A stretch of 64,000 nucleotides of DNA, taken from positions 1 through 64,000 of the forward strand of contig CAMXCT020002025.1 of NCBI GenBank assembly GCA_947184155.2. The letters run 5' to 3'. A model generated the notes under the pieces. The model searched no databases, was not told the DNA's origin, and saw only the letters and a program-made list of their open reading frames with translations. The DNA is from Cladocopium goreaui. Its lineage: Eukaryota; Sar; Dinophyceae; Suessiales; Symbiodiniaceae. Shown one piece after another: positions 1 to 64,000 of this stretch (the stretch's first letter is position 1; every line of letters starts with the position of its first letter). Made by a program: the position numbers and the translations under genes.

Positions 1-1584
1 TTTTGAAAGGTCGTGATCTTCCAATTCAATCGACTTGACGATCTGAATGGGGTAGGTACACATGTATCATCATAAAGGTTATGACCTATGACCCAGGAAA
101 AGAGTTGTGTCAGCGCAATGGTGGGCCAGGAGACATGTTAGTCCACATAAAGGTTGTGGAACAGGATTTTAATTTGTTTGCCCGGGAAATTGCAACTTGG
201 TTGTTGGCTTAAATCTGTTGGGTTGTACCCTTTGGAAATCAATTCCAAAAGGTTGTGGACCAAACGGTTTAAGGCATTTTTTTCCAGGACTAGACCCTTT
301 TGAGCGGTACCACGGGCTATCTTAAACCTTCTAAGGCGCCATTTGTGCAACTTTAGGCTCCAGTTTGGCTCTTTCTATGCTCCAATTAGGCAATTTCTAG
401 GTATTCCAGGCTTAAAAGCTAAAATGTTTTTGGCCGCATTTTTTGATGTTTTTTTGAGGCATTTTTTGAGGCATTTTTTAAAGTTTTTTTGATGCATTTT
501 TTGGACAAAACGTTTTTTTCTCTCCTGAACTTTGAATAAGTCTTATAAAACCCGAAAACCCTGAAAATTTTGAATCTTAAACCAGAAAACACTACGTATA
601 TGCTGTATTTTCTGCAATGTATCTTATCATGTTCAACAACAAGGCATCCTCAATGTTGCAATCCGGGCAAACCACTGGGTCTGTGCGTAACGTTAGTAGA
701 ACTATAGTAAACCATCCCCAATTCCCCAATTTTACCGTACATGGATGTAAACCATCAAAATATGGGTGGTTTATGACATTGCTCTACAAACTTTAGTGCG
801 TCTGATTCATCATGGACAATTTGTTGCCTACCGTTGCATCGATCCGACAGAAAACGGCATCATCCAAACTGCTGTGATTCCGGTGGAAGATGGCTATGCA
901 GCCTGGCAGCACTGAATCCAACGCGCGATTTGGATATGGCCAGATGTCTTGTCATGTTTTTCTTCTCAAATTTCTTTCATGGCTGGAGACACTCTTCGGT
1001 AGTTGCCCATCTTTTGAGGTTACCTCAAGCGAACACAAGTAGGCAATTTCCAAGAGGCAGTGTGTCCATATTGGTCATATCAGCCATATCGAATCCATAC
1101 ATTGAGTTAGGGGGCAGCTGCGGAAGCTGCCTTTCTGAGGCCATCCCAGTGATCAAGTATGGTTCTGGCTTCGCCGTTCCGGCACTGTCCGTGAAAAGCG
1201 AAGGTGGACTGGGACCGCTGGGTGGAACGGGGTGGAAGTTGGGCGTTACAAGGTGGGTAAAGGGAACATTCATTGTCTGCAAAATCGATCCGTTTTAACA
1301 TGTTGGATCGGAATAGAAACACGGCATCTAGTCATCCAATCAAATTAAATTATGTACACACCGATGTATAAGTTTAAGTTTATAATACTATAACTAGTAG
1401 TCATTCATACTAATATTTAATAGTAATAGTGACAATACTAAGTAGAAATAATGCCAATCAGAATACCAGCGACATCGCGACGTGCCAGTCGTTTTCCTCT
1501 CCAACGAGGCACGGCTCGGGGGGCTTCGGGCAGGGCGGGAGACTGAGCTGGTGTTGGTCAGTGGGGTTGATTATCCCATGAAAT

Positions 1585-1770
1585 AACGAAGGATAATATG
1601 GCATAACTATGGTATAATTATGGTATAAACATGTTGTAACTAGGGTATAACTGTGGTCAGTTGGGTGTAACTATGGCATACCGATGGTGTAACTATGGGA
1701 AAACTATGGTTTTACAGGATCTTATCCCATGAGATTGGTATAACTCTGGTATAACTATGGTGACTAAGCG
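1585..1770. repeat. Degenerate tandem array of tatggtataacta-like units
   Basis: Short units such as tatggtataa, gtataactgtgg and gtaactatggc follow one another with many substitutions. No coding potential is seen. Confidence 0.6.
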
Positions 1771-2146
1771 GTTACTAGGTGGGATGACACTCCAAGTAGG
1801 GTTGTTGTCCCTGTGAAAACAATGAAAGACCTTTGGTCCTTTTCAGCTTTGACACAGGGAGGTTCACACATGTCTTTGGTTCATTAATTCCTACTTGCAG
1901 GATCATCCCATTTCATAACTGGTCAGTAAGTCGGGTTATAACCCAGTTACAAATGGGAATAAACCTAGTTAGAGACTTCCGGTTACGAACCAGTTGCCAG
2001 CTCGGGATGATCCTCCAAGTAGGCCAGTCCACAGTCTGACCGGAGTTGGCCGAGGAAGTGGGTGCTCGCCCCTGGTGGCGCAGGTTTCGAGCGCAAGTGC
2101 GGCAGCTCAGTGCTGTGTAGCCTATACTGTAGTAATGAGGGCAAAA

Positions 2147-2245
2147 CAATAATAAACACAATAAACCATCCATTTCGGAATGGTTCATACCACCTATTTA
2201 TGGTGATTTGGGGAATGGTTTACTATTGTTCTAACCAAATTACTC
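2147..2245. repeat. Dispersed inverted-repeat element, family 3
   Basis: The segment contains aataaaccatcc, a central caccatttatggtgatttgg-like part and ggtttactattgttctaacca. Related copies lie at about 703-776, 32034-32116 and 59911-59998. The 59.9 kb copy shows inverted ends (about gtggttaaaacaataa), which points to a small non-autonomous DNA transposon. Confidence 0.6.
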
Positions 2246-2293
2246 TTTAGTCTCTTCACGCTGCTCAGTCCAAAAAGGAATCGCCCGGAATAG

Positions 2294-5200
2294 CAATGAG
2301 AAGCATCCGCAGTATCCTCTCATCCAGGGTGACAGCGATGCAAGTACGACAGATCCGGCGTGGGGAGCCCGAGAAGCAACTGATTCAACTGTAACAATCA
2401 AGTGACCTGTCACCTATACCACCTATATGACGATAAATGTATGTAAATGTCCCATTCTTTTGATCTCAAACATCCTTCAGTTCAGAGGTTGAAGCCAAGT
2501 CCGCAATGCTCCGGTGATGTTTGAATTTTCCCGAAGGTCGGACAGTGGGGACCGCGAAACTCACGTGGACGACCACTTTTCGAACGACCACAGTGATTCG
2601 GGTAGCGCACCCGTCTGGGAACCCAATGGGCCACTGTGCGGCTCAGAGTTTTGCATGGACAATCTGCTTAATTCATGGTGATTACATGGTGATGGAATTT
2701 CTTAATGCAGTCATGCTTTTTGGGAGTTGATAAGAGGTTAAAGATGGTTTCAGTATGTTTAAGATGGTTTAAGTGCTTGAATCATCTTGTGTTTCCAGTC
2801 GCAGAGGCAGATTAATTCATGTGATTCGATCCACATCCAGTTGTCTCCTTGCAGGTGACTGCTGGGACCTCCGAGGTGGCTTTGACCAAGCATCTTGGCG
2901 CAGGTCTCCCCCGAGTCATTGCGGTCAAGTCATTGGGCAATCGAAGCACGTGGAGTGTTTTTTCCATCATCATCATCATCCATTAATAACCATTAATAAC
3001 CATGGATAACCATTAACATTAATAAACCACTACCATCATCATCATCATCATCATCATCAATAAGGATAGTAATGATAGTGGATATTAACACTAATAATCA
3101 TAGTAGTACTACTATTATCGATAAATATCATCATCATCATCATCATCATCATTTTCATTTATTTTCCCTATGAAAACTGCCCACGTGTAACCCATTTACC
3201 CATTTTTATTCCAGCTTGAGGTTGTCACAGCTGGGACTCAAGATACTCAAGATACCCTCTGGTAATTTAACATAGCTATTGAAAATCACAATTTTTTAAT
3301 GGGAAAATCCACTATAAATGTGGTATTTTCAATAGCTATGTTAAATTACCAGAGGGTAACCAGATCACCGAGGCTCTTGCCCAAGGAATTGGCGGTACTT
3401 CAATGGTTGCAACGCATGTGCGCCGCGCTGTTGGTGTGGGAGCTGGGCACCAAATCCACTGAACGCTGGTGCGTGGATCTTGTAGCCAAGTATGGCTTAG
3501 AAATTGGGTACCAATCGCCAAAATGGGTGATTCTTAGTTTCTAAATCATGCAGTTTTTGGAGGATTTGATTTTGAAACATACACACATCATCCCTAAACC
3601 ATGCAATTTTTGGGGTAATTGATTTTGAAACATACACACATCATCCATAAACCATGCAGTTTTTGGAGTAATTGATTTTGAAACATACACAAATCATCCC
3701 TAAACCATGCAATTTTTGGGGTAATTGATTTTGAAACATACACACATCATCCATAAGCCATGCAGTTTTTGGAGTAATTGATTTTTTGAAAAACTACCAA
3801 ATTCATTCCCTACCTAAACCATGAAAATTTTTTTGGGTAATTGATTTTGAAAAAACATACACACATTTCATTCCATAAACCAGCAGGTTTTTTGGGAGTA
3901 ATTGATTTGGGAAAAAAACATACAACAAAAATCATCCCTAAACGATGGGCAAATTTTTGGGGGTTAATGAATTTTGAAAACATACAACAAAATCATCCCT
4001 AAAAAAAACCGTTTTGACAATTTTTGGAGTAATTGATTTTGAAACATACACAAATCATCCCTAAACCATGCAATTTTTTGGGTAATTGATTTTGAAACAT
4101 ACACACATCATCCATAAACCATGCAGTTTTTAGAGTAATTGATTTTGAAACATACACAAATCATCCCTAAACCATGCAATTTTTGGGGTAATTGATTTTG
4201 AAACATACACAAATCATCCCTAAACCATGCAATTTTTGGGGTAATTGATTTTGAAACATACACACATCATCCATAAGCCATGCAGTTTTTGGAGTAATTG
4301 ATTTTGAAACATACACAAATCATCCCTAAACCATGCAATTTTTGGGGTAATTGATTTTGAAACATACACACATCATCCCCAGATAATTTTACAGCCATGA
4401 TGGGTGTGAAACATACACACATCATCCCTAAACCATGCAATTTTTGGGGTAATTGATTTTGAAACATACACACATCATCCATAAACCATGCAGTTTTTGG
4501 AGTAATTGATTTTGAAACATACACAAATCATCCCTAAACCATGCAATTTTTGGGGTAATTGATTTTGAAACATACACCCATCATCTCCCCCAGATTAATT
4601 TCCACCATGCCATGATTGGTGTGGTGCCGGTGTCCAGGTATCCGCTAGAAGACATGCACAAGTCCCTTGTAGCCAAGACTTCGAAATTTCCCGCCTCGAG
4701 AGAGACCCCAAGGGCCAGGGCTCAAGCGTTTTTGACAGACATTGAACTATGACACCAGGGTCCAGAGCATTGATCTCCCTTTGCTGACCTGAGTCACAGA
4801 CAACTTATCAGTTGAGGACCCAGATTTGGCTGCTTGTCCTGGCGCTCAGCTTGAGAGCTTTCGTACCTTCCCCCATCAGTTGGCCATAGGAGACCTGGGG
4901 GCGCCGAGGATTTAACAGATGTTGCGGATGATGTTGCCTTTTTTTTTGGCCCAACAAAACTGATGCAGATGGTGCAAGTGGATGGCCATAGTGGATTGCC
5001 ATTTCTGGAGGTTTCCCTGATTGGCATCTGGCATGAGGTCAGGAGTTGATGGAGTGGCTCATCAAAGTCACCAGAGAAAGGCGGCCATGGTAGGGAGTGA
5101 TGACGGCTAGCAAGGGCAGAGGCCTGTATCGATAGCATCCATTATTATCCTATATCCCAGGATCGTTTCAAGCGAACGTATGCAAGAATTTCGTATCTTT

Positions 5201-6678
5201 TTGGTAAGAACCTTGGTTTTCACCTAAATGTCCCTTCAATCAAGACCTTCGACTACTTGGAACGAACAGCTACGGCTGCCCAAAGGTTTCCATATCCGAA
5301 GTCGTTTTCGTCTGGGATAAACTGCGATAACTCCACTTTCCACTGGGCCAAATGAACACCAGATCCACCACTCTCCTGGCTGGCCAGGGGCTATACGGAG
5401 GTGCGCTTGATGTGATCTCACCTGGGTTGGTCTTCAACCGAGTAACCTGAACCATGATGAACTGGACATCTTTGTCAGGCAGTGGTTTAGATTCTAGATT
5501 TCAGATCGTTAGACAGATGAGTTTGTCAAAAATCGGGGCATGCCCTCCTAAATGGCTATAGGGCTATAGGGGAACATCATGGTGGTTGGTGGATTGTGGC
5601 CGACAGGAGAATGAATTTGCGGACTTGGACGTAAAGGCATTCGCCAGTTGGAGGCCCCAGGCCGCCAGGCCCATTTTTGGGCGCTGTTTTGGACCCCCTT
5701 TGTGTGATACTCACCCTACTCACATCCCAAATGTGATTTTTTTCGTGAATTTCTGGATGGGTTCAACATTAAGAATCCTAGCCAGGCTTTGAAGTCAAGC
5801 CATTTTGGGGTTCCCAAAAGGTTTCAACTAGTGACTGCACTTGAGGTGCTCTGAAAAAGCCCAAGGTCATGGCGGAAGTCGCCAGGAGCCGGTTGTGACT
5901 GCTGCACCCAAATTTGAGACACAGATCCTGACAGACATCAGCTTGTCCTAAGAATGATGCGCTTTCGCCTTAAATCCACGGGTGAATCGGGTAATCATCA
6001 GTGCCCTTAGTAAATGGCAATTTTTTGGGTAGACAGACCCACATCCATCAACACTCGTTTGAAATTTAAGACACGCAAGGATCATGCGAGACCTGCAATA
6101 TCCGGTTTGCTGCCTCAGCGGAGGGGCTGTGGCAGAAGAACAATAACTTACTGTAGTCTTACAAAACATAGAGTATGACAATGATGATGTATTTTGATGT
6201 GTTTTAGAAGTATGTACTATTGGGAGATCTAGGTTATTTTACAGTTTTGTTGAAAGACATCTTGGAAAACGAAGGTGAATTTGGCTCGGCACCGCTCAGG
6301 GTGGCACACACCGTCAGCAGCGCTCTCAGGGGTGGCATGGAAACCATCCTGAATCTAGGGTATACAATGGGTATATCAATGGATTGGTTTAAGGGAAAAT
6401 TTACAGGAAACCATAGATTTTCCCATTAAATATGGGGCTTTCCCATAAAATTTTCCCTTAAACCAATCCATTGAGGTATACTACATTTTAATCTCGCATG
6501 AGTCAAGACTTTTTGACAAAAACATGTACGCTTGGTTGAGGTCTGTAGGGTGAAAGCTATGGCAGCCTCTGTGTGCCGCAGTGCCCGGCCCAAACGCCTT
6601 ATTAAAACATTAAAAGACCGCCCATCCTTCCGTGTCCGCTTCACGCAGTGCGGCTGCCGAGTTGTTTCGTGGAAGTGA
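2294..6678 (+). CDS. Multi-exon gene, possible SpoVS/Alba-like repeat protein (exon chain incomplete)
   Basis: The last exon is well supported: acceptor ttgag| at 6540, then 45 codons from 6541 to the stop TGA at 6676-6678, ending in a basic region and VVSWK. The preceding exon (about 6250-6339) contains RVAHTVSSALRGGM and joins in frame if the GA donor at 6340 is used. Further exon-like pieces start at 2294 (acidic), 2537 (acidic, Ser/Asp rich), 2855 (VTAGTSEVALTKH), 3215 (LEVVTAGTQ), 3363 (ITEALAQGIGGTSMV), 4607, 4817 and 5606 (DVKAFASW). The recurring pattern V-x-A-G-T...L..AL..G followed by V-(K/R)-A-(V/F/M) resembles bacterial SpoVS-type small domains, possibly in tandem. That is inference from pattern only. 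Splice joins between 2855 and 6250 could not be fixed, so the middle of the gene is provisional. Confidence 0.4.
2966..3155. repeat. (ATC)n trinucleotide microsatellites
   Basis: Runs of catcatcatcat at 2966-2981, 3032-3060 and 3128-3152 are separated by ttaataaccat-like sequence, within an intron of the upstream gene. Confidence 0.85.
3253..3358. mobile_element. MITE family 1, copy 1 (fills an intron)
   Basis: A 106 bp element with near-perfect terminal inverted repeats of over 30 bp (taccctctggtaatttaaca at one end and its complement at the other). TA at both edges suggests a Tc1/mariner-like TA target duplication. It sits between ...ACTCAA and ATCACC...; taking a GA donor at 3251 and a cCAG acceptor at 3362, the flanking frame is continuous (TQ|ITEALAQ), so the element makes up almost the entire intron. 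Other copies: 34504-34607, 60009-60116, 63552-63655 and a partial one at 49852. Confidence 0.85.
3545..4585. repeat. Tandem satellite, about 58 bp unit (116 bp higher-order)
   Basis: About 18 units of aaaccatgcaatttttgggg, taattgattttgaaacatac and acacatcatccc. Two variants alternate (cctaaaccatgcaatttttggggt and ccataaaccatgcagtttttggagt), giving a 116 bp dimer. Units around 3790-4030 are more degenerate. The array lies in an intron of the upstream gene; apparent ORFs in it are repeat translations. Confidence 0.9.
6377..6473. mobile_element. MITE family 2, copy 1
   Basis: A 97 bp element with 26 bp inverted ends (caatggattggtttaaggga and its complement), flanked by ggtata on both sides, which could be a 6 bp target duplication. 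It lies in the last intron of the upstream gene. A one-sided relative is at 56557-56616. Confidence 0.8.
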
Positions 6679-6788
6679 TTCCGACTGGAAATGCAGCTCG
6701 AGATATAGATCTTGATTTTTTGGAGGTTTTGAAGCGGAGACATACTTCCCACCTTTGTGAAGGAATTTCGATTTTTATTGAACCACTT

Positions 6789-6811
6789 GCTGCCTCCGAC
6801 AGGTTCCGACC
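6789..6811 (+). promoter_or_regulatory. Candidate spliced-leader acceptor of the SHMT mRNA
   Basis: A pyrimidine-bearing stretch ends in ccgacag (AG at 6801-6802), ten bases before the SHMT ATG at 6812, and the upstream gene stops only 133 bp earlier. Most dinoflagellate mRNAs receive a spliced leader in trans, so an acceptor just upstream of the start fits. Inference from sequence only. Confidence 0.45.
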
Positions 6812-9800
6812 ATGTCTCGCCCCCAGCTGTCCGGAAACCGCCCCCTGAGCGAGGTGGGATTTGTGGGTGCTGCTGTCGCCATGTCAATTTTTATACTTAT
6901 TGATCTTGTTGTGTCAGAGAATGTGATAGGATCTTCCTATCAAGTGCACAGCTGTCTACAGCGAGTAGCTTGCAACAAACGACACCATGTCAGCGAAGAA
7001 ATCACAGGATTTCCACGTGAATTTTTTCCAGATCGCAACTCGCGGCATGTTGTTAGAGAAAGCGTCACAACTGTCAACATTTCTCCGGAAAAACGATGAA
7101 ACATGGATGAATCCTTCATAAACAACAAACACGATCAACATGTCAACCACAAGAAATGGACTATTTCATGATTTTTACCCAGAAAATAGTGTCAGGTTTC
7201 CTACAATGGGGGTACAACAACCAAATCATCCCATTTTTTAGAGGATTTTCAATTCTACACCAACCATTTTTGAAACCTCCACTGGACTGACCCATCCGAC
7301 GTGTCCAGGCTGACCCTGTCATGGCAGGCCTCGTGCAGGCGGAGAAGGTGAGCCTGACAGGTGTACAAGATACTTTAACTGTCAATCATCAACCAATTTG
7401 TGGGGTAAGGGTTTTGATGGAATTTAGCTTTAACATATACATACATAATCCATAAACATATTTTGATGGAATGGGGGGGTAAGGGTTCCTACCCTTCAAT
7501 CAAAGGGGATCACAATTATACATTAGTTATCAAGGAAGATGGATGGGTTGGCGACTAGCTGGATTGGAAGAGCAGTTCCCAATGACCAACACACATACAC
7601 ACACACACACACCCTAAACTGGCCCTAAACTGAACACGGAACCCCAAAATGGCCACCATCCATGGGAAAATCATCTTACAAACCGCATGTTTGGGGTTTC
7701 CATGGTGAAATTTCCGGTGTATAGATCTAAAATCTAATGACCTTCCCAGTCTTGTGCTGCTGAAGTTGCGCCAAGGAGAGGCAGATGAAGTGCATTGAGT
7801 TGATTGCATCTTGGATTGCAAGAAATTCACTTTGATGGGTTGGTTTAATATGGGCATGTCTCCAAATCTGGGCAAGCTCAGGTCTGTTGCAGCTTTGTTC
7901 TATATACATCTTTCCACAGAAATCTGGCGTCGGATGATTCTGACGATTCTCACGTCCCTAAACCTTTTAAACATCCAACAATTGGCATGCCTTAGGCCTT
8001 CCAAAAGGTGCCAATTGTGTGTGTGTGTGTAACATCTGAACAGATGTAAAACTTCTTTTGGTTTTATCTCACATTTGCAGGGGGCCAGGAACCCATGACT
8101 GTCCTGGCCAACGAAGACCAGACAGCATGGGGGTGAAAACGTACCTGCGATATTTTGAACTGTTGAACACGCTGTCTTGTTACTGCACTGTTGTCGCAAT
8201 CTGGAATCAATTTTGGTCATTTATGATTTGTTTCGCTGCATCAGAACCTTCCTCAGTTTTCGCCGAAACCATGTCGCCGACGATACTTGGGTTTTTTTTG
8301 GATTATTTCGCCGACAACACTACGATCGCCGATTCCTTTTGATGACGAATTTGGACATGGAAACCATTCAGGTGAACTTCTATTATTCGTAGGATGCTTC
8401 GTTAATTTCATTGTTTCGTATCTAATCTGCATGTTTCAGGATTCAGTTCCTGCCGGATCATATAATGATCCATTCTTGTCTAGTGTGATTTCCATGGTGG
8501 CTCCGACATGGTGCCATGGAGCCATTTGAGGCAACCCTCTTCAGGGTGAGTGTTGACAGTCTTGAATTCTGAATTCACACATTTTAATTTGGTAATTCAT
8601 CTAAGTGAAGCGAAACAGTTGGCCTTTCGGTTATGCACCTTTTGCGAAGTCCCGCGGATCCGGCCGTCCTTTGAGATCCTCTGTGAATTTCATTCTTCAA
8701 GCGTGACGTTGTTCGAAACAATCAGAAACCTTCTCCATTTCGCAGCTGCTTCTGACGATTCATGACAACAGCATTGGATACAGGAATCAGGCAGGCACAC
8801 GACTTTCAGGTGTGGTGTCTCTTTCTTTTGATGGTTGTCTGGTGAGGTTCAACATTTTGTGCATCTAATTCGATGGAACTTGAAAGCCGTTTTATGCCAA
8901 TTGGGGCAAGACTTGACCACGGTCCCGGTGCAGGGAATAATCGCACGACTCTTAGGAATCTAGGGACTGAATCCTGGTCGTGAATTCTGTTGTGTGACTT
9001 TCCATTGTAGTTTTCTCTACCTGAGCGATGTACCCGTGGACTACTCCTCCGACGTCATGGCCTGCTCCACCGCAGCCTACGAATCCATCTTCGACGTGGC
9101 CACCATCACCGCAGAACGCACATTTGTTTGGACATCCTTCGCCACTACATCCTACATGGTCTTCGTCATCTCCGCTCATGCCGTCTACGTCAGTCACATC
9201 ATCTTTGCCATTTACATCATTGCCTTCGGCTCCTCATGCGGTACCAGGCCCTCAACTCGTGCCTACAATGCCCGCACCTCTGGCTCCTGAAACCACCATG
9301 GTGCACACCGCTCCACCGACCTTCACTACCCCTGCGGCACCCACCGCTCCACCCGCATGGCATTCTGCTCCAGCTTCATCGCCTACACCGACTACTCCAC
9401 CGACACCATTGCAGAGCTCTCCATACCCACCTCACAACCTTCACCCTCCATTATCAACGGAAGCATCTATGGCTCCTCCAGATGAACCTCCACCACCGGC
9501 AGTTAAGGCTGCCCCAAAGCTTCGCTCCGACAAGAAACCTGACAAACCACGTCGTTCAGCTCCAAAAGCCTCTCTCCATGCTACACCACCGGCACCAACG
9601 GCAGCACCGTCTCCATCCATTTCACCAGAACTTGCAGCGCTGGGTTCCACTACACAACAACTGGCCGAATCGGTCCGTCTTATTCAAGCTCAACAACAAC
9701 TGATTTTGGATTCTCAACGCGCCCAAGAACAACGTCAGCTGCTTCTCCACCACGATGTACCTGCACCGGACCCTACACCGCCTACACCATTGCCTACAGC

Positions 9801-12800
9801 AACAACACCACCTTCAACCATGCCCCCACCTGCACCGAAAGCACGACCCACCGAACCTGAAGTTCCGGACCATCGCATCATCTCTCTTCCAGCCACTTCT
9901 CTGCCTCACCACCTACATGCTCCAACGTCGCAACCGCATAGACCACGATCCAGGACTCCAAGATCCCGTTCTCGTCGACCTTCTGCACAACCACATCATC
10001 GTCGACATTCTCCTCGCCGTGCTGTTCGACCTCGTTCTCCCCTTCCTCGATTTCGGTCTTCCACGAAACACGACAAGGACCGCCGAACTCCTTCTCCATA
10101 CCGACGACGATCACCACCAAGACGCCGCTCTCCCGTGGTTCCTCGACGTCATCGATCTCACCCCAGACCACGTTCAAGAACCCCTCGTCGTCGTTCCAGA
10201 GGCCGCGAAGTCGTATTACGACCAGCTGCACGCCCATCCAATCCGGCCTACATCCCCACCTGATGCTGATGACACCTGGGGCGAATGGAACAACAGTCAC
10301 AACCCCGACCAATACCATCACAACAATGCTCGACCCAACTCTCCCGCCGGCCCACCACCACCTGAAACATCTACCAACCCACCATTACCTCCCGCAGCAC
10401 CACTTGGAGCCGTGGCCTTCCGCGTCCCTGACGGCGACAGCGAAAACTCCGAGGTGACAGATGCATTTTCGATCTCAAAATTTGACTCGAATGACATCGA
10501 CCTCAGTGAAATGGTCGAGGCGGCCAACGATCCACTCAGGGTACGTTGCTTGACCGAGCTCGGCCCCGACTATACAATATCCCTACGCCAATCATTGAAC
10601 CAGTCCAACATGCAGCTCTTCAACCAGTTCGTTGACGAGATGTTCCTCCAGTTGGCCCAACCATATCGCAACGTCAACAATCAACGTATTTTCATCAGAG
10701 CAAGTCAGGCCACCGTCAAGAACATTGCCAGGGCCTTTGCACAATCCAGATTACTTGACATCGAGCTGGCGAAGCAAACCAAAGCCTTTTACATCGAGCC
10801 AGAGAACCTGCTGACCATCACGGTCCCGACGGGATTGCCCAAGAAACCGATCTATCGTGGCGAGCACATGGGCACCTACCTGATCTACCACAAAACGAGT
10901 TGGGAAACAGTTGCCAAGATCCTTGCTGAAGATTGCGTTCGCCCGGCAACTTGGACAAAAAACGAAGCCGGCTACCCGACCCAATACCCATGTTACGGGT
11001 TCTTCGGCATGTCCTCTGAGATTCCTGACATCGATGTCCTGCCGGGCTATGCCGTCAAGCTCTGTACATCCCAGCTCTACCGCATAGGGAAAGGACAAAA
11101 CCCATCGGGCCTATTGGCCATCTGTCGCTCTCCCAAATGCATGCGGGCCCTATCCGGAGGAAATGACCAAATTCAACGCTTGTGCAACCTACAGGGCATC
11201 TCCAAGGGCAAAGACAATGCAACGGCTATGAACTCCAGCGCTGCATCCATATGCTACGTTGCCTCTACTCATTCGGTTTATCCAGGCTTGATCACGCACC
11301 AGGCAGCGGAAACAAACCCATCCACTGCCGCAGCACCAAATGAACCACCAGCTGACCATGAACGTCCAGCACTACCTGACTCTACCATTGACACACCTGC
11401 ACCTTCAGACCCACCCCCAGACGACTCTCGAGCGACCACCAGCCACCACGAGACCACCGCACATGCCACACGAGATCATGCTCGCCGACATTGGCATGAC
11501 AATCCTTCTTTGGACGGTTCAACATACAACCGTCGAGATCGCCGTTCATCCTACCGCGAAGGCCATTCTCGAGATCAGCACCGTGAAGGCCAAGCTCGTT
11601 CTCGCACTTCGGCATACAACTACTCCAGATCTCGATGGTAAACACTTCACCCTTGAGGAATACCTGGCAAACTATCGACTATTCCGCGACAGCGATCTAG
11701 TGAGCCTAGTGGCCTTGCCCGATTCTTTTGGAGTAACAATGCTTCTCCCGACATTCGGTATTGACGCCACTTCTTCCATCAAAAGGTATTTGTTTGGCTG
11801 CATGCTCATGGTATTTGAATTCTGAGTTTCCCTCGATTTTCACCTCACGTCTCACACACCGGGGCAGTTTATCATGTTTCACACTTTTCTGATCGCACGC
11901 CACCTTCGTATCACCTTCTCACCCTACCGCAGTTTTCAGTCGGCTGATCGAGCTTATTTTGATCTATCATCTCGTGGCTTCCGTCTACATCATGGCGTCC
12001 CAGGATTTGATCTCCCAGTATAGCTCAGACTTGAATGCAATTCCTCCTTCCCAGCCGGATCGCTCACGCACACCTCCTCGACATCAACATGGCTGGCACC
12101 AAACAGTACCTATGTTCCGGGGCCCGATGCACTATGCGATGGCAACCCATCGACCAATTTGGAACCCTTCGGGGGTACCGCCTCCGCCACCTACATCTAC
12201 ATCGTTCCCAACACGGCCCCCATGGACTCCATCTACGGCACCTTTCCCACCTACACCACCTACGTTTTCCCAACAACCTCCCAACAACGCCAATTTTGCA
12301 CCTCAACGACATCCTTTCACACCAAGATCGCCGAGACCTATGTCATCCCCGGGCGCATGCTCTGCTGTCAATGAAGGATATACCTGTCGGCCGATCGAGA
12401 TTCCTCCGGTGGACCAATGGAAACCCGATGTCGATTTCCACGACTCCAACAAGATCAATGGCTTGGACTTTCCCTCCAGAATCCGACAAAGCCGTTTTTC
12501 GAGCTACAAAGACATTGAAGGTATGGATCCTTTACAAGTCCCACTCTGGAAGTTCTTGTACCAGGGCTTACACAACACCTGGCTCCGCCGTGTTGCATAC
12601 GGACGAGAAACCTTCGTCCTTCCTTTTGACAACATAGGCACTACAGTATTTGTTGCTGAATTGGTATCGCAACTCGCACCCGCAATGTGGACTTGGACAA
12701 ACTTGCTACTTTTCGATCTCGCTCGGCTGGCCAATGTGTGAATCAAAAGGAAGCCACTCAAAATATGGCCAAAGACGTCGCTCAGTTGCTCCAATCTTGG

Positions 12801-15800
12801 CTTCCGACTCAACCATCTGCCGATGTGGCGAGCCAACAACGCATTCTTGAACTAGAAGCGGAATTGGCAAAGATGAAATCAGCCGCCAGTACGTCACCGG
12901 CTACGGCACCTCAGGGGTCTACACCAGCCACGACACCGATCGGACGTGCACTCCAAGGACAACCCGCAGCTTCCACATCTTTTGACCCTTCGTCTCTATT
13001 GATCTCTCCGGGATCCGTCAACTCATGGCTCGTGGACAACCAACCTTCATCGTTGACTGACACCCAGTACAAGAAATGGTTAAAAGACCTGAAGCTGCCC
13101 CAGCCCAAGCAGGACATTTTGGAGAAGAACTTGGAGAAGGTCAACGAATGGTGGCAAAACCAACCCGATGATGAAACTGTCCAACGCGCCAGCGTGGCTA
13201 TGGGCATTGACCCCTGCAAGCACAAAGGGGCCACTACTGATGAGGTCGTCCTCAAGGTCATGACTGTGGCGTTACTGATGCACTCCTGACTAGCCTCGTA
13301 CCTGAAATCACCAGGCTCAAAAGCAGCCACTATTATGAGAACTCTGGCCGTGGCTCATGCTTGTATTCTCACCCTTGCATTGTTGACCCCCTTCACTTTG
13401 TCTCCTTCTGTTGATGTCTTTTTTGCTTGTCGGATGATCCAAACTGTATTGATGGGCCAGTATGTGTTATTACATCCACGTGCCAATTCGAAACTTCAGG
13501 CCTTGTTAAAAGGCACCCCGATGCAGAGCATTTTCTTTTGCACATCGTGGGACGACTTGACAGTCGCCCTCCAATGTTTCAAACACCCTCAGGCAGTGTA
13601 TATACGCTTCAGCCATATTGCTAATTTCCAACCAAAGTTCTATGTGGGTTCCACTTCTTCTTTTGTTTTGGACCGTGAACATTCTCGCTATCGGAAATTT
13701 CTGCAAGTGCGGCAGAACAAATTCGTGTTGGCCGAAGTCGCCTTACGGTTTTGGTGCAGATTCGACAATTTTTGGATGTGGTCTGTTTTCCCGATCTACA
13801 CCAATAAATCCAACTTTTGGGCTTTGGAACAAGCCTTAATTCAACTGTGGCAACCTCGATTGAATACTCCGTTCATTTACCAGTTCTTGAATTGCCGCAA
13901 GGGACTCATTTCGCGTACCAAATTTTCCAACTCACGGCAATTTGGAGCCTTTTCTTTGTGGCGGAAACTCCGTTGGCAATCCACACCCCAACATCTCCGA
14001 CGCGCTCTTCATAGTCCTCTTTTCCATCGACGAGTACAACTTTGGGAGATCATTCAGGATTTGGGCAGCAACTCCATCCGACGCTTCCACATGGAGAAGA
14101 GACTCAGATCAAACGAAACTGGCGCCCAAGGATGCTATTTCATTCGACGCCTGGCCAACAACCTTGGAGAACCTCAAAGGTCGTACGCAATCAATGCCAT
14201 TGACCGTGCTTTGACCTTCTGGAAAGCCAAACGGGTCCGCAAACCGTTTCCCCTTCGTGCACCTTGGCTACTGGCCCCCAGTTGGACTCGCGACCTCCGA
14301 CAGTTGCTCACCTCCCATGTCCATCGAACCCAATGCTACAACACCACCTTGCAGACTCCATCTACCGGGATCGTCTTCACAAAGTTTCCGTCGGTTATGG
14401 ACAGCTTGTGCAACCACAAGGAGGCCGCAGCCAAGTGGGCTGACGGCGAGACCCCAAAATGTGCCTGTGACGCTCTACGGCCTCATGCTCGTCATCATCA
14501 CCAACCTGATCAACACTTGGTCCTGGACGGCGACAACCTACATTTCGATGAAGGCCCGCACACATCCATAGCGACGGGCTCGCTTCAAAACAAAATTTTC
14601 CCACCTTCCAAAGAAATCCAGAAATCCCTTCGCCTTGCTTTGCGGACATGGACTACACGGAACTCCCTCCCTTCATTACAAAAAACCCATCTTGATGAAC
14701 TTTGGCACCGATCTATTAACTCCCACTACCACGCCCTCCAGGACCACATCACGCACAAAGACATCCTACGCTTCAAACACCTCTTCCCAGAGGCCATCTT
14801 TCACAACGAGGACAAGCGCGCTACGTCTCTACGGATCTACTGCCCAGTTCTCTACTTCCAGTGCCTCACCACCACCTTCGCCGACCCGTTGGTGTTTCGA
14901 AAATTGGAGAACAGCCCAAATGACATCATCGAGAAGACCATCGCCGAGATCAACAAGCAATTTGGCAAGTCATACCCTTGGGCCCTTGGTGCTGGACGGG
15001 ATCTACCGAATGCTTACGTCCTGCCCAAACGGAAGAAACAATTTCGGGCTGGGCGACCCATTGTCAGCTTCTTCACGGCACCTTTCCGGCCCATGTTGAA
15101 CTGCATTGCCAAACTGATCTACAACCTACTGCCCCAAGCGTTTCCCCACAACCTGGCAAAAGGAGATGTCTTCGACCTCATCAAGATCCTCAAGGACACC
15201 GACTTCGACACGCTCCCCACTCCGCGTATACATAACCAAGATCTTGCTGGTTTTTTCACAAGCATTGACACTGACCGCTTCATTGCCAGTTGGCGACTGA
15301 CCTTGCAATTCCTCTCGACCCTCATGAGCACCGACCCCGACGAAATCATCTCAGTGAAGGCGACCCCTGGCAATACCACAGGCGATGTAGTCAAAGGCCG
15401 TACGTGTCGTACACTCAATGTGACCAGGAAGATTTTCATTCGTGACATTGAACGCATCATCCTTATGTCCTTGAAGATGACACAATTTTCCATTGGCACC
15501 GCCGTTTTAGAGCAAATCCGCGGCTCCCCTATGGGCTCCCCGCTGAGTCCGGCGCTGTGCATGATGGTCGTCGCACTTTCTGAAGAAATCTGGTACCGAA
15601 CCTACCGCACCACGTTGACTACCATGGATCTTACAGCTCGTCTCCTTCGCTATGTTGACAACAGACTGTGTTTGTTGGATCCCTCGTGGAACTACGAAAT
15701 TTGCTTCGCCAATTTCCTTCATCCGGAGTTCTACGGCCACCCAATCATTTTGGAAACGGAACCGGACCAGGAGTTCCTGGGTTTTTGCATCGAGTTCGAA

Positions 15801-18800
15801 CCTTTCGCACTTCGCTACAGCCCTCCACGCGACTTCAACCAGGTCATGGCCCCATTCTCCGCATCGCCTATAGCAGTTCAACTTTCGGGTTTCGTCTCAC
15901 GATTATTTCTGGTCGCCAAATGTGCGCACCCTGCACACGAACGAACTCGAGGTTTTGCCGCATTGCACCGTTTGTACAGAGCAGCAGGTTTTTGTGAATC
16001 CGATTTAGCTGCCGCCGCCAAGCCTATCCGTCAATACCTACACACCTCTTCATTGTGGTAAAATCTGGTGCCGCCCTGACACCTTTGCTTATGTCTCATG
16101 TTTCACTTCCTGCTGGACGTCTCACCCTTTCCACTTGAACTTTATTTTTCCCAATGTCGTTGTATTGCCTTTTCAGCTGGCTCACCCTCACACTCGTTTC
16201 CATTTATACCTTGGGCCTTATTCGACACCGCGTGATGGCTTCTTCGTCTCCTACAACTTCAATTCCGATTCAAGAACCGGTGTTTCTTCAATTTCTTCAT
16301 GATGTTCACCATGCTTATCTCCTACTACACCGAGCAATGGCGTTACTTCCACCTACTCTCATCCCCAATATCGAACCTACACCTCTTCCCAGCACAGACG
16401 TATGGAATCAACCTGATGGGCTACGACCGCACTACTCGGACCGGACCAACGCCTTTATTGACACTGCCCACATCCCTTCGCCGGACATGGCTGAGGAAGA
16501 GACACTTATGGATGAGCTTTTGGAAACAAACCTTCCTGAACCACATCACCACGTTGCTGCCCCGTCACCTGAAGTCCTCCCTGCACCCTCGAAGCTTTCA
16601 ACCACCACACCAACAACTCCGAATCGCAAACAGAAAGCCAAAGCAGTTCCCAAAGCACCTGCAAAACGTCGTCGCCGACACGACAAATCAAGATCCCGCT
16701 CCTCGAGCCCATTGTCAATTTGGACCTCTGAAGACAAACAGAAACTTCGTACTTTGAAGGCGGATGAAAAGTCTCGATTTTCGTGGCGAGTGATCTCGAC
16801 CAAGATGGGCAAATCGGAGGAAGACGTTCGCTCTATGTGGAATAAGATCAAAGACAAACTTGGCTGACCACCGGCGACATGCAAACAAGAAAAAGAGGCC
16901 CGGCGGCACCGTGTACCATCTTCAATACCCAACCTCCTGTGTATCTATTCTCCTTTGCGTTACGGTATTGCCTAACCTAGCACTACATTATTTTACAGTC
17001 TTAACCCTGTCGGTATGGTTGCTCGACTTGAACCTTCAAACTCCACATTATCTACACCGTTAGCCATTTATTATGTCTCTCCGCATTCACCTGGACCGAC
17101 ATTGCCAGCAGCGAGCTATGGCCACGACGGTATCTCTCCTACCCGACGATCACGCTCTCCGACCAGGGCACCACCTTCCGCTACGGGTTCTTCACCTTTT
17201 CAGCACCCACCCGGCCGGACATCTCCGCCTTCTACACCCCATCGACCGGTTATTTTCCAATTGGACCTGAAACCTATGCAGCAATTGGCAGCCAGAAACC
17301 CATATTACAACATCCTGGCCCCCAAGGTCGCGGGCAACCTCTCCACTGAAGCATATGATAGCCTGTTCCAGACCTTCAAGGTGATCTACCCTGACTACGC
17401 CCGCAGTCATTTCGTTTCAGACCTGAAAACAGTGGTGACGGACACGCTTCTACAGAGATGGTCGATACATTTACAGGCGACGGACTTCTACATGATGATC
17501 GACACCGACCAAGGAGCTCAGATGCTTGATGACCTCCCTCATTCGCTCCTGGACATTTTGAACTGGTTCTACCCGTCATGGAAAACTCATCAACATCTCG
17601 ATGCCTTCACTTCTCGTGACTGCTCACCTTTGTTGCTGACACCCCATCCAGATCCGCAAGACACGGGCTTTGCTGTCCATCTTCAAGTGATTCCTCGAGG
17701 GCATCCATTCGTCACTGTATACACTAAGACCGCTGCGTGACAAGCTTTTCAAGATACAACCTTGACCCGCTCACGTCTATAGAAAAGGGAAAAGACCTGA
17801 TCTTGAAATCTTACGCCTTTCTGTTGATCCATTTTTGAGTTCCTATGATCTCATGGTGTCCCCTACTATACTTCTCGTTGTTGTTTTTCCAATATGGACT
17901 TCTTCCAACGGAATTTCGGCTTCAGCTCATTTCGTTTCGATATCATATTAATGCTTTTGTACATGGCGACCTCCGCGACTGATGATGTTCTTCGGCTGGA
18001 CCCAACCCGCTCCTCACCTACATCGGTACAAGGTCCAGATTCACATCTACCACCCGATGATCCTACTTCGGCATCATACATTCCCAGGGCAGCCAGAATG
18101 ACCCCAACCTCTTCGACCGTTCATTCTATGTTTATTAAGAAGCTTAGCTACCCCTTGTCTTCTCGTCCTGCTGAACTTTGGATCGTGGAAAGGGCACTAG
18201 ATGGTATTGAAACGTGGAAACCAGTGGAAACATTTTTGGAGAACATGCACCTTACCAGTGATCGTGCCACCTTACGCACCACGGCTAACCATTGGCGACA
18301 GTACTATGATGTACCCATCCAATCATCTTCCTCCTCTACGGCAACTTCCGTTCCTGTTCTCCCACATCCCGAACACACCAACGTTTACGTTTCTCAACCG
18401 TATGAAGCGATACCCGACCAGCTTCACATTTTACAATCATGCTGGGGACGTTCGGCTCAACACCATTCACAAGGTACTACCACCTCTCTATCTTGGCCAC
18501 CATGGAGATCTACACCACCTTCCTCACCACCGACAACACTTCACCGGACCTTACATTCCAATAACCCTACCGCACCTGCTCACCATTCACAGTGTCCACT
18601 TGCTGCGAACGAACCTGACCCTATGGATATGTCCGACTCTAGTGTGTAACACTCCACATTACTTGGCGGAATGAAGAAGAAAAAATGACCTAACGTCGAT
18701 TCGTGACCATGTTGTGTGTACATCGTCTTCTTCCGTGTCTTGCTTGTGGGTTTTATTTTTCGACCTCTTTAGTATTCTTATGTTGCAGCCTGGGCTTCAC

Positions 18801-21800
18801 GCTTGATACTCGACGCCATGGCTCACTCTTCTCGCCCTCACCCATATCGCGCTACATCCAGGGTTGATACACCACAAGGTCCCCGAACTGCCGCATGGCT
18901 TGCCGGACATCGAGGCCTTCCTGGTGATGTGGACCCTCCTCCATACAGACCTGTCCTGATTTTAGTTGACTACTCTCCTTTACAGGAATTGACACTCCGT
19001 AGTGAACCTGACCGTGATCGCTACATGGCTCTTGCCAATTCAAATTTGAAAAATGTTAGTGCAGGCGAACTTGAAGCTCTTTTTACCTGGTCACGCCAGC
19101 TGGAACCAATCGAAGCAGGCATTCTTCCCATTCGAGACCTACGTACCGCCATCACAACGAGATTACGGACCCAATGGGACATTCAATTTGAACCTTCGAA
19201 TTTGGAGTTTCGCTATGGCGATCTGGAAGGTGATGCTTTCCAAGTTCCCAATGATTGGACCATCATGCAGCTTTTGGAAGAATACCGTCCTGATTGGCGA
19301 ATCCGGCAGTACAACTACATCGAATCCACCTTGCTCGTACCGGGTACTTCACAGCCTTTCGTGCTACGTCTGAGATGCCATAAGGTTAGCCCTGGGGTCA
19401 TCCTACCTTGATGTGCTTCGCTGATGAACAGGAAAATGCATTACTTCTTCTTTCTCCTTTCTTTCATGAGACTTTATTGACACGGCGGACTCTTCGGATT
19501 TTCACCTTTCGATTCAATTTCCACCACCTTTTGTTCTTTGCATTACTCCTTCCTTGATCATTACTATTCTTATTCTCTGGTTCGGCTTATTTTTATATAT
19601 TTTCGCGTCCTCAGCTTTTGGGTTTGGCATTGAACGCATTTCGTGACCGTCTTACCCATGGAGCATAAACGTGACGCTACCGTGGCTGGCTTGGGTTGGC
19701 CTTCGAATCCCAACCGTGGACCCGCTTCCACAGCCCCTGAGCCAGAGTCAGGCGGCCCGGCTTCTGAACTATGTCACCCTGTTGCCCCTGACCCTACGAC
19801 CTCGACTACCTCGGCACCTTTGACCGCCACAACGATACATACTCAGGCCCTGCACTACCTGATGCTCCTTTCCCGACTGAGCCAAGTCCTACCTACAACT
19901 TCTTCCATCGTGCTCACTTTTCATCACGCGTGGTTCACCAGATCCATTTCAAGATCATTACGCACTCCAACAACACCAGGGAGTTATTCATCGAAGAGAT
20001 CCCCATGTCGGGGCTATCCAAATGTCGTGATCCTGAGCACTACTTTTATGGCCTTTCGGGCAACTGGGAGTGGTCCCTGCGCACTGCGGACTATTGGCGT
20101 CATCACTTTGAGATTCCTCTAGTACATGGGCATCATCCTTTTCACAATGTCCCCATTGAGACCACCTCTCCTACGGAGGCACCCCGCTTAACTACGAAGA
20201 TCCAGGAGCTGGCCAAACAACTTTCAGCCACTTTGACGGCAGCGATGGCATCGGGAGAAATCAACGACACATGGAGGATGGTTGAAGGCATGAGCTTCCG
20301 CGACGCGATCCAAATACTTCAACTCGAAGCGAATTTCCCTTCTGAGTGAAATGACCGCAGCTCTGTATACTAGCATCGTGTAGTCTCATTGCATTGGATT
20401 GGTTCTGCCGACCTCAGCCGCGATGATCTTCCAAAATCAAACCCCGCTACATGCGGGGTGTGTGTGTGTAACATCTGAACAGATGTAAAACTTCTTTTGG
20501 TTTTATCTCACATTTGCAGGGGGCCAGGAACCCATGACTGTCTGTCCTGGCCAACGAAGACCAGACAGCATGGGGGTGAAAACGTACCTGCGATATTTTG
20601 AACTGTTGAACACGCTGTCTTGTTACTGCACTGTTGTCGCAATCTGGAATCAATTTTGGTCATTTATGATTTGTTTCGCTGCATCAGAACCTTCCTCAGT
20701 TTTCGCCGAAACCATGTCGCCGACGATACTTGGGTTTTTTTTGGATTATTTCGCCGACATGTCGCCGATGTATTTGGATTATTGTATCAACACTACGATC
20801 GCCGATTCCTTTTGATGACGAATTTGGACATGGGAACCATTCAGGTGAACTTCTATTATTCGTAGGATGCTTCGTTAATTTCATTGTTTCGTATCTAATC
20901 TGCATGTTTCAGGATTCAGTTCCTGCTGGATCATATAATGATCCATTCTTGTCTAGTGTGTGTGTGTGTGTGTCTGAAAATGGGGTAGAACCCCCCGTGT
21001 ATAGCCATTGAATGCGGACAATTGTGATAAACCAATGGATTACCGGGGCTTTCCCCTAAATTTTCAGAGAACCCCAAATACGCCCTTCCAACCCAGTGGT
21101 GCCCGATGGGAACTGAGGCTTCTGAGAATTTCACCTCCCGCGCTGTCATGGAATGTCAGAAAGTCTCAGTGGCGGAAGTGAAGCCGGGCTGTCGCATAGC
21201 TTGGAATGCACGACTTTGTGCAATCGGGAGTCCAAAAACCTCACTCTTTGGCGTTTTTGAAGCCAAACCTAGTATTAAAATGTATTAAATAGGCGTAAAT
21301 CGGCTACAAAGCCCACTGAATCTATGGTGTGAAGCCTCTGCACAGCTTGTCATTGGCTGAGGCCTTGGATCTGCGCTGACCAACAAGTACTCTGAGGGTC
21401 AGCCAGGAGCGCGTGCGGAAGCTCAGCGGCTGGTGAAGGGCTGGCGGGTTTAGTGGAGATCGAAGTGTCTCAAGGTGGAGGGGTCTGACAATTTAGGGAA
21501 AACCCTGCAAATTTGATGATTCATCACGACAATTTCCTACTGAAATTTCATGGGCATATCGGCATATCCGATTTTCAGCCACTGTGTTCTCTGCAGCACA
21601 GCTGGCACAAGGCTACTACGGAGGAAACGAGGTGATCGACAAGGTGCAAGGACTAGCCCAGCCAACGCAAAGCAGTGAACATCCAAGAGTTGGACATACC
21701 CACACCCAGCAAGGTTTTTCAAAGTTGAACAAATCACAATCTGTGGGTATCAAACATGGCAATGGAATGCAATGGACAAATCCTCAAATTATCCATGTAG

Positions 21801-24800
21801 TTTTTTTTTTGCACTAAAAGCAGGAGTTTCCCAGCCAGCCATCTTTGATTACGTGATAATTTTTACCCATCATTTGGCAGTTTATCTCACATTTTATATT
21901 ATACCATACTACTTGTCATTATGGTAAAACCCCCAGCTTGTTGGCAAACATCATTTGTTGGTTGTATCATCGTCGTTTCCGTAGCCATTGGCTCAAGCTG
22001 TTTTTGCAAGTTCTTCCTCAAGCCACTCAGGGACGCTTTTTAGCTCAGGGATGTCGGCATTGCCATGGCGCTCAAATTCTACGGGATCATTTGGTACCTG
22101 CAAAGTTGGAACCCCCACATAGGAGGTCTATGGATCTTGCTCCAAAAACATGGGAGGTCTGTGGATATTGCCCCAAAACATCCAAAAGCTAGCCAATCAA
22201 TATTTCCGGCTGCTACTATTTGTTGTCAACCTTTATTTCACCAGATCGTTTCTGATAGGTTTTTCCTGTTTTGCTTGCTGGGTCCTTGTGTAATTGTGAC
22301 AGATCTTGAGCGATCGTGTTGGCCAATTAAAAGCAAAAAATGATTTGGGGAACCATGTGTTGCTCTAGAATACCAGCATAACGGCTTACGTTTTTGAGGG
22401 GCTTGCCAATGCCCACCGGGGCAACTGTATGTCCCTCCGCGGGATGGTGTTCTCAGGTGGCAAGTCAAGCATTTAAAGCAATGCTTTTGGTCTGGTCAGA
22501 GGATATTTCGGTTGTTTTTGGTAGTGCTCTCTTGCGAATATTTTTTTCGGGCATTGCATGGCATTGCTTTAGTAAATCAGTACTGCCTCGCATTTTCATT
22601 TCTATTGGGTTCAATGTTCTCATATGTTTTTCTTTCTTCCTAAATTTGGGTTTCCCATACGCCTCCCATACGCCTCCCATACGCCTCCCGTACACCTCCC
22701 ATACGCCTCCCATACACCTCCCATCGGAGAACCTCGGCAAGGAGACTGAGAAGAAACTTTTCTCAGTCTCCTTGCCGAGGTTCTCCTCTGCCATGACGTT
22801 GTTGCAGCTCACGCACAATGCAAGGATTAGGCAAGAGAATACACCGGATTTGTCAAGGAACAATCCAGGTACCCCTCAAGCCCGTACCCCCTGTATGGGG
22901 GCAACCTTAAGCCTAGGTATAGACCAGGTATATACCTCACTTCTATGGGAGCAGTATAGGATGCCTATGGGTGCGTCATGGGAAAACAGCTGGCTTATGT
23001 TATGGTATGTCCAACCACACCAGATGATGAGCCGACGGGACCGCAACGAAACGTGCACATTTCACACAATTACCCTATAAGTAAGTTGAACAAGGGCAAA
23101 GACAACTGTTGCTAACAAATGGGATGAACGCAACATCAAATATTGCTCGACATGTCAAATAGCCAACGGATACCCATCTCATCAAGACGCCTGATTCAGG
23201 CTCACCATACACATACAATCTTGAAAATTCTGCATTACTGTACATACATTAGAATATTACTTGCTGGATACCATTGGACCTTCCAGAGCAAACATCAGCT
23301 GATGGAACTATCTTTGGTACTAAGATTCGGCTTAGGGCGGATCATCCACCTCGAAAAATATTCCGCCACCATGATTTGGGGGCAAGTTTTCAGCCACGAA
23401 ATACGATGTTTGCGCAAACCAGGAAAATCCCAGTATTTTGGGCTTTCTGGGTTCCAAAATTGGCAAAAACGTGGAAAAAAAACAATATTTTGAGCGTGCG
23501 GGGGGTGTATGGGAGGTGTATGGGAGGCGTATGGGAGGTGTATGGGAGGCGTACCGAGGGACCTCGGCAAGGAGACTGAGAAGAGCGGAAGGCCTTGGCC
23601 CCATGGAGCTCCATGAAAGGCCTTGGCCCCTCCATGATGACGGTTCACGTCTTGAGAAGGCTTGCTTCGCCAACAGGGCGACTTGCAAAACAGTGCTTGC
23701 TTCACCAACAGGGCGACTTGCAAAAAAAAAAGCGGCAGCAAGGAAGGACTCCCTTTTGTGCCAGTGAAGTGAAGTGAAGTGTATCATCGTCGCTTTGGTA
23801 TATCCAACACAGAAACGGTTACAGAGAACGCAGGTGGAGAATCTCTGCAAGGACCGCGCATTGAAGGCTTTCAGCCTGGATGAGAAGGTGCTTTTGGGAC
23901 TTTGGAAGGTGGTATTTGGCCCTGAAAACCAAGGGTTTCCTACACATAAAATCTCATCTTTGAGTGAAAAGAAAAGAAATCCTGGCAGAAAGATGTATAG
24001 ATTCAACATCGAGATTTCACCCACAAAATCGGAACTTTGTCAACACAAATAGAGCTTAAGAATCTGACAAAACGAGCAAATTTGGAATCTGACCATTCAA
24101 TGGAACATTGCCAAATTCCCATGAAGTTCATCACGGGACGGATATCGTTCAGTATCACGACGTCATTTGCTGCGCGATTTTGGCGTCCTCCGGGTGCTGG
24201 TTTGCTTGTACTGAATTTTTAAATTAATCTGCTTTCGAGGAGTTTTGGAGACTCCATGGGTTAGCCTGGATGAACCGAAGCCAGAGGCTTGAGCCTACCG
24301 ATTTACATCATGTACCCATCGAAGAGCTCATCCTCAACAACCGAGCAAGCAATGTAGCTCTGTCTGAAGCATGGCAAACTGACAGGAGTGGGGTGTGAAC
24401 GTGCAGCCATACAGCGGCAGCCCCGCCAATTTTGCCGTTGGGAGCCAAGTTGCGATGGCTGTGTGACCGTTGGAGAGGGTGTGTTGCTGGGACGAAGAAA
24501 GCTCCCAGTGTCCCAGCGTTGAACGGCCAAACTTGTTTTTTCCCTTGCCAAGTCCATTTGCACGTAGTGTAATGATGATTTGATACTGGTGGACTGGTTC
24601 CACCTCAAGCCTACAGTAGCTAAAGGAAACCCATCCCATCCATCCCCAAAGAAGGTCAGACCTGCCCTGCTGTTTCAAGATGAGTTCAGACCTTGAGACC
24701 CAAGGTCTACACTGCCCTGCTGCCACCCCATGCGCGTGTCATGGGTCTGGACCTGCCATCTGGTGGACACTTGACTCACGGTGCGGGGACCAAACACTCT

Positions 24801-27800
24801 TTGCAAAAAGTTGATGGGGACGGCCATTCTATTTCAGTCTACCAGGGTGTTGTGGCAACTTGACATATCTTGACATATCTTGACATATCTTGACATATCT
24901 TGACATGTCTTGACATGTCTTGCCATGTCTTGACATGTCTTGACATGTCTTGACATATCTTGACATATCTTGACATAATATCTTGACATATCTTGACATA
25001 TCTTGACATAGCTTGACATAGCTGGACATATATCTTGACATATCTTGACATATATATCTTGACATATATATCTTGACATATATATCTTGACATATATATC
25101 TTGACATATCTTGACATATATATCTTGACATATCTTGACATATATATCTTGACATATCTTGACATATATATCTTGACATATCTTGACATATATATCTTGA
25201 CATATCTTGACATATCTTGACATATCTTGACATATCTTGACATATCTTGACGTTTCAATTTCAAACATGTGATATGATCCTTTCCCGTGTTTCCCATTAG
25301 ATTCTCTGGTGGGCCAGGTTATTACACCGCCAAGAAGAAGATTAGCGCCACGCTAAGACCTCAGTGCGTTGGACTGCTGGGGGATGGGTGGGCCAGTTTT
25401 TGAGCCCCATCAAGGGAACTCCAACATGGTCAATGTGATTTGTTTCAGACCCAAGTGGCAGATACAGTTTTGCATCCCACCCAAATGTGCAGATATGGGT
25501 ATGGGTCAAAATTGGGTAGCCCAATAATTAGATAGATTAGGCAGTAGTTATTAGATGTTATTAGTCACATCATGAAACCCAATAATTCAGGTTATACTTA
25601 TATGGCGGTTTGGGTTGGTGGTTTGGAAGTCTGGGAAATCAGAGTTATGTGCAAAATAGATTTGAAAAATGTGTGTTTTTTTTGTGTGTTTTGTATTTGT
25701 TTTATTTTTTGTTTAACTAATCTAATCTAATCTAATCCTGATCTAATCTAATCCTAATCTAATCTAATCCTAATCTAATCTAATCCTGATCTAATCTAAT
25801 CTAATCCTAATCTAATCTAATCTAATCTAATCCTAATCTAATCCTAATCTAATCCTAACCTAATCTAATCCTAATCTAATCTAATCTAATCCTAATCCTA
25901 ATCTAATCTAATCTAATCCTAATCCTAATCCTAATCCCTAATCCTAATCCCTAATCCCTAATCCTAATCCCTAATCCTAATCCTAATCCCCAATCCTAAT
26001 CCCCAATCCTAATCCCTAATCCTAATCCCTAATCCTAATCCCTAATCCCTAATCCTAATCCCTAATCCCTAATCCCTAATCCTAATCCTAATCCCTAATC
26101 CTAATCCCTAATCCTAATCCCTAATCCCTAATCCTAATCCCTAATCCTAATCCTAATCCCTAATCCTAAGCCCTAATCCTAATCCCTAATCCCTAATCCT
26201 AATCCCTAATCCTAATCCCTAATCCTAATCCCTAATCCTAATCCCTAATCCCAATCCCTAATCCCAATCCCTAATCCTAATCCCTAATTCTAATCCCTAA
26301 TTCTAATCCCTAATTCTAATCCCTAATTCTAATCCCTAATTCCAATCCCGAATTCTAATCCCTAATTCTAAATCCTAATTCTAAATCCTAATTCTAAATC
26401 CTAATTCTAAATCCTAATTCTAAATCCTAATTCTAAATCCTAATTCTAAATCCTAATGCTAAATCCTAATGCTAAATCCTAATTCTAAATCCTAATTCTA
26501 AATCCTAATTCTAAATCCTAATTCTAAATCCTAATTCTAAATCCTGATTCTAAATCCTAATTCTAAATCCTAATTCTAAATCCTAATTCTAAATCCTAAT
26601 TCTAAATCCTAATTCTAAATCCTAATTCTAAATCCTAATTTTAAATCCTCATTCTAAATCCTAATTCTAAATCCTAATTCTAAATCCTAATTCTAAATCC
26701 TAATTCTAAATCCTAATTCTAAATCCTAATTCTAAATCCTAAGTCTAAATCCTAATTCTAAATCCTAATTCTAAATCCTAATTCTAAATCCTAATTCTAA
26801 ATCCTAATTCTAAATCCTAAATCTTAATTCTAAATCCTAATTCTAAATCCTAATTCTAAATCCTAATTCTAAATCCTAATTCTAAATCCTAATTCTAAAT
26901 CCTAAATCCTAATGCTAAATCTTAATTCTAAATCCTAATTCTAAAGCCTAATTCTAAATCCTAATTCTAAATCCTAATTCTAAATCCTAATGCTAAATCC
27001 TAATGCTAAATCCTAATGCTAAATCCTAATGCTAAATCCTAATTCTAAATCCTAATTCTAAATCCTAATTCTAAATCCTAACGCTAAATCCTCATTCTAA
27101 ATCCTAATTCTAAATCCTAATTCTAATTCCTAATTCTAATTCCTAATTCTAAATCCTAATTCTAAATCCTAATGCTAAATCCTAATGCTAAATCCTAATG
27201 CTAAATCCTAATTCTAAATCCTAATTCTAAATCCTAATTCTAAATCCTAATTCTAAATCCTAATTCTAAATCCTAATTCTAAATCCTAATGCTAAATCCT
27301 AATGCTAAATCCTAATTCTAAATCCTAATTCTAAATCCTAATTCTAAATCCTAAATCCTAATTCTAAATCCTAATTCTAAATCCTAATCTAAATCCTAAA
27401 TCTAAATCCTAATTCTAAATCCTAAATCTAAATCCTAATTCTAAATCCTAATGCTAAATCCTAATGCTAAATCCTAATGCTAAATCCTAATGCTAAATCA
27501 TCATGCCAAATCATCATGCTAAATCCTAATTCTAAATCCTAATGCTAAATCCTAATGCTAAATCCTAATTCTAAATCCTAATTCTAAATCCTAATTCTAA
27601 ATCCTAATTCTAAGTTCTAAATCCTAATTCTTAATCCTAATTCTAAATCCTAAATCCTAAATCTAAATCCTAAATCTAAATCCTAATTCTAAATCCTAAA
27701 TCTGAATCCTAAATCTAAATCCTAAATCTAAATCCTAAATCTAAATCTAATCTAATCTAATCTAATCTATCTTTCTAAGTATCTGTCTATCTGTTTGTTT

Positions 27801-30800
27801 GTCTGTCTGTCTGTCTATCTATTTACTTATCTAATATATAATATCCAATATATCTATTTTTTTGTCTGTCTATATATCTATCTATCAATCTATCAATCTA
27901 TCAATCTATCAATCTATCAACCTATCAATCTATCAATCTATCAACCAATCTCATATATCTACATAATCTATCTATTTATTTGTTTGTCTATTTGTCTATC
28001 AAACTAGTCTAATCTTCTCTGATCTTATCTAATCTAATCTAAGCTAATCTAATCCAACCTCTCTAATCTTTCAAGTCTGTCTATGAATCTATCTAATCTA
28101 TCTAATCCACCTAGTCTACCTTTTCTATCTGATCTATCTAATATGCCTACTCTATCCAAGTGACCTTACCTATCTATTCTATCTAAATAATCTACATGAA
28201 AGCAAAGCAGAGAAAAAAAACAGTTTCTCTTGAAACAAATTCCATTGCGGTCCTATCCTGTACAGTACTCTGACTGATGCAGGTTTCATGGAGTTTCCAT
28301 GGAGTTTCCATGCAGTTTCCATGCAGGTTTCATGTTGGTTACATGCTGGGTTTGCTGATTTAGCTTACTGGTGTGCAACCTCCATGACAACTCCCTCGAA
28401 CCTGCATGGAATCTGCATGGAACCTCCATGGAACCTGCATCAGGCAGAGTGCATGGTAAAACCAACAAGTGTAGATAGAGGCATCACCTCCATAACGCAC
28501 ATGGAAACTGCATGAAATCTACATCAATTCTCCATGGAACCTGCATGGAACCTCCATGAAAACTGCATCAGTTAGAAGGCGCCGTGCAACCATCACGTTT
28601 AGACACAAGAAACAACGGAACCTACATGAAACCTACATCAATTCTCCATGGAACCTGCATGGATACTCCATCAAAGAAGCGCCATACAAGCACCAGGTGT
28701 AGATACAGGGAACAGAGACTTTTTTTTTAGTGGACACTACGTGGAAACCATCAGACGCTTTGACGCAAATTGATCGCAAATCGATCGTAAATCGATCGTA
28801 AACTGATTGTAAAAAACGCACAAAAACTGTCATAGCACTGTGCATTTTGATGTCGTTTTCACTAGGTCATCTGTCTTTGTTGATGTCCCTTTTTGTTTCT
28901 GCACTGGAAAAGTCAATTTCTTCCAGAGTTTCTATTTATCCTGAGTGTTCACTGCTTGGTGGTTTCGATTTTGACAAGGTTTCAAATGTGAATTTTTGTT
29001 TGATGTCATTTTGATGGAGTTTTATGTCTGTCTCGGTGTCAACTTGATGGAGGTTCCTAACATATAATATTGCAAACTAAGTTAATTAAAAGACGAAACC
29101 ACCAAGAGAAATGAACTCACTTATGTCATCTTGGATTCTATGATCACCAAACCATATGAATATATGAATTGGCAAGTGCCGTTTTCTACAGGCCTTAGGT
29201 TCTTGTCGATGTCATATTGATGTTGTTTTATGGCCTTCTTATTCGTTTTTAGGCCGATGTCAAATCGATCGACAAAGGATCGCAAAATGATCGCAAAACA
29301 ACGTCGAAATCCTACATCAAAATGACACATTACAAAGTCCACACTTGAAACCCTGGCCTTGCCAACATCAAAACCGCCAAGCAACGAACACTCAAGATAA
29401 ATAGAAATTCTGGAAGAATTTGACTTTTCCAGTACAGAAACCAAAAGAAACATCAGCAAAGACAGATGGCCTAGTGAAAACGACATCAAAACGCACAGAT
29501 GCTATGACAGTTTTTGTGCGTTTTTTTACGATCAGTTTACGATCGATTTACGATCGATTTGGGATCAATTTGCGTCAAAACGTCTGATGGTTTCCATGTA
29601 GTTTCCATAAAAAAAAACCCGAACATGTTCCCTGTATCTACACCTGATGATTGTATGGCGTCTTCCTTGATGGAGTATCCACGCAGGTTCCATGGAGAAT
29701 TGATGTAGGTTTCATGGAGGTTTCATGTAGGTAACCGTTGTTTCTTGTGTCTAAACGTGATGGTTGCATGGCGCCTTCTAACTGATGCAGTTTTCATGGA
29801 GGTTCCATGCAGGTTCCATGGAGAATTGATGTAGAATTTCATGCAGTTTCCATGTGCGTTATGGAGGTGGTGCCTCTATCTACACTTGTTGGTTTTATCA
29901 TGCACTCTGACTGATGCAGGTTCCATGGAGGTTCCATGCAGATTCCATGCAGGTTCCAGGGAGTTGTCATGGAGGTTACCCACCAGTAAGCTAAATTTGC
30001 AAACCCAGCATGTAACCAACATGAAACCTGCATGGAAGCTCCATGGAAAATCCATGAAACCTGCATCAGTCAGAGTACAGGATAGGACCACACGGTTTCA
30101 AGAAACTGTCTTTCCCCCATTTCAAAAATAAATAGACAAGTACAGAAAAATGCACTAGAATTCAATAATCAATTAAACAATCACGTGAAATTATTGGACA
30201 TTAAATAAGTACATTTTCCGAGATACAAGATGAATATCAATTCAAAAACAAACCTAATCTGGTAGCAATCATTGTTGTTTTAAATTTGTTTTCTTTATTT
30301 TCAACGATTTCATTGTTTGCAGGGTTTGATATTTTTTGTTTTTTCTAAGTTTACAAAACCATCAATTCCCAGACTTCCAAACCACCAACCCAAACCACCA
30401 CGTAAGCACAAGTTGAATAATTACATAGTTCATAGTGGTTCATACTAGTCACATCATTAAAAATCTAAGCCATCTGTGGTGCCGAAAGGCTTAGCTCCCA
30501 TCCCCATCCGCGCAGATCCATCTACTTCGAGTCTCTGCCCTACCGCGTCCATCCGGAGACGGGCTTGATCGACTTCGATGAGCTGCGCAAGACGGTGAGA
30601 GTGGTGGATGGTCCTGGATAATGTGTATACATGTGTATACATATTGAAACATGTATATATATATATATACACGTGTGTATATATGTATATATACATATAT
30701 ATATATAGTTATAGCCCCTCTCCACCGCCAGATGATTGTTTTTTTTTGTTTCCCGAATTATGTGTTTTCTTCCGCTTTCCATCGGTTATTTCAACGTTTT

Positions 30801-33800
30801 GTGGTGCTCCACAGGCCCTGGTCTTCCGCCCAGCCATGATCCTGTGCGGTGCTTCTGCCTACCCACGAGCCGCCTGGTTGGACGGTCCAAGCAATGGGTT
30901 GGCCCCAACTCCAAGGATCCGACACCAAATTTCGAGGTCGAAAATGAAGAAAACTAATGGAATGGTAAGAATGAATTACAAAAAAGGGAATGTTGATCTA
31001 GCAACAAGCATTCGGAAGCTGATATGCTATGTTGTAGAATCGTCGAAACCAATATGATGAAGATTGCAGAACAGGAATCGCACGGTTCTTCTCCATCATC
31101 AACAGCAGCGGTTCCAAGCGACCACTCAGGTGGTGGATTTTGCCAAGTTCCGTGAGATCGCAGATGAGGTCGGGGCATTTCTCCATGGCAGTCATGTGGT
31201 AAAGCCATGGCAGTAAACCTAGCATTTTTTGGGGATGATAGTTACCAATGTTACCACCCATATATATATATATAATATTATACATATATATTATACATAT
31301 ATTATATATATATTATATATATATAATATATATATATACAGACAACTGATAAAGTCGTGCCTCGTTTTTGGGAATCACCAGAATTAGCTTGGGAAACGGT
31401 CAACGTAAAAGTCGTGCCTCGACCCTAAAACGCAAGCGAACTCTGACGTCAAAATAAGTTGTATTTTTGATCACCAACTTCCGATGACTGGATAGTACCA
31501 TGGTGTTTGGTGGATTTTCGATATGCAAGTTGGGTAAAGGAATGTTGCGTTTAGGTTGGTTTTGTTCGCAATTCCTGCATCGTTTTGGATGGGCTCAACA
31601 AATTTCAGCTTACATTGCTGTTACTGGAGACTATGAGCTTGAAGCTGTACTAAGCCATTTGTAAAGGCCGACTGGTTTGGTAGTTGTTTATTTGGTGCCT
31701 CGCCCATCTTACATTTTCAGACACACCCAGATATATTGTTTGCTATACATCCCATCTTGGTCCCACTCCATTTCCATTCTGCCCCCACTGTTGTTGGTTC
31801 AATCCTCCATTAAATCCCTATTATATGATACGATGTCAGATTGTAGTTGCCTAATTTTATTCAATTATATTCTACAAATGGGATCACACAATTACGCATC
31901 CATTTTTGTTGGTTCAATCAGTTCACTCCCCCATGAAATCCCTATTACAATCAGTATATCCCCATAAAATCCAAAAGTCATTATCATTAAATTCCCATTC
32001 ACTTGCTATAAGGGTATAATCATCATGATATAATGTGGTTAAAAACAATAATAAACCATCCCAAAATCACCATACATAGGTTGTGTAAACCATTCCCAGT
32101 CATGGGTGGTTTAGAAAAAAATCTCTGCCAGGTGGGTGCCTATTTGATGGCCGACATTGCCCACATCTCCGGCCTGGTGGCCACTGGTGAACACCCTTCG
32201 CCCTTCCCGTTCTGCGATGTGGCTTGGTTGATTATGAGATAAGGAACTATACTACCTATACAACCAGATGTGAAACATCAGTACAAGTTCATTGATGTTT
32301 CAAACTACCTATACTGGCTTCCGGATTTTGAAAAATTATATGGTTCAGATATGAAACATCAATATCAATTGTTGGGCTATGATCATTTATATATATTTAT
32401 ATGGTATATTCAATTTTGGATATGCTATTTGCATATTCAAGATTCAACATCCCTGTTGTTGAGGTTGTGACCACCACCACCCACAAGTCCCTGCGAGGCG
32501 CCTGGGGACTGAAACAGTGACTTATTTCCAGTGTTTGCAGTGTTAAAACCCATTTTTTTTTTAAATTGATACACAGTATCTTTTCCCACCAACATTTTTA
32601 TCATGTGCAATATAATATATATATATACATACATATATATATATAGTCGTGGGCATATGAAACAGGCAGTTCTGGGGCTGATTCAATCTCCAAAAATCAT
32701 CAGCCAACAGTTGGCGCGGGCCAGGACCTCGTGCCGGCATGATCTTCTTCAAGTACACTGAGAAGCTGCCGGACATCAAGGCTGCCTCGTTGGTTGTGGC
32801 ATGACGTCAGGAGGCAATGAGGTCTGAAACCTATCCCGGGATGGGTCAAAAAATGTTGGGGTTCACCGTGGCTAAGCCACGAATGTTTGGTACTTTGAAT
32901 GGGAAAAATGATGGTACATATTTGGTATGTTGATAGATATATCAAACACATATTATACATATGTGGAATTGGGGGGTGATCCATTCGCTTTTGGAGTGGC
33001 CTTGGTAGTTCCGTGGCCCCGGTGCAAGGAGCGCATCGACATGGCGGTGTTCCCTGCTCTCCAGGGAGGTCCTCACAACCACCAGATGCTCGGTGGAATG
33101 GATGGCACACCATGCCATTGGGCCATGGACATTGGGGTTGGTTGAAAATGGGATACCCCCGAAATGTGATGGTTGATCATGGTTGATCATCCCTTTTCAA
33201 TTTTCCCAATTCAAGTTGAACTTGGGGTTAATCCCCCGTAGCGTGAGCAGCCTGCTATCCTTCACATGGCGCTGGGGTAAACTTGGAGACGAGATCGTCC
33301 ACACAATTGTGAACATGCAACCAGATCTAGGCTTGTCTTGGTTTCATGGGTTGTTATCCATCTATTTTTCCATGGGTTTTCTAGGGTCCAAAAATTACCC
33401 TGGGGTCGTCTCAGCTGGCATGGAACAACTTCCATAGATTCATGATGTTCCTACTGAAGACTTGGAGTTTCCGTTGGTTGATGTAGATTGCTGGAGGGTA
33501 TATCCATGTATATCCCCATGATTTGTTGGTTTATCTCAGAATTGTTCATATCATTTCCTTACTTGTCATTGTATTCAAACCCCCATCTTGTTGGTTCATA
33601 CATATCATGATATATATATATATATATATTATACACAATACACATAATTCCCTCATCATTTCTTAGTTCTTCCGTGTCAAATCGCTCGTTGCATCCATGG
33701 CACTTTCTCCAGCCCAGGATCGGCGGTTTGGCTGCTCAGCTGTTGGAAGTGGCCACCCCTGAGTTCAAGGCGGTCAGTGGTATGAAATGCATCATGCCCA

Positions 33801-36800
33801 GCTTGTTTTAATTAGACACCTTGCCATCCATTTCATAGATGTATATCTACTGATATTTCTAGAACGAACACATACACACATGTGTATATATATATATATA
33901 AGTAAAGCGTCTAAATGAGCGGCCCCACACTGATGGCTAAAGGCCAACATCAGAAGCAAAACAACTGCACATAGGCCGCAGAAAAAGAAACTGCACAACA
34001 GCCAGCTAGCAGCAGAGGCGGACAAAAGCAGCTGTGGGCAGAGATGGCACAAGAAAGGAAAACAACGACACCCACGCTGGTCCGACACTCAACATGCAAA
34101 AGCGCAGAGGGCGCAGACGTGAGCAGACCTCCTCGGGAGAATCCACAGGAAAAACGTCCAAAATATAAAGAAACAACCTATGCATCAGCCAACTCACTGC
34201 GACGCCTCAAAGCCGCCCGGGCCCGGAAGATATATATATATACATATATATATATATAGAGTATAGTTCTATATAGTTCTACATATCTCGATGTATTTCT
34301 ATATTAGATCTATATGTTTCATATGTTTTATATGTTTCTTAGCTCCAGATCCAGTCGCCAGGAATACTCCAAGCAGGTCAAGGCCAACGCTTCGGCCTTG
34401 GCCGAGGCCTTGAAGGCGAAAGGCCCAGGAGCTCAGCCGTGGTGGCCGTTGGATGAAGCCATGGGGGATGGGGGATGGGAATAGTTATAGGGCTATAGGG
34501 ATTTACCCTCTGGTTATTTAACATAGCCATGGAAAATGGCCCATTTATAGATGGTTTACCTATTAAAAATGGTGATTTTCCATGGCTATGTTAAATACCA
34601 GATGGTATAGGGATTCATAGGGATTTATGACGATTTATAGGGATTTATATAGGGATTCATAGGGATTCATAGGTATTTATAGTAGTGGACTCATCAATCC
34701 AGTTAATCATGGGGCTTTATTTCTGCATATTTTTGCTGAATTTGTGGGGAAATCTGATGACTTTGAGAGTTGTGCTTTGGGAGTTATAGGGATTTATGGG
34801 ATTTATGACTCATCAATCCATTTGATCACAGAGATTTGTGGGGAGCCATGACGCTTGGATTCCCATGGAATGGGATGGATGACCATAAAGCGTGCACCGT
34901 GTTGTGAGACTAGAACATTTAAGATATCAGATCGGTTGACTTGTAAGTTGAAGGTTTCATTTGCAAGGTGATTCACTTCTATCATCCTATAGCTTCATGT
35001 CCCAGAAAACCGATGCTTTCATCCGGTTGGCCCTTGCTGCCCTTGCTCGCGTTCTAAATCAAATATTCCAGGGATGGTGGTTTTCACAATCGTGTGGATT
35101 TCCATGGCTGGTTCACAATTCGAAGGTCCTTGATGTCTCGAGGCCACAAGCTGGCCAGCGACGGCACGGACAACCACCTTGTGCTGTGGGACTGTTCTTA
35201 GTGTCAGTATGGCGGCTGGATGTTGGGTAGCCACTCTTTTACAGTCAGTAGATGTCACTATAGACTCAGTAGACAGTTTTTTTTGGATGGGACTTACCAA
35301 CCGTTCAGAAGGCTCATCCCAGTTTGTCCCTGTCTGCCAGGACTTGCGCCCCCATGGGCTCACCGGTGGAAAGATTGAGAAGGCTGGGAAAATGTGCCGC
35401 AGCACTTTGGGATGCAGTGGAAAAAGATGTTCCAAGGCCAGATGTAGGATGTAAGGAATTTTAGTGATTCGAATGATTTTGGGATCTCCATTGCAGAAAG
35501 TAGCAACTGAATTCTGCAGCATCTTTCCTTCACCTTTGACCAGTAAGCAGTCAAATGTGGGCCAGGTGTGCGAGCATTGCTCCATCACCCTGAACCGAAA
35601 TGCCCGAAAGCCCAGAGATGGTGGAACAACTTGACATGGATTTTATGGTATCATCAACTGGAGTCGGGTTGAGATTCACTCCTGGATTCCCTGATTGTGA
35701 TGATCAGCCACGTCAGGCTGTTTTAGGCGAGCCTTCAGTCCTGATTCTTCAATCAGCTGTGGATGAAGATAATGGTTGAAATTCACAGCTCACATCTCTT
35801 ACATCTCTTGATGGTATATCATCTTCATAACCCCCTTGACATTTCCTCTATGAAAAATGGGGGGGGTACATGTCCTCTATCACCGTAATGTAAAGGGGGT
35901 TAATCCAGTTTTCCCTGTAAGCCAAGGCTGTGCACGGCGACGTGTCTGCCCTGAGCCCTGGAGGTGTTCGAGTGGGCGCTCCTGTCTGGGGACCCAGCGC
36001 CGAACGTGGCAACTCGGCTTGGACAATCGTTTAGGCCTAGGCAGCCTAGGCACCAAAAAGTAACCCCCAAAGGGTAGAATTCTGTTTCCAGGATTATCAT
36101 GGATGATCTAGTGGTATTTCATTCTATTTGCACAAAAATTCCAGGATCATTGGCACAATGACCACAACATATCGAGCACAATCTGAAAAACATAGAGTTG
36201 ATATATTTACCACATATTTACCACATATTTCCAGGTTTCTCACTTTTCTATCCCATCTCTTTATTAAGGGCCTACGCTTAAAATATGTCGAGGTTTCCAA
36301 CAGGCCATGACGGCCCGAGCTGAGATCCCGAGGCCATGACGACCCGCGGCTGCACCACCGCAGACTTCCAGAAGATTGCGGACTTCCTGGACCGATGCTG
36401 CAAGATCGCGCTGAAGGCGTGGGATCATCCTATGGGATCCTGCCTGGGAAGGGATCCTGCCAGTGGTGAAGCTGAGAAAAGTTGAAGTACTTGAAGATTT
36501 ATGAAAAAATGGGCTGTGAATTCTTGAAAGTAAGCCCCCAAGTTTTGAGTTTGGTAGTCATTTGGCATTGACTCATGCCCAAACAGTTGTGTTCCCCAGT
36601 CAGCTCCAGTTGGAAAACATCCAATGACCGATAGCGACTCACCTGTTTGAGCTCAAATCAGTGACCATCATCGCTCTATCCAACATGGCAACAGACGTTT
36701 GATCAGCTGATCTTTTCAAAGGTAATCTGGGGCGGGGGTACCTGACCCTTTTCGAATCACCACGAATACGTGTGAATTCCCGAGATGAAATATATCAATA

Positions 36801-39800
36801 TATATCAGAGTTTACCTACAAAGTAGAAGTAAAGAATATACATCAGGGATAATCTGCAGATGAACATCGATGATCCTCCCCGGCCACTCGCACTTGAGGT
36901 CCAGGAGGAGAAGGGTAAGAAGCTCAAGGACTTCGAGGCCGCCCTGCCAGGCAATGCGGACATCGAGGTGGGGAGCGATTTTTCCCAGACTTGGAGGGGT
37001 TGAACCTACATTTCACTATACAACTTATATAGCTATATTATACATTATTACGAAAGCCAGCCGATAGGCTAGGCAAAGTTGTTTTGGCGAACGAAGTGAG
37101 TATTAGGGAGTTTGGGGGGTGGTCGTGGCGTATGGCGCCAAAATCTCGAAATTAGTTGCAGTGGAGGGTGGGCAGATTGAACTTTTTTGGGGGGCATGTA
37201 CCACTACGCAAAGAGGTGACGGTAGGCTTCGATTGCCCCTAGGTCCGTTGACAAACCAAGGAAAATGAAGGAAAATCGCACAGGAAAAAGGTAGGAAAAA
37301 AACGAAGGAAAATCGTTGAAAACAGGGGGGGAAAATGGAGGAATGCCAGGAAAAAGGTAAGAAAACAACGACAGAAAATGAAGGAAAATCGTTGAAAACG
37401 GGTGGGAAATGGAGGAAAATGGAGGAATGACAGGAAAAAGGTAGGAAAAAAACGAAAGAAAATCATTGAAACCAGGGGGAAAATGGAGGAAAATGGACGA
37501 ACATGGAGGAATGCCAGGAAAAAAGTAGGAAAAAAACGACAGTAAAGGAAGGTAAATGGAGGAATGACAGGAAAAAGGTAGGAAAAAAACGAAGGAAAAT
37601 CGTTGAAAACAGGGGGAAAATGGAGGATGCTAGGAAAAAGGTAGGACAAGAACAACAGAAAATGAAGGCAAATCGTCCAAAGCAGGTGGAAAACGGAGGA
37701 AAATGGAGGAATTCCGAAGCTCAACGGAGTGCCGCGTTCGTTGGGGTTCGGAACAAGAGAGTTTGCAAGGGGATGAGAAGTGATACTGAGGAACGATTGC
37801 AACTGCAGATGGTTTGGGCTTCTGTGTAGAGGGTAGAGTGTAAAGAGTGTAAAGAGTGTAAAGTGTGCAGTGAGGAGTGCGGTGAAAGAAACTGAAGGAA
37901 AATCGTTAACAGCAGGGGGAAAATGGAGGGCAATAGCGTTTGAAACACGTGGAGTGTACTGTGTGGAGTGGAGTGACATACAATCTGTCACCCAGCATGG
38001 AGTGAGGAGTGTACAGTGTCAAGTGTAAAATGTGGTGTCTAGCGGCTAGCGTGAAGTGTACAGTATGGAGTGTAAACTGTGCAGTGAGCAATGCGGTGAA
38101 AGAAACTGAACAACAGGGGAAAAATGGAGGGAAATAGCGGAACTTTGAAGCGCAGTATTGGGTGTTGAGTATGGGGTATGGAGTGTGGAGTGTGGCGTAT
38201 AAGGTGTGGAGTACTATGCAATCTTGCGCCATTTTGTATATGACGATTCGTCCAAAGCAGGTGGAAAACGGAGGAAAATGGAGGAACTCCGAAGCTCAAC
38301 GGAGTGCCGCGTTCGTTGGGGTTCGGAACAAGAGAGTTTGCAAGGGGATGAGAAGTGATACTGAGGAACGATTGCAACTGCAGATGGTTTGGGCTTCTGT
38401 GTAGAGGGTAGGGTGTAAAGAGTGTAAAGAGTGTAAAGTGTGCAGTGAGGAGTGAGGAGTGTAAAGTGTAGAGTGTAAAGTGTAGAGTGTAAAGTGTAGA
38501 GTGTGGAGTGTAAAGTGTAAAGTATGGAGTGTAGAGTGAAGAGCGTCGAGTGTAAAGTGTACAGTAGTGTGTAAAGTGTAAAGTGTGGAGTGTGGAGTGT
38601 AAAGTGTAGAGTGGAAAGTGTAGTGTGTAAAGTCTAGAGTGTGGAGTGTGGAGTGTAAAGTGTAAAGTGTAGAGTGTAGAGTGTAAAGTGTAGAGTGTGG
38701 AGTGTGAAGTGTGGAGTGTGGAGTGTAAAGTGCGCAGTGAGGAGTGAGGAGTGTAACGTGTAGAGTGTAAAGTGTAGAGTGTAAAGTGTAGAGTGTGGAG
38801 TGTAAAGTGTAAAGTGTAAAGTGTAAAGTATGGAGTGTAGAGTGAAGAGCGTCGAGTGTAAAGTGTAGTGTGTAAAGTGTAGAGTGTGGAGTGTGGAGTG
38901 TAAAGTGTAGAGTGTAAAGTGTAGTGTGTAAAGTGTAGAGTGTGGAGTGTGGAGTGTAAAGTGTCAAGTGTAGAGTGTAAAGTGCAGAGTGTGGAGTGTA
39001 AAGTGTGGAGTGTCGAGTGTAAAGTGTAGAGTGTAAAGTGTAACGTGTAAAGTATGTAGTGTAGAGTGAAGAGTGTAGAGTGTAAAGTGTAGAGTGCTGT
39101 GTGTATGTCTGTCTGTGTCTGTGTCTGTCTCTGTATGGGAGGGAGGTGACAGTTGGCTACGAGAGGTTACGGGGAAGCATGGGAGCAACTTTCTGCCATT
39201 TAGCGGCCCTTCGGTCGGCTATTGAATTTCTCTTCTGGGATCATTGGGAAACGGCCGTTTTGAGCCAAATCCTAGCCGGGAGGTCACAGGAGGTCACGGG
39301 AGCAAATTTCTGCCATTTGGCGGCCCCTCGGCCGCCTATTGAATTTCTCTTCTGGGATCATTGGGAAACGGCCGTTTTGAGCCAAATCCTAGCCGGGAGG
39401 TCACAGGAGGTCACGGGAGCAAATTTCTGCCAGTTGGCGGCCCCTCTGCCGCCTATTGAATTTCTCTTCTGGGATCATTGGGAAAAGGCCGTTTTGGGCC
39501 AAATCCTGGGTCACGGGTCAGGGGAGGTCAAACTCCGAAGCTCAACGGAGAGCAGCATCCGTTGGGGTTCGGAACAAGATAGTTTGCAAGGGGATGAGAG
39601 GTGATACTGAGGGCGAAGGGTTGCAAAGCAAGGAGAAGTCTTCCAAAGGTGCTGCAGATGGTTTGGGCTTCTAATCTAGTTCATACGGGATTGTAAGAGG
39701 ACGTTTGGGGGCTCGGGGCTGGCTTTCGTCCCCCCTTCTCAGGTGATACTATATTATATAAAATTATATTGATATATTATGGCTGATGATTGCACATATC

Positions 39801-39999
39801 AGATTTCATTGAGGATTTCCACTAGATTATATCCATTTCACCTATGACTCAAAATATGGGTCAACAAGCTCTAATGATTCTGTCAATTTTCCATAGTTTT
39901 TTTGGGATGACCACCAGAAGCTGTCGTGAAAACCTGATTGAGGCCTTGAAGAAGGAGGTGGAAGCCTGGGCCTCCACCTTTGGCTACCCAGGATTTTGA
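6812..39999 (+). CDS. SHMT: Serine hydroxymethyltransferase, 26 exons, apparently complete
   Basis: PLP enzyme converting serine and tetrahydrofolate to glycine and 5,10-methylene-tetrahydrofolate. Exons: 6812-6853, 7309-7347, 7776-7805, 21118-21154, 21362-21412, 21612-21643, 23834-23887, 24386-24436, 24705-24780, 25318-25351, 30516-30594, 30815-30868, 31130-31168, 32132-32218, 32464-32497, 32725-32780, 33029-33084, 33718-33772, 34362-34422, 35143-35189, 35341-35382, 35566-35601, 35927-35983, 36333-36416, 36899-36967, 39943-39999. These join without a frame break into 452 codons (eukaryotic SHMTs are usually about 470-480). Family landmarks appear in order: [86 protein letters not shown], the PLP-lysine motif [54 protein letters not shown] and the C-terminal [14 protein letters not shown]. 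Donors are GC after exons 3, 10, 12, 15, 16, 19, 21, 22 and 24, GA after exons 17 and 20, and GT elsewhere; nearly all acceptors are AG|G. No targeting signal is obvious, so a cytosolic form is likely. Introns 3, 6, 10 and 25 are swollen with repeats and mobile DNA. Confidence 0.95.
8017..8487 (+). repeat. Left terminal direct repeat of the Penelope-like element
   Basis: Runs from the GT tract through aacatctgaacagatgtaaa (itself a short palindrome) to cattcttgtctagtgtg. Compared with the right copy it lacks about 31 bp near 8315 and 4 bp near 8100 and differs by a few substitutions, so the two have diverged slightly since insertion. Confidence 0.9.
8488..9008 (+). other. 5' leader of the Penelope-like element
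   Basis: Between the left repeat and the first ORF. No long ORF in keeping with its neighbours. It ends in a pyrimidine-rich stretch leading to the acceptor at 9009-9010. Confidence 0.5.
8990..9010 (+). promoter_or_regulatory. Candidate trans-splice acceptor before ORF1
   Basis: gtgtgactttccattgtag ends at 9010, 17 bases before the ATG at 9028. Confidence 0.4.
9028..10263 (+). CDS. Element ORF1a: proline-rich, SR-like protein
   Basis: 411 codons. Residues 1-180 are Pro/Ala/Ser/Thr rich; about 280-400 are packed with RS, RR and SP repeats ([21 protein letters not shown]) like splicing-factor SR tails or nucleic-acid-binding linkers. A short Gln-rich helix-like segment ([20 protein letters not shown]) lies near 215. 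The frame stops at 10263, while the next frame (+1) continues with sensible protein, so this is either the N-terminal part of a frameshifted protein or an ORF overlapping ORF1b. No enzyme motif is seen; a gag-like, RNA-binding role is a guess. Confidence 0.6.
   Translation: MYPWTTPPTSWPAPPQPTNPSSTWPPSPQNAHLFGHPSPLHPTWSSSSPLMPSTSVTSSLPFTSLPSAPHAVPGPQLVPTMPAPLAPETTMVHTAPPTFTTPAAPTAPPAWHSAPASSPTPTTPPTPLQSSPYPPHNLHPPLSTEASMAPPDEPPPPAVKAAPKLRSDKKPDKPRRSAPKASLHATPPAPTAAPSPSISPELAALGSTTQQLAESVRLIQAQQQLILDSQRAQEQRQLLLHHDVPAPDPTPPTPLPTATTPPSTMPPPAPKARPTEPEVPDHRIISLPATSLPHHLHAPTSQPHRPRSRTPRSRSRRPSAQPHHRRHSPRRAVRPRSPLPRFRSSTKHDKDRRTPSPYRRRSPPRRRSPVVPRRHRSHPRPRSRTPRRRSRGREVVLRPAARPSNPAYIPT
9755..11641 (+). 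CDS. Element ORF1b: unknown protein, possible ADP-ribosyltransferase-like core
   Basis: The frame is open over 628 codons, but only the part after about 10200 looks like protein; upstream it is the shadow of ORF1a. It has an acidic-to-neutral globular region (about residues 245-490). The core has [18 protein letters not shown] followed about 20 residues later by [13 protein letters not shown]. An H-x-T/S-S motif with a following helix and an aromatic G-F-F/Y-F strand is reminiscent of PARP and KptA-type folds; I rate that as weak. The last 60 residues are SR/RD rich ([17 protein letters not shown]). The 3' end overlaps ORF1c in another frame. Confidence 0.5.
   Translation: MYLHRTLHRLHHCLQQQHHLQPCPHLHRKHDPPNLKFRTIASSLFQPLLCLTTYMLQRRNRIDHDPGLQDPVLVDLLHNHIIVDILLAVLFDLVLPFLDFGLPRNTTRTAELLLHTDDDHHQDAALPWFLDVIDLTPDHVQEPLVVVPEAAKSYYDQLHAHPIRPTSPPDADDTWGEWNNSHNPDQYHHNNARPNSPAGPPPPETSTNPPLPPAAPLGAVAFRVPDGDSENSEVTDAFSISKFDSNDIDLSEMVEAANDPLRVRCLTELGPDYTISLRQSLNQSNMQLFNQFVDEMFLQLAQPYRNVNNQRIFIRASQATVKNIARAFAQSRLLDIELAKQTKAFYIEPENLLTITVPTGLPKKPIYRGEHMGTYLIYHKTSWETVAKILAEDCVRPATWTKNEAGYPTQYPCYGFFGMSSEIPDIDVLPGYAVKLCTSQLYRIGKGQNPSGLLAICRSPKCMRALSGGNDQIQRLCNLQGISKGKDNATAMNSSAASICYVASTHSVYPGLITHQAAETNPSTAAAPNEPPADHERPALPDSTIDTPAPSDPPPDDSRATTSHHETTAHATRDHARRHWHDNPSLDGSTYNRRDRRSSYREGHSRDQHREGQARSRTSAYNYSRSRW
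11478..11825 (+). CDS. Element ORF1c: ubiquitin-like domain in an overlapping frame
   Basis: About 115 codons from the ATG at 11478 (next ATG at 11496). The order of features follows ubiquitin: [19 protein letters not shown] (two strands), then [11 protein letters not shown] (helix, compare the VKAKI of ubiquitin), then [19 protein letters not shown] (compare GKQLEDGRTLSDYNI), then SDLVSLVAL (last strand). No C-terminal GG is seen; the frame continues about 30 residues past the fold. It overlaps the SR tail of ORF1b by 164 bp, so it may be a separate ORF or be joined by +1 frameshifting. Confidence 0.5.
   Translation: MLADIGMTILLWTVQHTTVEIAVHPTAKAILEISTVKAKLVLALRHTTTPDLDGKHFTLEEYLANYRLFRDSDLVSLVALPDSFGVTMLLPTFGIDATSSIKRYLFGCMLMVFEF
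11826..11991 (+). promoter_or_regulatory. Inter-ORF spacer with candidate acceptor before ORF2
   Basis: A pyrimidine-rich stretch (caccttctcaccctaccgcag, then ttttcag) ends at 11932 or 11939. The ORF2 ATG (ATGGCGTCC) is at 11992. Confidence 0.4.
11992..12741 (+). CDS. Element ORF2a: proline-rich N-terminus plus globular segment
   Basis: About 250 codons. Residues 15-130 are Pro/Thr rich with SRTPPR and TPRSPRP motifs; 140-235 are globular ([34 protein letters not shown]). The frame ends at 12741 while ORF2b begins in the -1 frame at 12687 or slightly upstream. The two probably form one protein interrupted by a frameshift. In the proline-rich half the other two frames are also largely open, an effect of the C/A-rich composition. 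No family recognised. Confidence 0.5.
   Translation: MASQDLISQYSSDLNAIPPSQPDRSRTPPRHQHGWHQTVPMFRGPMHYAMATHRPIWNPSGVPPPPPTSTSFPTRPPWTPSTAPFPPTPPTFSQQPPNNANFAPQRHPFTPRSPRPMSSPGACSAVNEGYTCRPIEIPPVDQWKPDVDFHDSNKINGLDFPSRIRQSRFSSYKDIEGMDPLQVPLWKFLYQGLHNTWLRRVAYGRETFVLPFDNIGTTVFVAELVSQLAPAMWTWTNLLLFDLARLANV
12687..13289 (+). CDS. Element ORF2b: coiled-coil protein
   Basis: 200 codons. A likely coiled coil spans residues 45-70 ([17 protein letters not shown]), followed by an Ala/Thr/Pro linker and a helical C-terminal domain with [18 protein letters not shown] and [15 protein letters not shown]. This could serve self-assembly of an RNP, as in gag-like proteins of other retroelements; that is inference. 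It lies 45 bp before the reverse transcriptase ORF. Confidence 0.55.
   Translation: MDLDKLATFRSRSAGQCVNQKEATQNMAKDVAQLLQSWLPTQPSADVASQQRILELEAELAKMKSAASTSPATAPQGSTPATTPIGRALQGQPAASTSFDPSSLLISPGSVNSWLVDNQPSSLTDTQYKKWLKDLKLPQPKQDILEKNLEKVNEWWQNQPDDETVQRASVAMGIDPCKHKGATTDEVVLKVMTVALLMHS
13335..16061 (+). CDS. Element ORF3: Penelope-like reverse transcriptase with N-terminal GIY-YIG-like nuclease
   Basis: 908 codons, uninterrupted. The N-terminal nuclease-like domain has AVYI (residues 87-90), FYVGSTSS (102-109), R114/H116 and a catalytic-type Glu in [10 protein letters not shown] (E165) followed by QPRLN, the order found in GIY-YIG endonucleases. The reverse transcriptase has [19 protein letters not shown], motif A with Asp in [13 protein letters not shown] (about D636), motif B in [15 protein letters not shown] (about 728-742, the Penelope/telomerase-type MGSPLSP) and motif C as RYVDNR (about 772-777), where the usual second Asp is Asn. 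Most Penelope-like elements have the nuclease after the RT; an N-terminal nuclease is known from permuted clades (Naiad, Chlamys). The true start may be the ATG at 13451; earlier residues are hydrophobic and of unclear role. Confidence 0.85.
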   Translation: MRTLAVAHACILTLALLTPFTLSPSVDVFFACRMIQTVLMGQYVLLHPRANSKLQALLKGTPMQSIFFCTSWDDLTVALQCFKHPQAVYIRFSHIANFQPKFYVGSTSSFVLDREHSRYRKFLQVRQNKFVLAEVALRFWCRFDNFWMWSVFPIYTNKSNFWALEQALIQLWQPRLNTPFIYQFLNCRKGLISRTKFSNSRQFGAFSLWRKLRWQSTPQHLRRALHSPLFHRRVQLWEIIQDLGSNSIRRFHMEKRLRSNETGAQGCYFIRRLANNLGEPQRSYAINAIDRALTFWKAKRVRKPFPLRAPWLLAPSWTRDLRQLLTSHVHRTQCYNTTLQTPSTGIVFTKFPSVMDSLCNHKEAAAKWADGETPKCACDALRPHARHHHQPDQHLVLDGDNLHFDEGPHTSIATGSLQNKIFPPSKEIQKSLRLALRTWTTRNSLPSLQKTHLDELWHRSINSHYHALQDHITHKDILRFKHLFPEAIFHNEDKRATSLRIYCPVLYFQCLTTTFADPLVFRKLENSPNDIIEKTIAEINKQFGKSYPWALGAGRDLPNAYVLPKRKKQFRAGRPIVSFFTAPFRPMLNCIAKLIYNLLPQAFPHNLAKGDVFDLIKILKDTDFDTLPTPRIHNQDLAGFFTSIDTDRFIASWRLTLQFLSTLMSTDPDEIISVKATPGNTTGDVVKGRTCRTLNVTRKIFIRDIERIILMSLKMTQFSIGTAVLEQIRGSPMGSPLSPALCMMVVALSEEIWYRTYRTTLTTMDLTARLLRYVDNRLCLLDPSWNYEICFANFLHPEFYGHPIILETEPDQEFLGFCIEFEPFALRYSPPRDFNQVMAPFSASPIAVQLSGFVSRLFLVAKCAHPAHERTRGFAALHRLYRAAGFCESDLAAAAKPIRQYLHTSSLW
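16150..16176 (+). promoter_or_regulatory. Candidate trans-splice acceptor before ORF4
   Basis: tgtattgccttttcag ends at 16176. The first ATG in the ORF4 frame after it is 16235, 58 bases on. Confidence 0.4.
16235..16867 (+). CDS. Element ORF4: Myb/SANT-like DNA-binding protein
   Basis: 210 codons from the ATG at 16235 (the frame is open back to 16154, where the extra residues are hydrophobic). The N-terminal half is acidic ([13 protein letters not shown]), followed by a Pro/Thr linker, a basic stretch ([15 protein letters not shown]) and a C-terminal Myb/SANT-like three-helix unit: [40 protein letters not shown]. The tryptophan spacing and final amphipathic helix match Myb-like repeats. It could bind element or target DNA, or act as a transcription factor. 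A single short domain, moderately convincing. Confidence 0.65.
   Translation: MASSSPTTSIPIQEPVFLQFLHDVHHAYLLLHRAMALLPPTLIPNIEPTPLPSTDVWNQPDGLRPHYSDRTNAFIDTAHIPSPDMAEEETLMDELLETNLPEPHHHVAAPSPEVLPAPSKLSTTTPTTPNRKQKAKAVPKAPAKRRRRHDKSRSRSSSPLSIWTSEDKQKLRTLKADEKSRFSWRVISTKMGKSEEDVRSMWNKIKDKLG
16977..16998 (+). promoter_or_regulatory. Candidate trans-splice acceptor before ORF5 (A1)
   Basis: cactacattattttacag ends at 16998, 16 bases before the ATG at 17015. Confidence 0.45.
17015..17740 (+). CDS. Element ORF5 (A1): unknown protein, first copy of A
   Basis: 241 codons. Residues 1-80 are Pro/Ser rich with an RS block ([12 protein letters not shown]). The globular part (80-240) contains [42 protein letters not shown] and [19 protein letters not shown]7 (A2) follows the same order of motifs, so the two are diverged tandem copies. 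No known family recognised. In the Pro/Ser-rich half a second frame is open for roughly 100 codons. Confidence 0.65.
   Translation: MVARLEPSNSTLSTPLAIYYVSPHSPGPTLPAASYGHDGISPTRRSRSPTRAPPSATGSSPFQHPPGRTSPPSTPHRPVIFQLDLKPMQQLAARNPYYNILAPKVAGNLSTEAYDSLFQTFKVIYPDYARSHFVSDLKTVVTDTLLQRWSIHLQATDFYMMIDTDQGAQMLDDLPHSLLDILNWFYPSWKTHQHLDAFTSRDCSPLLLTPHPDPQDTGFAVHLQVIPRGHPFVTVYTKTAA
17880..17925 (+). promoter_or_regulatory. Candidate trans-splice acceptor before ORF6 (B1)
   Basis: A T-rich stretch (cttctcgttgttgtttttcc) and an AG in cggcttcag at 17925 precede in-frame ATGs at 17951 and 17963. Confidence 0.4.
17951..18649 (+). CDS. Element ORF6 (B1): unknown protein, first copy of B
   Basis: About 232 codons from the ATG at 17951 (frame open back to 17894). 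The conserved part has [37 protein letters not shown] and [16 protein letters not shown]8 has the same order ([18 protein letters not shown], then [15 protein letters not shown]). The last 90 residues of this frame are Ser/Thr/Pro rich, while frame 0 over the same DNA reads as a ubiquitin-like segment (see 18201-18674). Confidence 0.6.
   Translation: MLLYMATSATDDVLRLDPTRSSPTSVQGPDSHLPPDDPTSASYIPRAARMTPTSSTVHSMFIKKLSYPLSSRPAELWIVERALDGIETWKPVETFLENMHLTSDRATLRTTANHWRQYYDVPIQSSSSSTATSVPVLPHPEHTNVYVSQPYEAIPDQLHILQSCWGRSAQHHSQGTTTSLSWPPWRSTPPSSPPTTLHRTLHSNNPTAPAHHSQCPLAANEPDPMDMSDSSV
18201..18674 (+). CDS. Overlapping frame of B1 with ubiquitin-like segment
   Basis: 157 codons open in frame 0. 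The second half reads [19 protein letters not shown], then [20 protein letters not shown] and [12 protein letters not shown]: a beta-hairpin, helix and a final [14 protein letters not shown] strand pattern that parallels ORF1c. The first half is the shadow of ORF6. It could be joined to ORF6 by a +1 shift, or could be chance openness in C/A-rich DNA. Confidence 0.35.
   Translation: MVLKRGNQWKHFWRTCTLPVIVPPYAPRLTIGDSTMMYPSNHLPPLRQLPFLFSHIPNTPTFTFLNRMKRYPTSFTFYNHAGDVRLNTIHKVLPPLYLGHHGDLHHLPHHRQHFTGPYIPITLPHLLTIHSVHLLRTNLTLWICPTLVCNTPHYLAE
18757..18788 (+). promoter_or_regulatory. Candidate trans-splice acceptor before ORF7 (A2)
   Basis: ttagtattcttatgttgcag ends at 18788, 29 bases before the ATG at 18818. 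Confidence 0.45.
18818..19411 (+). CDS. Element ORF7 (A2): unknown protein, second copy of A
   Basis: About 197 codons from ATGGCTCAC at 18818. Matches ORF5 in order: [64 protein letters not shown]. The Pro/Ser-rich N-terminus of ORF5 is much shorter here. Function unknown. Confidence 0.65.
   Translation: MAHSSRPHPYRATSRVDTPQGPRTAAWLAGHRGLPGDVDPPPYRPVLILVDYSPLQELTLRSEPDRDRYMALANSNLKNVSAGELEALFTWSRQLEPIEAGILPIRDLRTAITTRLRTQWDIQFEPSNLEFRYGDLEGDAFQVPNDWTIMQLLEEYRPDWRIRQYNYIESTLLVPGTSQPFVLRLRCHKVSPGVILP
19590..19614 (+). promoter_or_regulatory. Candidate trans-splice acceptor before ORF8 (B2)
   Basis: tttttatatattttcgcgtcctcag ends at 19614, 43 bases before the ATG at 19658. Confidence 0.45.
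19658..20349 (+). CDS. Element ORF8 (B2): unknown protein, second copy of B, with a frame change near 19790
   Basis: Starts in frame 2 ([15 protein letters not shown], then Pro/Ser rich). Near 19790 the sensible frame changes to frame 1: [62 protein letters not shown] and a helical C-terminus ([20 protein letters not shown]). Frame 1 has a stop at 19789, so a shift between 19780 and 19800 is required for one product. The B-type motif ELFIEE...[14 protein letters not shown] matches ORF6. Confidence 0.55.
20441..20457 (+). other. GC hairpin before the right terminal repeat
   Basis: ccccgctacatgcgggg forms a 6 bp stem with a 5-base loop, directly upstream of the GT tract of the right repeat. 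It may mark the 3' end of the coding body; function unknown. Confidence 0.4.
20459..20960 (+). repeat. Right terminal direct repeat of the Penelope-like element
   Basis: Matches 8017-8487 nearly throughout; carries about 31 bp (cgccgatgtatttggattat region, about 20758-20789) and 4 bp absent from the left copy. Ends in tctagtgtg and runs straight into a GT microsatellite. Confidence 0.9.
21978..21997 (+). other. Decayed dinoflagellate spliced-leader (DinoSL) relic
   Basis: tccgtagccattggctcaag equals the 22-base DinoSL with two of four central T residues missing. It lies in SHMT intron 6 and is followed by about 200 bp of unrecognised sequence (partly open in + frames to 22192). The simplest reading is a retroposed, trans-spliced cDNA fragment inserted in the intron. 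Confidence 0.75.
22660..22786. repeat. Minisatellite (cctcccatacg) next to a perfect 27 bp-arm palindrome
   Basis: Units of cctcccatacgcctcccata (22660-22725) abut a palindrome at 22726-22786 with 27 bp arms (ggagaacctcggcaaggaga...) and a 7-base loop. The core cctcggcaaggagactgag recurs at 23561-23579 beside an inverted run of tgggaggcgta (23503-23556). ORFs here are repeat translations. Confidence 0.85.
23503..23585. repeat. Inverted relative of the 22.7 kb minisatellite module
   Basis: tgggaggtgtatgggaggcg repeated four times, then cctcggcaaggagactgaga. Confidence 0.8.
24861..25252. repeat. Decamer satellite, ttgacatatc
   Basis: About 38 near-identical units of the 10-mer, with variants ttgacatgtc and an interspersed 14-mer form (ttgacatatatatc). 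Lies in SHMT intron 9. Long ORFs on the minus strand are translations of the repeat. Confidence 0.95.
25711..27770. repeat. 2 kb telomere-like array with ordered unit change
   Basis: Starts as (taatc)n, becomes ctaatcc and ccctaatcctaat, then a 13-mer ctaattctaaatc for over 1 kb, and returns to taaatcc and taatc at the far end. Unit lengths 5, 6, 7 and 13 occupy separate zones. Resembles the plant/protist telomere unit CCCTAAA only loosely. In SHMT intron 10. Confidence 0.95.
27771..28195. repeat. Degenerate (tcta)n and (caat ctat) microsatellite
   Basis: Continuation of the array as tctgtctatctg, atcaatctatca and related short units that decay toward 28195. Confidence 0.85.
28221..30109. 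mobile_element. Foldback element with about 0.8 kb inverted arms
   Basis: Left arm 28221 to about 29025 and right arm about 29300 to 30109 are inverted copies (for example cctatcctgtac...gactgatgcagg against cctgcatcagtcagagtaca). The arms hold catggaacctgcatggaacc-type subrepeats and a gatcgatttacgatc cluster. The roughly 275 bp centre has no transposase. Likely a non-autonomous palindromic element or a duplicated inverted insertion, in SHMT intron 10. Confidence 0.85.
30640..30712. repeat. AT/GT microsatellite in SHMT intron 11
   Basis: gtatacatgtgtatacata and tatatatacacgtgtgtata. Similar AT-rich tracts occur at 31260-31340, 32615-32645, 33608-33640, 33878-33900 and 34228-34260. Confidence 0.85.
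31707..32045. repeat. Dispersed repeat shared with 59703-59923
   Basis: acattttcagacacacccag, tcttggtcccactccatttc and cttgctataagggtataatc also occur in order near 59.7-59.9 kb. This copy has an internal insertion (about 31825-31950), partly a duplicate of its own sequence. It is followed by a family 3 element (32034-32116) that ends just upstream of SHMT exon 14. Confidence 0.8.
34504..34607. mobile_element. MITE family 1, copy 2
   Basis: taccctctggttatttaaca at one end and the complement (ttaaataccagatggta) at the other. In SHMT intron 19. Confidence 0.85.
37240..37720. repeat. Purine-rich minisatellite (aggaaaaaggtaggaaaaaa)
   Basis: Imperfect units of about 60-70 bp built from caggaaaaaggtagg, aaaacgaaggaaaatcgttg and aaaatggaggaaaatggagg. 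The 250-codon minus-strand ORF across it is a repeat translation. In SHMT intron 25. Confidence 0.85.
37674..37880. repeat. 207 bp direct repeat, copy 1 (copy 2 at 38249-38455)
   Basis: Both copies run from cgtccaaagcaggtgg through ctcaacggagtgccgcgttc to agtgaggagtg with few differences. A third, diverged partial copy is at 39532-39675. Confidence 0.9.
38400..39098. repeat. Minisatellite of gagtgtaaagtgta units
   Basis: About 700 bp of 7 bp-based units (gtgtaaa, gtgtaga, gtgtgga) in shifting order. ORFs on the minus strand are repeat translations. Confidence 0.9.
39181..39531. repeat. Three tandem 117 bp units
   Basis: Units begin at 39181, 39298 and 39415 with gggagcaa(a/c)tttctgcca and contain attgaatttctcttctggga and gccaaatcctagccgggagg. 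Confidence 0.9.
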
Positions 40000-40650
40000 T
40001 CTCAGGGCTGACCGGGGCTGTTTCTGTGCCGCGAATACCGCAACACTAGGGCGTTTTCTGTGAAATCCTTAGCGTGCAAAAGTCCACGTTGGGACAGCAC
40101 TTTTCCGGGTCAGGTGATGTAAGTCTCATCCAGTCCATTCGAGATCATTCCAGGCAGTGAGTTCAGTGGCAGCTTGTGATCTGACCCAAAGATCTGCCAA
40201 GTTCATGTGGATGACACTTTCTCAACGGTGGCGAGCTTCAGCACAACCCCAGCCTCAACCAACCCCAGAGCCTCTGAGAGAACGGGTCTGCCACCAGTGG
40301 CGCACGTGAGGGTTTTCGGAAATTCTTGGGCCTCTCTGGGCTGACAATCTTGTGGATTGAGCACTTGGAGAGTGCGCATCATTCTCTGCAAACTCCTTTT
40401 CTAAGAGCTGACTGCAATGAGAAATAATATCCCATGTATACTGTAGTCCACACACAGTCCGAAAAGAATAGCTCATAGTCGTCCATAGTCCATAACTCGA
40501 GAAAACAAATGTTCTTTGTGTCTCGCTTCCATAGTCAGCACTTAGGATTGTGGACATAGATGACGACTGTGAACAGTCGTCTGATTTTGATCTTGCGCAT
40601 ATCGCTTCAAAGGTTACAGAGCTTCAGCCACAGGCAGCCACAGGTTTGCA
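40000..40650. other. Intergenic stretch after SHMT
   Basis: Holds no gene I can support. A 62-codon open frame on the minus strand (40203-40391) looks protein-like but has no exon context. Ends in a Py-CAG stretch (gccacag at 40643) eight bases before the next gene's ATG. Confidence 0.4.
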
Positions 40651-43600
40651 ATGAATTTATTGGAACTCTTAGTCGTGATGAACCTTTGTTACCTTTGTTG
40701 CGTTTCGCTCGAACATGGTGATGGGCCAAGTACGCCCTTCTGCGACGCGAAACAGATTGCAGAGCTGGATTCAGGTGGTTGGAGGGTATAGGGAGTCGTT
40801 TTTGAACGAGGGTAACCACAGTTCCCATTTGTTTCCTGAGCCATCTTTGGATGTTGAACAGCACAGCAGCTGGCCGCTCAGGTTTGATCTAAACCGTCAG
40901 GCACAGTGGGAAGAATGGGGATGCCATAAACCACAACTTACAAGCTGTGGGTGTGGCTGAGAAAGAATGAAACATGAAGTATCCAGTTGACCCAGAATTG
41001 ACCCAGATTAGTTTTTTTTTGCAGATTTTAGACTTGACGAGGATCTTGTTGACTTCTTGTTGACTTCTTGTTGACTTCTTGTTGACTTCTTGTTGACTTC
41101 TTGTTGACTTCTTGTTGACTTCTTCTTGTTGTTGTTGTTGTTGTTGTCCTTGCCCTTGCCCTTGTCCTTGTCCTTGTCCTTGTCGTCGTTGTCGTCGTCG
41201 TGTTTTTTTTTCAAAATTATTTTATATTTTTTTTTGTTTTCTAAATTTGGTGACGACATATTTGGATCCTCAGCAATACAAAGAAACATAGCAACAGTAT
41301 CCGACATTATTGACAATACCGGGTGATTTCATCAGCAAGAACGTGGAATAGATATCCAGGATATCACATTGTTGGGTTGAATTTTCGTCCAGCGCAGGCA
41401 TCTATCTTGAAGTGGGGCCGAATTCGCAATTTCTATTGTATTTGCTGGTGTTTTTGAAAGATATGTAAATCATTGTAAATCCATTTTGTGATTGATCATG
41501 ATCGATCATGGAACCTTTCCTCAATTTTTACCCCCGAGTTTGGTGCCCCAAGCAGTTCCAGGCTCCCTTCGACACATCGGCCTGGGTCCCGACTTGTGGT
41601 GATTTTGGCATGTGGATGGAGCTTGATCGTCCTGACACACACGTTTGTTGTGGCCTGGAGACCAGGCCTTATGGATTTCAATCCGGATCTTTAGAAATAA
41701 TTTGTAACCTCAGGGGCCCTACCAAGCTTCACTACGAGCTGTCAGAGCATTTTGGAACCCAAAGATGTAGCCCCAAGCGATCCCAAGGATACCAAGCGAT
41801 CCCACTCCGAAAGCATTGTCTTGGCCCAAGCCGGATCGCAGCGATTGATCCACTTGGCCCCTGGAGCTTTTCAGGCGTCATCTCTGGAGGTGAAGGATTT
41901 GGGACTGTTGATGCCTAATATACGTGTATATATATAATATATGTTTGTATGTGTCTATATTCCCAGTTCCTCTTAGGTTTTAACATAATACGTATATGAC
42001 CGTATATGTTTTATTATTATTACTGTATATATATATATATTGAAAGCAGTCTCTACTGACATGGAACATTCAGTAGGACGATGTTTTATGCATCCGTGGG
42101 GTTTTGGGTTCAAGCTGGTGAAAGGCTCACCTCACGCCTTGCGGGGCTGCCTGAGGTGGGAGACCTCCTGAGGGAGAGAATGGCTGGGCCGTGGGTTTTT
42201 CCCCGTGAAAACCTGGGGTACAGTCAGGAGCTGGACCTTCAGAGGGGCCAGCTCTTGGAGTGCCATCTGTATGATGAAAACGGGGCCCAGCAAGGACAGG
42301 GGCTCTGGAATATCCGCCAACAAGTGGACAAGAAGAAGGACGGGATTTGGATGAGAGCCCGTCTGGTCGCTGTGAGCGATGAGCACCTTAAGTGGTGGAT
42401 AACAGAAGGACCAGGTGCAGCACAGCAGCGTCAGTTCCACTTGCACATTTGTTGCACCGAAGCCCCAACATGCAAAAAACGCATGAAGTCTCCAAGCTTG
42501 GAGTTTCACACGGACTATTTCCGGCTGCTGGCCGCGGGTATGATAACAGAGAAAAAGGTCCCTTGGTTCAAGGACGAGCCAGCCAAAGCGGACATTGCTG
42601 CAGAGATTTCACGCCTCGCGGGGCAGAAGGCGCCTTCTGAAAGAGGGCCGGCGAGAAAGTCAGGACAGCCACTGGCATTCTCTGAGTCCGATGCAGGACA
42701 AGATGCCGAGGCATTGGCGGTGGTTCCACCCGAGGGTGAGGATGTTGAAGAGTTGAAAAACCTCAGGCGCGATGTCGGAAAGGACAAGCGCGACAAGAAA
42801 CGAAAAAAGAGGGGCCGGGAAAAAGAAGGGCCCGTTAGAAAGAGGCGGAGGAGCCCCACTGAGGCGGAGAAGGGACCCTTGTGGTTCGGCAAGGAAAAGC
42901 AGGCTGAGCAGCGCGACAGCTCAGTGTCATCTGCTAGCTCCTCTTCTTCTTCGAGCCACTGCCAGGAGGCCAAGAAGGAGAAATCCAAGAGCAGCAAGCA
43001 GAAGAAAAAGGGCAAGAAGGCAGACAAAAAGAAGGGAGACAGAGGCCCCTTTGGAACAGGGGCAAAAATGGCCTTTGGCCACAGCGAGGCAACGTCCATC
43101 AGCTCAGATGAGGAAGGCGATGATGGGCAGTCTTTTCAAGCGGCCCCCTCCGGGAAATCACGGCAGCTGCAGCTGCTGGAATACGCAGAAAAGCACCCAG
43201 GGAGGTTAGCCAGCAGGCTACTGACCAAGATGAAGGTGCTACTAGCCCGCGAGGGGGAGGGGGCCATGACTCAACATGGAAGCGGGCAGGAGAACCTGAC
43301 GCCGTCGACGGCGACGAGTTACTTCCTGACGGTGCTGGTTCCCCTACACCGGGAGAGGCTGAATATCCGCGTGCAGCGCGAGATGAGGACGGTTGCGAAG
43401 GGTCTGGATCTTATAGCAATGGGCCATCCCGAGATGGCAGCGGACGTGCTAGCGCAAAGGCTGAAAGCGTTAGAGCTCATGGTCAACGATCAGAGCTGGG
43501 CTCGAGCGACTCATGTCGAACTCCTCCCAGCCGAGGGCGCCACCCTCATCGAGCCCGACGAGAGCTGGGTCGCAACAAGGGAGCACGTCTTCGAGAGCAA

Positions 43601-46600
43601 GCTCCGCAACTGGAAAGGCAAAGGAGTAGGGAAAGAAGTAGAAGGAAAAGGTCGCCCTCGCGAGGACAAGGGCAAAGGCAAGAAGGGCCAGAAATGAACA
43701 GCAAAGGCACGTGGGGCACGACACCCGCCGAGGCGGAGCAGACCTCGAAGTGAAAACCAAGGACTCGCTTGATGAGTCTTCTGATTTTGATGAACTCGGT
43801 GATGATGAGCTGGAGCCGGCCATGACCGACTCTGAAGACGAGGCGGCAATGGTCCCTTCCCCGTGGGACGCAGCGGCCCCAATGGACCTGACAGCAGAAT
43901 CCAGCCTGCGGGCTTGTAAAACTCTGGGAGAGCTGTCGGACGTAGCGGTCAAGGCCTTTAAGGCAGGCATGACCTTCGGAGACATGGCCAAGCATCTACT
44001 GGACTTCATGTGCCATGCACCCACACCTCTGGGTTGCTTCTTCAGGCAATGGTGTTACCCCACACAACCCACTCCGGGCGCATTGCCCACTCACCAGAGG
44101 CGTGGGGATATTTTGCCAATCGCTCCTTGGTTGATCACACCTGAATTGGAAGGCGTGACCAAAGCAAACTGCCTGTGGGTCGGAGTGGTTGTAGTTATTT
44201 TGGATTTTTCAATTATTGCGCAGGCTGGGGTAAACCGATCGGGGTGCCGATGGACCCGGTACTCACCCCCAATCAAAAGGCAGCCATCAAATCCCTGGCA
44301 GAGATGGTGACCACAAACATCATCTCTGCTGATCCGGTGGGCTCGTTGGGTGAGGCTCGTGAGCTCTTAGCATCCAAGCGTTACGACTATGCAGGGGCCC
44401 CCATTGAATACATGGAGGATTTGGTTGCGGAAAAGGTGGCCCCTGCCTGGCCGAGGCCAAGTGAAGCAGGGGTACAACCAATTGAGAGGTACTTGAGTGC
44501 AGAGACGGCTGATGCCTTCAAGTACCCGGACAAGTTGGTGTTGCCACCTAGTGAGAGCCACCGATGACGAGTGGTTCAAGATCTGCCGCATGGGCCACGA
44601 ACGCGGCATGATGAAGGTGGTTGCTGATGACCTCATCCCGCGGGATCGCATGGGTCATCTTATCACTAGTGGGGCTGGGGCCGTCAGGAAAGAGAAGTTG
44701 GTGGACGGCCAGCGGGTGAGAATGCGGTGACGATACCGTTGAAGGGAGCTCAGGACACGCTCCCCTTCATTGGCACCATGACCTCCATTCAACTTGAGGA
44801 AGAAGACATGGCGTACATGGAAAGTGAAGACCTTCAATCGGCCTTCAACTTGTTTGCAGCCCCTGACCAGTGGTTGCCGTACTTTGCAGACTCAAAAAAG
44901 GTAGATGGCCCAGCTTTTGGATTGGCCAGTGGCACCATGGTGAGGCCAGCGTTGGCGGTGATACCCATGGGGTGGCATTCGGCGGTTGGTTTGGTCCAGG
45001 AAGCCGTCCGAACCCTGGTCTTCGAACGGGCACAAGTTCCGAAGTCACTGTCGATTGAAAAAGGAAAGCCCTTGCCCCAGTCGGACACAAAGGCCATTGT
45101 CTATCTCGACAATTTCGATGAGATCCACGTGGTCAAGAAGTTGTCAGAGGACTTCACAAAGGAAGGGTGCGAGATGTCTGAATACCACAAGAGGTTTGTG
45201 GAGGTGTGCGATCAGGATGGGCTTCCGAGGAATGCAGGGAAGCAACTCATCCACGCATATGCAGGTGGGCTTCAAGGAGGCCTTTTGGACGGCAAGAAAG
45301 GTGTATTGAGAGCGGCGCCTGACAAGCTGCAAAATTTTTTGAAGATCAGCTTTGCGCTGCTGGCCGGCAAGAAGTGGTCGGAGTTCCACCTGCGGCACTG
45401 GGCAGGAAAGGCGGCGTTCATTGCAGCCTTTCGCCGGATGTTGTTTTCGAACATGTTCCAGATTTTCCCCCTGATTGAGCAATCTCGCTGCGGCGATGTT
45501 CTCCCAACACGGGATTGCCTGGATGAGATTGTCTGCGTAGGCGTCCTGAGTGTGATTGCTCAGGCAAACCTACGTGCGCCCGTGAGTGAAGAAATCAGCT
45601 GTACTGATGCGTCACCTACTGGGGGCGCCACAGCGGTGGCCAAGAAGTTCAAGATCTCATACCTCCAGGTACCTGACGCTCAAGAGGATGATGGTAGGTG
45701 CGCCTGGTGTGAGGAGCCCCATGAACCAGGCCAAGTCACCTACCCATGCAGCAGAAAATGCGGCCTGCGGGCCTGTTCGCCCATGTGTGCGTTCACCCAC
45801 GCAGAAGGAAATTGCACACGGAAAGAACTGGATGCCCCCACGTTTGGTGAGCGCTTTGCTGGGCAGAACTTTCCGCTTACACAGGCGGTGGCCCTGGAAG
45901 GGATTGCCATACAACCTCCACTTGACATAAAGATTGCCTCCTATGCTTGGGATTATTTCAGTGAATCTGGCAAGCGGAAGTTGGACCTCATGGAGAATGA
46001 TTGCAGCTTGGCCGCCACACATTGGGCGCCCGAATGCAAATCTTTCACGGCAGCGCGCGGCAGGCCCATCACGTTGCCGAGCGGAAGAACCATTCCGGGC
46101 CCCAAAGCTCTCAGGTCAAGGGAACGGCCCTGGGGTCTACCGAACCTTTCCAAGGACGGCTTGCAAGGTTTCAAGGAGGCGCTCGAGGCGGGGCGCATTG
46201 TCTCGTTGGAGCACCCTTGGAACTCCCTGCTGTGGTGGACGCCTGAAGCGGAGGAGCTGTTTGGTGATGATCGGGTCGTGATGATCGGGTCTGCACCGCC
46301 TGCTACTCGAGCTGCTGCTTTTGGGGGCTGGCGTACCAAGTGGACCTGCCTCATCACAAACGATGAAGGTATCTTCAGGTCAGTCCACCGTCCGGAGTGC
46401 CCGGGCCACTGGTGGCTGAGGCCTTATGAAGTTCATGAAACGCCACATGGCCTGAAGTTCGACACGGAGGAAGAAGCAGAGTACCCGTGGGACTTCTGCA
46501 CCACTTATGCTGCTGCGTTGAGGAACGCAATCGGCAGGAGAACCTCTCAGCCCGTGGGCTCGATCGACAGGGATCATCTCATGGCCGTATATTCAGCGGT

Positions 46601-49600
46601 CAAGAGAGCCACAAAAGGCCTACAAAGGGTGGTTGTGGCCATGCGCGTGGCCACAGCTGTCAACGACATGCTGAAAGACATGTGCCCGGGCAATGAGGCG
46701 CAGCATTTGGCCTCTCTTTTAAGGCAAGTTTCCACCCGCGGGTGCGACATCAAGATTTTAGTGTCACCTGAGGATGGGGAGCAGACATTGATGGCTCCCT
46801 ATCCGTCTTTTGCATGGCTGTGGCGCACCCTGGTCGCTTACCGGTGGCGTCAACCGCAGCATATCAACACGCTTGAAGTCTCGGCCTTTTTGGTTGAGAT
46901 CAGAAGGAGAGCTCGAGACCCCTCGATGGTGGGGGGACGTTTCATCAATGTCACCGACTCCCAGGTGACTTTTCACTGCCTGACCGAAGGTCGAAGCTCT
47001 TCAGCAAAGCTCAACCGCCTGGTGCGCCGTGTTGCGGCGGTATCGCTTGTCGCTGACCTCACCCCTTTCCATGTTTGGACGATCAGCAAATGGAACTTTG
47101 CGGACTACGGGAGCCGCAAGTTTGAGGTATCACGATGACAAAGAAGCGGCATCTCAAGTACATGGGAGTGAGGCAGCGTACAATTCAACTTTACAGGCGT
47201 GAAGTTTCACACTTTTTTACTTTTCTAGAATTCATCCATCAACCCATGCCGGCTTCCTATGCTGCGCTAGATCACTCAGTGGCAGAGTACATCAACCACC
47301 TTTTCCAGGAGGGTGAACCTATAAGCAAGGCAGGGTGGCTCTTGAGTGGGTTGCGCAGATTCTAGCACACACCTGTTCGCGCAGTACCAATGCCATGGAA
47401 GGTTCTTCAGGCCTTCGTCGGCCTTTGCTTCAAGGAACAGTGGTGGCACCTTGGTCTCTGCCTGCTGCTTGGATTTGGCTTCTTTTTGCGGACCCAGGAG
47501 GTTCTGAGCCTTAAAGCCGAGGATGTTGAAATCTGCCATGCCACAGGCTCCATCGTCCTTCGTCTGGGCCGCACCAAAACCTCCAAGCAGCATCTCCAGG
47601 CATTGGCACTGGAACATTCCAAAGTTGCCAACCTGGTCACCTTTGCACTTCAAGGCCTCTCTGGCCCCTGGCTGTGGCCATGGTCCCCCACTTATTTTCG
47701 ACGTTGTTTCACTTCACTTTGTGACTTTTTTCTTCCTTTCCTCAGTGGGATTCGTACCATATTCCCTGAGAAGGGGGGGTGCAACTCATTTTTATATGAC
47801 CTTGAAGTCTCTAGACTTCATCATGGTGCAAGGTCGTTGGAAAGACCAGCGGACTTGTCGTTTATATCTCGATGACGCCAGAGCCATGCTGGTTAATTTT
47901 GATCTTCCGGATGCGTCCGTGAAGCTGTTACGGCATTTCCGTTCCTTTTTGTGACGGGTCGCTGCGCAAAGAGAGCAAAAGTGGGGCGGTTGTGACCCCC
48001 TCTCTTTTTTGTTCCTTTTCTTTTGCCTATCGTGGGCTGGTTGTGGGTGCGACCGCACTTCACCTAACACGGGTGGCCACCTGCGGGTGCGTGTTTAGTG
48101 GTGCGCGTTGCCACCTGTTGCGCAGAATGCGTAGCAGCACCACAACCTAGATCACTTGCCGGGTTGTGTGGGAACAAACCGTGCGCGACCTGATGCATAA
48201 TGAAAGCAGTCTCTACTGACATGGAACATTCAGTAGGACGATGTTTTATGCATCCGTGGGGTTTTGGGTTCAAGCTGGCCCTCCCTCTCTCCACCCTGGT
48301 TGTGGGTGCGACCGCACTTCACCTAACACGGGTGGCCACCTGCGGGTGCGTGTTTAGTGGTGCGCGTTGCCACCTGTTGCGCAGAATGCGTAGCAGCACC
48401 ACAACCTAGATCACTTGCCGGGTTGTGTGGGAACAAACCGTGCGCGACCTGATGCATAAATATATATATACAGACATAGATATGTTATATAAGTAATCAT
48501 GAAGTAATGTATTTGTTTATATATATATATGAATGGCTCAAATCTATTGACCCCTCTATGACCCCTCCCATTTTTGTGGATGGTTTCAGATGTTGTGGCG
48601 CCAGGCAAATCCAGGGTGACCATGGAAGAGAAGGGCCACACCATCAGCGACTTTAACCTGGATGAGTTAGAGGCCTGGGGGATGGATGTGCGAAGAGAAG
48701 GGACCTGCCAGCATGTCCATGTGACTTGGGCCAAAAAACTGGGCAGATCTTCCACCCCTCCTGGCTTCCAGGTTGGCAAACAACGCAGTCTTGAGAAGAT
48801 GCAGTGGCGAAATGAGAAACGCGAGGAGAAACGCTACATCCTGCAGACGTTTCTTGACCTTGGCCGAGTTGGCTGGTTAAGAACGGTACCCCCATGATAG
48901 ATTGGTCCACAATCCCAATCTGGTAGGTTACTAAGGCCCTAGAGTAACCAATGTAACCAATCGATATGATCGGATTTTTGGATCTAGACACATCTTTTCC
49001 TTTGGGACTGAACAAACCTGGCTAGTATGACAATACCACCCAAGACAACCGTACTTTTGCTCACCTGGGATATGCCTTCCCTTGATGCTGAAGAGTGTCC
49101 CCATGGATGTGCAGTTCGGGGATGTTCGGGGTCCTGTGGTCACCGGCATTTGCGACTCAGGTTTTTGGAATCTCACAAGTTTGGGAAAGACTTTCAGCTG
49201 CAGTGGATGCTCATGATGACTGAGACAAAACGAAATACCCGTGGACAGGCCATTGTCAAGTTTTGCAACTGATGAACATCACACAATTGGGCTTGGTGCG
49301 TGGTACTTTAGAGGTGTTCTTTTTCAGCATCGAATCGTGACCAGTGGAGGATGATGGGGGGCTGCGATAGCTGCATGTCGCTGATTAAGAATATGTTGCT
49401 AATAAAGAAGAACATATTTTGATTTTTGAACGGAGTCTCCATATATTTAGCCTTGACTCAATGTGAACTCCGCCAAAAGGGCGACCCGGGGTGGCACCAA
49501 GGATGTGAATGAACCTCGGATCCGGAAGGGTTGCTTCCTGTTTTCGAAGCCAAAGGAGGTTCGAAGCGATGACAGCCTAAGGGACAAACCGCAGCTATCT

Positions 49601-51364
49601 CTTACACTCAACGCCAGCAAGAGCAAGGGAATTAAGTGAAGAACTCAAGCCAGCCATTTGTGAAGGAGTATATACATGTATATACGTGTAATCGTACTAC
49701 CACCAGGCTTACATATTGGGTATTGCTATCCTAACTCAAATGACGACTAATCCATCCAGGATTCCAGGGCTCTGTCAATATATATCCTTGCAGGTGCTTT
49801 ATCCCCTTCACAAGGCGGCTGAACTTGGCGCTACTTGGCTGCGATGTAAATTACCCTCTGGTTACAGATTTTACAGTTCGCTATTGAAGCCATGGCCCTA
49901 ATCGAAATAGTTAATTTATGTTGATATCATCCACTAATATCACAATAAATTATGGTGATTATCCATAAATTATTTAGATAATCATGGCCCATAGATTTAC
50001 CCACTCATAGCATGGTGGATCTTTCCAGTTCGCTATGTCAGCCATTGCCGGTAAGCCATTGATCAGGACGCCGAGATTGTCCGGCTGCTGCTGGCAGCTG
50101 GGGCGGACCGGGAGCAACGCACCTCCAAGGGGCGCACGGCCGAGATGATCGCGCTGGAAGAAGACCTCCTGGGAAGTCACAAGGCGCCAGGGATGGGCGT
50201 GGGCTGGGGATGGGCTGGGGATGGGGGATGGGGGATGGGGATGGCTAGACTCAGAATCTGATTTGGCCTCCTTCTTGGGGAGATTGATGGGGATACGGGA
50301 TACTTTTTGTTCTTTTGAAAGCCACTCTTGAGCCGTATCCACACGTGAATAGGCCAAAATTGTGTAAACACCAAAATAGACGGTTTTTATATTGGAATCA
50401 AACAAACCTTTGGTTTCCAGGGCTTTAAATTTTGATGTATACTCCTATGAGAACCCGCAATCCATGGGTGCATTCTGGTGCGCACGCCAGGAGGTCCTGA
50501 TGCTTTTAGCCAGCCAGACACTGTGGCTGCATATTGGTGGGGATGGGTTGGGAAAAGAAGGTGCAAGCAAGGCCAAAAGGAGCTGAGTAGGAAAGGTAGA
50601 AACTCTCGTTTCCTGCCAGGGATCTTGGGATACCTTGGGATGGGAAGCCTTGAGATGAGAGATCTGGGGATTGGAGTTCTTGAGAGGAGAAACCTTGAAA
50701 TAGGAGGTCTTGAGATGGGAGACCTTGGGATGGGAGATCTTGGGCTGAGAGATCTTGAGATAAAGGATATCGAGCTGGGTACTTGCTGCTGTACTTGTAC
50801 CACTGAAATAGAGGTTCTTGTGTTGAATTTGTAGCCCCCAATATGCTCAAGTAACCTGGAACTTTTTTCCCCCTACGACCCTTTCATGGAAGCTCCTGCT
50901 CCCGCTCCCTTCTTGAAAGGACCTCTGCAGAAGTTCTCATGCAAGACCCCAGTGTAAGGTTCTTTTCTCTAGGGTCCTGTGCAAGATCTCCCTGAAAGGG
51001 TGTTTGTGGATGCTCCCGTGCAGGGCCCCGTTTACAGAAAGTTGCCAGAATTTTGTGTTGTCCTGACTTTGTAGGATTAGGCGGCTGGTACTAAGTTCTT
51101 TTACATCTAAAGCAACCTGAAATACAACGAATTGCAAATCGACAGCAGCTCGGACATTTGAAACACACAGCTGGGTGCCCTTGCATTTGTTCTGTTTGCC
51201 CCAAACATATGGTTGGTTGAAGGGAACATTTGCAGGAAAACCTGTTGTTTTAACCACCAATTATAGGGGGTTCCTTTAGATTTGCCCAATTCCGGGAATT
51301 CTGGTGCCGAAGGATCAAAGTTATGCCTCTGCGGGAAGCGATCAAGCTGATGGAGGCGCTGTGA
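40651..51364 (+). CDS. Ankyrin-repeat gene of otherwise unknown function (exon chain partly resolved)
   Basis: Exon 1 40651-40774 (MNLLELLVVMNLCYLCCVS, a hydrophobic start, then IAELDSG), exon 2 41562-41598 (SLRHIGLGPDL), exon 3 41714-41889, exon 4 48590 to about 48880 (DVVAPGKSRVTMEEKGHT, then KREEKRYILQTFLDLG). These join in frame with GT donors and AG acceptors through exon 4. Ankyrin exons follow: 49794-49829 (YPLHKAAELG, GC donor) and 50067 to about 50171 (DAEIVRLLLAAGADREQ, then GRTAEMIA); joined they give the consensus PLHKAAELGDAEIVRLLLAA. A terminal exon 51313-51364 ends MPLREAIKLMEAL and stop. At least one exon between 48880 and 49794 and the 3' end of the 50067 exon are unresolved. 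Ankyrin repeats mediate protein binding; the partner is unknown. Intron 3 holds the tyrosine-recombinase retroelement. Confidence 0.6.
41035..41202. repeat. Microsatellites ttgttgacttc and cttgtc
   Basis: Seven or eight copies of the 11-mer cttgttgactt, then (ttg)n and (cttgtc)n. In intron 2 of the ankyrin gene. Confidence 0.9.
42041..42118 (+). repeat. Split repeat A1
   Basis: 78 bp starting tgaaagcagtctctactgac and ending gggttcaagctgg; identical to A2 at 48201-48278. The gag-like ATG (42081) lies inside it. Confidence 0.95.
42081..43697 (+). CDS. Gag-like protein of the YR retroelement
   Basis: 538 codons, uninterrupted. N-terminal globular part with WNIRQQVDKKKDGIWMRARL and HLKWWITEGPG; a Lys-rich middle (residues 220-320; KDKRDKKRKKRGREKE, KQKKKGKKADKKK) suited to nucleic-acid binding; and a helical C-terminal part (LLTKMKVLLAREG, LNIRVQREMRTVAKGLDLI, LAQRLKALELM) ending in a GK-rich tail. 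No CCHC knuckle. Position and composition suggest the structural/RNA-binding protein. The start is placed within repeat A1; a later start is possible. Confidence 0.65.
   Translation: MFYASVGFWVQAGERLTSRLAGLPEVGDLLRERMAGPWVFPRENLGYSQELDLQRGQLLECHLYDENGAQQGQGLWNIRQQVDKKKDGIWMRARLVAVSDEHLKWWITEGPGAAQQRQFHLHICCTEAPTCKKRMKSPSLEFHTDYFRLLAAGMITEKKVPWFKDEPAKADIAAEISRLAGQKAPSERGPARKSGQPLAFSESDAGQDAEALAVVPPEGEDVEELKNLRRDVGKDKRDKKRKKRGREKEGPVRKRRRSPTEAEKGPLWFGKEKQAEQRDSSVSSASSSSSSSHCQEAKKEKSKSSKQKKKGKKADKKKGDRGPFGTGAKMAFGHSEATSISSDEEGDDGQSFQAAPSGKSRQLQLLEYAEKHPGRLASRLLTKMKVLLAREGEGAMTQHGSGQENLTPSTATSYFLTVLVPLHRERLNIRVQREMRTVAKGLDLIAMGHPEMAADVLAQRLKALELMVNDQSWARATHVELLPAEGATLIEPDESWVATREHVFESKLRNWKGKGVGKEVEGKGRPREDKGKGKKGQK
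43711..47138 (+). pseudogene. RT, RNase H and methyltransferase-like polyprotein, frameshifted
   Basis: The frame changes near 44200, 44545 and 44725; downstream 803 codons are open (44727-47138). In that part: RT motif A SEDLQSAF (33-40), motif B IPMGWHSAVGLVQ (79-91), motif C YLDN (126-129, Asn for the second Asp). CTDASPTGGATA (292-303) is the first RNase H Asp. A Cys/His-rich finger follows (CAWC...C...C...C...C...H...C, 325-363), then a methyltransferase-like region (THWAPECKSFTAARG about 431-445; SLEHPWNSLLWW). The remaining RNase H residues come only near the end: HINTLEVSAF (E717), NVTDSQ (D744), WNFADYGSR (D793). So RNase H seems split by an insertion of about 400 residues. The methyltransferase call is by analogy with DIRS elements, and the expected motif is degenerate. 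Confidence 0.7.
47135..47955 (+). pseudogene. Tyrosine recombinase of the retroelement, broken
   Basis: Overlaps the previous ORF by 4 bp (ATGA). The N-terminal SAM-like part has MGVRQRTIQLYRREVSHFF; an in-frame TAG at 47363 interrupts it. The catalytic part follows: LLLGFGFFLRTQEVLSLKAEDV (first Arg), then after a frame change near 47740 PYSLRRGGATHFYMT and MVQGRWKDQRTCRLYLDDARA (second Arg, the G-R-W box and the Tyr nucleophile in RLYLDD). Order and spacing fit DIRS/Ngaro-type recombinases. Confidence 0.8.
48037..48200 (+). repeat. Split repeat B1
   Basis: 164 bp from ctggttgtgggtgcgaccgc to gacctgatgcataa; identical to B2. It abuts A2 directly. Confidence 0.95.
48201..48278 (+). repeat. 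Split repeat A2
   Basis: Identical to A1; followed by a 17 bp spacer and B2. Confidence 0.95.
48296..48459 (+). repeat. Split repeat B2
   Basis: Identical to B1; ends at gatgcataa, then AT dinucleotide host sequence. Confidence 0.95.
49852..49900. mobile_element. MITE family 1, truncated copy
   Basis: taccctctggttacag and cgctattgaagccatgg only; the right end is missing. It begins 22 bases downstream of the GC donor of the ankyrin exon at 49830. Confidence 0.5.
50600..50790. repeat. Degenerate minisatellite ggagatcttgagatggga
   Basis: Units of about 18 bp (cttgagatgggagac and variants) within an intron of the ankyrin gene. Confidence 0.7.
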
Positions 51365-51827
51365 GTTTTGCTGTCGGATGGTGTGATGAGGGTTACAATG
51401 ACGGTGATGACGAACATGATGATTGTTTAATTGTTTTAATGACCACTATCAGACTATAATATCTATCATGATAGTGATTACTACGTTAGCTTTGCGTTTT
51501 TTTTGCAGCACTGATAATACCACGAAACCAGATGCAAAAGCACAGATTATGTTTCTTCACAGGAATGGATCAATGGGACTAGTTTCGTTGACCAGATTTC
51601 CTGCTTCACAACGATCTAGTTTTCATCTCAGCATACAAATTTCTCCGGAAGAGAGTTGCAATGCACACCTGGCATCACTCAAAAAGAGCACCAGAACTAA
51701 TACCGATCGACCTGGGTTTTCAAAACTTGAACCCCCTCTTGGTATGCTCTGGTAGAAGCAATGACACCCACCTAGTCGATGCTACAGGAGCAGAAGTGCC
51801 TATAGAATACGTCGAGTTGCGGTGTCA

Positions 51828-51970
51828 ATGACTGCGCTGAAAAAGCGCGGGGTTGGCGTCACGTTCGACGACTTTTGTGCTGGATGTTCATCCGACTGGG
51901 AGAAACCACAACCAATTCTGGGGCTTCATGATTTGGATCGTTTGGAATTGGATGCTGAGGAATTGAATAG
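51828..51970 (+). CDS. Candidate first exon of a further + strand gene
   Basis: ATG at 51828 opens 47 codons (MTALKKRGVGVTFDDFC, then LHDLDRLELDAEELN) ending at AG|GTGAAC. Lies 464 bp after the ankyrin gene stop. A 138-codon minus-strand frame (51859-52275) overlaps and is also open, so strand is uncertain. No family recognised. Confidence 0.3.
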
Positions 51971-53037
51971 GTGAACTTTGGTGAATAGGTGGGTGAACCG
52001 TTAATCGTTTTTGAAATCGAAGATGTCCCGTTTTGGTTTGTGGTGTGCCCTCTGGCCGTTGCACCCGGTGGGACGAACATCCACTGTGAAAAACCTAGAG
52101 CCATTGCCGGAGAAGCGCCGGTTTGAAAGGTCTCCGGAGTGGATGTACAGCTCTTCGACCCCTGGTCGGAGATTGGTGGGCTAGAGTGGTTAGAGGTGGT
52201 GTTTGTCGTGTTGGAGTAATCAGAGCGGTATGTCTGAGATTTTTGAGATGTGGACACGTACAGTAGTATATACACAAGTCAAAAAAACAGATGTATTCAT
52301 GAGGTATTTTAAATTACATATACACATGGCAAGATACATTATTACATACAGAAAAAAACATCTGGGTGTGTCATGGTGTGTCTATGTAATCAATCTATGC
52401 ATACCACTGTGTGGCCTTCCTGCATGGAAATCACCAAGCACCCACATGGAAGATTCGGGTCAACGTTGAACGAGCGGGCCATAGTGCACCCTAATGACAT
52501 GTCAAGGAAAAAAGGGGGAGACTCTAAAGATAAAAACATGGCAAACCGCAACTTGCAAAGATTTGACATGCAAATTGCTGGTCACAGCAAAGGCCGTCTG
52601 CCAAAGGCAGTTCGAGCCCCGAACGCTGAAGCTTCGGTTCAGTTTTTGTGCCTCATGCATACCACTGTGCACCTAATTGTGGATGGAGTTTTGATTCCCA
52701 GAGGTTGTAATCATCATGAGAAACACTCCAAGTTCCAGCCGCCGGGCAATTGACTTTTGTGCCTCATTTGTGGAGATCCAGCCTTGAAGTTAGTCGCGTA
52801 TCCAGTACCCCAACAAAATATTGAAAACATAAATTTATCACCAATTGCTGAGTGGTAAATTTCCGGTGCCTGACACTGAGTTGGCTGTTGAACAGCAAAC
52901 AGCAACTCCTGTATTTCTGGTTGGGGAATAAGCAGCATGTCCACAGATATGAGTTACATTGGATTTCCAGGATTTCCACGATGTCTCAAAACTTATCGCA
53001 GTGCGCACTAGAAGGCACTCAAACTGATCGGGGTCAC

Positions 53038-53505
53038 TCATTGGATTAATATTCTCCGGGCAGAAACCAAGCAGATCTTGTGGTGATACCAGTGCACCAC
53101 GATTTCTGGTTGGTGCCGATGTGCCGCTGAGTGAATCATTCCCCATCTCAAGTGGATGTCACACCACCGCTTGACGTCACAAGAGCTTGGAACTTTGTGC
53201 AGTTTATACACAAGTTGTAGTTCAGAAAGTGAATGGTTACTGCTTGTTACTGCAACCCTTTCTATGGAGCTTTCACTTTGCATGCTGTCCACAATATGAT
53301 TGAAACACACTTTGGACGACTTCCGCCGCTCTTCCGAACTGTGACCGAAGCGTGACTGGAAGGAGTCGGGGTTCCCACAGGAACTCCCAGCAGTTTCAGA
53401 GGTTGCCTTGTTTGGAATTACTTGAACCAAGCATAACCAAGCCATCATTTGAGGTCTGTAGCCATTTGTTGCAACCTTTTTTTTGGGGGGGGGCAGATAG
53501 AGCAT
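53038..53505 (-). other. 155-codon minus-strand open frame
   Basis: Contains HSSEERRKSSKVCFNHIVDS and HSLSELQLVYKLHKVPSS. Plus-strand frames over the same DNA have several stops. No start context, splice pattern or family was recognised. Could be an inserted minus-strand gene piece or chance. Confidence 0.25.
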
Positions 53506-56090
53506 GGCAGCGCTCTGGCTGCCGCTGGGGGGGCAGACATGATGCAGATGTCATGTTCCATGGAGAGGCCAAAACCCGTTTGATAGTTAAGTTATATGCT
53601 ATGAGATATTAACATTGGATAGTTAAACTTTATGGGGATATTCTACGCTATCTATCGGGGATGGCTATAACCCACTGCAAGAATCTCTCTCAGACAAAAG
53701 AGACCCAACGATGCAATCGACCCAGAACAGTTTTTTTTTGAAACTGCTCAACTGACCAATGACTACAGGGAATGGTGTTGCTGCATAGATCAAAACTTGC
53801 CAGTCATGCCGTAGCTTAGGACCGCCTGCAGGGGTTAATTCATGGGCCACTTGGGTTGGAAGGGAGTGATGGGTTTGAACTTCCATCCCACCTTTCCACC
53901 CTTCACTGCAGGAGTTTTCCAGCACCGGTGAGCCATTGTTTTTGGGTAGCTGATTTTCCTCCCAGGATGCGAAGTCTGAGAATGCTTGAGATTCGGAAGT
54001 TCAGCTCAGGTTAAACATGGATAGGATAAAGACAATCAACTTAGGGATACAAACCAACAGGACCCTGCAATTTGTGGTACCAGAAGTCCTGAGAGCATCG
54101 GTACCCACCCGGTTCACCCAGTTTGCTCTTCCATCCTGCTTAGCCGGCGGCCCGATCTTGGCCAGGGAGATTCAAAGCCGGTGGCCTTTTTGGAGTGTAG
54201 CCAAAATAAACACCCATAAGAGTTGAAGCCTGGTGTGTTTGTGGCACATCATGGCACATCAACCCAGATTTTCGAGTGGTGGATGTTTCGATGTTTGCAT
54301 TCCCAGCCTTCTGGTTGACCAGTCTTTTGAGTCGCTGGTAGTCAGAAATCCAAATCTCCTCATTTATCACATCCCAATTACCCATTCATGGCCGACAGTG
54401 CAGCACTCAGCACAGCACCGTAACCACTCATCCTGCTTTGATTGGCTCCCAAACTGGGCCAAGTCAATTTGCCAGTTGCTTTCCCAGCTGTCAGCAACAG
54501 CTCTGCCATTTCCATCAGCTCATCTCGGTGATGGTCAGACATGGCCGTGGCCGGTTACATGACAAAGAATTTCCTGGCAAGGACAAAAATACAAGCAGCA
54601 AAGAAGCAGTCATTTCTGCTTTCATTTTAATGGGTTGAAGGGTTTGTATCCCACAGACTCGCATGCGAACTAAGGGTATTAATATCCTGTCTCGAGCTGC
54701 ATAGCAGAGTTGTAGCATCAATCTTCCTTGTACAAAGTGCTATTATTCTTTGCACTTGGCACATGGATCGTTTCCAGAGCTTGACTGATACCTAGCAAAT
54801 CAGCCTCTGGGGAAATCCGATCCAAGTGTCTGATCTGCTGACGTCAGCGTCCTCAGGATCCCCAGGGATCTTTCTCCCAAAGATCCCGAGGCCGGTGGCG
54901 TTTTTCCGGCACCACAATTTCGTCTTCGGAAAAAGGTGGAACTCGGTGGTGTGATTTGCTGGAGGACGAGATTTGTGATGCAAGTTTCATACTTCAAACA
55001 TGCAAAAAGACACTCATTTCATGTCATGTTTTTTGAAGATCAATACGTGCCTGTCCAAAGGAATATATATATATATTATTATGATATTATACATTCTTTT
55101 GGCTCAGATGTCAGAAGTCGGAGCTTTTCACAGCAATCAAATGGGTATGGGCCAGGTCAAAATAGGGGACCCGAAGAACTGACCAAAAACCAGCAGTTCC
55201 TTGAGCCTCACTGGCGCGGATTGAGGTGGTTTCGTTGTTCCTCTACAACGTGCCCCAGTCCACAAAACAGCTGGACTTGCTGGGGGAGGCACTGGGCTGG
55301 TAAATCGACCGTGAATGGTCCAAATTCATGGACCAAAGGTCAAAAGGGTCTCCATGGGTTTCCAAGGGCTTCAACGAGTTTTTACAAGGTTTCCACTGGG
55401 TTGGCTTTGAGTTTCCATGGGTTTCCCATAGGCATTCCACAAGGTTTCCGCGGGGTTGGACAGGGATGCAGTTCCTATGTTTTCTTGTCTCACTTTATAC
55501 GTTTTTTTTCCATCTCTCTGCGGGTGCACACGCACAGACATATTATGTAGTATATATTAGATTATATTAGTATATATTTATATTTACATATGTATATATT
55601 ATATTATAAATATACACATTTACTTGATCCTATTTAGTCAAGTATAAATGCATACACATTCACACGCACACGCACCCAGTAGATCTGCGTTTCAGCCTTC
55701 AGTCGCAGGTGAAGACAAGGGGGTTCCATGGCAAGCTGGTGAGGAGGCCTAGCCACAGACCATGATGGTGTCAGCTCGCAGGCGAGTCCGTGATCGCTTT
55801 TTGATTTCTTTTCACAAAATGGAAGGTACCTGTAGCACCCCAAGATGGTAAATTTGATGAATGATAAACCCTGGGATTTTCCAAGATCTCCCCATTTTCC
55901 CCTCCAGTGAATCCACCGCAGAGCCACAGCCAATTTGACACATCTAAGGACTTTCTCTACCTGCCTTTTTCAAAGGAAGAGAACAAGAACGAAGGCATGG
56001 GCAAATTCTTGAGAGTTTGCCATCAGCACTCCCAGCGTCTCAAGAGTCTTTGATTTATGGCCAATTGCTTTACAAGTGCCCATTTCCTCC
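53506..56090. other. Stretch without a supportable gene
   Basis: Mixed-composition DNA with short open pieces on both strands and an AT-rich microsatellite at 55540-55620. A fragment at 55330-55450 (ccatgggtttccaagggctt) is a degenerate tandem of ttccatgggtt. Confidence 0.4.
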
Positions 56091-56515
56091 CAGTGATTGC
56101 CGTTTTGTTAGGCACGGATTGGATTGAGTCCGGCTGCCACAGGATATTGCATTCTGAGTTTCGTGGATCCTCGCTATGCCCAAGAGTTCTTTTGGGAGCC
56201 CTGCGGGTGGGACATTGGATGCACAGCAAATGAGGTCTTGGAGGAATCCTGCCTGGTGCATCAATCTTCCATGCTCAAAGTCGTGACCATGGTACGAATC
56301 TGGAGCTCGTGACTGGAAAACCTGTGATCATCTACAACATTATGGGTCTTACAACATGTAGATTTGGCGAAGTAGTTGCAAATTGCAAATTTCATTCATC
56401 TTTTGGTGGACAAGCACAGGAGTTTCACGGAAGTTTCCTGAAGAACGCGGCAGTGACGAGCCCGGAAGCCTACTGCCGAGCCAAAAATGGCGGAACTTCG
56501 TAATATGAAATCCAG
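56091..56515 (+). other. Exon-like island
   Basis: Two protein-like pieces on +: around 56145-56240 (ILSFVDPRYAQEFFWEPCGW) and 56400-56480 (GGQAQEFHGSFLKNAAVTS). Candidate AG acceptors precede both. No family recognised; joins unresolved. Confidence 0.3.
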
Positions 56516-56556
56516 ACATTGGCCCTGGATAAAATGATTCAAAAATGACAGAACCA

Positions 56557-56616
56557 TCGATTTTCCCATTAAATATGAGGTTTTCCTATAAATTTTCCCT
56601 TAAACCAATCCATTGA
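56557..56616. mobile_element. MITE family 2, one-sided copy
   Basis: ttttcccattaaatatgagg and ttttcccttaaaccaatcca match the right half of 6377-6473. Confidence 0.6.
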
Positions 56617-57119
56617 ACGTAGGGAAAATCACGTTGGGACTCCAATTTCCTGCAGGATTTTGAGAAAGCAATTGGTTGGCCTCCAACACCAAATCTCCGC
56701 ATGTTGGATTTCGACCAGACCTCTGAACTCTAGAAACAGATTGTAACATGAACCGACCTCCTTAGGTATTAAATATCAGATTGTTGGTTAAGTTCTATAT
56801 CTCATTGCAATTCCCATTCCATCCAATTCCCAATCAAATATCCCCATTTCTTGTGCTTAAATCCCCCATTTAAATCGTTTAAATCCCCTTACATGTCATA
56901 AAATCCCATGAAGTGCCACGAAAACCCCACATGAGATTCAAGGGTCGCCTGCCGATGCCCCAGCGTCCAGCCGCTGAACGTTCCCCAGGTAAGACGCTCT
57001 CGGTCTCTGCCGTGGGTGCCGAGATCCAAGGTGCCACGGGCTTCGGGCTTCGGGGTCTCAGCAGGATGCATATATGATCACAATACATGAGCATACTGTG
57101 TATGATCATATAATATCAT

Positions 57120-58480
57120 ATTAATGCATGTATTGGACACATAATCTATATCTATATATATATATATATCCATCAGATACTGATGCATACATGATCATTA
57201 ATATATCATCATCCATCAGTTTGGATAGGCTGAAAAACATCTTGAAAAACTGTGTCTTCAGCTGAAGCGTCGGATGGTTCCAGGCTTCTCAGCCTTGCGC
57301 GAGAAATTCTTCCAAGACAAGCCGGAGTTGGCCTCTTGGCTGAGGTGATCCCAATCGAAGATGGGAGGCCACTGCGGTGGAACCATCAACCATCAACCAT
57401 CAACCATCCACTCATCCAACGAACATCTCCCCCCACCAGGTGGCCAAAGATTCCCAGTCGCGCCAAGGAAAAAGACCCGAACCTTGATCCGCTCTTCTTG
57501 CGTCCTGCACGAGCCAGGGCCCTACTCAGCCGTGGTGTTAATTTATGGAAGTACAGAATCATGGTGCGGACATGAACAAGATTTTACATGTGCAGGTACA
57601 CGTATAGGTATCCATCTATTTGCCTGCCTGGCTATCTATCATCAATAGCAGCTATAGACATATGCATATATAAAGATATAGATTTGAAATCTGCATACTA
57701 ATACAATGGTGTATAGTTATCAGGGGTGTTTGCTAACTCGTGTCAGCCCCGCCGCAACTTCAGATGATGGCGCCACCACCTGCACTGGCGCCACACGAGA
57801 ACCAGGGCTGGAAGGCGCGGGAGGGATTTGGTGCATCCGAAGATGGGGATGTTGTGGTAAACCCAATCAAGCTACCATTTGGGGATGTTTTTTTCCCCCC
57901 CACATGGCAATACTGGGGACGGTTTATATTTGGGTTTACCAGATATTTCGCGGGGATACAGATGGAATATGATGATGCCATGGGGTTTTTAAGCATTCAC
58001 CATGGGCTTTCTAGGTACGAGTGCGCAATCTGCACCCATCAAGCCTTGCTCAGCACTTTCAAAACTTTCGTTTCTTACTGAATTTTGAATGAACTGTCCA
58101 AGAACCTTTCCGAAAGTGTGCTGGCTGATCATTTCGAATGTTTCCATCACGCCTTCTGGCAGGGCAAGAGGCCGCAACATGACACGAGGCATCCAGCCTC
58201 CTATGCAGCGGCACGGAAAGCCCAGCGAGGTCTTCCCAGGGGGTCGATTCCTCCATGTCCCAACTCATTGAACTGGGGAGGCTTCCTGTAGGTCAAAGGA
58301 ATTTTGGAGCTTCCACTTTCTTTTTTTATGTGTTGCACAAACCCAAATTCCAGAAAATATATATCTTGTATATTATATACATTGTACTGCTGTATATTAT
58401 ACACATTAATACCCTTATATTATCCCTATATTACATATACGTATATATATAATTATATATATATAAGGTAGATATTAAAT
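57120..58480 (+). other. Exon-like islands and AT microsatellites
   Basis: Protein-like pieces on + near 57262-57345 (LKRRMVPGFSALREKFFQDK) and 57745-57840 (QMMAPPPALAPHENQGWKAR) and a frame at 58085-58290. AT tracts at 57140-57170 and 58350-58460. No gene model could be built. Confidence 0.3.
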
Positions 58481-59700
58481 ATATCCCATGATCTCCCCAT
58501 CAATCGGCATTTCTTTGGCGCTTAAAATCCCAGGCGGATTTTGAAGCTGCGAACTATGGCGTCTGTTGGGACCTCCCAGTGCTGATCCTGACGGCCTGGT
58601 TGAGTCAGATATGGACATCAATATGAGATGTATGACATACATGTATTATGTAAGTATATATATATATATATAATGTGTACAGTATACAGAACTGTAGTTT
58701 TTTGTTTGTTTTTTTTTAATAAACATATAACTGTGTATATACATATACATGTATATACACATAATATTCGTGAGCCGTGTTCAATACCTTTGGTGGGTGA
58801 TGATTATAGGGGGTTATACTACCCAATATATTGCGGATTATCATAGTCCATTCTAGGAATCCCTCTTAAGCAGCTGAGGATTGAACACAGCTCGCATAAG
58901 CACATATCAATACACCGATGATAAGCGTCCTCAAATCCTCAACTGCAGATGAAGTAGGCCTCAATGGTCAGGCTCAGGAGGTCAAGTGCCATGCGAAAGA
59001 TGTGCAAACTCCTTCATGGGGCAAAAAAGAGGGTTGGGACTTCTCCTTCAATTTTCCAAACTGACACATCGCAAGGGGATTTTCACAATTTATTGATGAT
59101 CAGTTTAGTTTAAACCTCAACATTTTATCGATCAGTTTTGAAACCAGACACATCCATTTCTTTTTATGTATTGTTTTTTCCCTTTTACTTCCAACATTTT
59201 CCAACATTTTCCGATGGTTGTATCCCCAAGTAGTCCCGGCCCCGCAAGAAACCTGGCCCCTTGGCCCCTCCCAGGCACTCATTGTCACACGCACCTGCAC
59301 GGACGGGACGTTTGCCAACGATGTGGCGCTAGGGTGCGCCGGTTCAAGTCATGGCGCTCGCTGTCCATGGGGAAAATACGAAAAACTAACAGCTGGGATG
59401 ATTGATCAATCATCAACTGTGGAAATTATCCTGTTTTCAGACAAACACACGCAAAATGGGGTTGGAAGATGATGTTCACATTGGACATGGTCATCAGTTT
59501 TATTTTGGCCTGTCTAGAGTAGACAGTCGAATCCAGCATAGACAAATCCCAACGTAGTTTGTTTCCTCCCAAATCCATTTGCGTGTTTCCAAGAGGCCCC
59601 AAAAAAGTTGCGTCTAGAGATCCTATCTATACACATTTTGTTGGGGTCTGAAACTAGGGTACTCCATCCATCCACTTCACTAGTTGATCATCATGGTCCC
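58481..59700. other. Stretch without a supportable gene
   Basis: AT microsatellite at 58650-58760. A GC-richer island at 59230-59370 is open in two + frames, with no product recognised. Confidence 0.35.
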
Positions 59701-59702
59701 TG

Positions 59703-59998
59703 TTTACATTTTCAGACACACCCAGATATATTGTTTGCTATACATCCCATCTTGGTCCCATTCCATTTCCATTCTGCCCCCATTGTTGTTGGTTCAATCC
59801 TCCATTAAATCCCTATTACAATTAGTATATCCCCATAAAATCCAAAAGTCATTATCATTAAATTCCCATTAACTTGCTATAAGGGTATAATCATCATGAT
59901 ACGATGTGGGTGAAACAATAATAAACCATCCCCCAAATCACCATAAATAGGTGGTATAAACTATTCCCAAATGGATGTGGTTGTTATTGTTTTAACCA
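59703..59998. repeat. Dispersed repeat plus family 3 inverted-repeat element
   Basis: 59703-59923 matches 31707-32045 in order; 59911-59998 is the clearest family 3 copy, with ends gtg(g)tgaaacaataataaac and gttattgttttaaccac. Confidence 0.8.
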
Positions 59999-60008
59999 CA
60001 TTAGTCGT

Positions 60009-60116
60009 TACCCTCTGGTAAACCAACATAACTATGGAACATCACCATCTTTAATTGGTAAATCCACTATTTCTATGGCCATTTTCAATAGCTTTTTGTT
60101 AAATTACCGGAGGGTA
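60009..60116. mobile_element. MITE family 1, copy 3
   Basis: taccctctggtaaaccaaca to ttaccggagggta, more diverged than copies 1 and 4. Confidence 0.8.
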
Positions 60117-61718
60117 TATCCATCAATATCCCAGTACTATCCCAGCAAATCATCCCTTTTTTAAACCATATGGGTATGGATCAATACCTATTAATACCTT
60201 TTTAGTGGGATGAACATCCATTTACCAGCTATTTTGATGTTCACCAGGGGTACAAGGTTTTGACACACTGCCATATTAAACCATAGTAAACCCATTAAAC
60301 CTCCATTAGTATATCCCCATAGAAGCCATGATGCCACCATCTCGCCACCTCACTGGGGACCCCAGGCGCCTTCACAGGGCCGGCAGAGCAAGACCAATAG
60401 CCGCGTTGGCTGGTAGAGACCGTTGCCCAACGTTGGAAAAACCACGGAAAAACCATGGAAATTATATGGAAATTATATGGACATTATATGGAAAAATATA
60501 TCCCAATCATCTAAATTTCATCATCATTCATAGGAAAATTTTTGTAGACATACATGGAAATTTATGGAAATACCTGGAAATTTATGGAAATACATGATGT
60601 TTAAATAACAGGTGCCAATTTGGGTGGCGAAAATGATCAATATCCCATTTGGAGCAAATTTCTGGGTCAAACCCATGGCACAACTGACAATATTGACAAG
60701 CCAGGATGCCATGAAATAGAAAAAAACAAGACCTGTGGTACCCATGTCAGTCAACCCCGGAAAAATAGAGTTGAACTCCTTTGGTATTCAAAGACAAGTC
60801 GATGCAACACATTGACTGAGCGGTGTTTTCCTTCAGACTTTCGTTTTTTTCTTATTCTTGAGAGATCAAATTATACCACTTACAATTATTGAATAATTAC
60901 AATTATATACTAAGTCATGCTTTGTCGTTGAAGTTCTGAAGACTAAGCAGTTTCTCAGATGGGACTATGCTCTGTTGGGCGCAACTGGCAGCATTTTCCA
61001 GCGAGCGCAAGACAGCGATGGAATTCTTGCGAGGAGCAGACTCGACAGAAGGCCAACAAGGTGTGACCCTATGGGTCCGATAAGTAAACGCACAAAAAAA
61101 AAGTCCCACTTTTTGCATTGCTTGGTCAGTGAGGGATTCTTTTAGGCTCTTATTTGTTTGGGATTCCCAAACCAACATAAGCCAACTGCATATCTGACAG
61201 GCTTTTCTGCTTCCAGCAACCACCAGGTGCAGAAGGCAATCCAGAGAAGAAGCAAGAAATCTCCAAAAAAAGGGTTGCCTTGCCCTCGGTTTTTATCCAA
61301 AATCCTGATAGCCACATTGAAACTCCGGCGCAAGAGTTCTTACCATCATGGCAGCTTGTTTGGACTGCCCGACAGCACGAAAGCGCCAACAAATCGACCA
61401 AGTGAAATTTGCTAGAGTCCAATCAGATTACAGGTTGTTTGCTGATAATGGGTATGAAACCAATCAAAGATGAAGGTTTGGATGGCTTTTCAATGGTATC
61501 ACCAAACTGGGCGCTGCACTGCTGTCGGGGCCATCTCCATCATCGGGTTTCCCTGAGAATCGGCGCGTGTGGCTTCACCCTGGCGTCGTGCTCGACTTGA
61601 GATCAACGGCGAACGTGGTTCAACCATGTTCAACCAAGTGGTATATGGCTTTGGCTGAAAAGAATTAGGGGGTTTTACCAATCCAAAAAATGATGAACCA
61701 TGGCTATTTCAATCTATT

Positions 61719-62723
61719 TTGAGAGGGAAAATGATGATAAATCACCAGATATTGCGGGTAGCCGATGTTGTTGTAGTTCACCTGTCACACTGTTTGCGAA
61801 GCCTGGCCCACGGCGAAGCTGCAATCACTCCTTCCGTTGCCGCGGCAATGGGAAGGAACTGTTGGGATGCGGAGAGGGGGCGACGTGGCGGGGGGTCAAA
61901 CAGCAGTAGACTCAGCAGACGTTTGCTGTTTTGGGTCTTGAGGATGTGTGGACTTTCCTCCGTCGCGCCTGCCCTGTGACAGGACTGAGTTTAAAAACAA
62001 AAAATCGCATAATTGTCCCTGCGGACAGGACTGGAACTGAAGACTGCACGGCTGAGTTGGGATGGCTGGATCCCTCCCGAGCCAAAGGGGCTTGGGTGTC
62101 TTTAGTGCCATGGGGCCAACCGCGAAGGACCCATGGCCAGTCCGGATGTCTCAGGCAGTACCTTGACGCTGCCAAAGCTGAGACGGACGGCATGAATTCG
62201 AATGGATTTATGGATGGTCTGATGGTCAGGCAGCTGGATGGTGAGTTCATAGGAGCTGTAATAAGGGCCAACAAATCCAATTTTTGTTTGGAATCTTCAA
62301 GTCCCGTAAGCCTGTCACCATCACTGCCCCTAAACTGGTCAAACACTGGTGGGGCCAGAGTGTATGCTAGACACAGAGACACTGAAGTCTATTAGAAACA
62401 TGGTGGCTCATTACCACCTCCGGCGCAAAGGTACGTCACCCCCCAGCGGTCGTTTCAAGCCTTTGGGGGGCGCAAAGTCGAAGAAACCGAGGGGCAGCAG
62501 ATCCGGCAATCCTGAGTCAGCCTTGTCCGCAAAACCGGCGCGTGGTGGGGATGGGACACACTGCAATTGGACAGTCCCAGTGGGAGCAGAGACCAGTTTC
62601 ATGGAAATGCCACAGGTCATGGACAGCAAGGAGATGGATGAGAGCAAACCATCGCAAGGTGAGGCATGGGAAGAGTTTGGAAGAGGTGGGCACATCCGAA
62701 TATGTGGGATACATCTCCTGTGA
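61719..62723 (+). CDS. Coding region of unknown function (two or three overlapping exon frames)
   Basis: Three + frames follow one another: 61719-61979 (HLSHCLRSLAHGEAAITPS), 61931-62395 (TAELGWLDPSRAKGAWVSLV, MVRQLDGEFIGAVIRANKS) and 62349-62723 (ETLKSIRNMVAHYHLRRKGT, then a basic Ser/Gly/Lys stretch and an acidic end). Composition and length favour real coding; frame changes probably mark introns or separate exons. No family recognised. Confidence 0.4.
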
Positions 62724-63551
62724 TGGACCATCCAGGGGGTGGATTTTGGTGATGAATCTGATCATGACCATGCCTTGAAGGCAATCAAAGGTAACAAGGC
62801 TAGGTGGTGCAGATTCCCCCAAGCAGGACGGCTGAAACTTGGTCAGCATAATTGACACTGGCTTTGAGTCAGGATCTTGCCACGCACTTTCCAACCAGCT
62901 CTTACGTCTTGAGTCCTGTTTTCAGTGACAATTCTTCAGAACTTATGGATTAACCGATTGGTGGTCTGAAAATAGGATACCCCAAAGTTTGCATCATCAT
63001 TTTCCCATCATTTTTCCATCATTATCCCATCATTTTTCTGGAAAAGATTGGTTCATCATCATTTTTCCATCATTTTTCCCTACAAAAAATGGCGATTTTC
63101 TTTTGGGAGATCCCATCAATCCAGAGCGTCATCTCGACAGGGTCCGGGTCGTCTTCCAGCACCGAAGCCTACGAGCGCTACTACAGGTGGATGGGGAAGA
63201 ACTTGGCGAAAAACTGTCTAAAACTGTGGTTATTAACAGGGGTTGGGGAAGAACTTGGTTGGTAAATGTCCCATTTTGGTGATTTTGAACATCACTTGAA
63301 GAAGTATTTGTTGGACATTTACCAACCCCCGATTAAAGGTGAACAACTTGATTTCTACAGGTGAGAGAAACATTCTGAACGGTTCTGAAACAGGTTGATC
63401 CACAGTTGATACAGTCTATACACAGTGGGGCAGTAGGGAAGAGAAGACGCTTGAGACGACTCTTTCATGTTTTGCGATGGTAGACATTTTAAGATGTGAC
63501 AGACTCTTGAGAGCTATGAGGGGGTATGTTCCATTCATGACATGTGTTGGG

Positions 63552-63655
63552 TACCCTCTGGTAATTTAACATAGCTATTGAAAATGACCATTTATAGTTG
63601 ATTTTCCCATTAAAGATGGTGATTTTCCATAGCTATGTTAGTTTACCAGAGGGTA
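63552..63655. mobile_element. MITE family 1, copy 4
   Basis: taccctctggtaatttaaca to tagtttaccagagggta with TA at both edges; closest to copy 1. Confidence 0.85.
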
Positions 63656-63689
63656 TGGGATGGTCTGGGTCAAAAAAGGATCCTTCCCA

Positions 63690-63887
63690 AATTGGGGGTG
63701 TCAAGCCGAGCCAACTCCTTCAGCCTGGGCCTGCAGTCGTCGACCCTCGGCGTTGCAAGCGAAGTCGCCGACGCCGGAGCCGCAGCTGGCGATGCCAACA
63801 TCAGTGCCTCGGCGTGCAGCTGTTATGGTTGAAGGGTCATTCACTTGCCACTTGGATGAGACCATTGGGAGGTTGAAAGTTTCTTGA
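63690..63887 (+). other. Exon-like island near the window end
   Basis: Open in all three + frames. One frame (SSTLGVASEVADAGAAAGDA) is small-residue rich; another ends MVEGSFTCHLDETIGRLKVS and stop. GC-rich compared with its surroundings. Product unknown. Confidence 0.3.
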
Positions 63888-64000
63888 AATATGTTGAAAT
63901 CGGAGATGAGAACTCCAAACCACAGATGTTTGGCAAAAGATGTTCTTGCGGAAACGTATCCGCAGCTTTTGAACGATGCTTTGAAGTATTAAGTATATAT

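What the first reader, a model, noticed from the sequence alone, without database searches (positions are those of the whole stretch)
8017..20960. A Penelope-like retroelement carrying at least eight ORFs between 0.5 kb direct repeats
Known Penelope-like elements usually encode one ORF (nuclease plus RT), sometimes two. Here the RT ORF is embedded among seven or more same-strand ORFs, including an SR-like protein, a Myb/SANT-like protein, ubiquitin-like frames and two duplicated unknown proteins, all inside one pair of direct repeats. If the whole unit moves as one, this is an unusually gene-rich non-LTR element.
Basis: partly seen in the sequence, partly recalled or inferred. Interest (0 to 1): 0.92.

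Follow-up and report, generated by a model that had tools for sequence, protein, structure and literature searches.

The report
Gene-rich Penelope-like retroelement family in an alga
A 12.9-kb jumping element with eight protein genes, its reverse transcriptase among them, spreads as one unit in this (probably dinoflagellate) genome, and its end repeats hold an RNA-like fold whose letters change from copy to copy while the pairing is kept.

Summary
Window 8017-20960 is one retroelement between direct repeats 99-100% alike apart from two small insertions. In the same 1.17-Gb genome, copies at six other sites align along it: four end to end (one with a small gap), one truncated, one with deletions. 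All ORFs are under purifying selection. In 43 of 50 scored RT copies ORF10 lies downstream. Part of the window's ORF count is decay: three ORFs are broken here. The intact unit has eight: A, B, RT, Myb-like and a duplicated two-gene module (7-8, 9-10). A second lineage (RT 45% identical, 10.8 kb) has the same order with one module. A third (RT 24%, 7.6 kb) has an A-like ORF, B, RT and one short unrelated ORF. The downstream genes therefore look added. Unexpectedly, the repeats carry a hypervariable pseudoknot-like motif: 4,104 genomic matches against 10 for a control pattern; of 58 distinct sequences among 100 listed, 49 pair perfectly. No known RNA family matched. The RT's placement in Penelope-like elements rests on motifs and structure, not on a tree.

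The parts
8017..8487 (+). 5' pseudo-LTR (pLTR), begins in (GT)n
   Evidence: 99-100% to 20458-20960; same ends in other copies
8032..8047 (+). terminal palindrome ACATCTGAACAGATGT next to (GT)n
   Evidence: invariant in 7 aligned copies
8077..8148 (+). hypervariable pseudoknot-like motif: GCAGGGG - P1 (8084-8090 with 8102-8108) - P2 arm in the loop - CAACGAAG (8109-8116) - P2' - CCTGC
8455..8471 (+). 3'-terminal palindrome GGATCATATAATGATCC of the pLTR, followed by ATTCTTGTCTAG(TG)n
9028..11641 (+). ORF-A: Pro/RS-rich N-terminus plus conserved C-terminal domain (possible ADP-ribosyltransferase-like); split here into 9028-10263 and 9755-11641
   Evidence: dN/dS 0.18-0.31, conserved domain 0.10-0.13; motif; weak fold match
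11992..13289 (+). ORF-B: 434-aa protein upstream of RT in the same frame as RT; split here by a frameshift
   Evidence: homologous in lineages 2 and 3
13335..16061 (+). RT ORF, 908 aa: N-terminal YIGST-type (GIY-YIG-like) region, CxC at residue 376, RT motifs, YVDN at 773
   Evidence: dN/dS 0.07-0.09
16154..16867 (+). Myb/SANT-like ORF
   Evidence: PF13921 E 0.0013, below cut-off; dN/dS 0.12-0.18; homologue in lineage 2
17015..17740 (+). ORF7 (paralogue of ORF9)
17894..18649 (+). ORF8 (paralogue of ORF10)
18803..19411 (+). ORF9
   Evidence: homologue in lineage 2
19658..20349 (+). ORF10, broken in the window copy (19643-20122 / 19930-20349), 241 aa elsewhere
   Evidence: dN/dS 0.04-0.11 for 19930-20346
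20458..20960 (+). 3' pLTR, followed by (TG)n and then other flank
20516..20591 (+). second copy of the pseudoknot-like motif

Best explanation
The finding is a full-length but slightly decayed copy of an abundant, probably recently active, gene-rich Penelope-like retroelement with its endonuclease-like region N-terminal to the RT. Shown: the 12.9-kb unit with pLTRs and all ORFs is copied as one piece to several sites; copies carry (TG)n at their ends; all ORFs are under purifying selection. Also shown: B and RT (with an A-like first ORF) recur in three diverged lineages of this genome; Myb plus a 9/10-type pair follow in lineage 2, and that pair is duplicated in the window's lineage; the two pLTRs of one element mostly share one allele of a hypervariable, self-complementary motif. 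Inferred: a transcript across the unit is the template; the EN-like region nicks a (CA/TG)n site, the (CA)n end anneals to the RNA's (UG)n tail and primes first-strand synthesis; the pLTR structure is bound by or processed for the RT; ORF-B is a nucleoprotein-like ORF1; each ORF is expressed from the polycistronic RNA as a separate spliced-leader trans-spliced mRNA, as is usual in dinoflagellates (recalled).
For: ends, copies, flanks; codon periodicity, dN/dS 0.03-0.31 for every ORF read in its own frame; 50 RT copies scored of 1855 candidates, 42 without a stop; 150 ORF10 copies scored of 1661, 146 without a stop; 43 of 50 linked; lineage 2, same order; lineage 3; RT similarity; motifs; 84, 87, 119, 120, 126, 129 (pLTR motif).
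Against: No RNA evidence was available, so template, trans-splicing and any ribozyme activity are untested. The window RT itself has no Pfam match and no member of A1 matched a GIY-YIG profile. No PLE reference was at hand to place the RT in a tree. (TG)n also stands before the internal 3' pLTR, so it may be carried by the element, and only 2 of 7 sites (C271, C3357) show TG-rich repeat flank beyond it. Own-genome searches with ORF-A and Myb did not complete, so genome-wide linkage was counted only for ORF10. Most aligned copies carry a lesion in some ORF.
Confidence: 0.84

Rival explanations
1. Several nested or neighbouring elements and captured host genes happen to lie between two pLTRs.
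For: Nested and tandem pLTR pairs do occur elsewhere (C47; C271 and C468 are followed by a further pLTR).
Against: Same ends and order at other insertion sites; same order in a lineage with 45% RT identity; near-constant ORF10 spacing; selection on all ORFs.
Confidence: 0.02
2. The copies are segmental duplications or assembly alleles, not transpositions.
For: C5878 and C3436 share the window's left flank (97.7 and 99.9%) and are duplicates or alleles.
Against: The other six copies have unrelated 5' flanks, each abutting (TG)n, and differ from the window by 6-15% in their main aligned pieces.
Confidence: 0.03
3. The RT belongs to another retroelement class that has acquired pLTR-like repeats.
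For: No Pfam GIY-YIG match; motif C reads YVDN rather than YVDD; microsatellite targeting could not be shown.
Against: YIGST-type region + CxC + RT order in three lineages, direct pLTRs and partial tandems together fit N-terminal-EN Penelope-like elements (recalled family description).
Confidence: 0.08
4. The hypervariable palindromic motif acts as folded DNA (for example as cleavage or recombination site of the EN or of cDNA), not as RNA.
For: Only 6 G-U among 323 standard pairs of P1 in 48 distinct arm pairs, fewer than is usual for evolving RNA stems (recalled).
Against: P2 shows G-U pairs; a structured RNA in the terminal repeat has a parallel in the hammerhead ribozymes of other PLEs (PMC6431247).
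Confidence: 0.3

Closest known systems
N-terminal GIY-YIG Penelope-like elements (Chlamys, Naiad; Craig et al. 2021, recalled, paper not held)
   Same: YIGST-like region N-terminal to RT, CxC linker, pLTRs, partial tandems, no hammerhead found; (TG)n at the ends recalls their microsatellite bias
   Different: Those are recalled as single-ORF elements in green algae, slime moulds, plants and animals; here four to eight ORFs, and a pseudoknot-like pLTR motif
Terminons / Athena of bdelloid rotifers (PMC6431247, section 8 read)
   Same: Penelope-like RT with many accessory ORFs and tandem arrays; terminal RNA structure next to simple repeats
   Different: Terminons lack the EN in the RT ORF, attach at telomeres, carry hammerheads and other accessory genes (exonuclease, GDSL esterase, Rep)
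EN-containing Penelope elements of Adineta vaga (PMC3846280, passages incl. parts of the abstract seen)
   Same: direct pLTRs, partial tandems, 18-bp and 38-bp palindromes at the 5' end of pLTRs
   Different: C-terminal EN (recalled), single ORF, no extra ORF set reported in the passages seen

Membership tests
Penelope-like elements | reverse transcriptase | tested here: met
   RVT_1 in 4 of 8 members of A1, best E 1.3e-4; profile match to an RT structure 8bgj, E 0.014; window copy alone no match
Penelope-like elements | RT groups with PLE/telomerase RTs in a tree | not tested
N-terminal-EN Penelope-like elements | GIY-YIG endonuclease N-terminal to RT | tested here: inconclusive
   YVGST/YIGST-type region in all three lineages (lineage 2 of C52 reads YVGSA), but no Pfam GIY-YIG match
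N-terminal-EN Penelope-like elements | CxC motif between EN and RT (recalled criterion) | tested here: met
   CAC at residue 376, both Cys invariant in 8 aligned proteins; CAC in lineage 3, CPC in P0069
Penelope-like elements | direct pLTRs and partial tandem copies | tested here: met
   same-allele pLTR pairs
N-terminal-EN Penelope-like elements | insertion bias for microsatellites (recalled criterion) | tested here: inconclusive
   (TG)n at the 5' junction of 7 of 7 distinct sites, but possibly part of the element; repeat flank beyond it at only 2 of 7 (C271, C3357)
Penelope-like elements with hammerhead ribozymes | hammerhead in pLTR | tested here: not met
   no Rfam match up to E 5 in 7500-21500; no ribozyme among nine sub-threshold matches in 14 pLTR loci
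Terminons | RT ORF without endonuclease, telomere-attached | tested here: inconclusive
   copies have other sequence on both sides; the EN-like region rests on motifs only
PARP-like ADP-ribosyltransferases (ORF-A domain) | ART fold with H-Y motifs | tested here: inconclusive
Myb/SANT | Myb DNA-binding domain | tested here: inconclusive
   E 0.0013, 19.3 bits against cut-off 22.9

The most novel reading that the evidence does not exclude
The pLTR motif is a new structured-RNA (or structured-DNA) class: a conserved frame (GCAGGGG ... CAACGAAG ... GTACCTGC) around a 7-bp stem, a second stem that would make a pseudoknot, and an optional third hairpin, whose stem letters diversify almost freely while pairing is kept. 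Because the two pLTRs of one element mostly carry the same allele and neighbouring elements carry others, it may act as an element-specific identity tag. It could let an RT complex or the two RNA ends recognise their own template (enforced cis-preference) or escape homology-based silencing without losing structure.
Probability: 0.35. Interest if true: 0.93.

Novelty: new variant of a known kind. Interest (0 to 1): 0.85.

Why it matters
Penelope-like elements are close mobile relatives of telomerase (PMC3846280, PMC6431247), and dinoflagellate genomes are large and poorly annotated (general knowledge). A family with the EN-like region first, a shared core and a growing set of conserved accessory genes shows a retroelement group gaining genes stepwise inside one genome, with intermediates to compare. 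The hypervariable, pairing-conserved end motif, with thousands of natural variants, makes recognition of template RNA by a telomerase-like RT directly testable.

Tried and rejected
Nested insertions: rejected by colinear copies. Ubiquitin-like reading of the 3' ORFs: no Pfam support. Programmed -1 or +1 frameshifting to join ORF1/ORF2 and ORF3/ORF4: set aside, since other copies have single frames. Hammerhead or other known RNA family: no Rfam match; the nine sub-threshold matches in 14 pLTR loci name miRNA, snoRNA, sRNA and other non-ribozyme families and look like simple-repeat or chance alignments. Single-sequence fold of the ORF-A domain: useless (pLDDT 35); this spent one of two structure jobs. 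Chance as a source of the pLTR pairing: 120 chance matches of the same pattern in viral contigs have 0 of 120 with 7/7 pairs. Literature: searches listed no paper whose title or abstract start describes this element or a pseudoknot in a Penelope-like pLTR; only those listings (plus passages and a section) were seen, and the library lacks most subscription papers.
Full report
What is there. Window 8017-20960 is bounded by direct repeats that match in blocks of 85, 221 and 173 nt at 100, 100 and 99%; the 3' copy differs by a 4-nt and a 30-nt insertion and two substitutions. In 2-kb windows the + strand is C-rich over about this stretch. The window is contig C2025:1-64000 of an unnamed 1.17-Gb assembly in 6202 contigs. 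The only RT relative listed with an organism name is from Durusdinium trenchii (P0046, 63% identity), so the host is probably a dinoflagellate; that is an inference.

It moves as one unit. A search with the 5' kilobase gave 94 matches (40 candidates scored of 2815). I fetched parts of ten contigs. Besides the window, copies at C1894, C468 and C271 align in one piece from 8016-8019 to 20966-20970 at 87.6, 89.8 and 85.2%; C1996 aligns in two pieces with a small gap; C3357 is 3'-truncated; C5970 has internal deletions; C42 and C2082 hold only short elements; C5878 and C3436 share the window's left flank. The six sites other than the window's have different 5' flanks, and each copy starts in (TG)n followed by TAACATCTGAACAGATGT; the 3' ends examined read close to GGATCATATAATGATCCATTCTTGTCTAG(TG)n. 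C271 and C468 are followed directly by another pLTR. With the RT protein, 50 copies were scored of 1855 candidates and 42 have no stop. With ORF10, 150 were scored of 1661 and 146 have no stop. In 43 of the 50 RT copies an ORF10 lies downstream on the same strand: 42 at 3.4-3.7 kb and one at 0.93 kb. The seven without include the window's own copy, whose ORF10 is broken, and C3436 and C1446, which run into a contig end; both lists are capped at the best-scoring copies.

The ORFs. In an alignment of seven copies (C5970, C3436 and the short ones left out), substitutions concentrate at third codon positions of the expected frame through every ORF. dN/dS is 0.07-0.09 for RT, 0.03-0.06 for ORF4, 0.10-0.21 for ORF3, 0.18-0.31 for ORF-A (0.10-0.13 in its conserved domain), 0.12-0.18 for the Myb-like ORF, 0.13-0.28 for ORF7-9 and 0.04-0.11 for ORF10 in its 19930-20346 part, for pairs other than the near-identical C5878. 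Stretches read in another register gave 0.7-1.8, as they should. Most copies carry some lesion in one ORF or another. In the window, ORF-A, ORF-B and ORF10 are broken; other copies have them whole (871, 434 and 241 aa), ORF-A in only 2 of the other 6 aligned copies. The intact order is A - B - RT - Myb-like - 7 - 8 - 9 - 10. ORF7/ORF9 and ORF8/ORF10 are paralogous (E 4e-13 and 3e-5 as single comparisons; about 4e-9 and 6e-4), so 7-8 and 9-10 are a duplicated two-gene module.

Relatives suggest stepwise growth. A query with P0049 scored 49 RT copies of 1887 candidates, 38 without stops, at 48-50% identity to that query. One, C52:247950-258950, has pLTR motifs 10,794 bp apart and, in the same order, ORF-A (broken in this copy, one frame in C3540 and C47, and up to the GAFY motif in C285), ORF-B (39%), RT (45%), Myb-like (34%), one ORF9-like and one ORF10-like gene, each found by tblastn at E 4e-6 or better. 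A third lineage (C28:84200-92100, motifs 7,588 bp apart) has an RT 24% identical, a significant ORF-B (E 5e-9), a 570-aa first ORF with H-x-T...IRP...FF like ORF-A (read by eye, not significant by BLAST) and, after RT, only a 139-aa RS-containing ORF with no match to Myb, 9 or 10 at E 1e-3. Two further fetched elements are a truncated lineage-2 element (L058) and one with repeated, fragmentary genes (L059). I therefore read an A-B-RT core with later gains downstream; with one copy of lineage 3 read, loss of the downstream genes there is not excluded.

The pLTR motif. Copies that agree elsewhere differ just inside the pLTR, yet stay self-complementary. The frame is GCAGGGG - 7-nt arm - 11-15 nt - complementary 7-nt arm - CAACGAAG - a strand complementary to the loop - optional hairpin, mostly with loop CTGATCA or GACG - GTACCTGC. 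Of 30 parsed sequences from the fetched loci, some of them near-duplicates, 28 have 7 of 7 P1 pairs, one 6, and one was misparsed; two more were set aside for lack of an exact 3' anchor. In 21 alleles the second stem scores 27.4 on average against 13.4 for mismatched partners (4% of the latter reach the lowest own score), and 16 of 21 have the third hairpin. In an alignment of 20 alleles made by MAFFT from sequence alone, 84.5% of cells pair against 34-44% for slid partners, and the covariation score is 0.58 against 0.15 in shuffles (0 of 500 reach it). Two of the five measures are weaker: pairs with a change on both sides 18 against 16.4 (50 of 500 reach it) and further pair types 59 against 51 (15 of 500). 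I wrote the structure from these same sequences, which favours it. Six of 7 P1 pairs and 12 of 12 P2 pairs have changes on both sides; the outer GCAGG/CCTGC stem never varies and says nothing. Genome-wide the pattern has 2074 + 2030 matches against 6 + 4 for the reversed pattern. Among the 100 places listed there are 58 distinct sequences: 49 have 7 of 7 pairs, 8 have 6, and one, a base short and so out of register, has 2; by place 90, 9 and 1; 43 different 5' arms (an earlier count had missed 8 of the 58). As a control, 120 chance matches in viral contigs have 0 of 120 with 7 of 7, mean 2.4. Among 42 neighbouring same-strand matches within 18 kb, 31 share the arm exactly and 3 with one change; 8 differ, one of them by the same register shift; pairs on different contigs agree in 91 of 4788. 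So the two pLTRs of one element mostly share an allele; C5878 is an exception. Same-allele spacings run from 1.0 to 17.5 kb, 15 of 34 under 1.5 kb, presumably non-autonomous elements. The rarity of G-U (6 of 323 pairs) leaves open whether RNA or folded DNA is the selected form. Full pairing of a 7-bp and a 15-bp stem with no linker is sterically doubtful for some alleles, so P1 and P2 might alternate rather than coexist.

Mechanism. (TG)n at both ends of the copies examined, the palindromes beside them and the EN-like region suggest priming of reverse transcription by a nicked (CA)n strand on the RNA's (UG)n tail; this is inferred, and whether (TG)n is target or element is open. Expression of eight ORFs from one strand is plausible through spliced-leader trans-splicing in dinoflagellates (recalled). 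26 of the 120 listed ORF10 clusters have a longest contig under 2 kb, against 0 of 71 RT and 0 of 44 ORF-A clusters, which would fit separate mRNAs, but ORF10 is far shorter than the other two, so this may be no more than gene length.

Verdict. On rechecking I lowered the main confidence from 0.86 to 0.84 and raised the rival RT class from 0.07 to 0.08, because microsatellite targeting proved inconclusive.

Noticed in passing
window 15651-15662 (RT residues 773-776) and all three RT lineages: RT motif C reads YVDN, not YVDD, in the window RT, in the aligned relatives that cover this region, in lineage 3 and in P0069; whether this is known for the clade was not checked.
   Followed up: partly
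window 13287-13335: ORF-B and RT share a reading frame, separated by one TGA in all seven aligned copies; a distant relative (P0056, 1362 aa) appears to have both in one protein, so stop readthrough is possible.
   Followed up: partly
L009-L011 (C5878): C5878 shares the window's left flank and 5' pLTR allele but its 3' pLTR has a different motif allele (GGTGCAG), suggesting recombination or loss between tandem pLTRs.
   Followed up: partly
C42, C2082, C3729, C2369 and others: Short elements of about 1.0-1.5 kb keep pLTR parts and the stretch like window 8377-9008, some in tandem; likely non-autonomous derivatives.
   Followed up: partly
window 8317-8616: Non-coding stretch across the pLTR end diverges least between copies outside the ORFs, with a splice-donor-like AGGGTGAGT near 8543.
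   Followed up: no
P0099: A 504-aa database protein joins the ORF-A domain to a different RT (Pfam RVT_1); could be a chimaeric insertion.
   Followed up: no
L059 (C28:21200-30750): Another pLTR-bounded element with internally repeated ORFs, a different 5' sequence after (TG)n (GAGAAACCCTGAATCAAAGGG) and only fragments of ORF-B and the YIG-type region.
   Followed up: no
window 25717-27767, 3541-4585, 38399-39096, 39181-39507: Satellite-like arrays: CTAATCC-type (about 2 kb, extreme strand skew), a 53-bp unit, GTGTAGA and a 117-bp unit.
   Followed up: no
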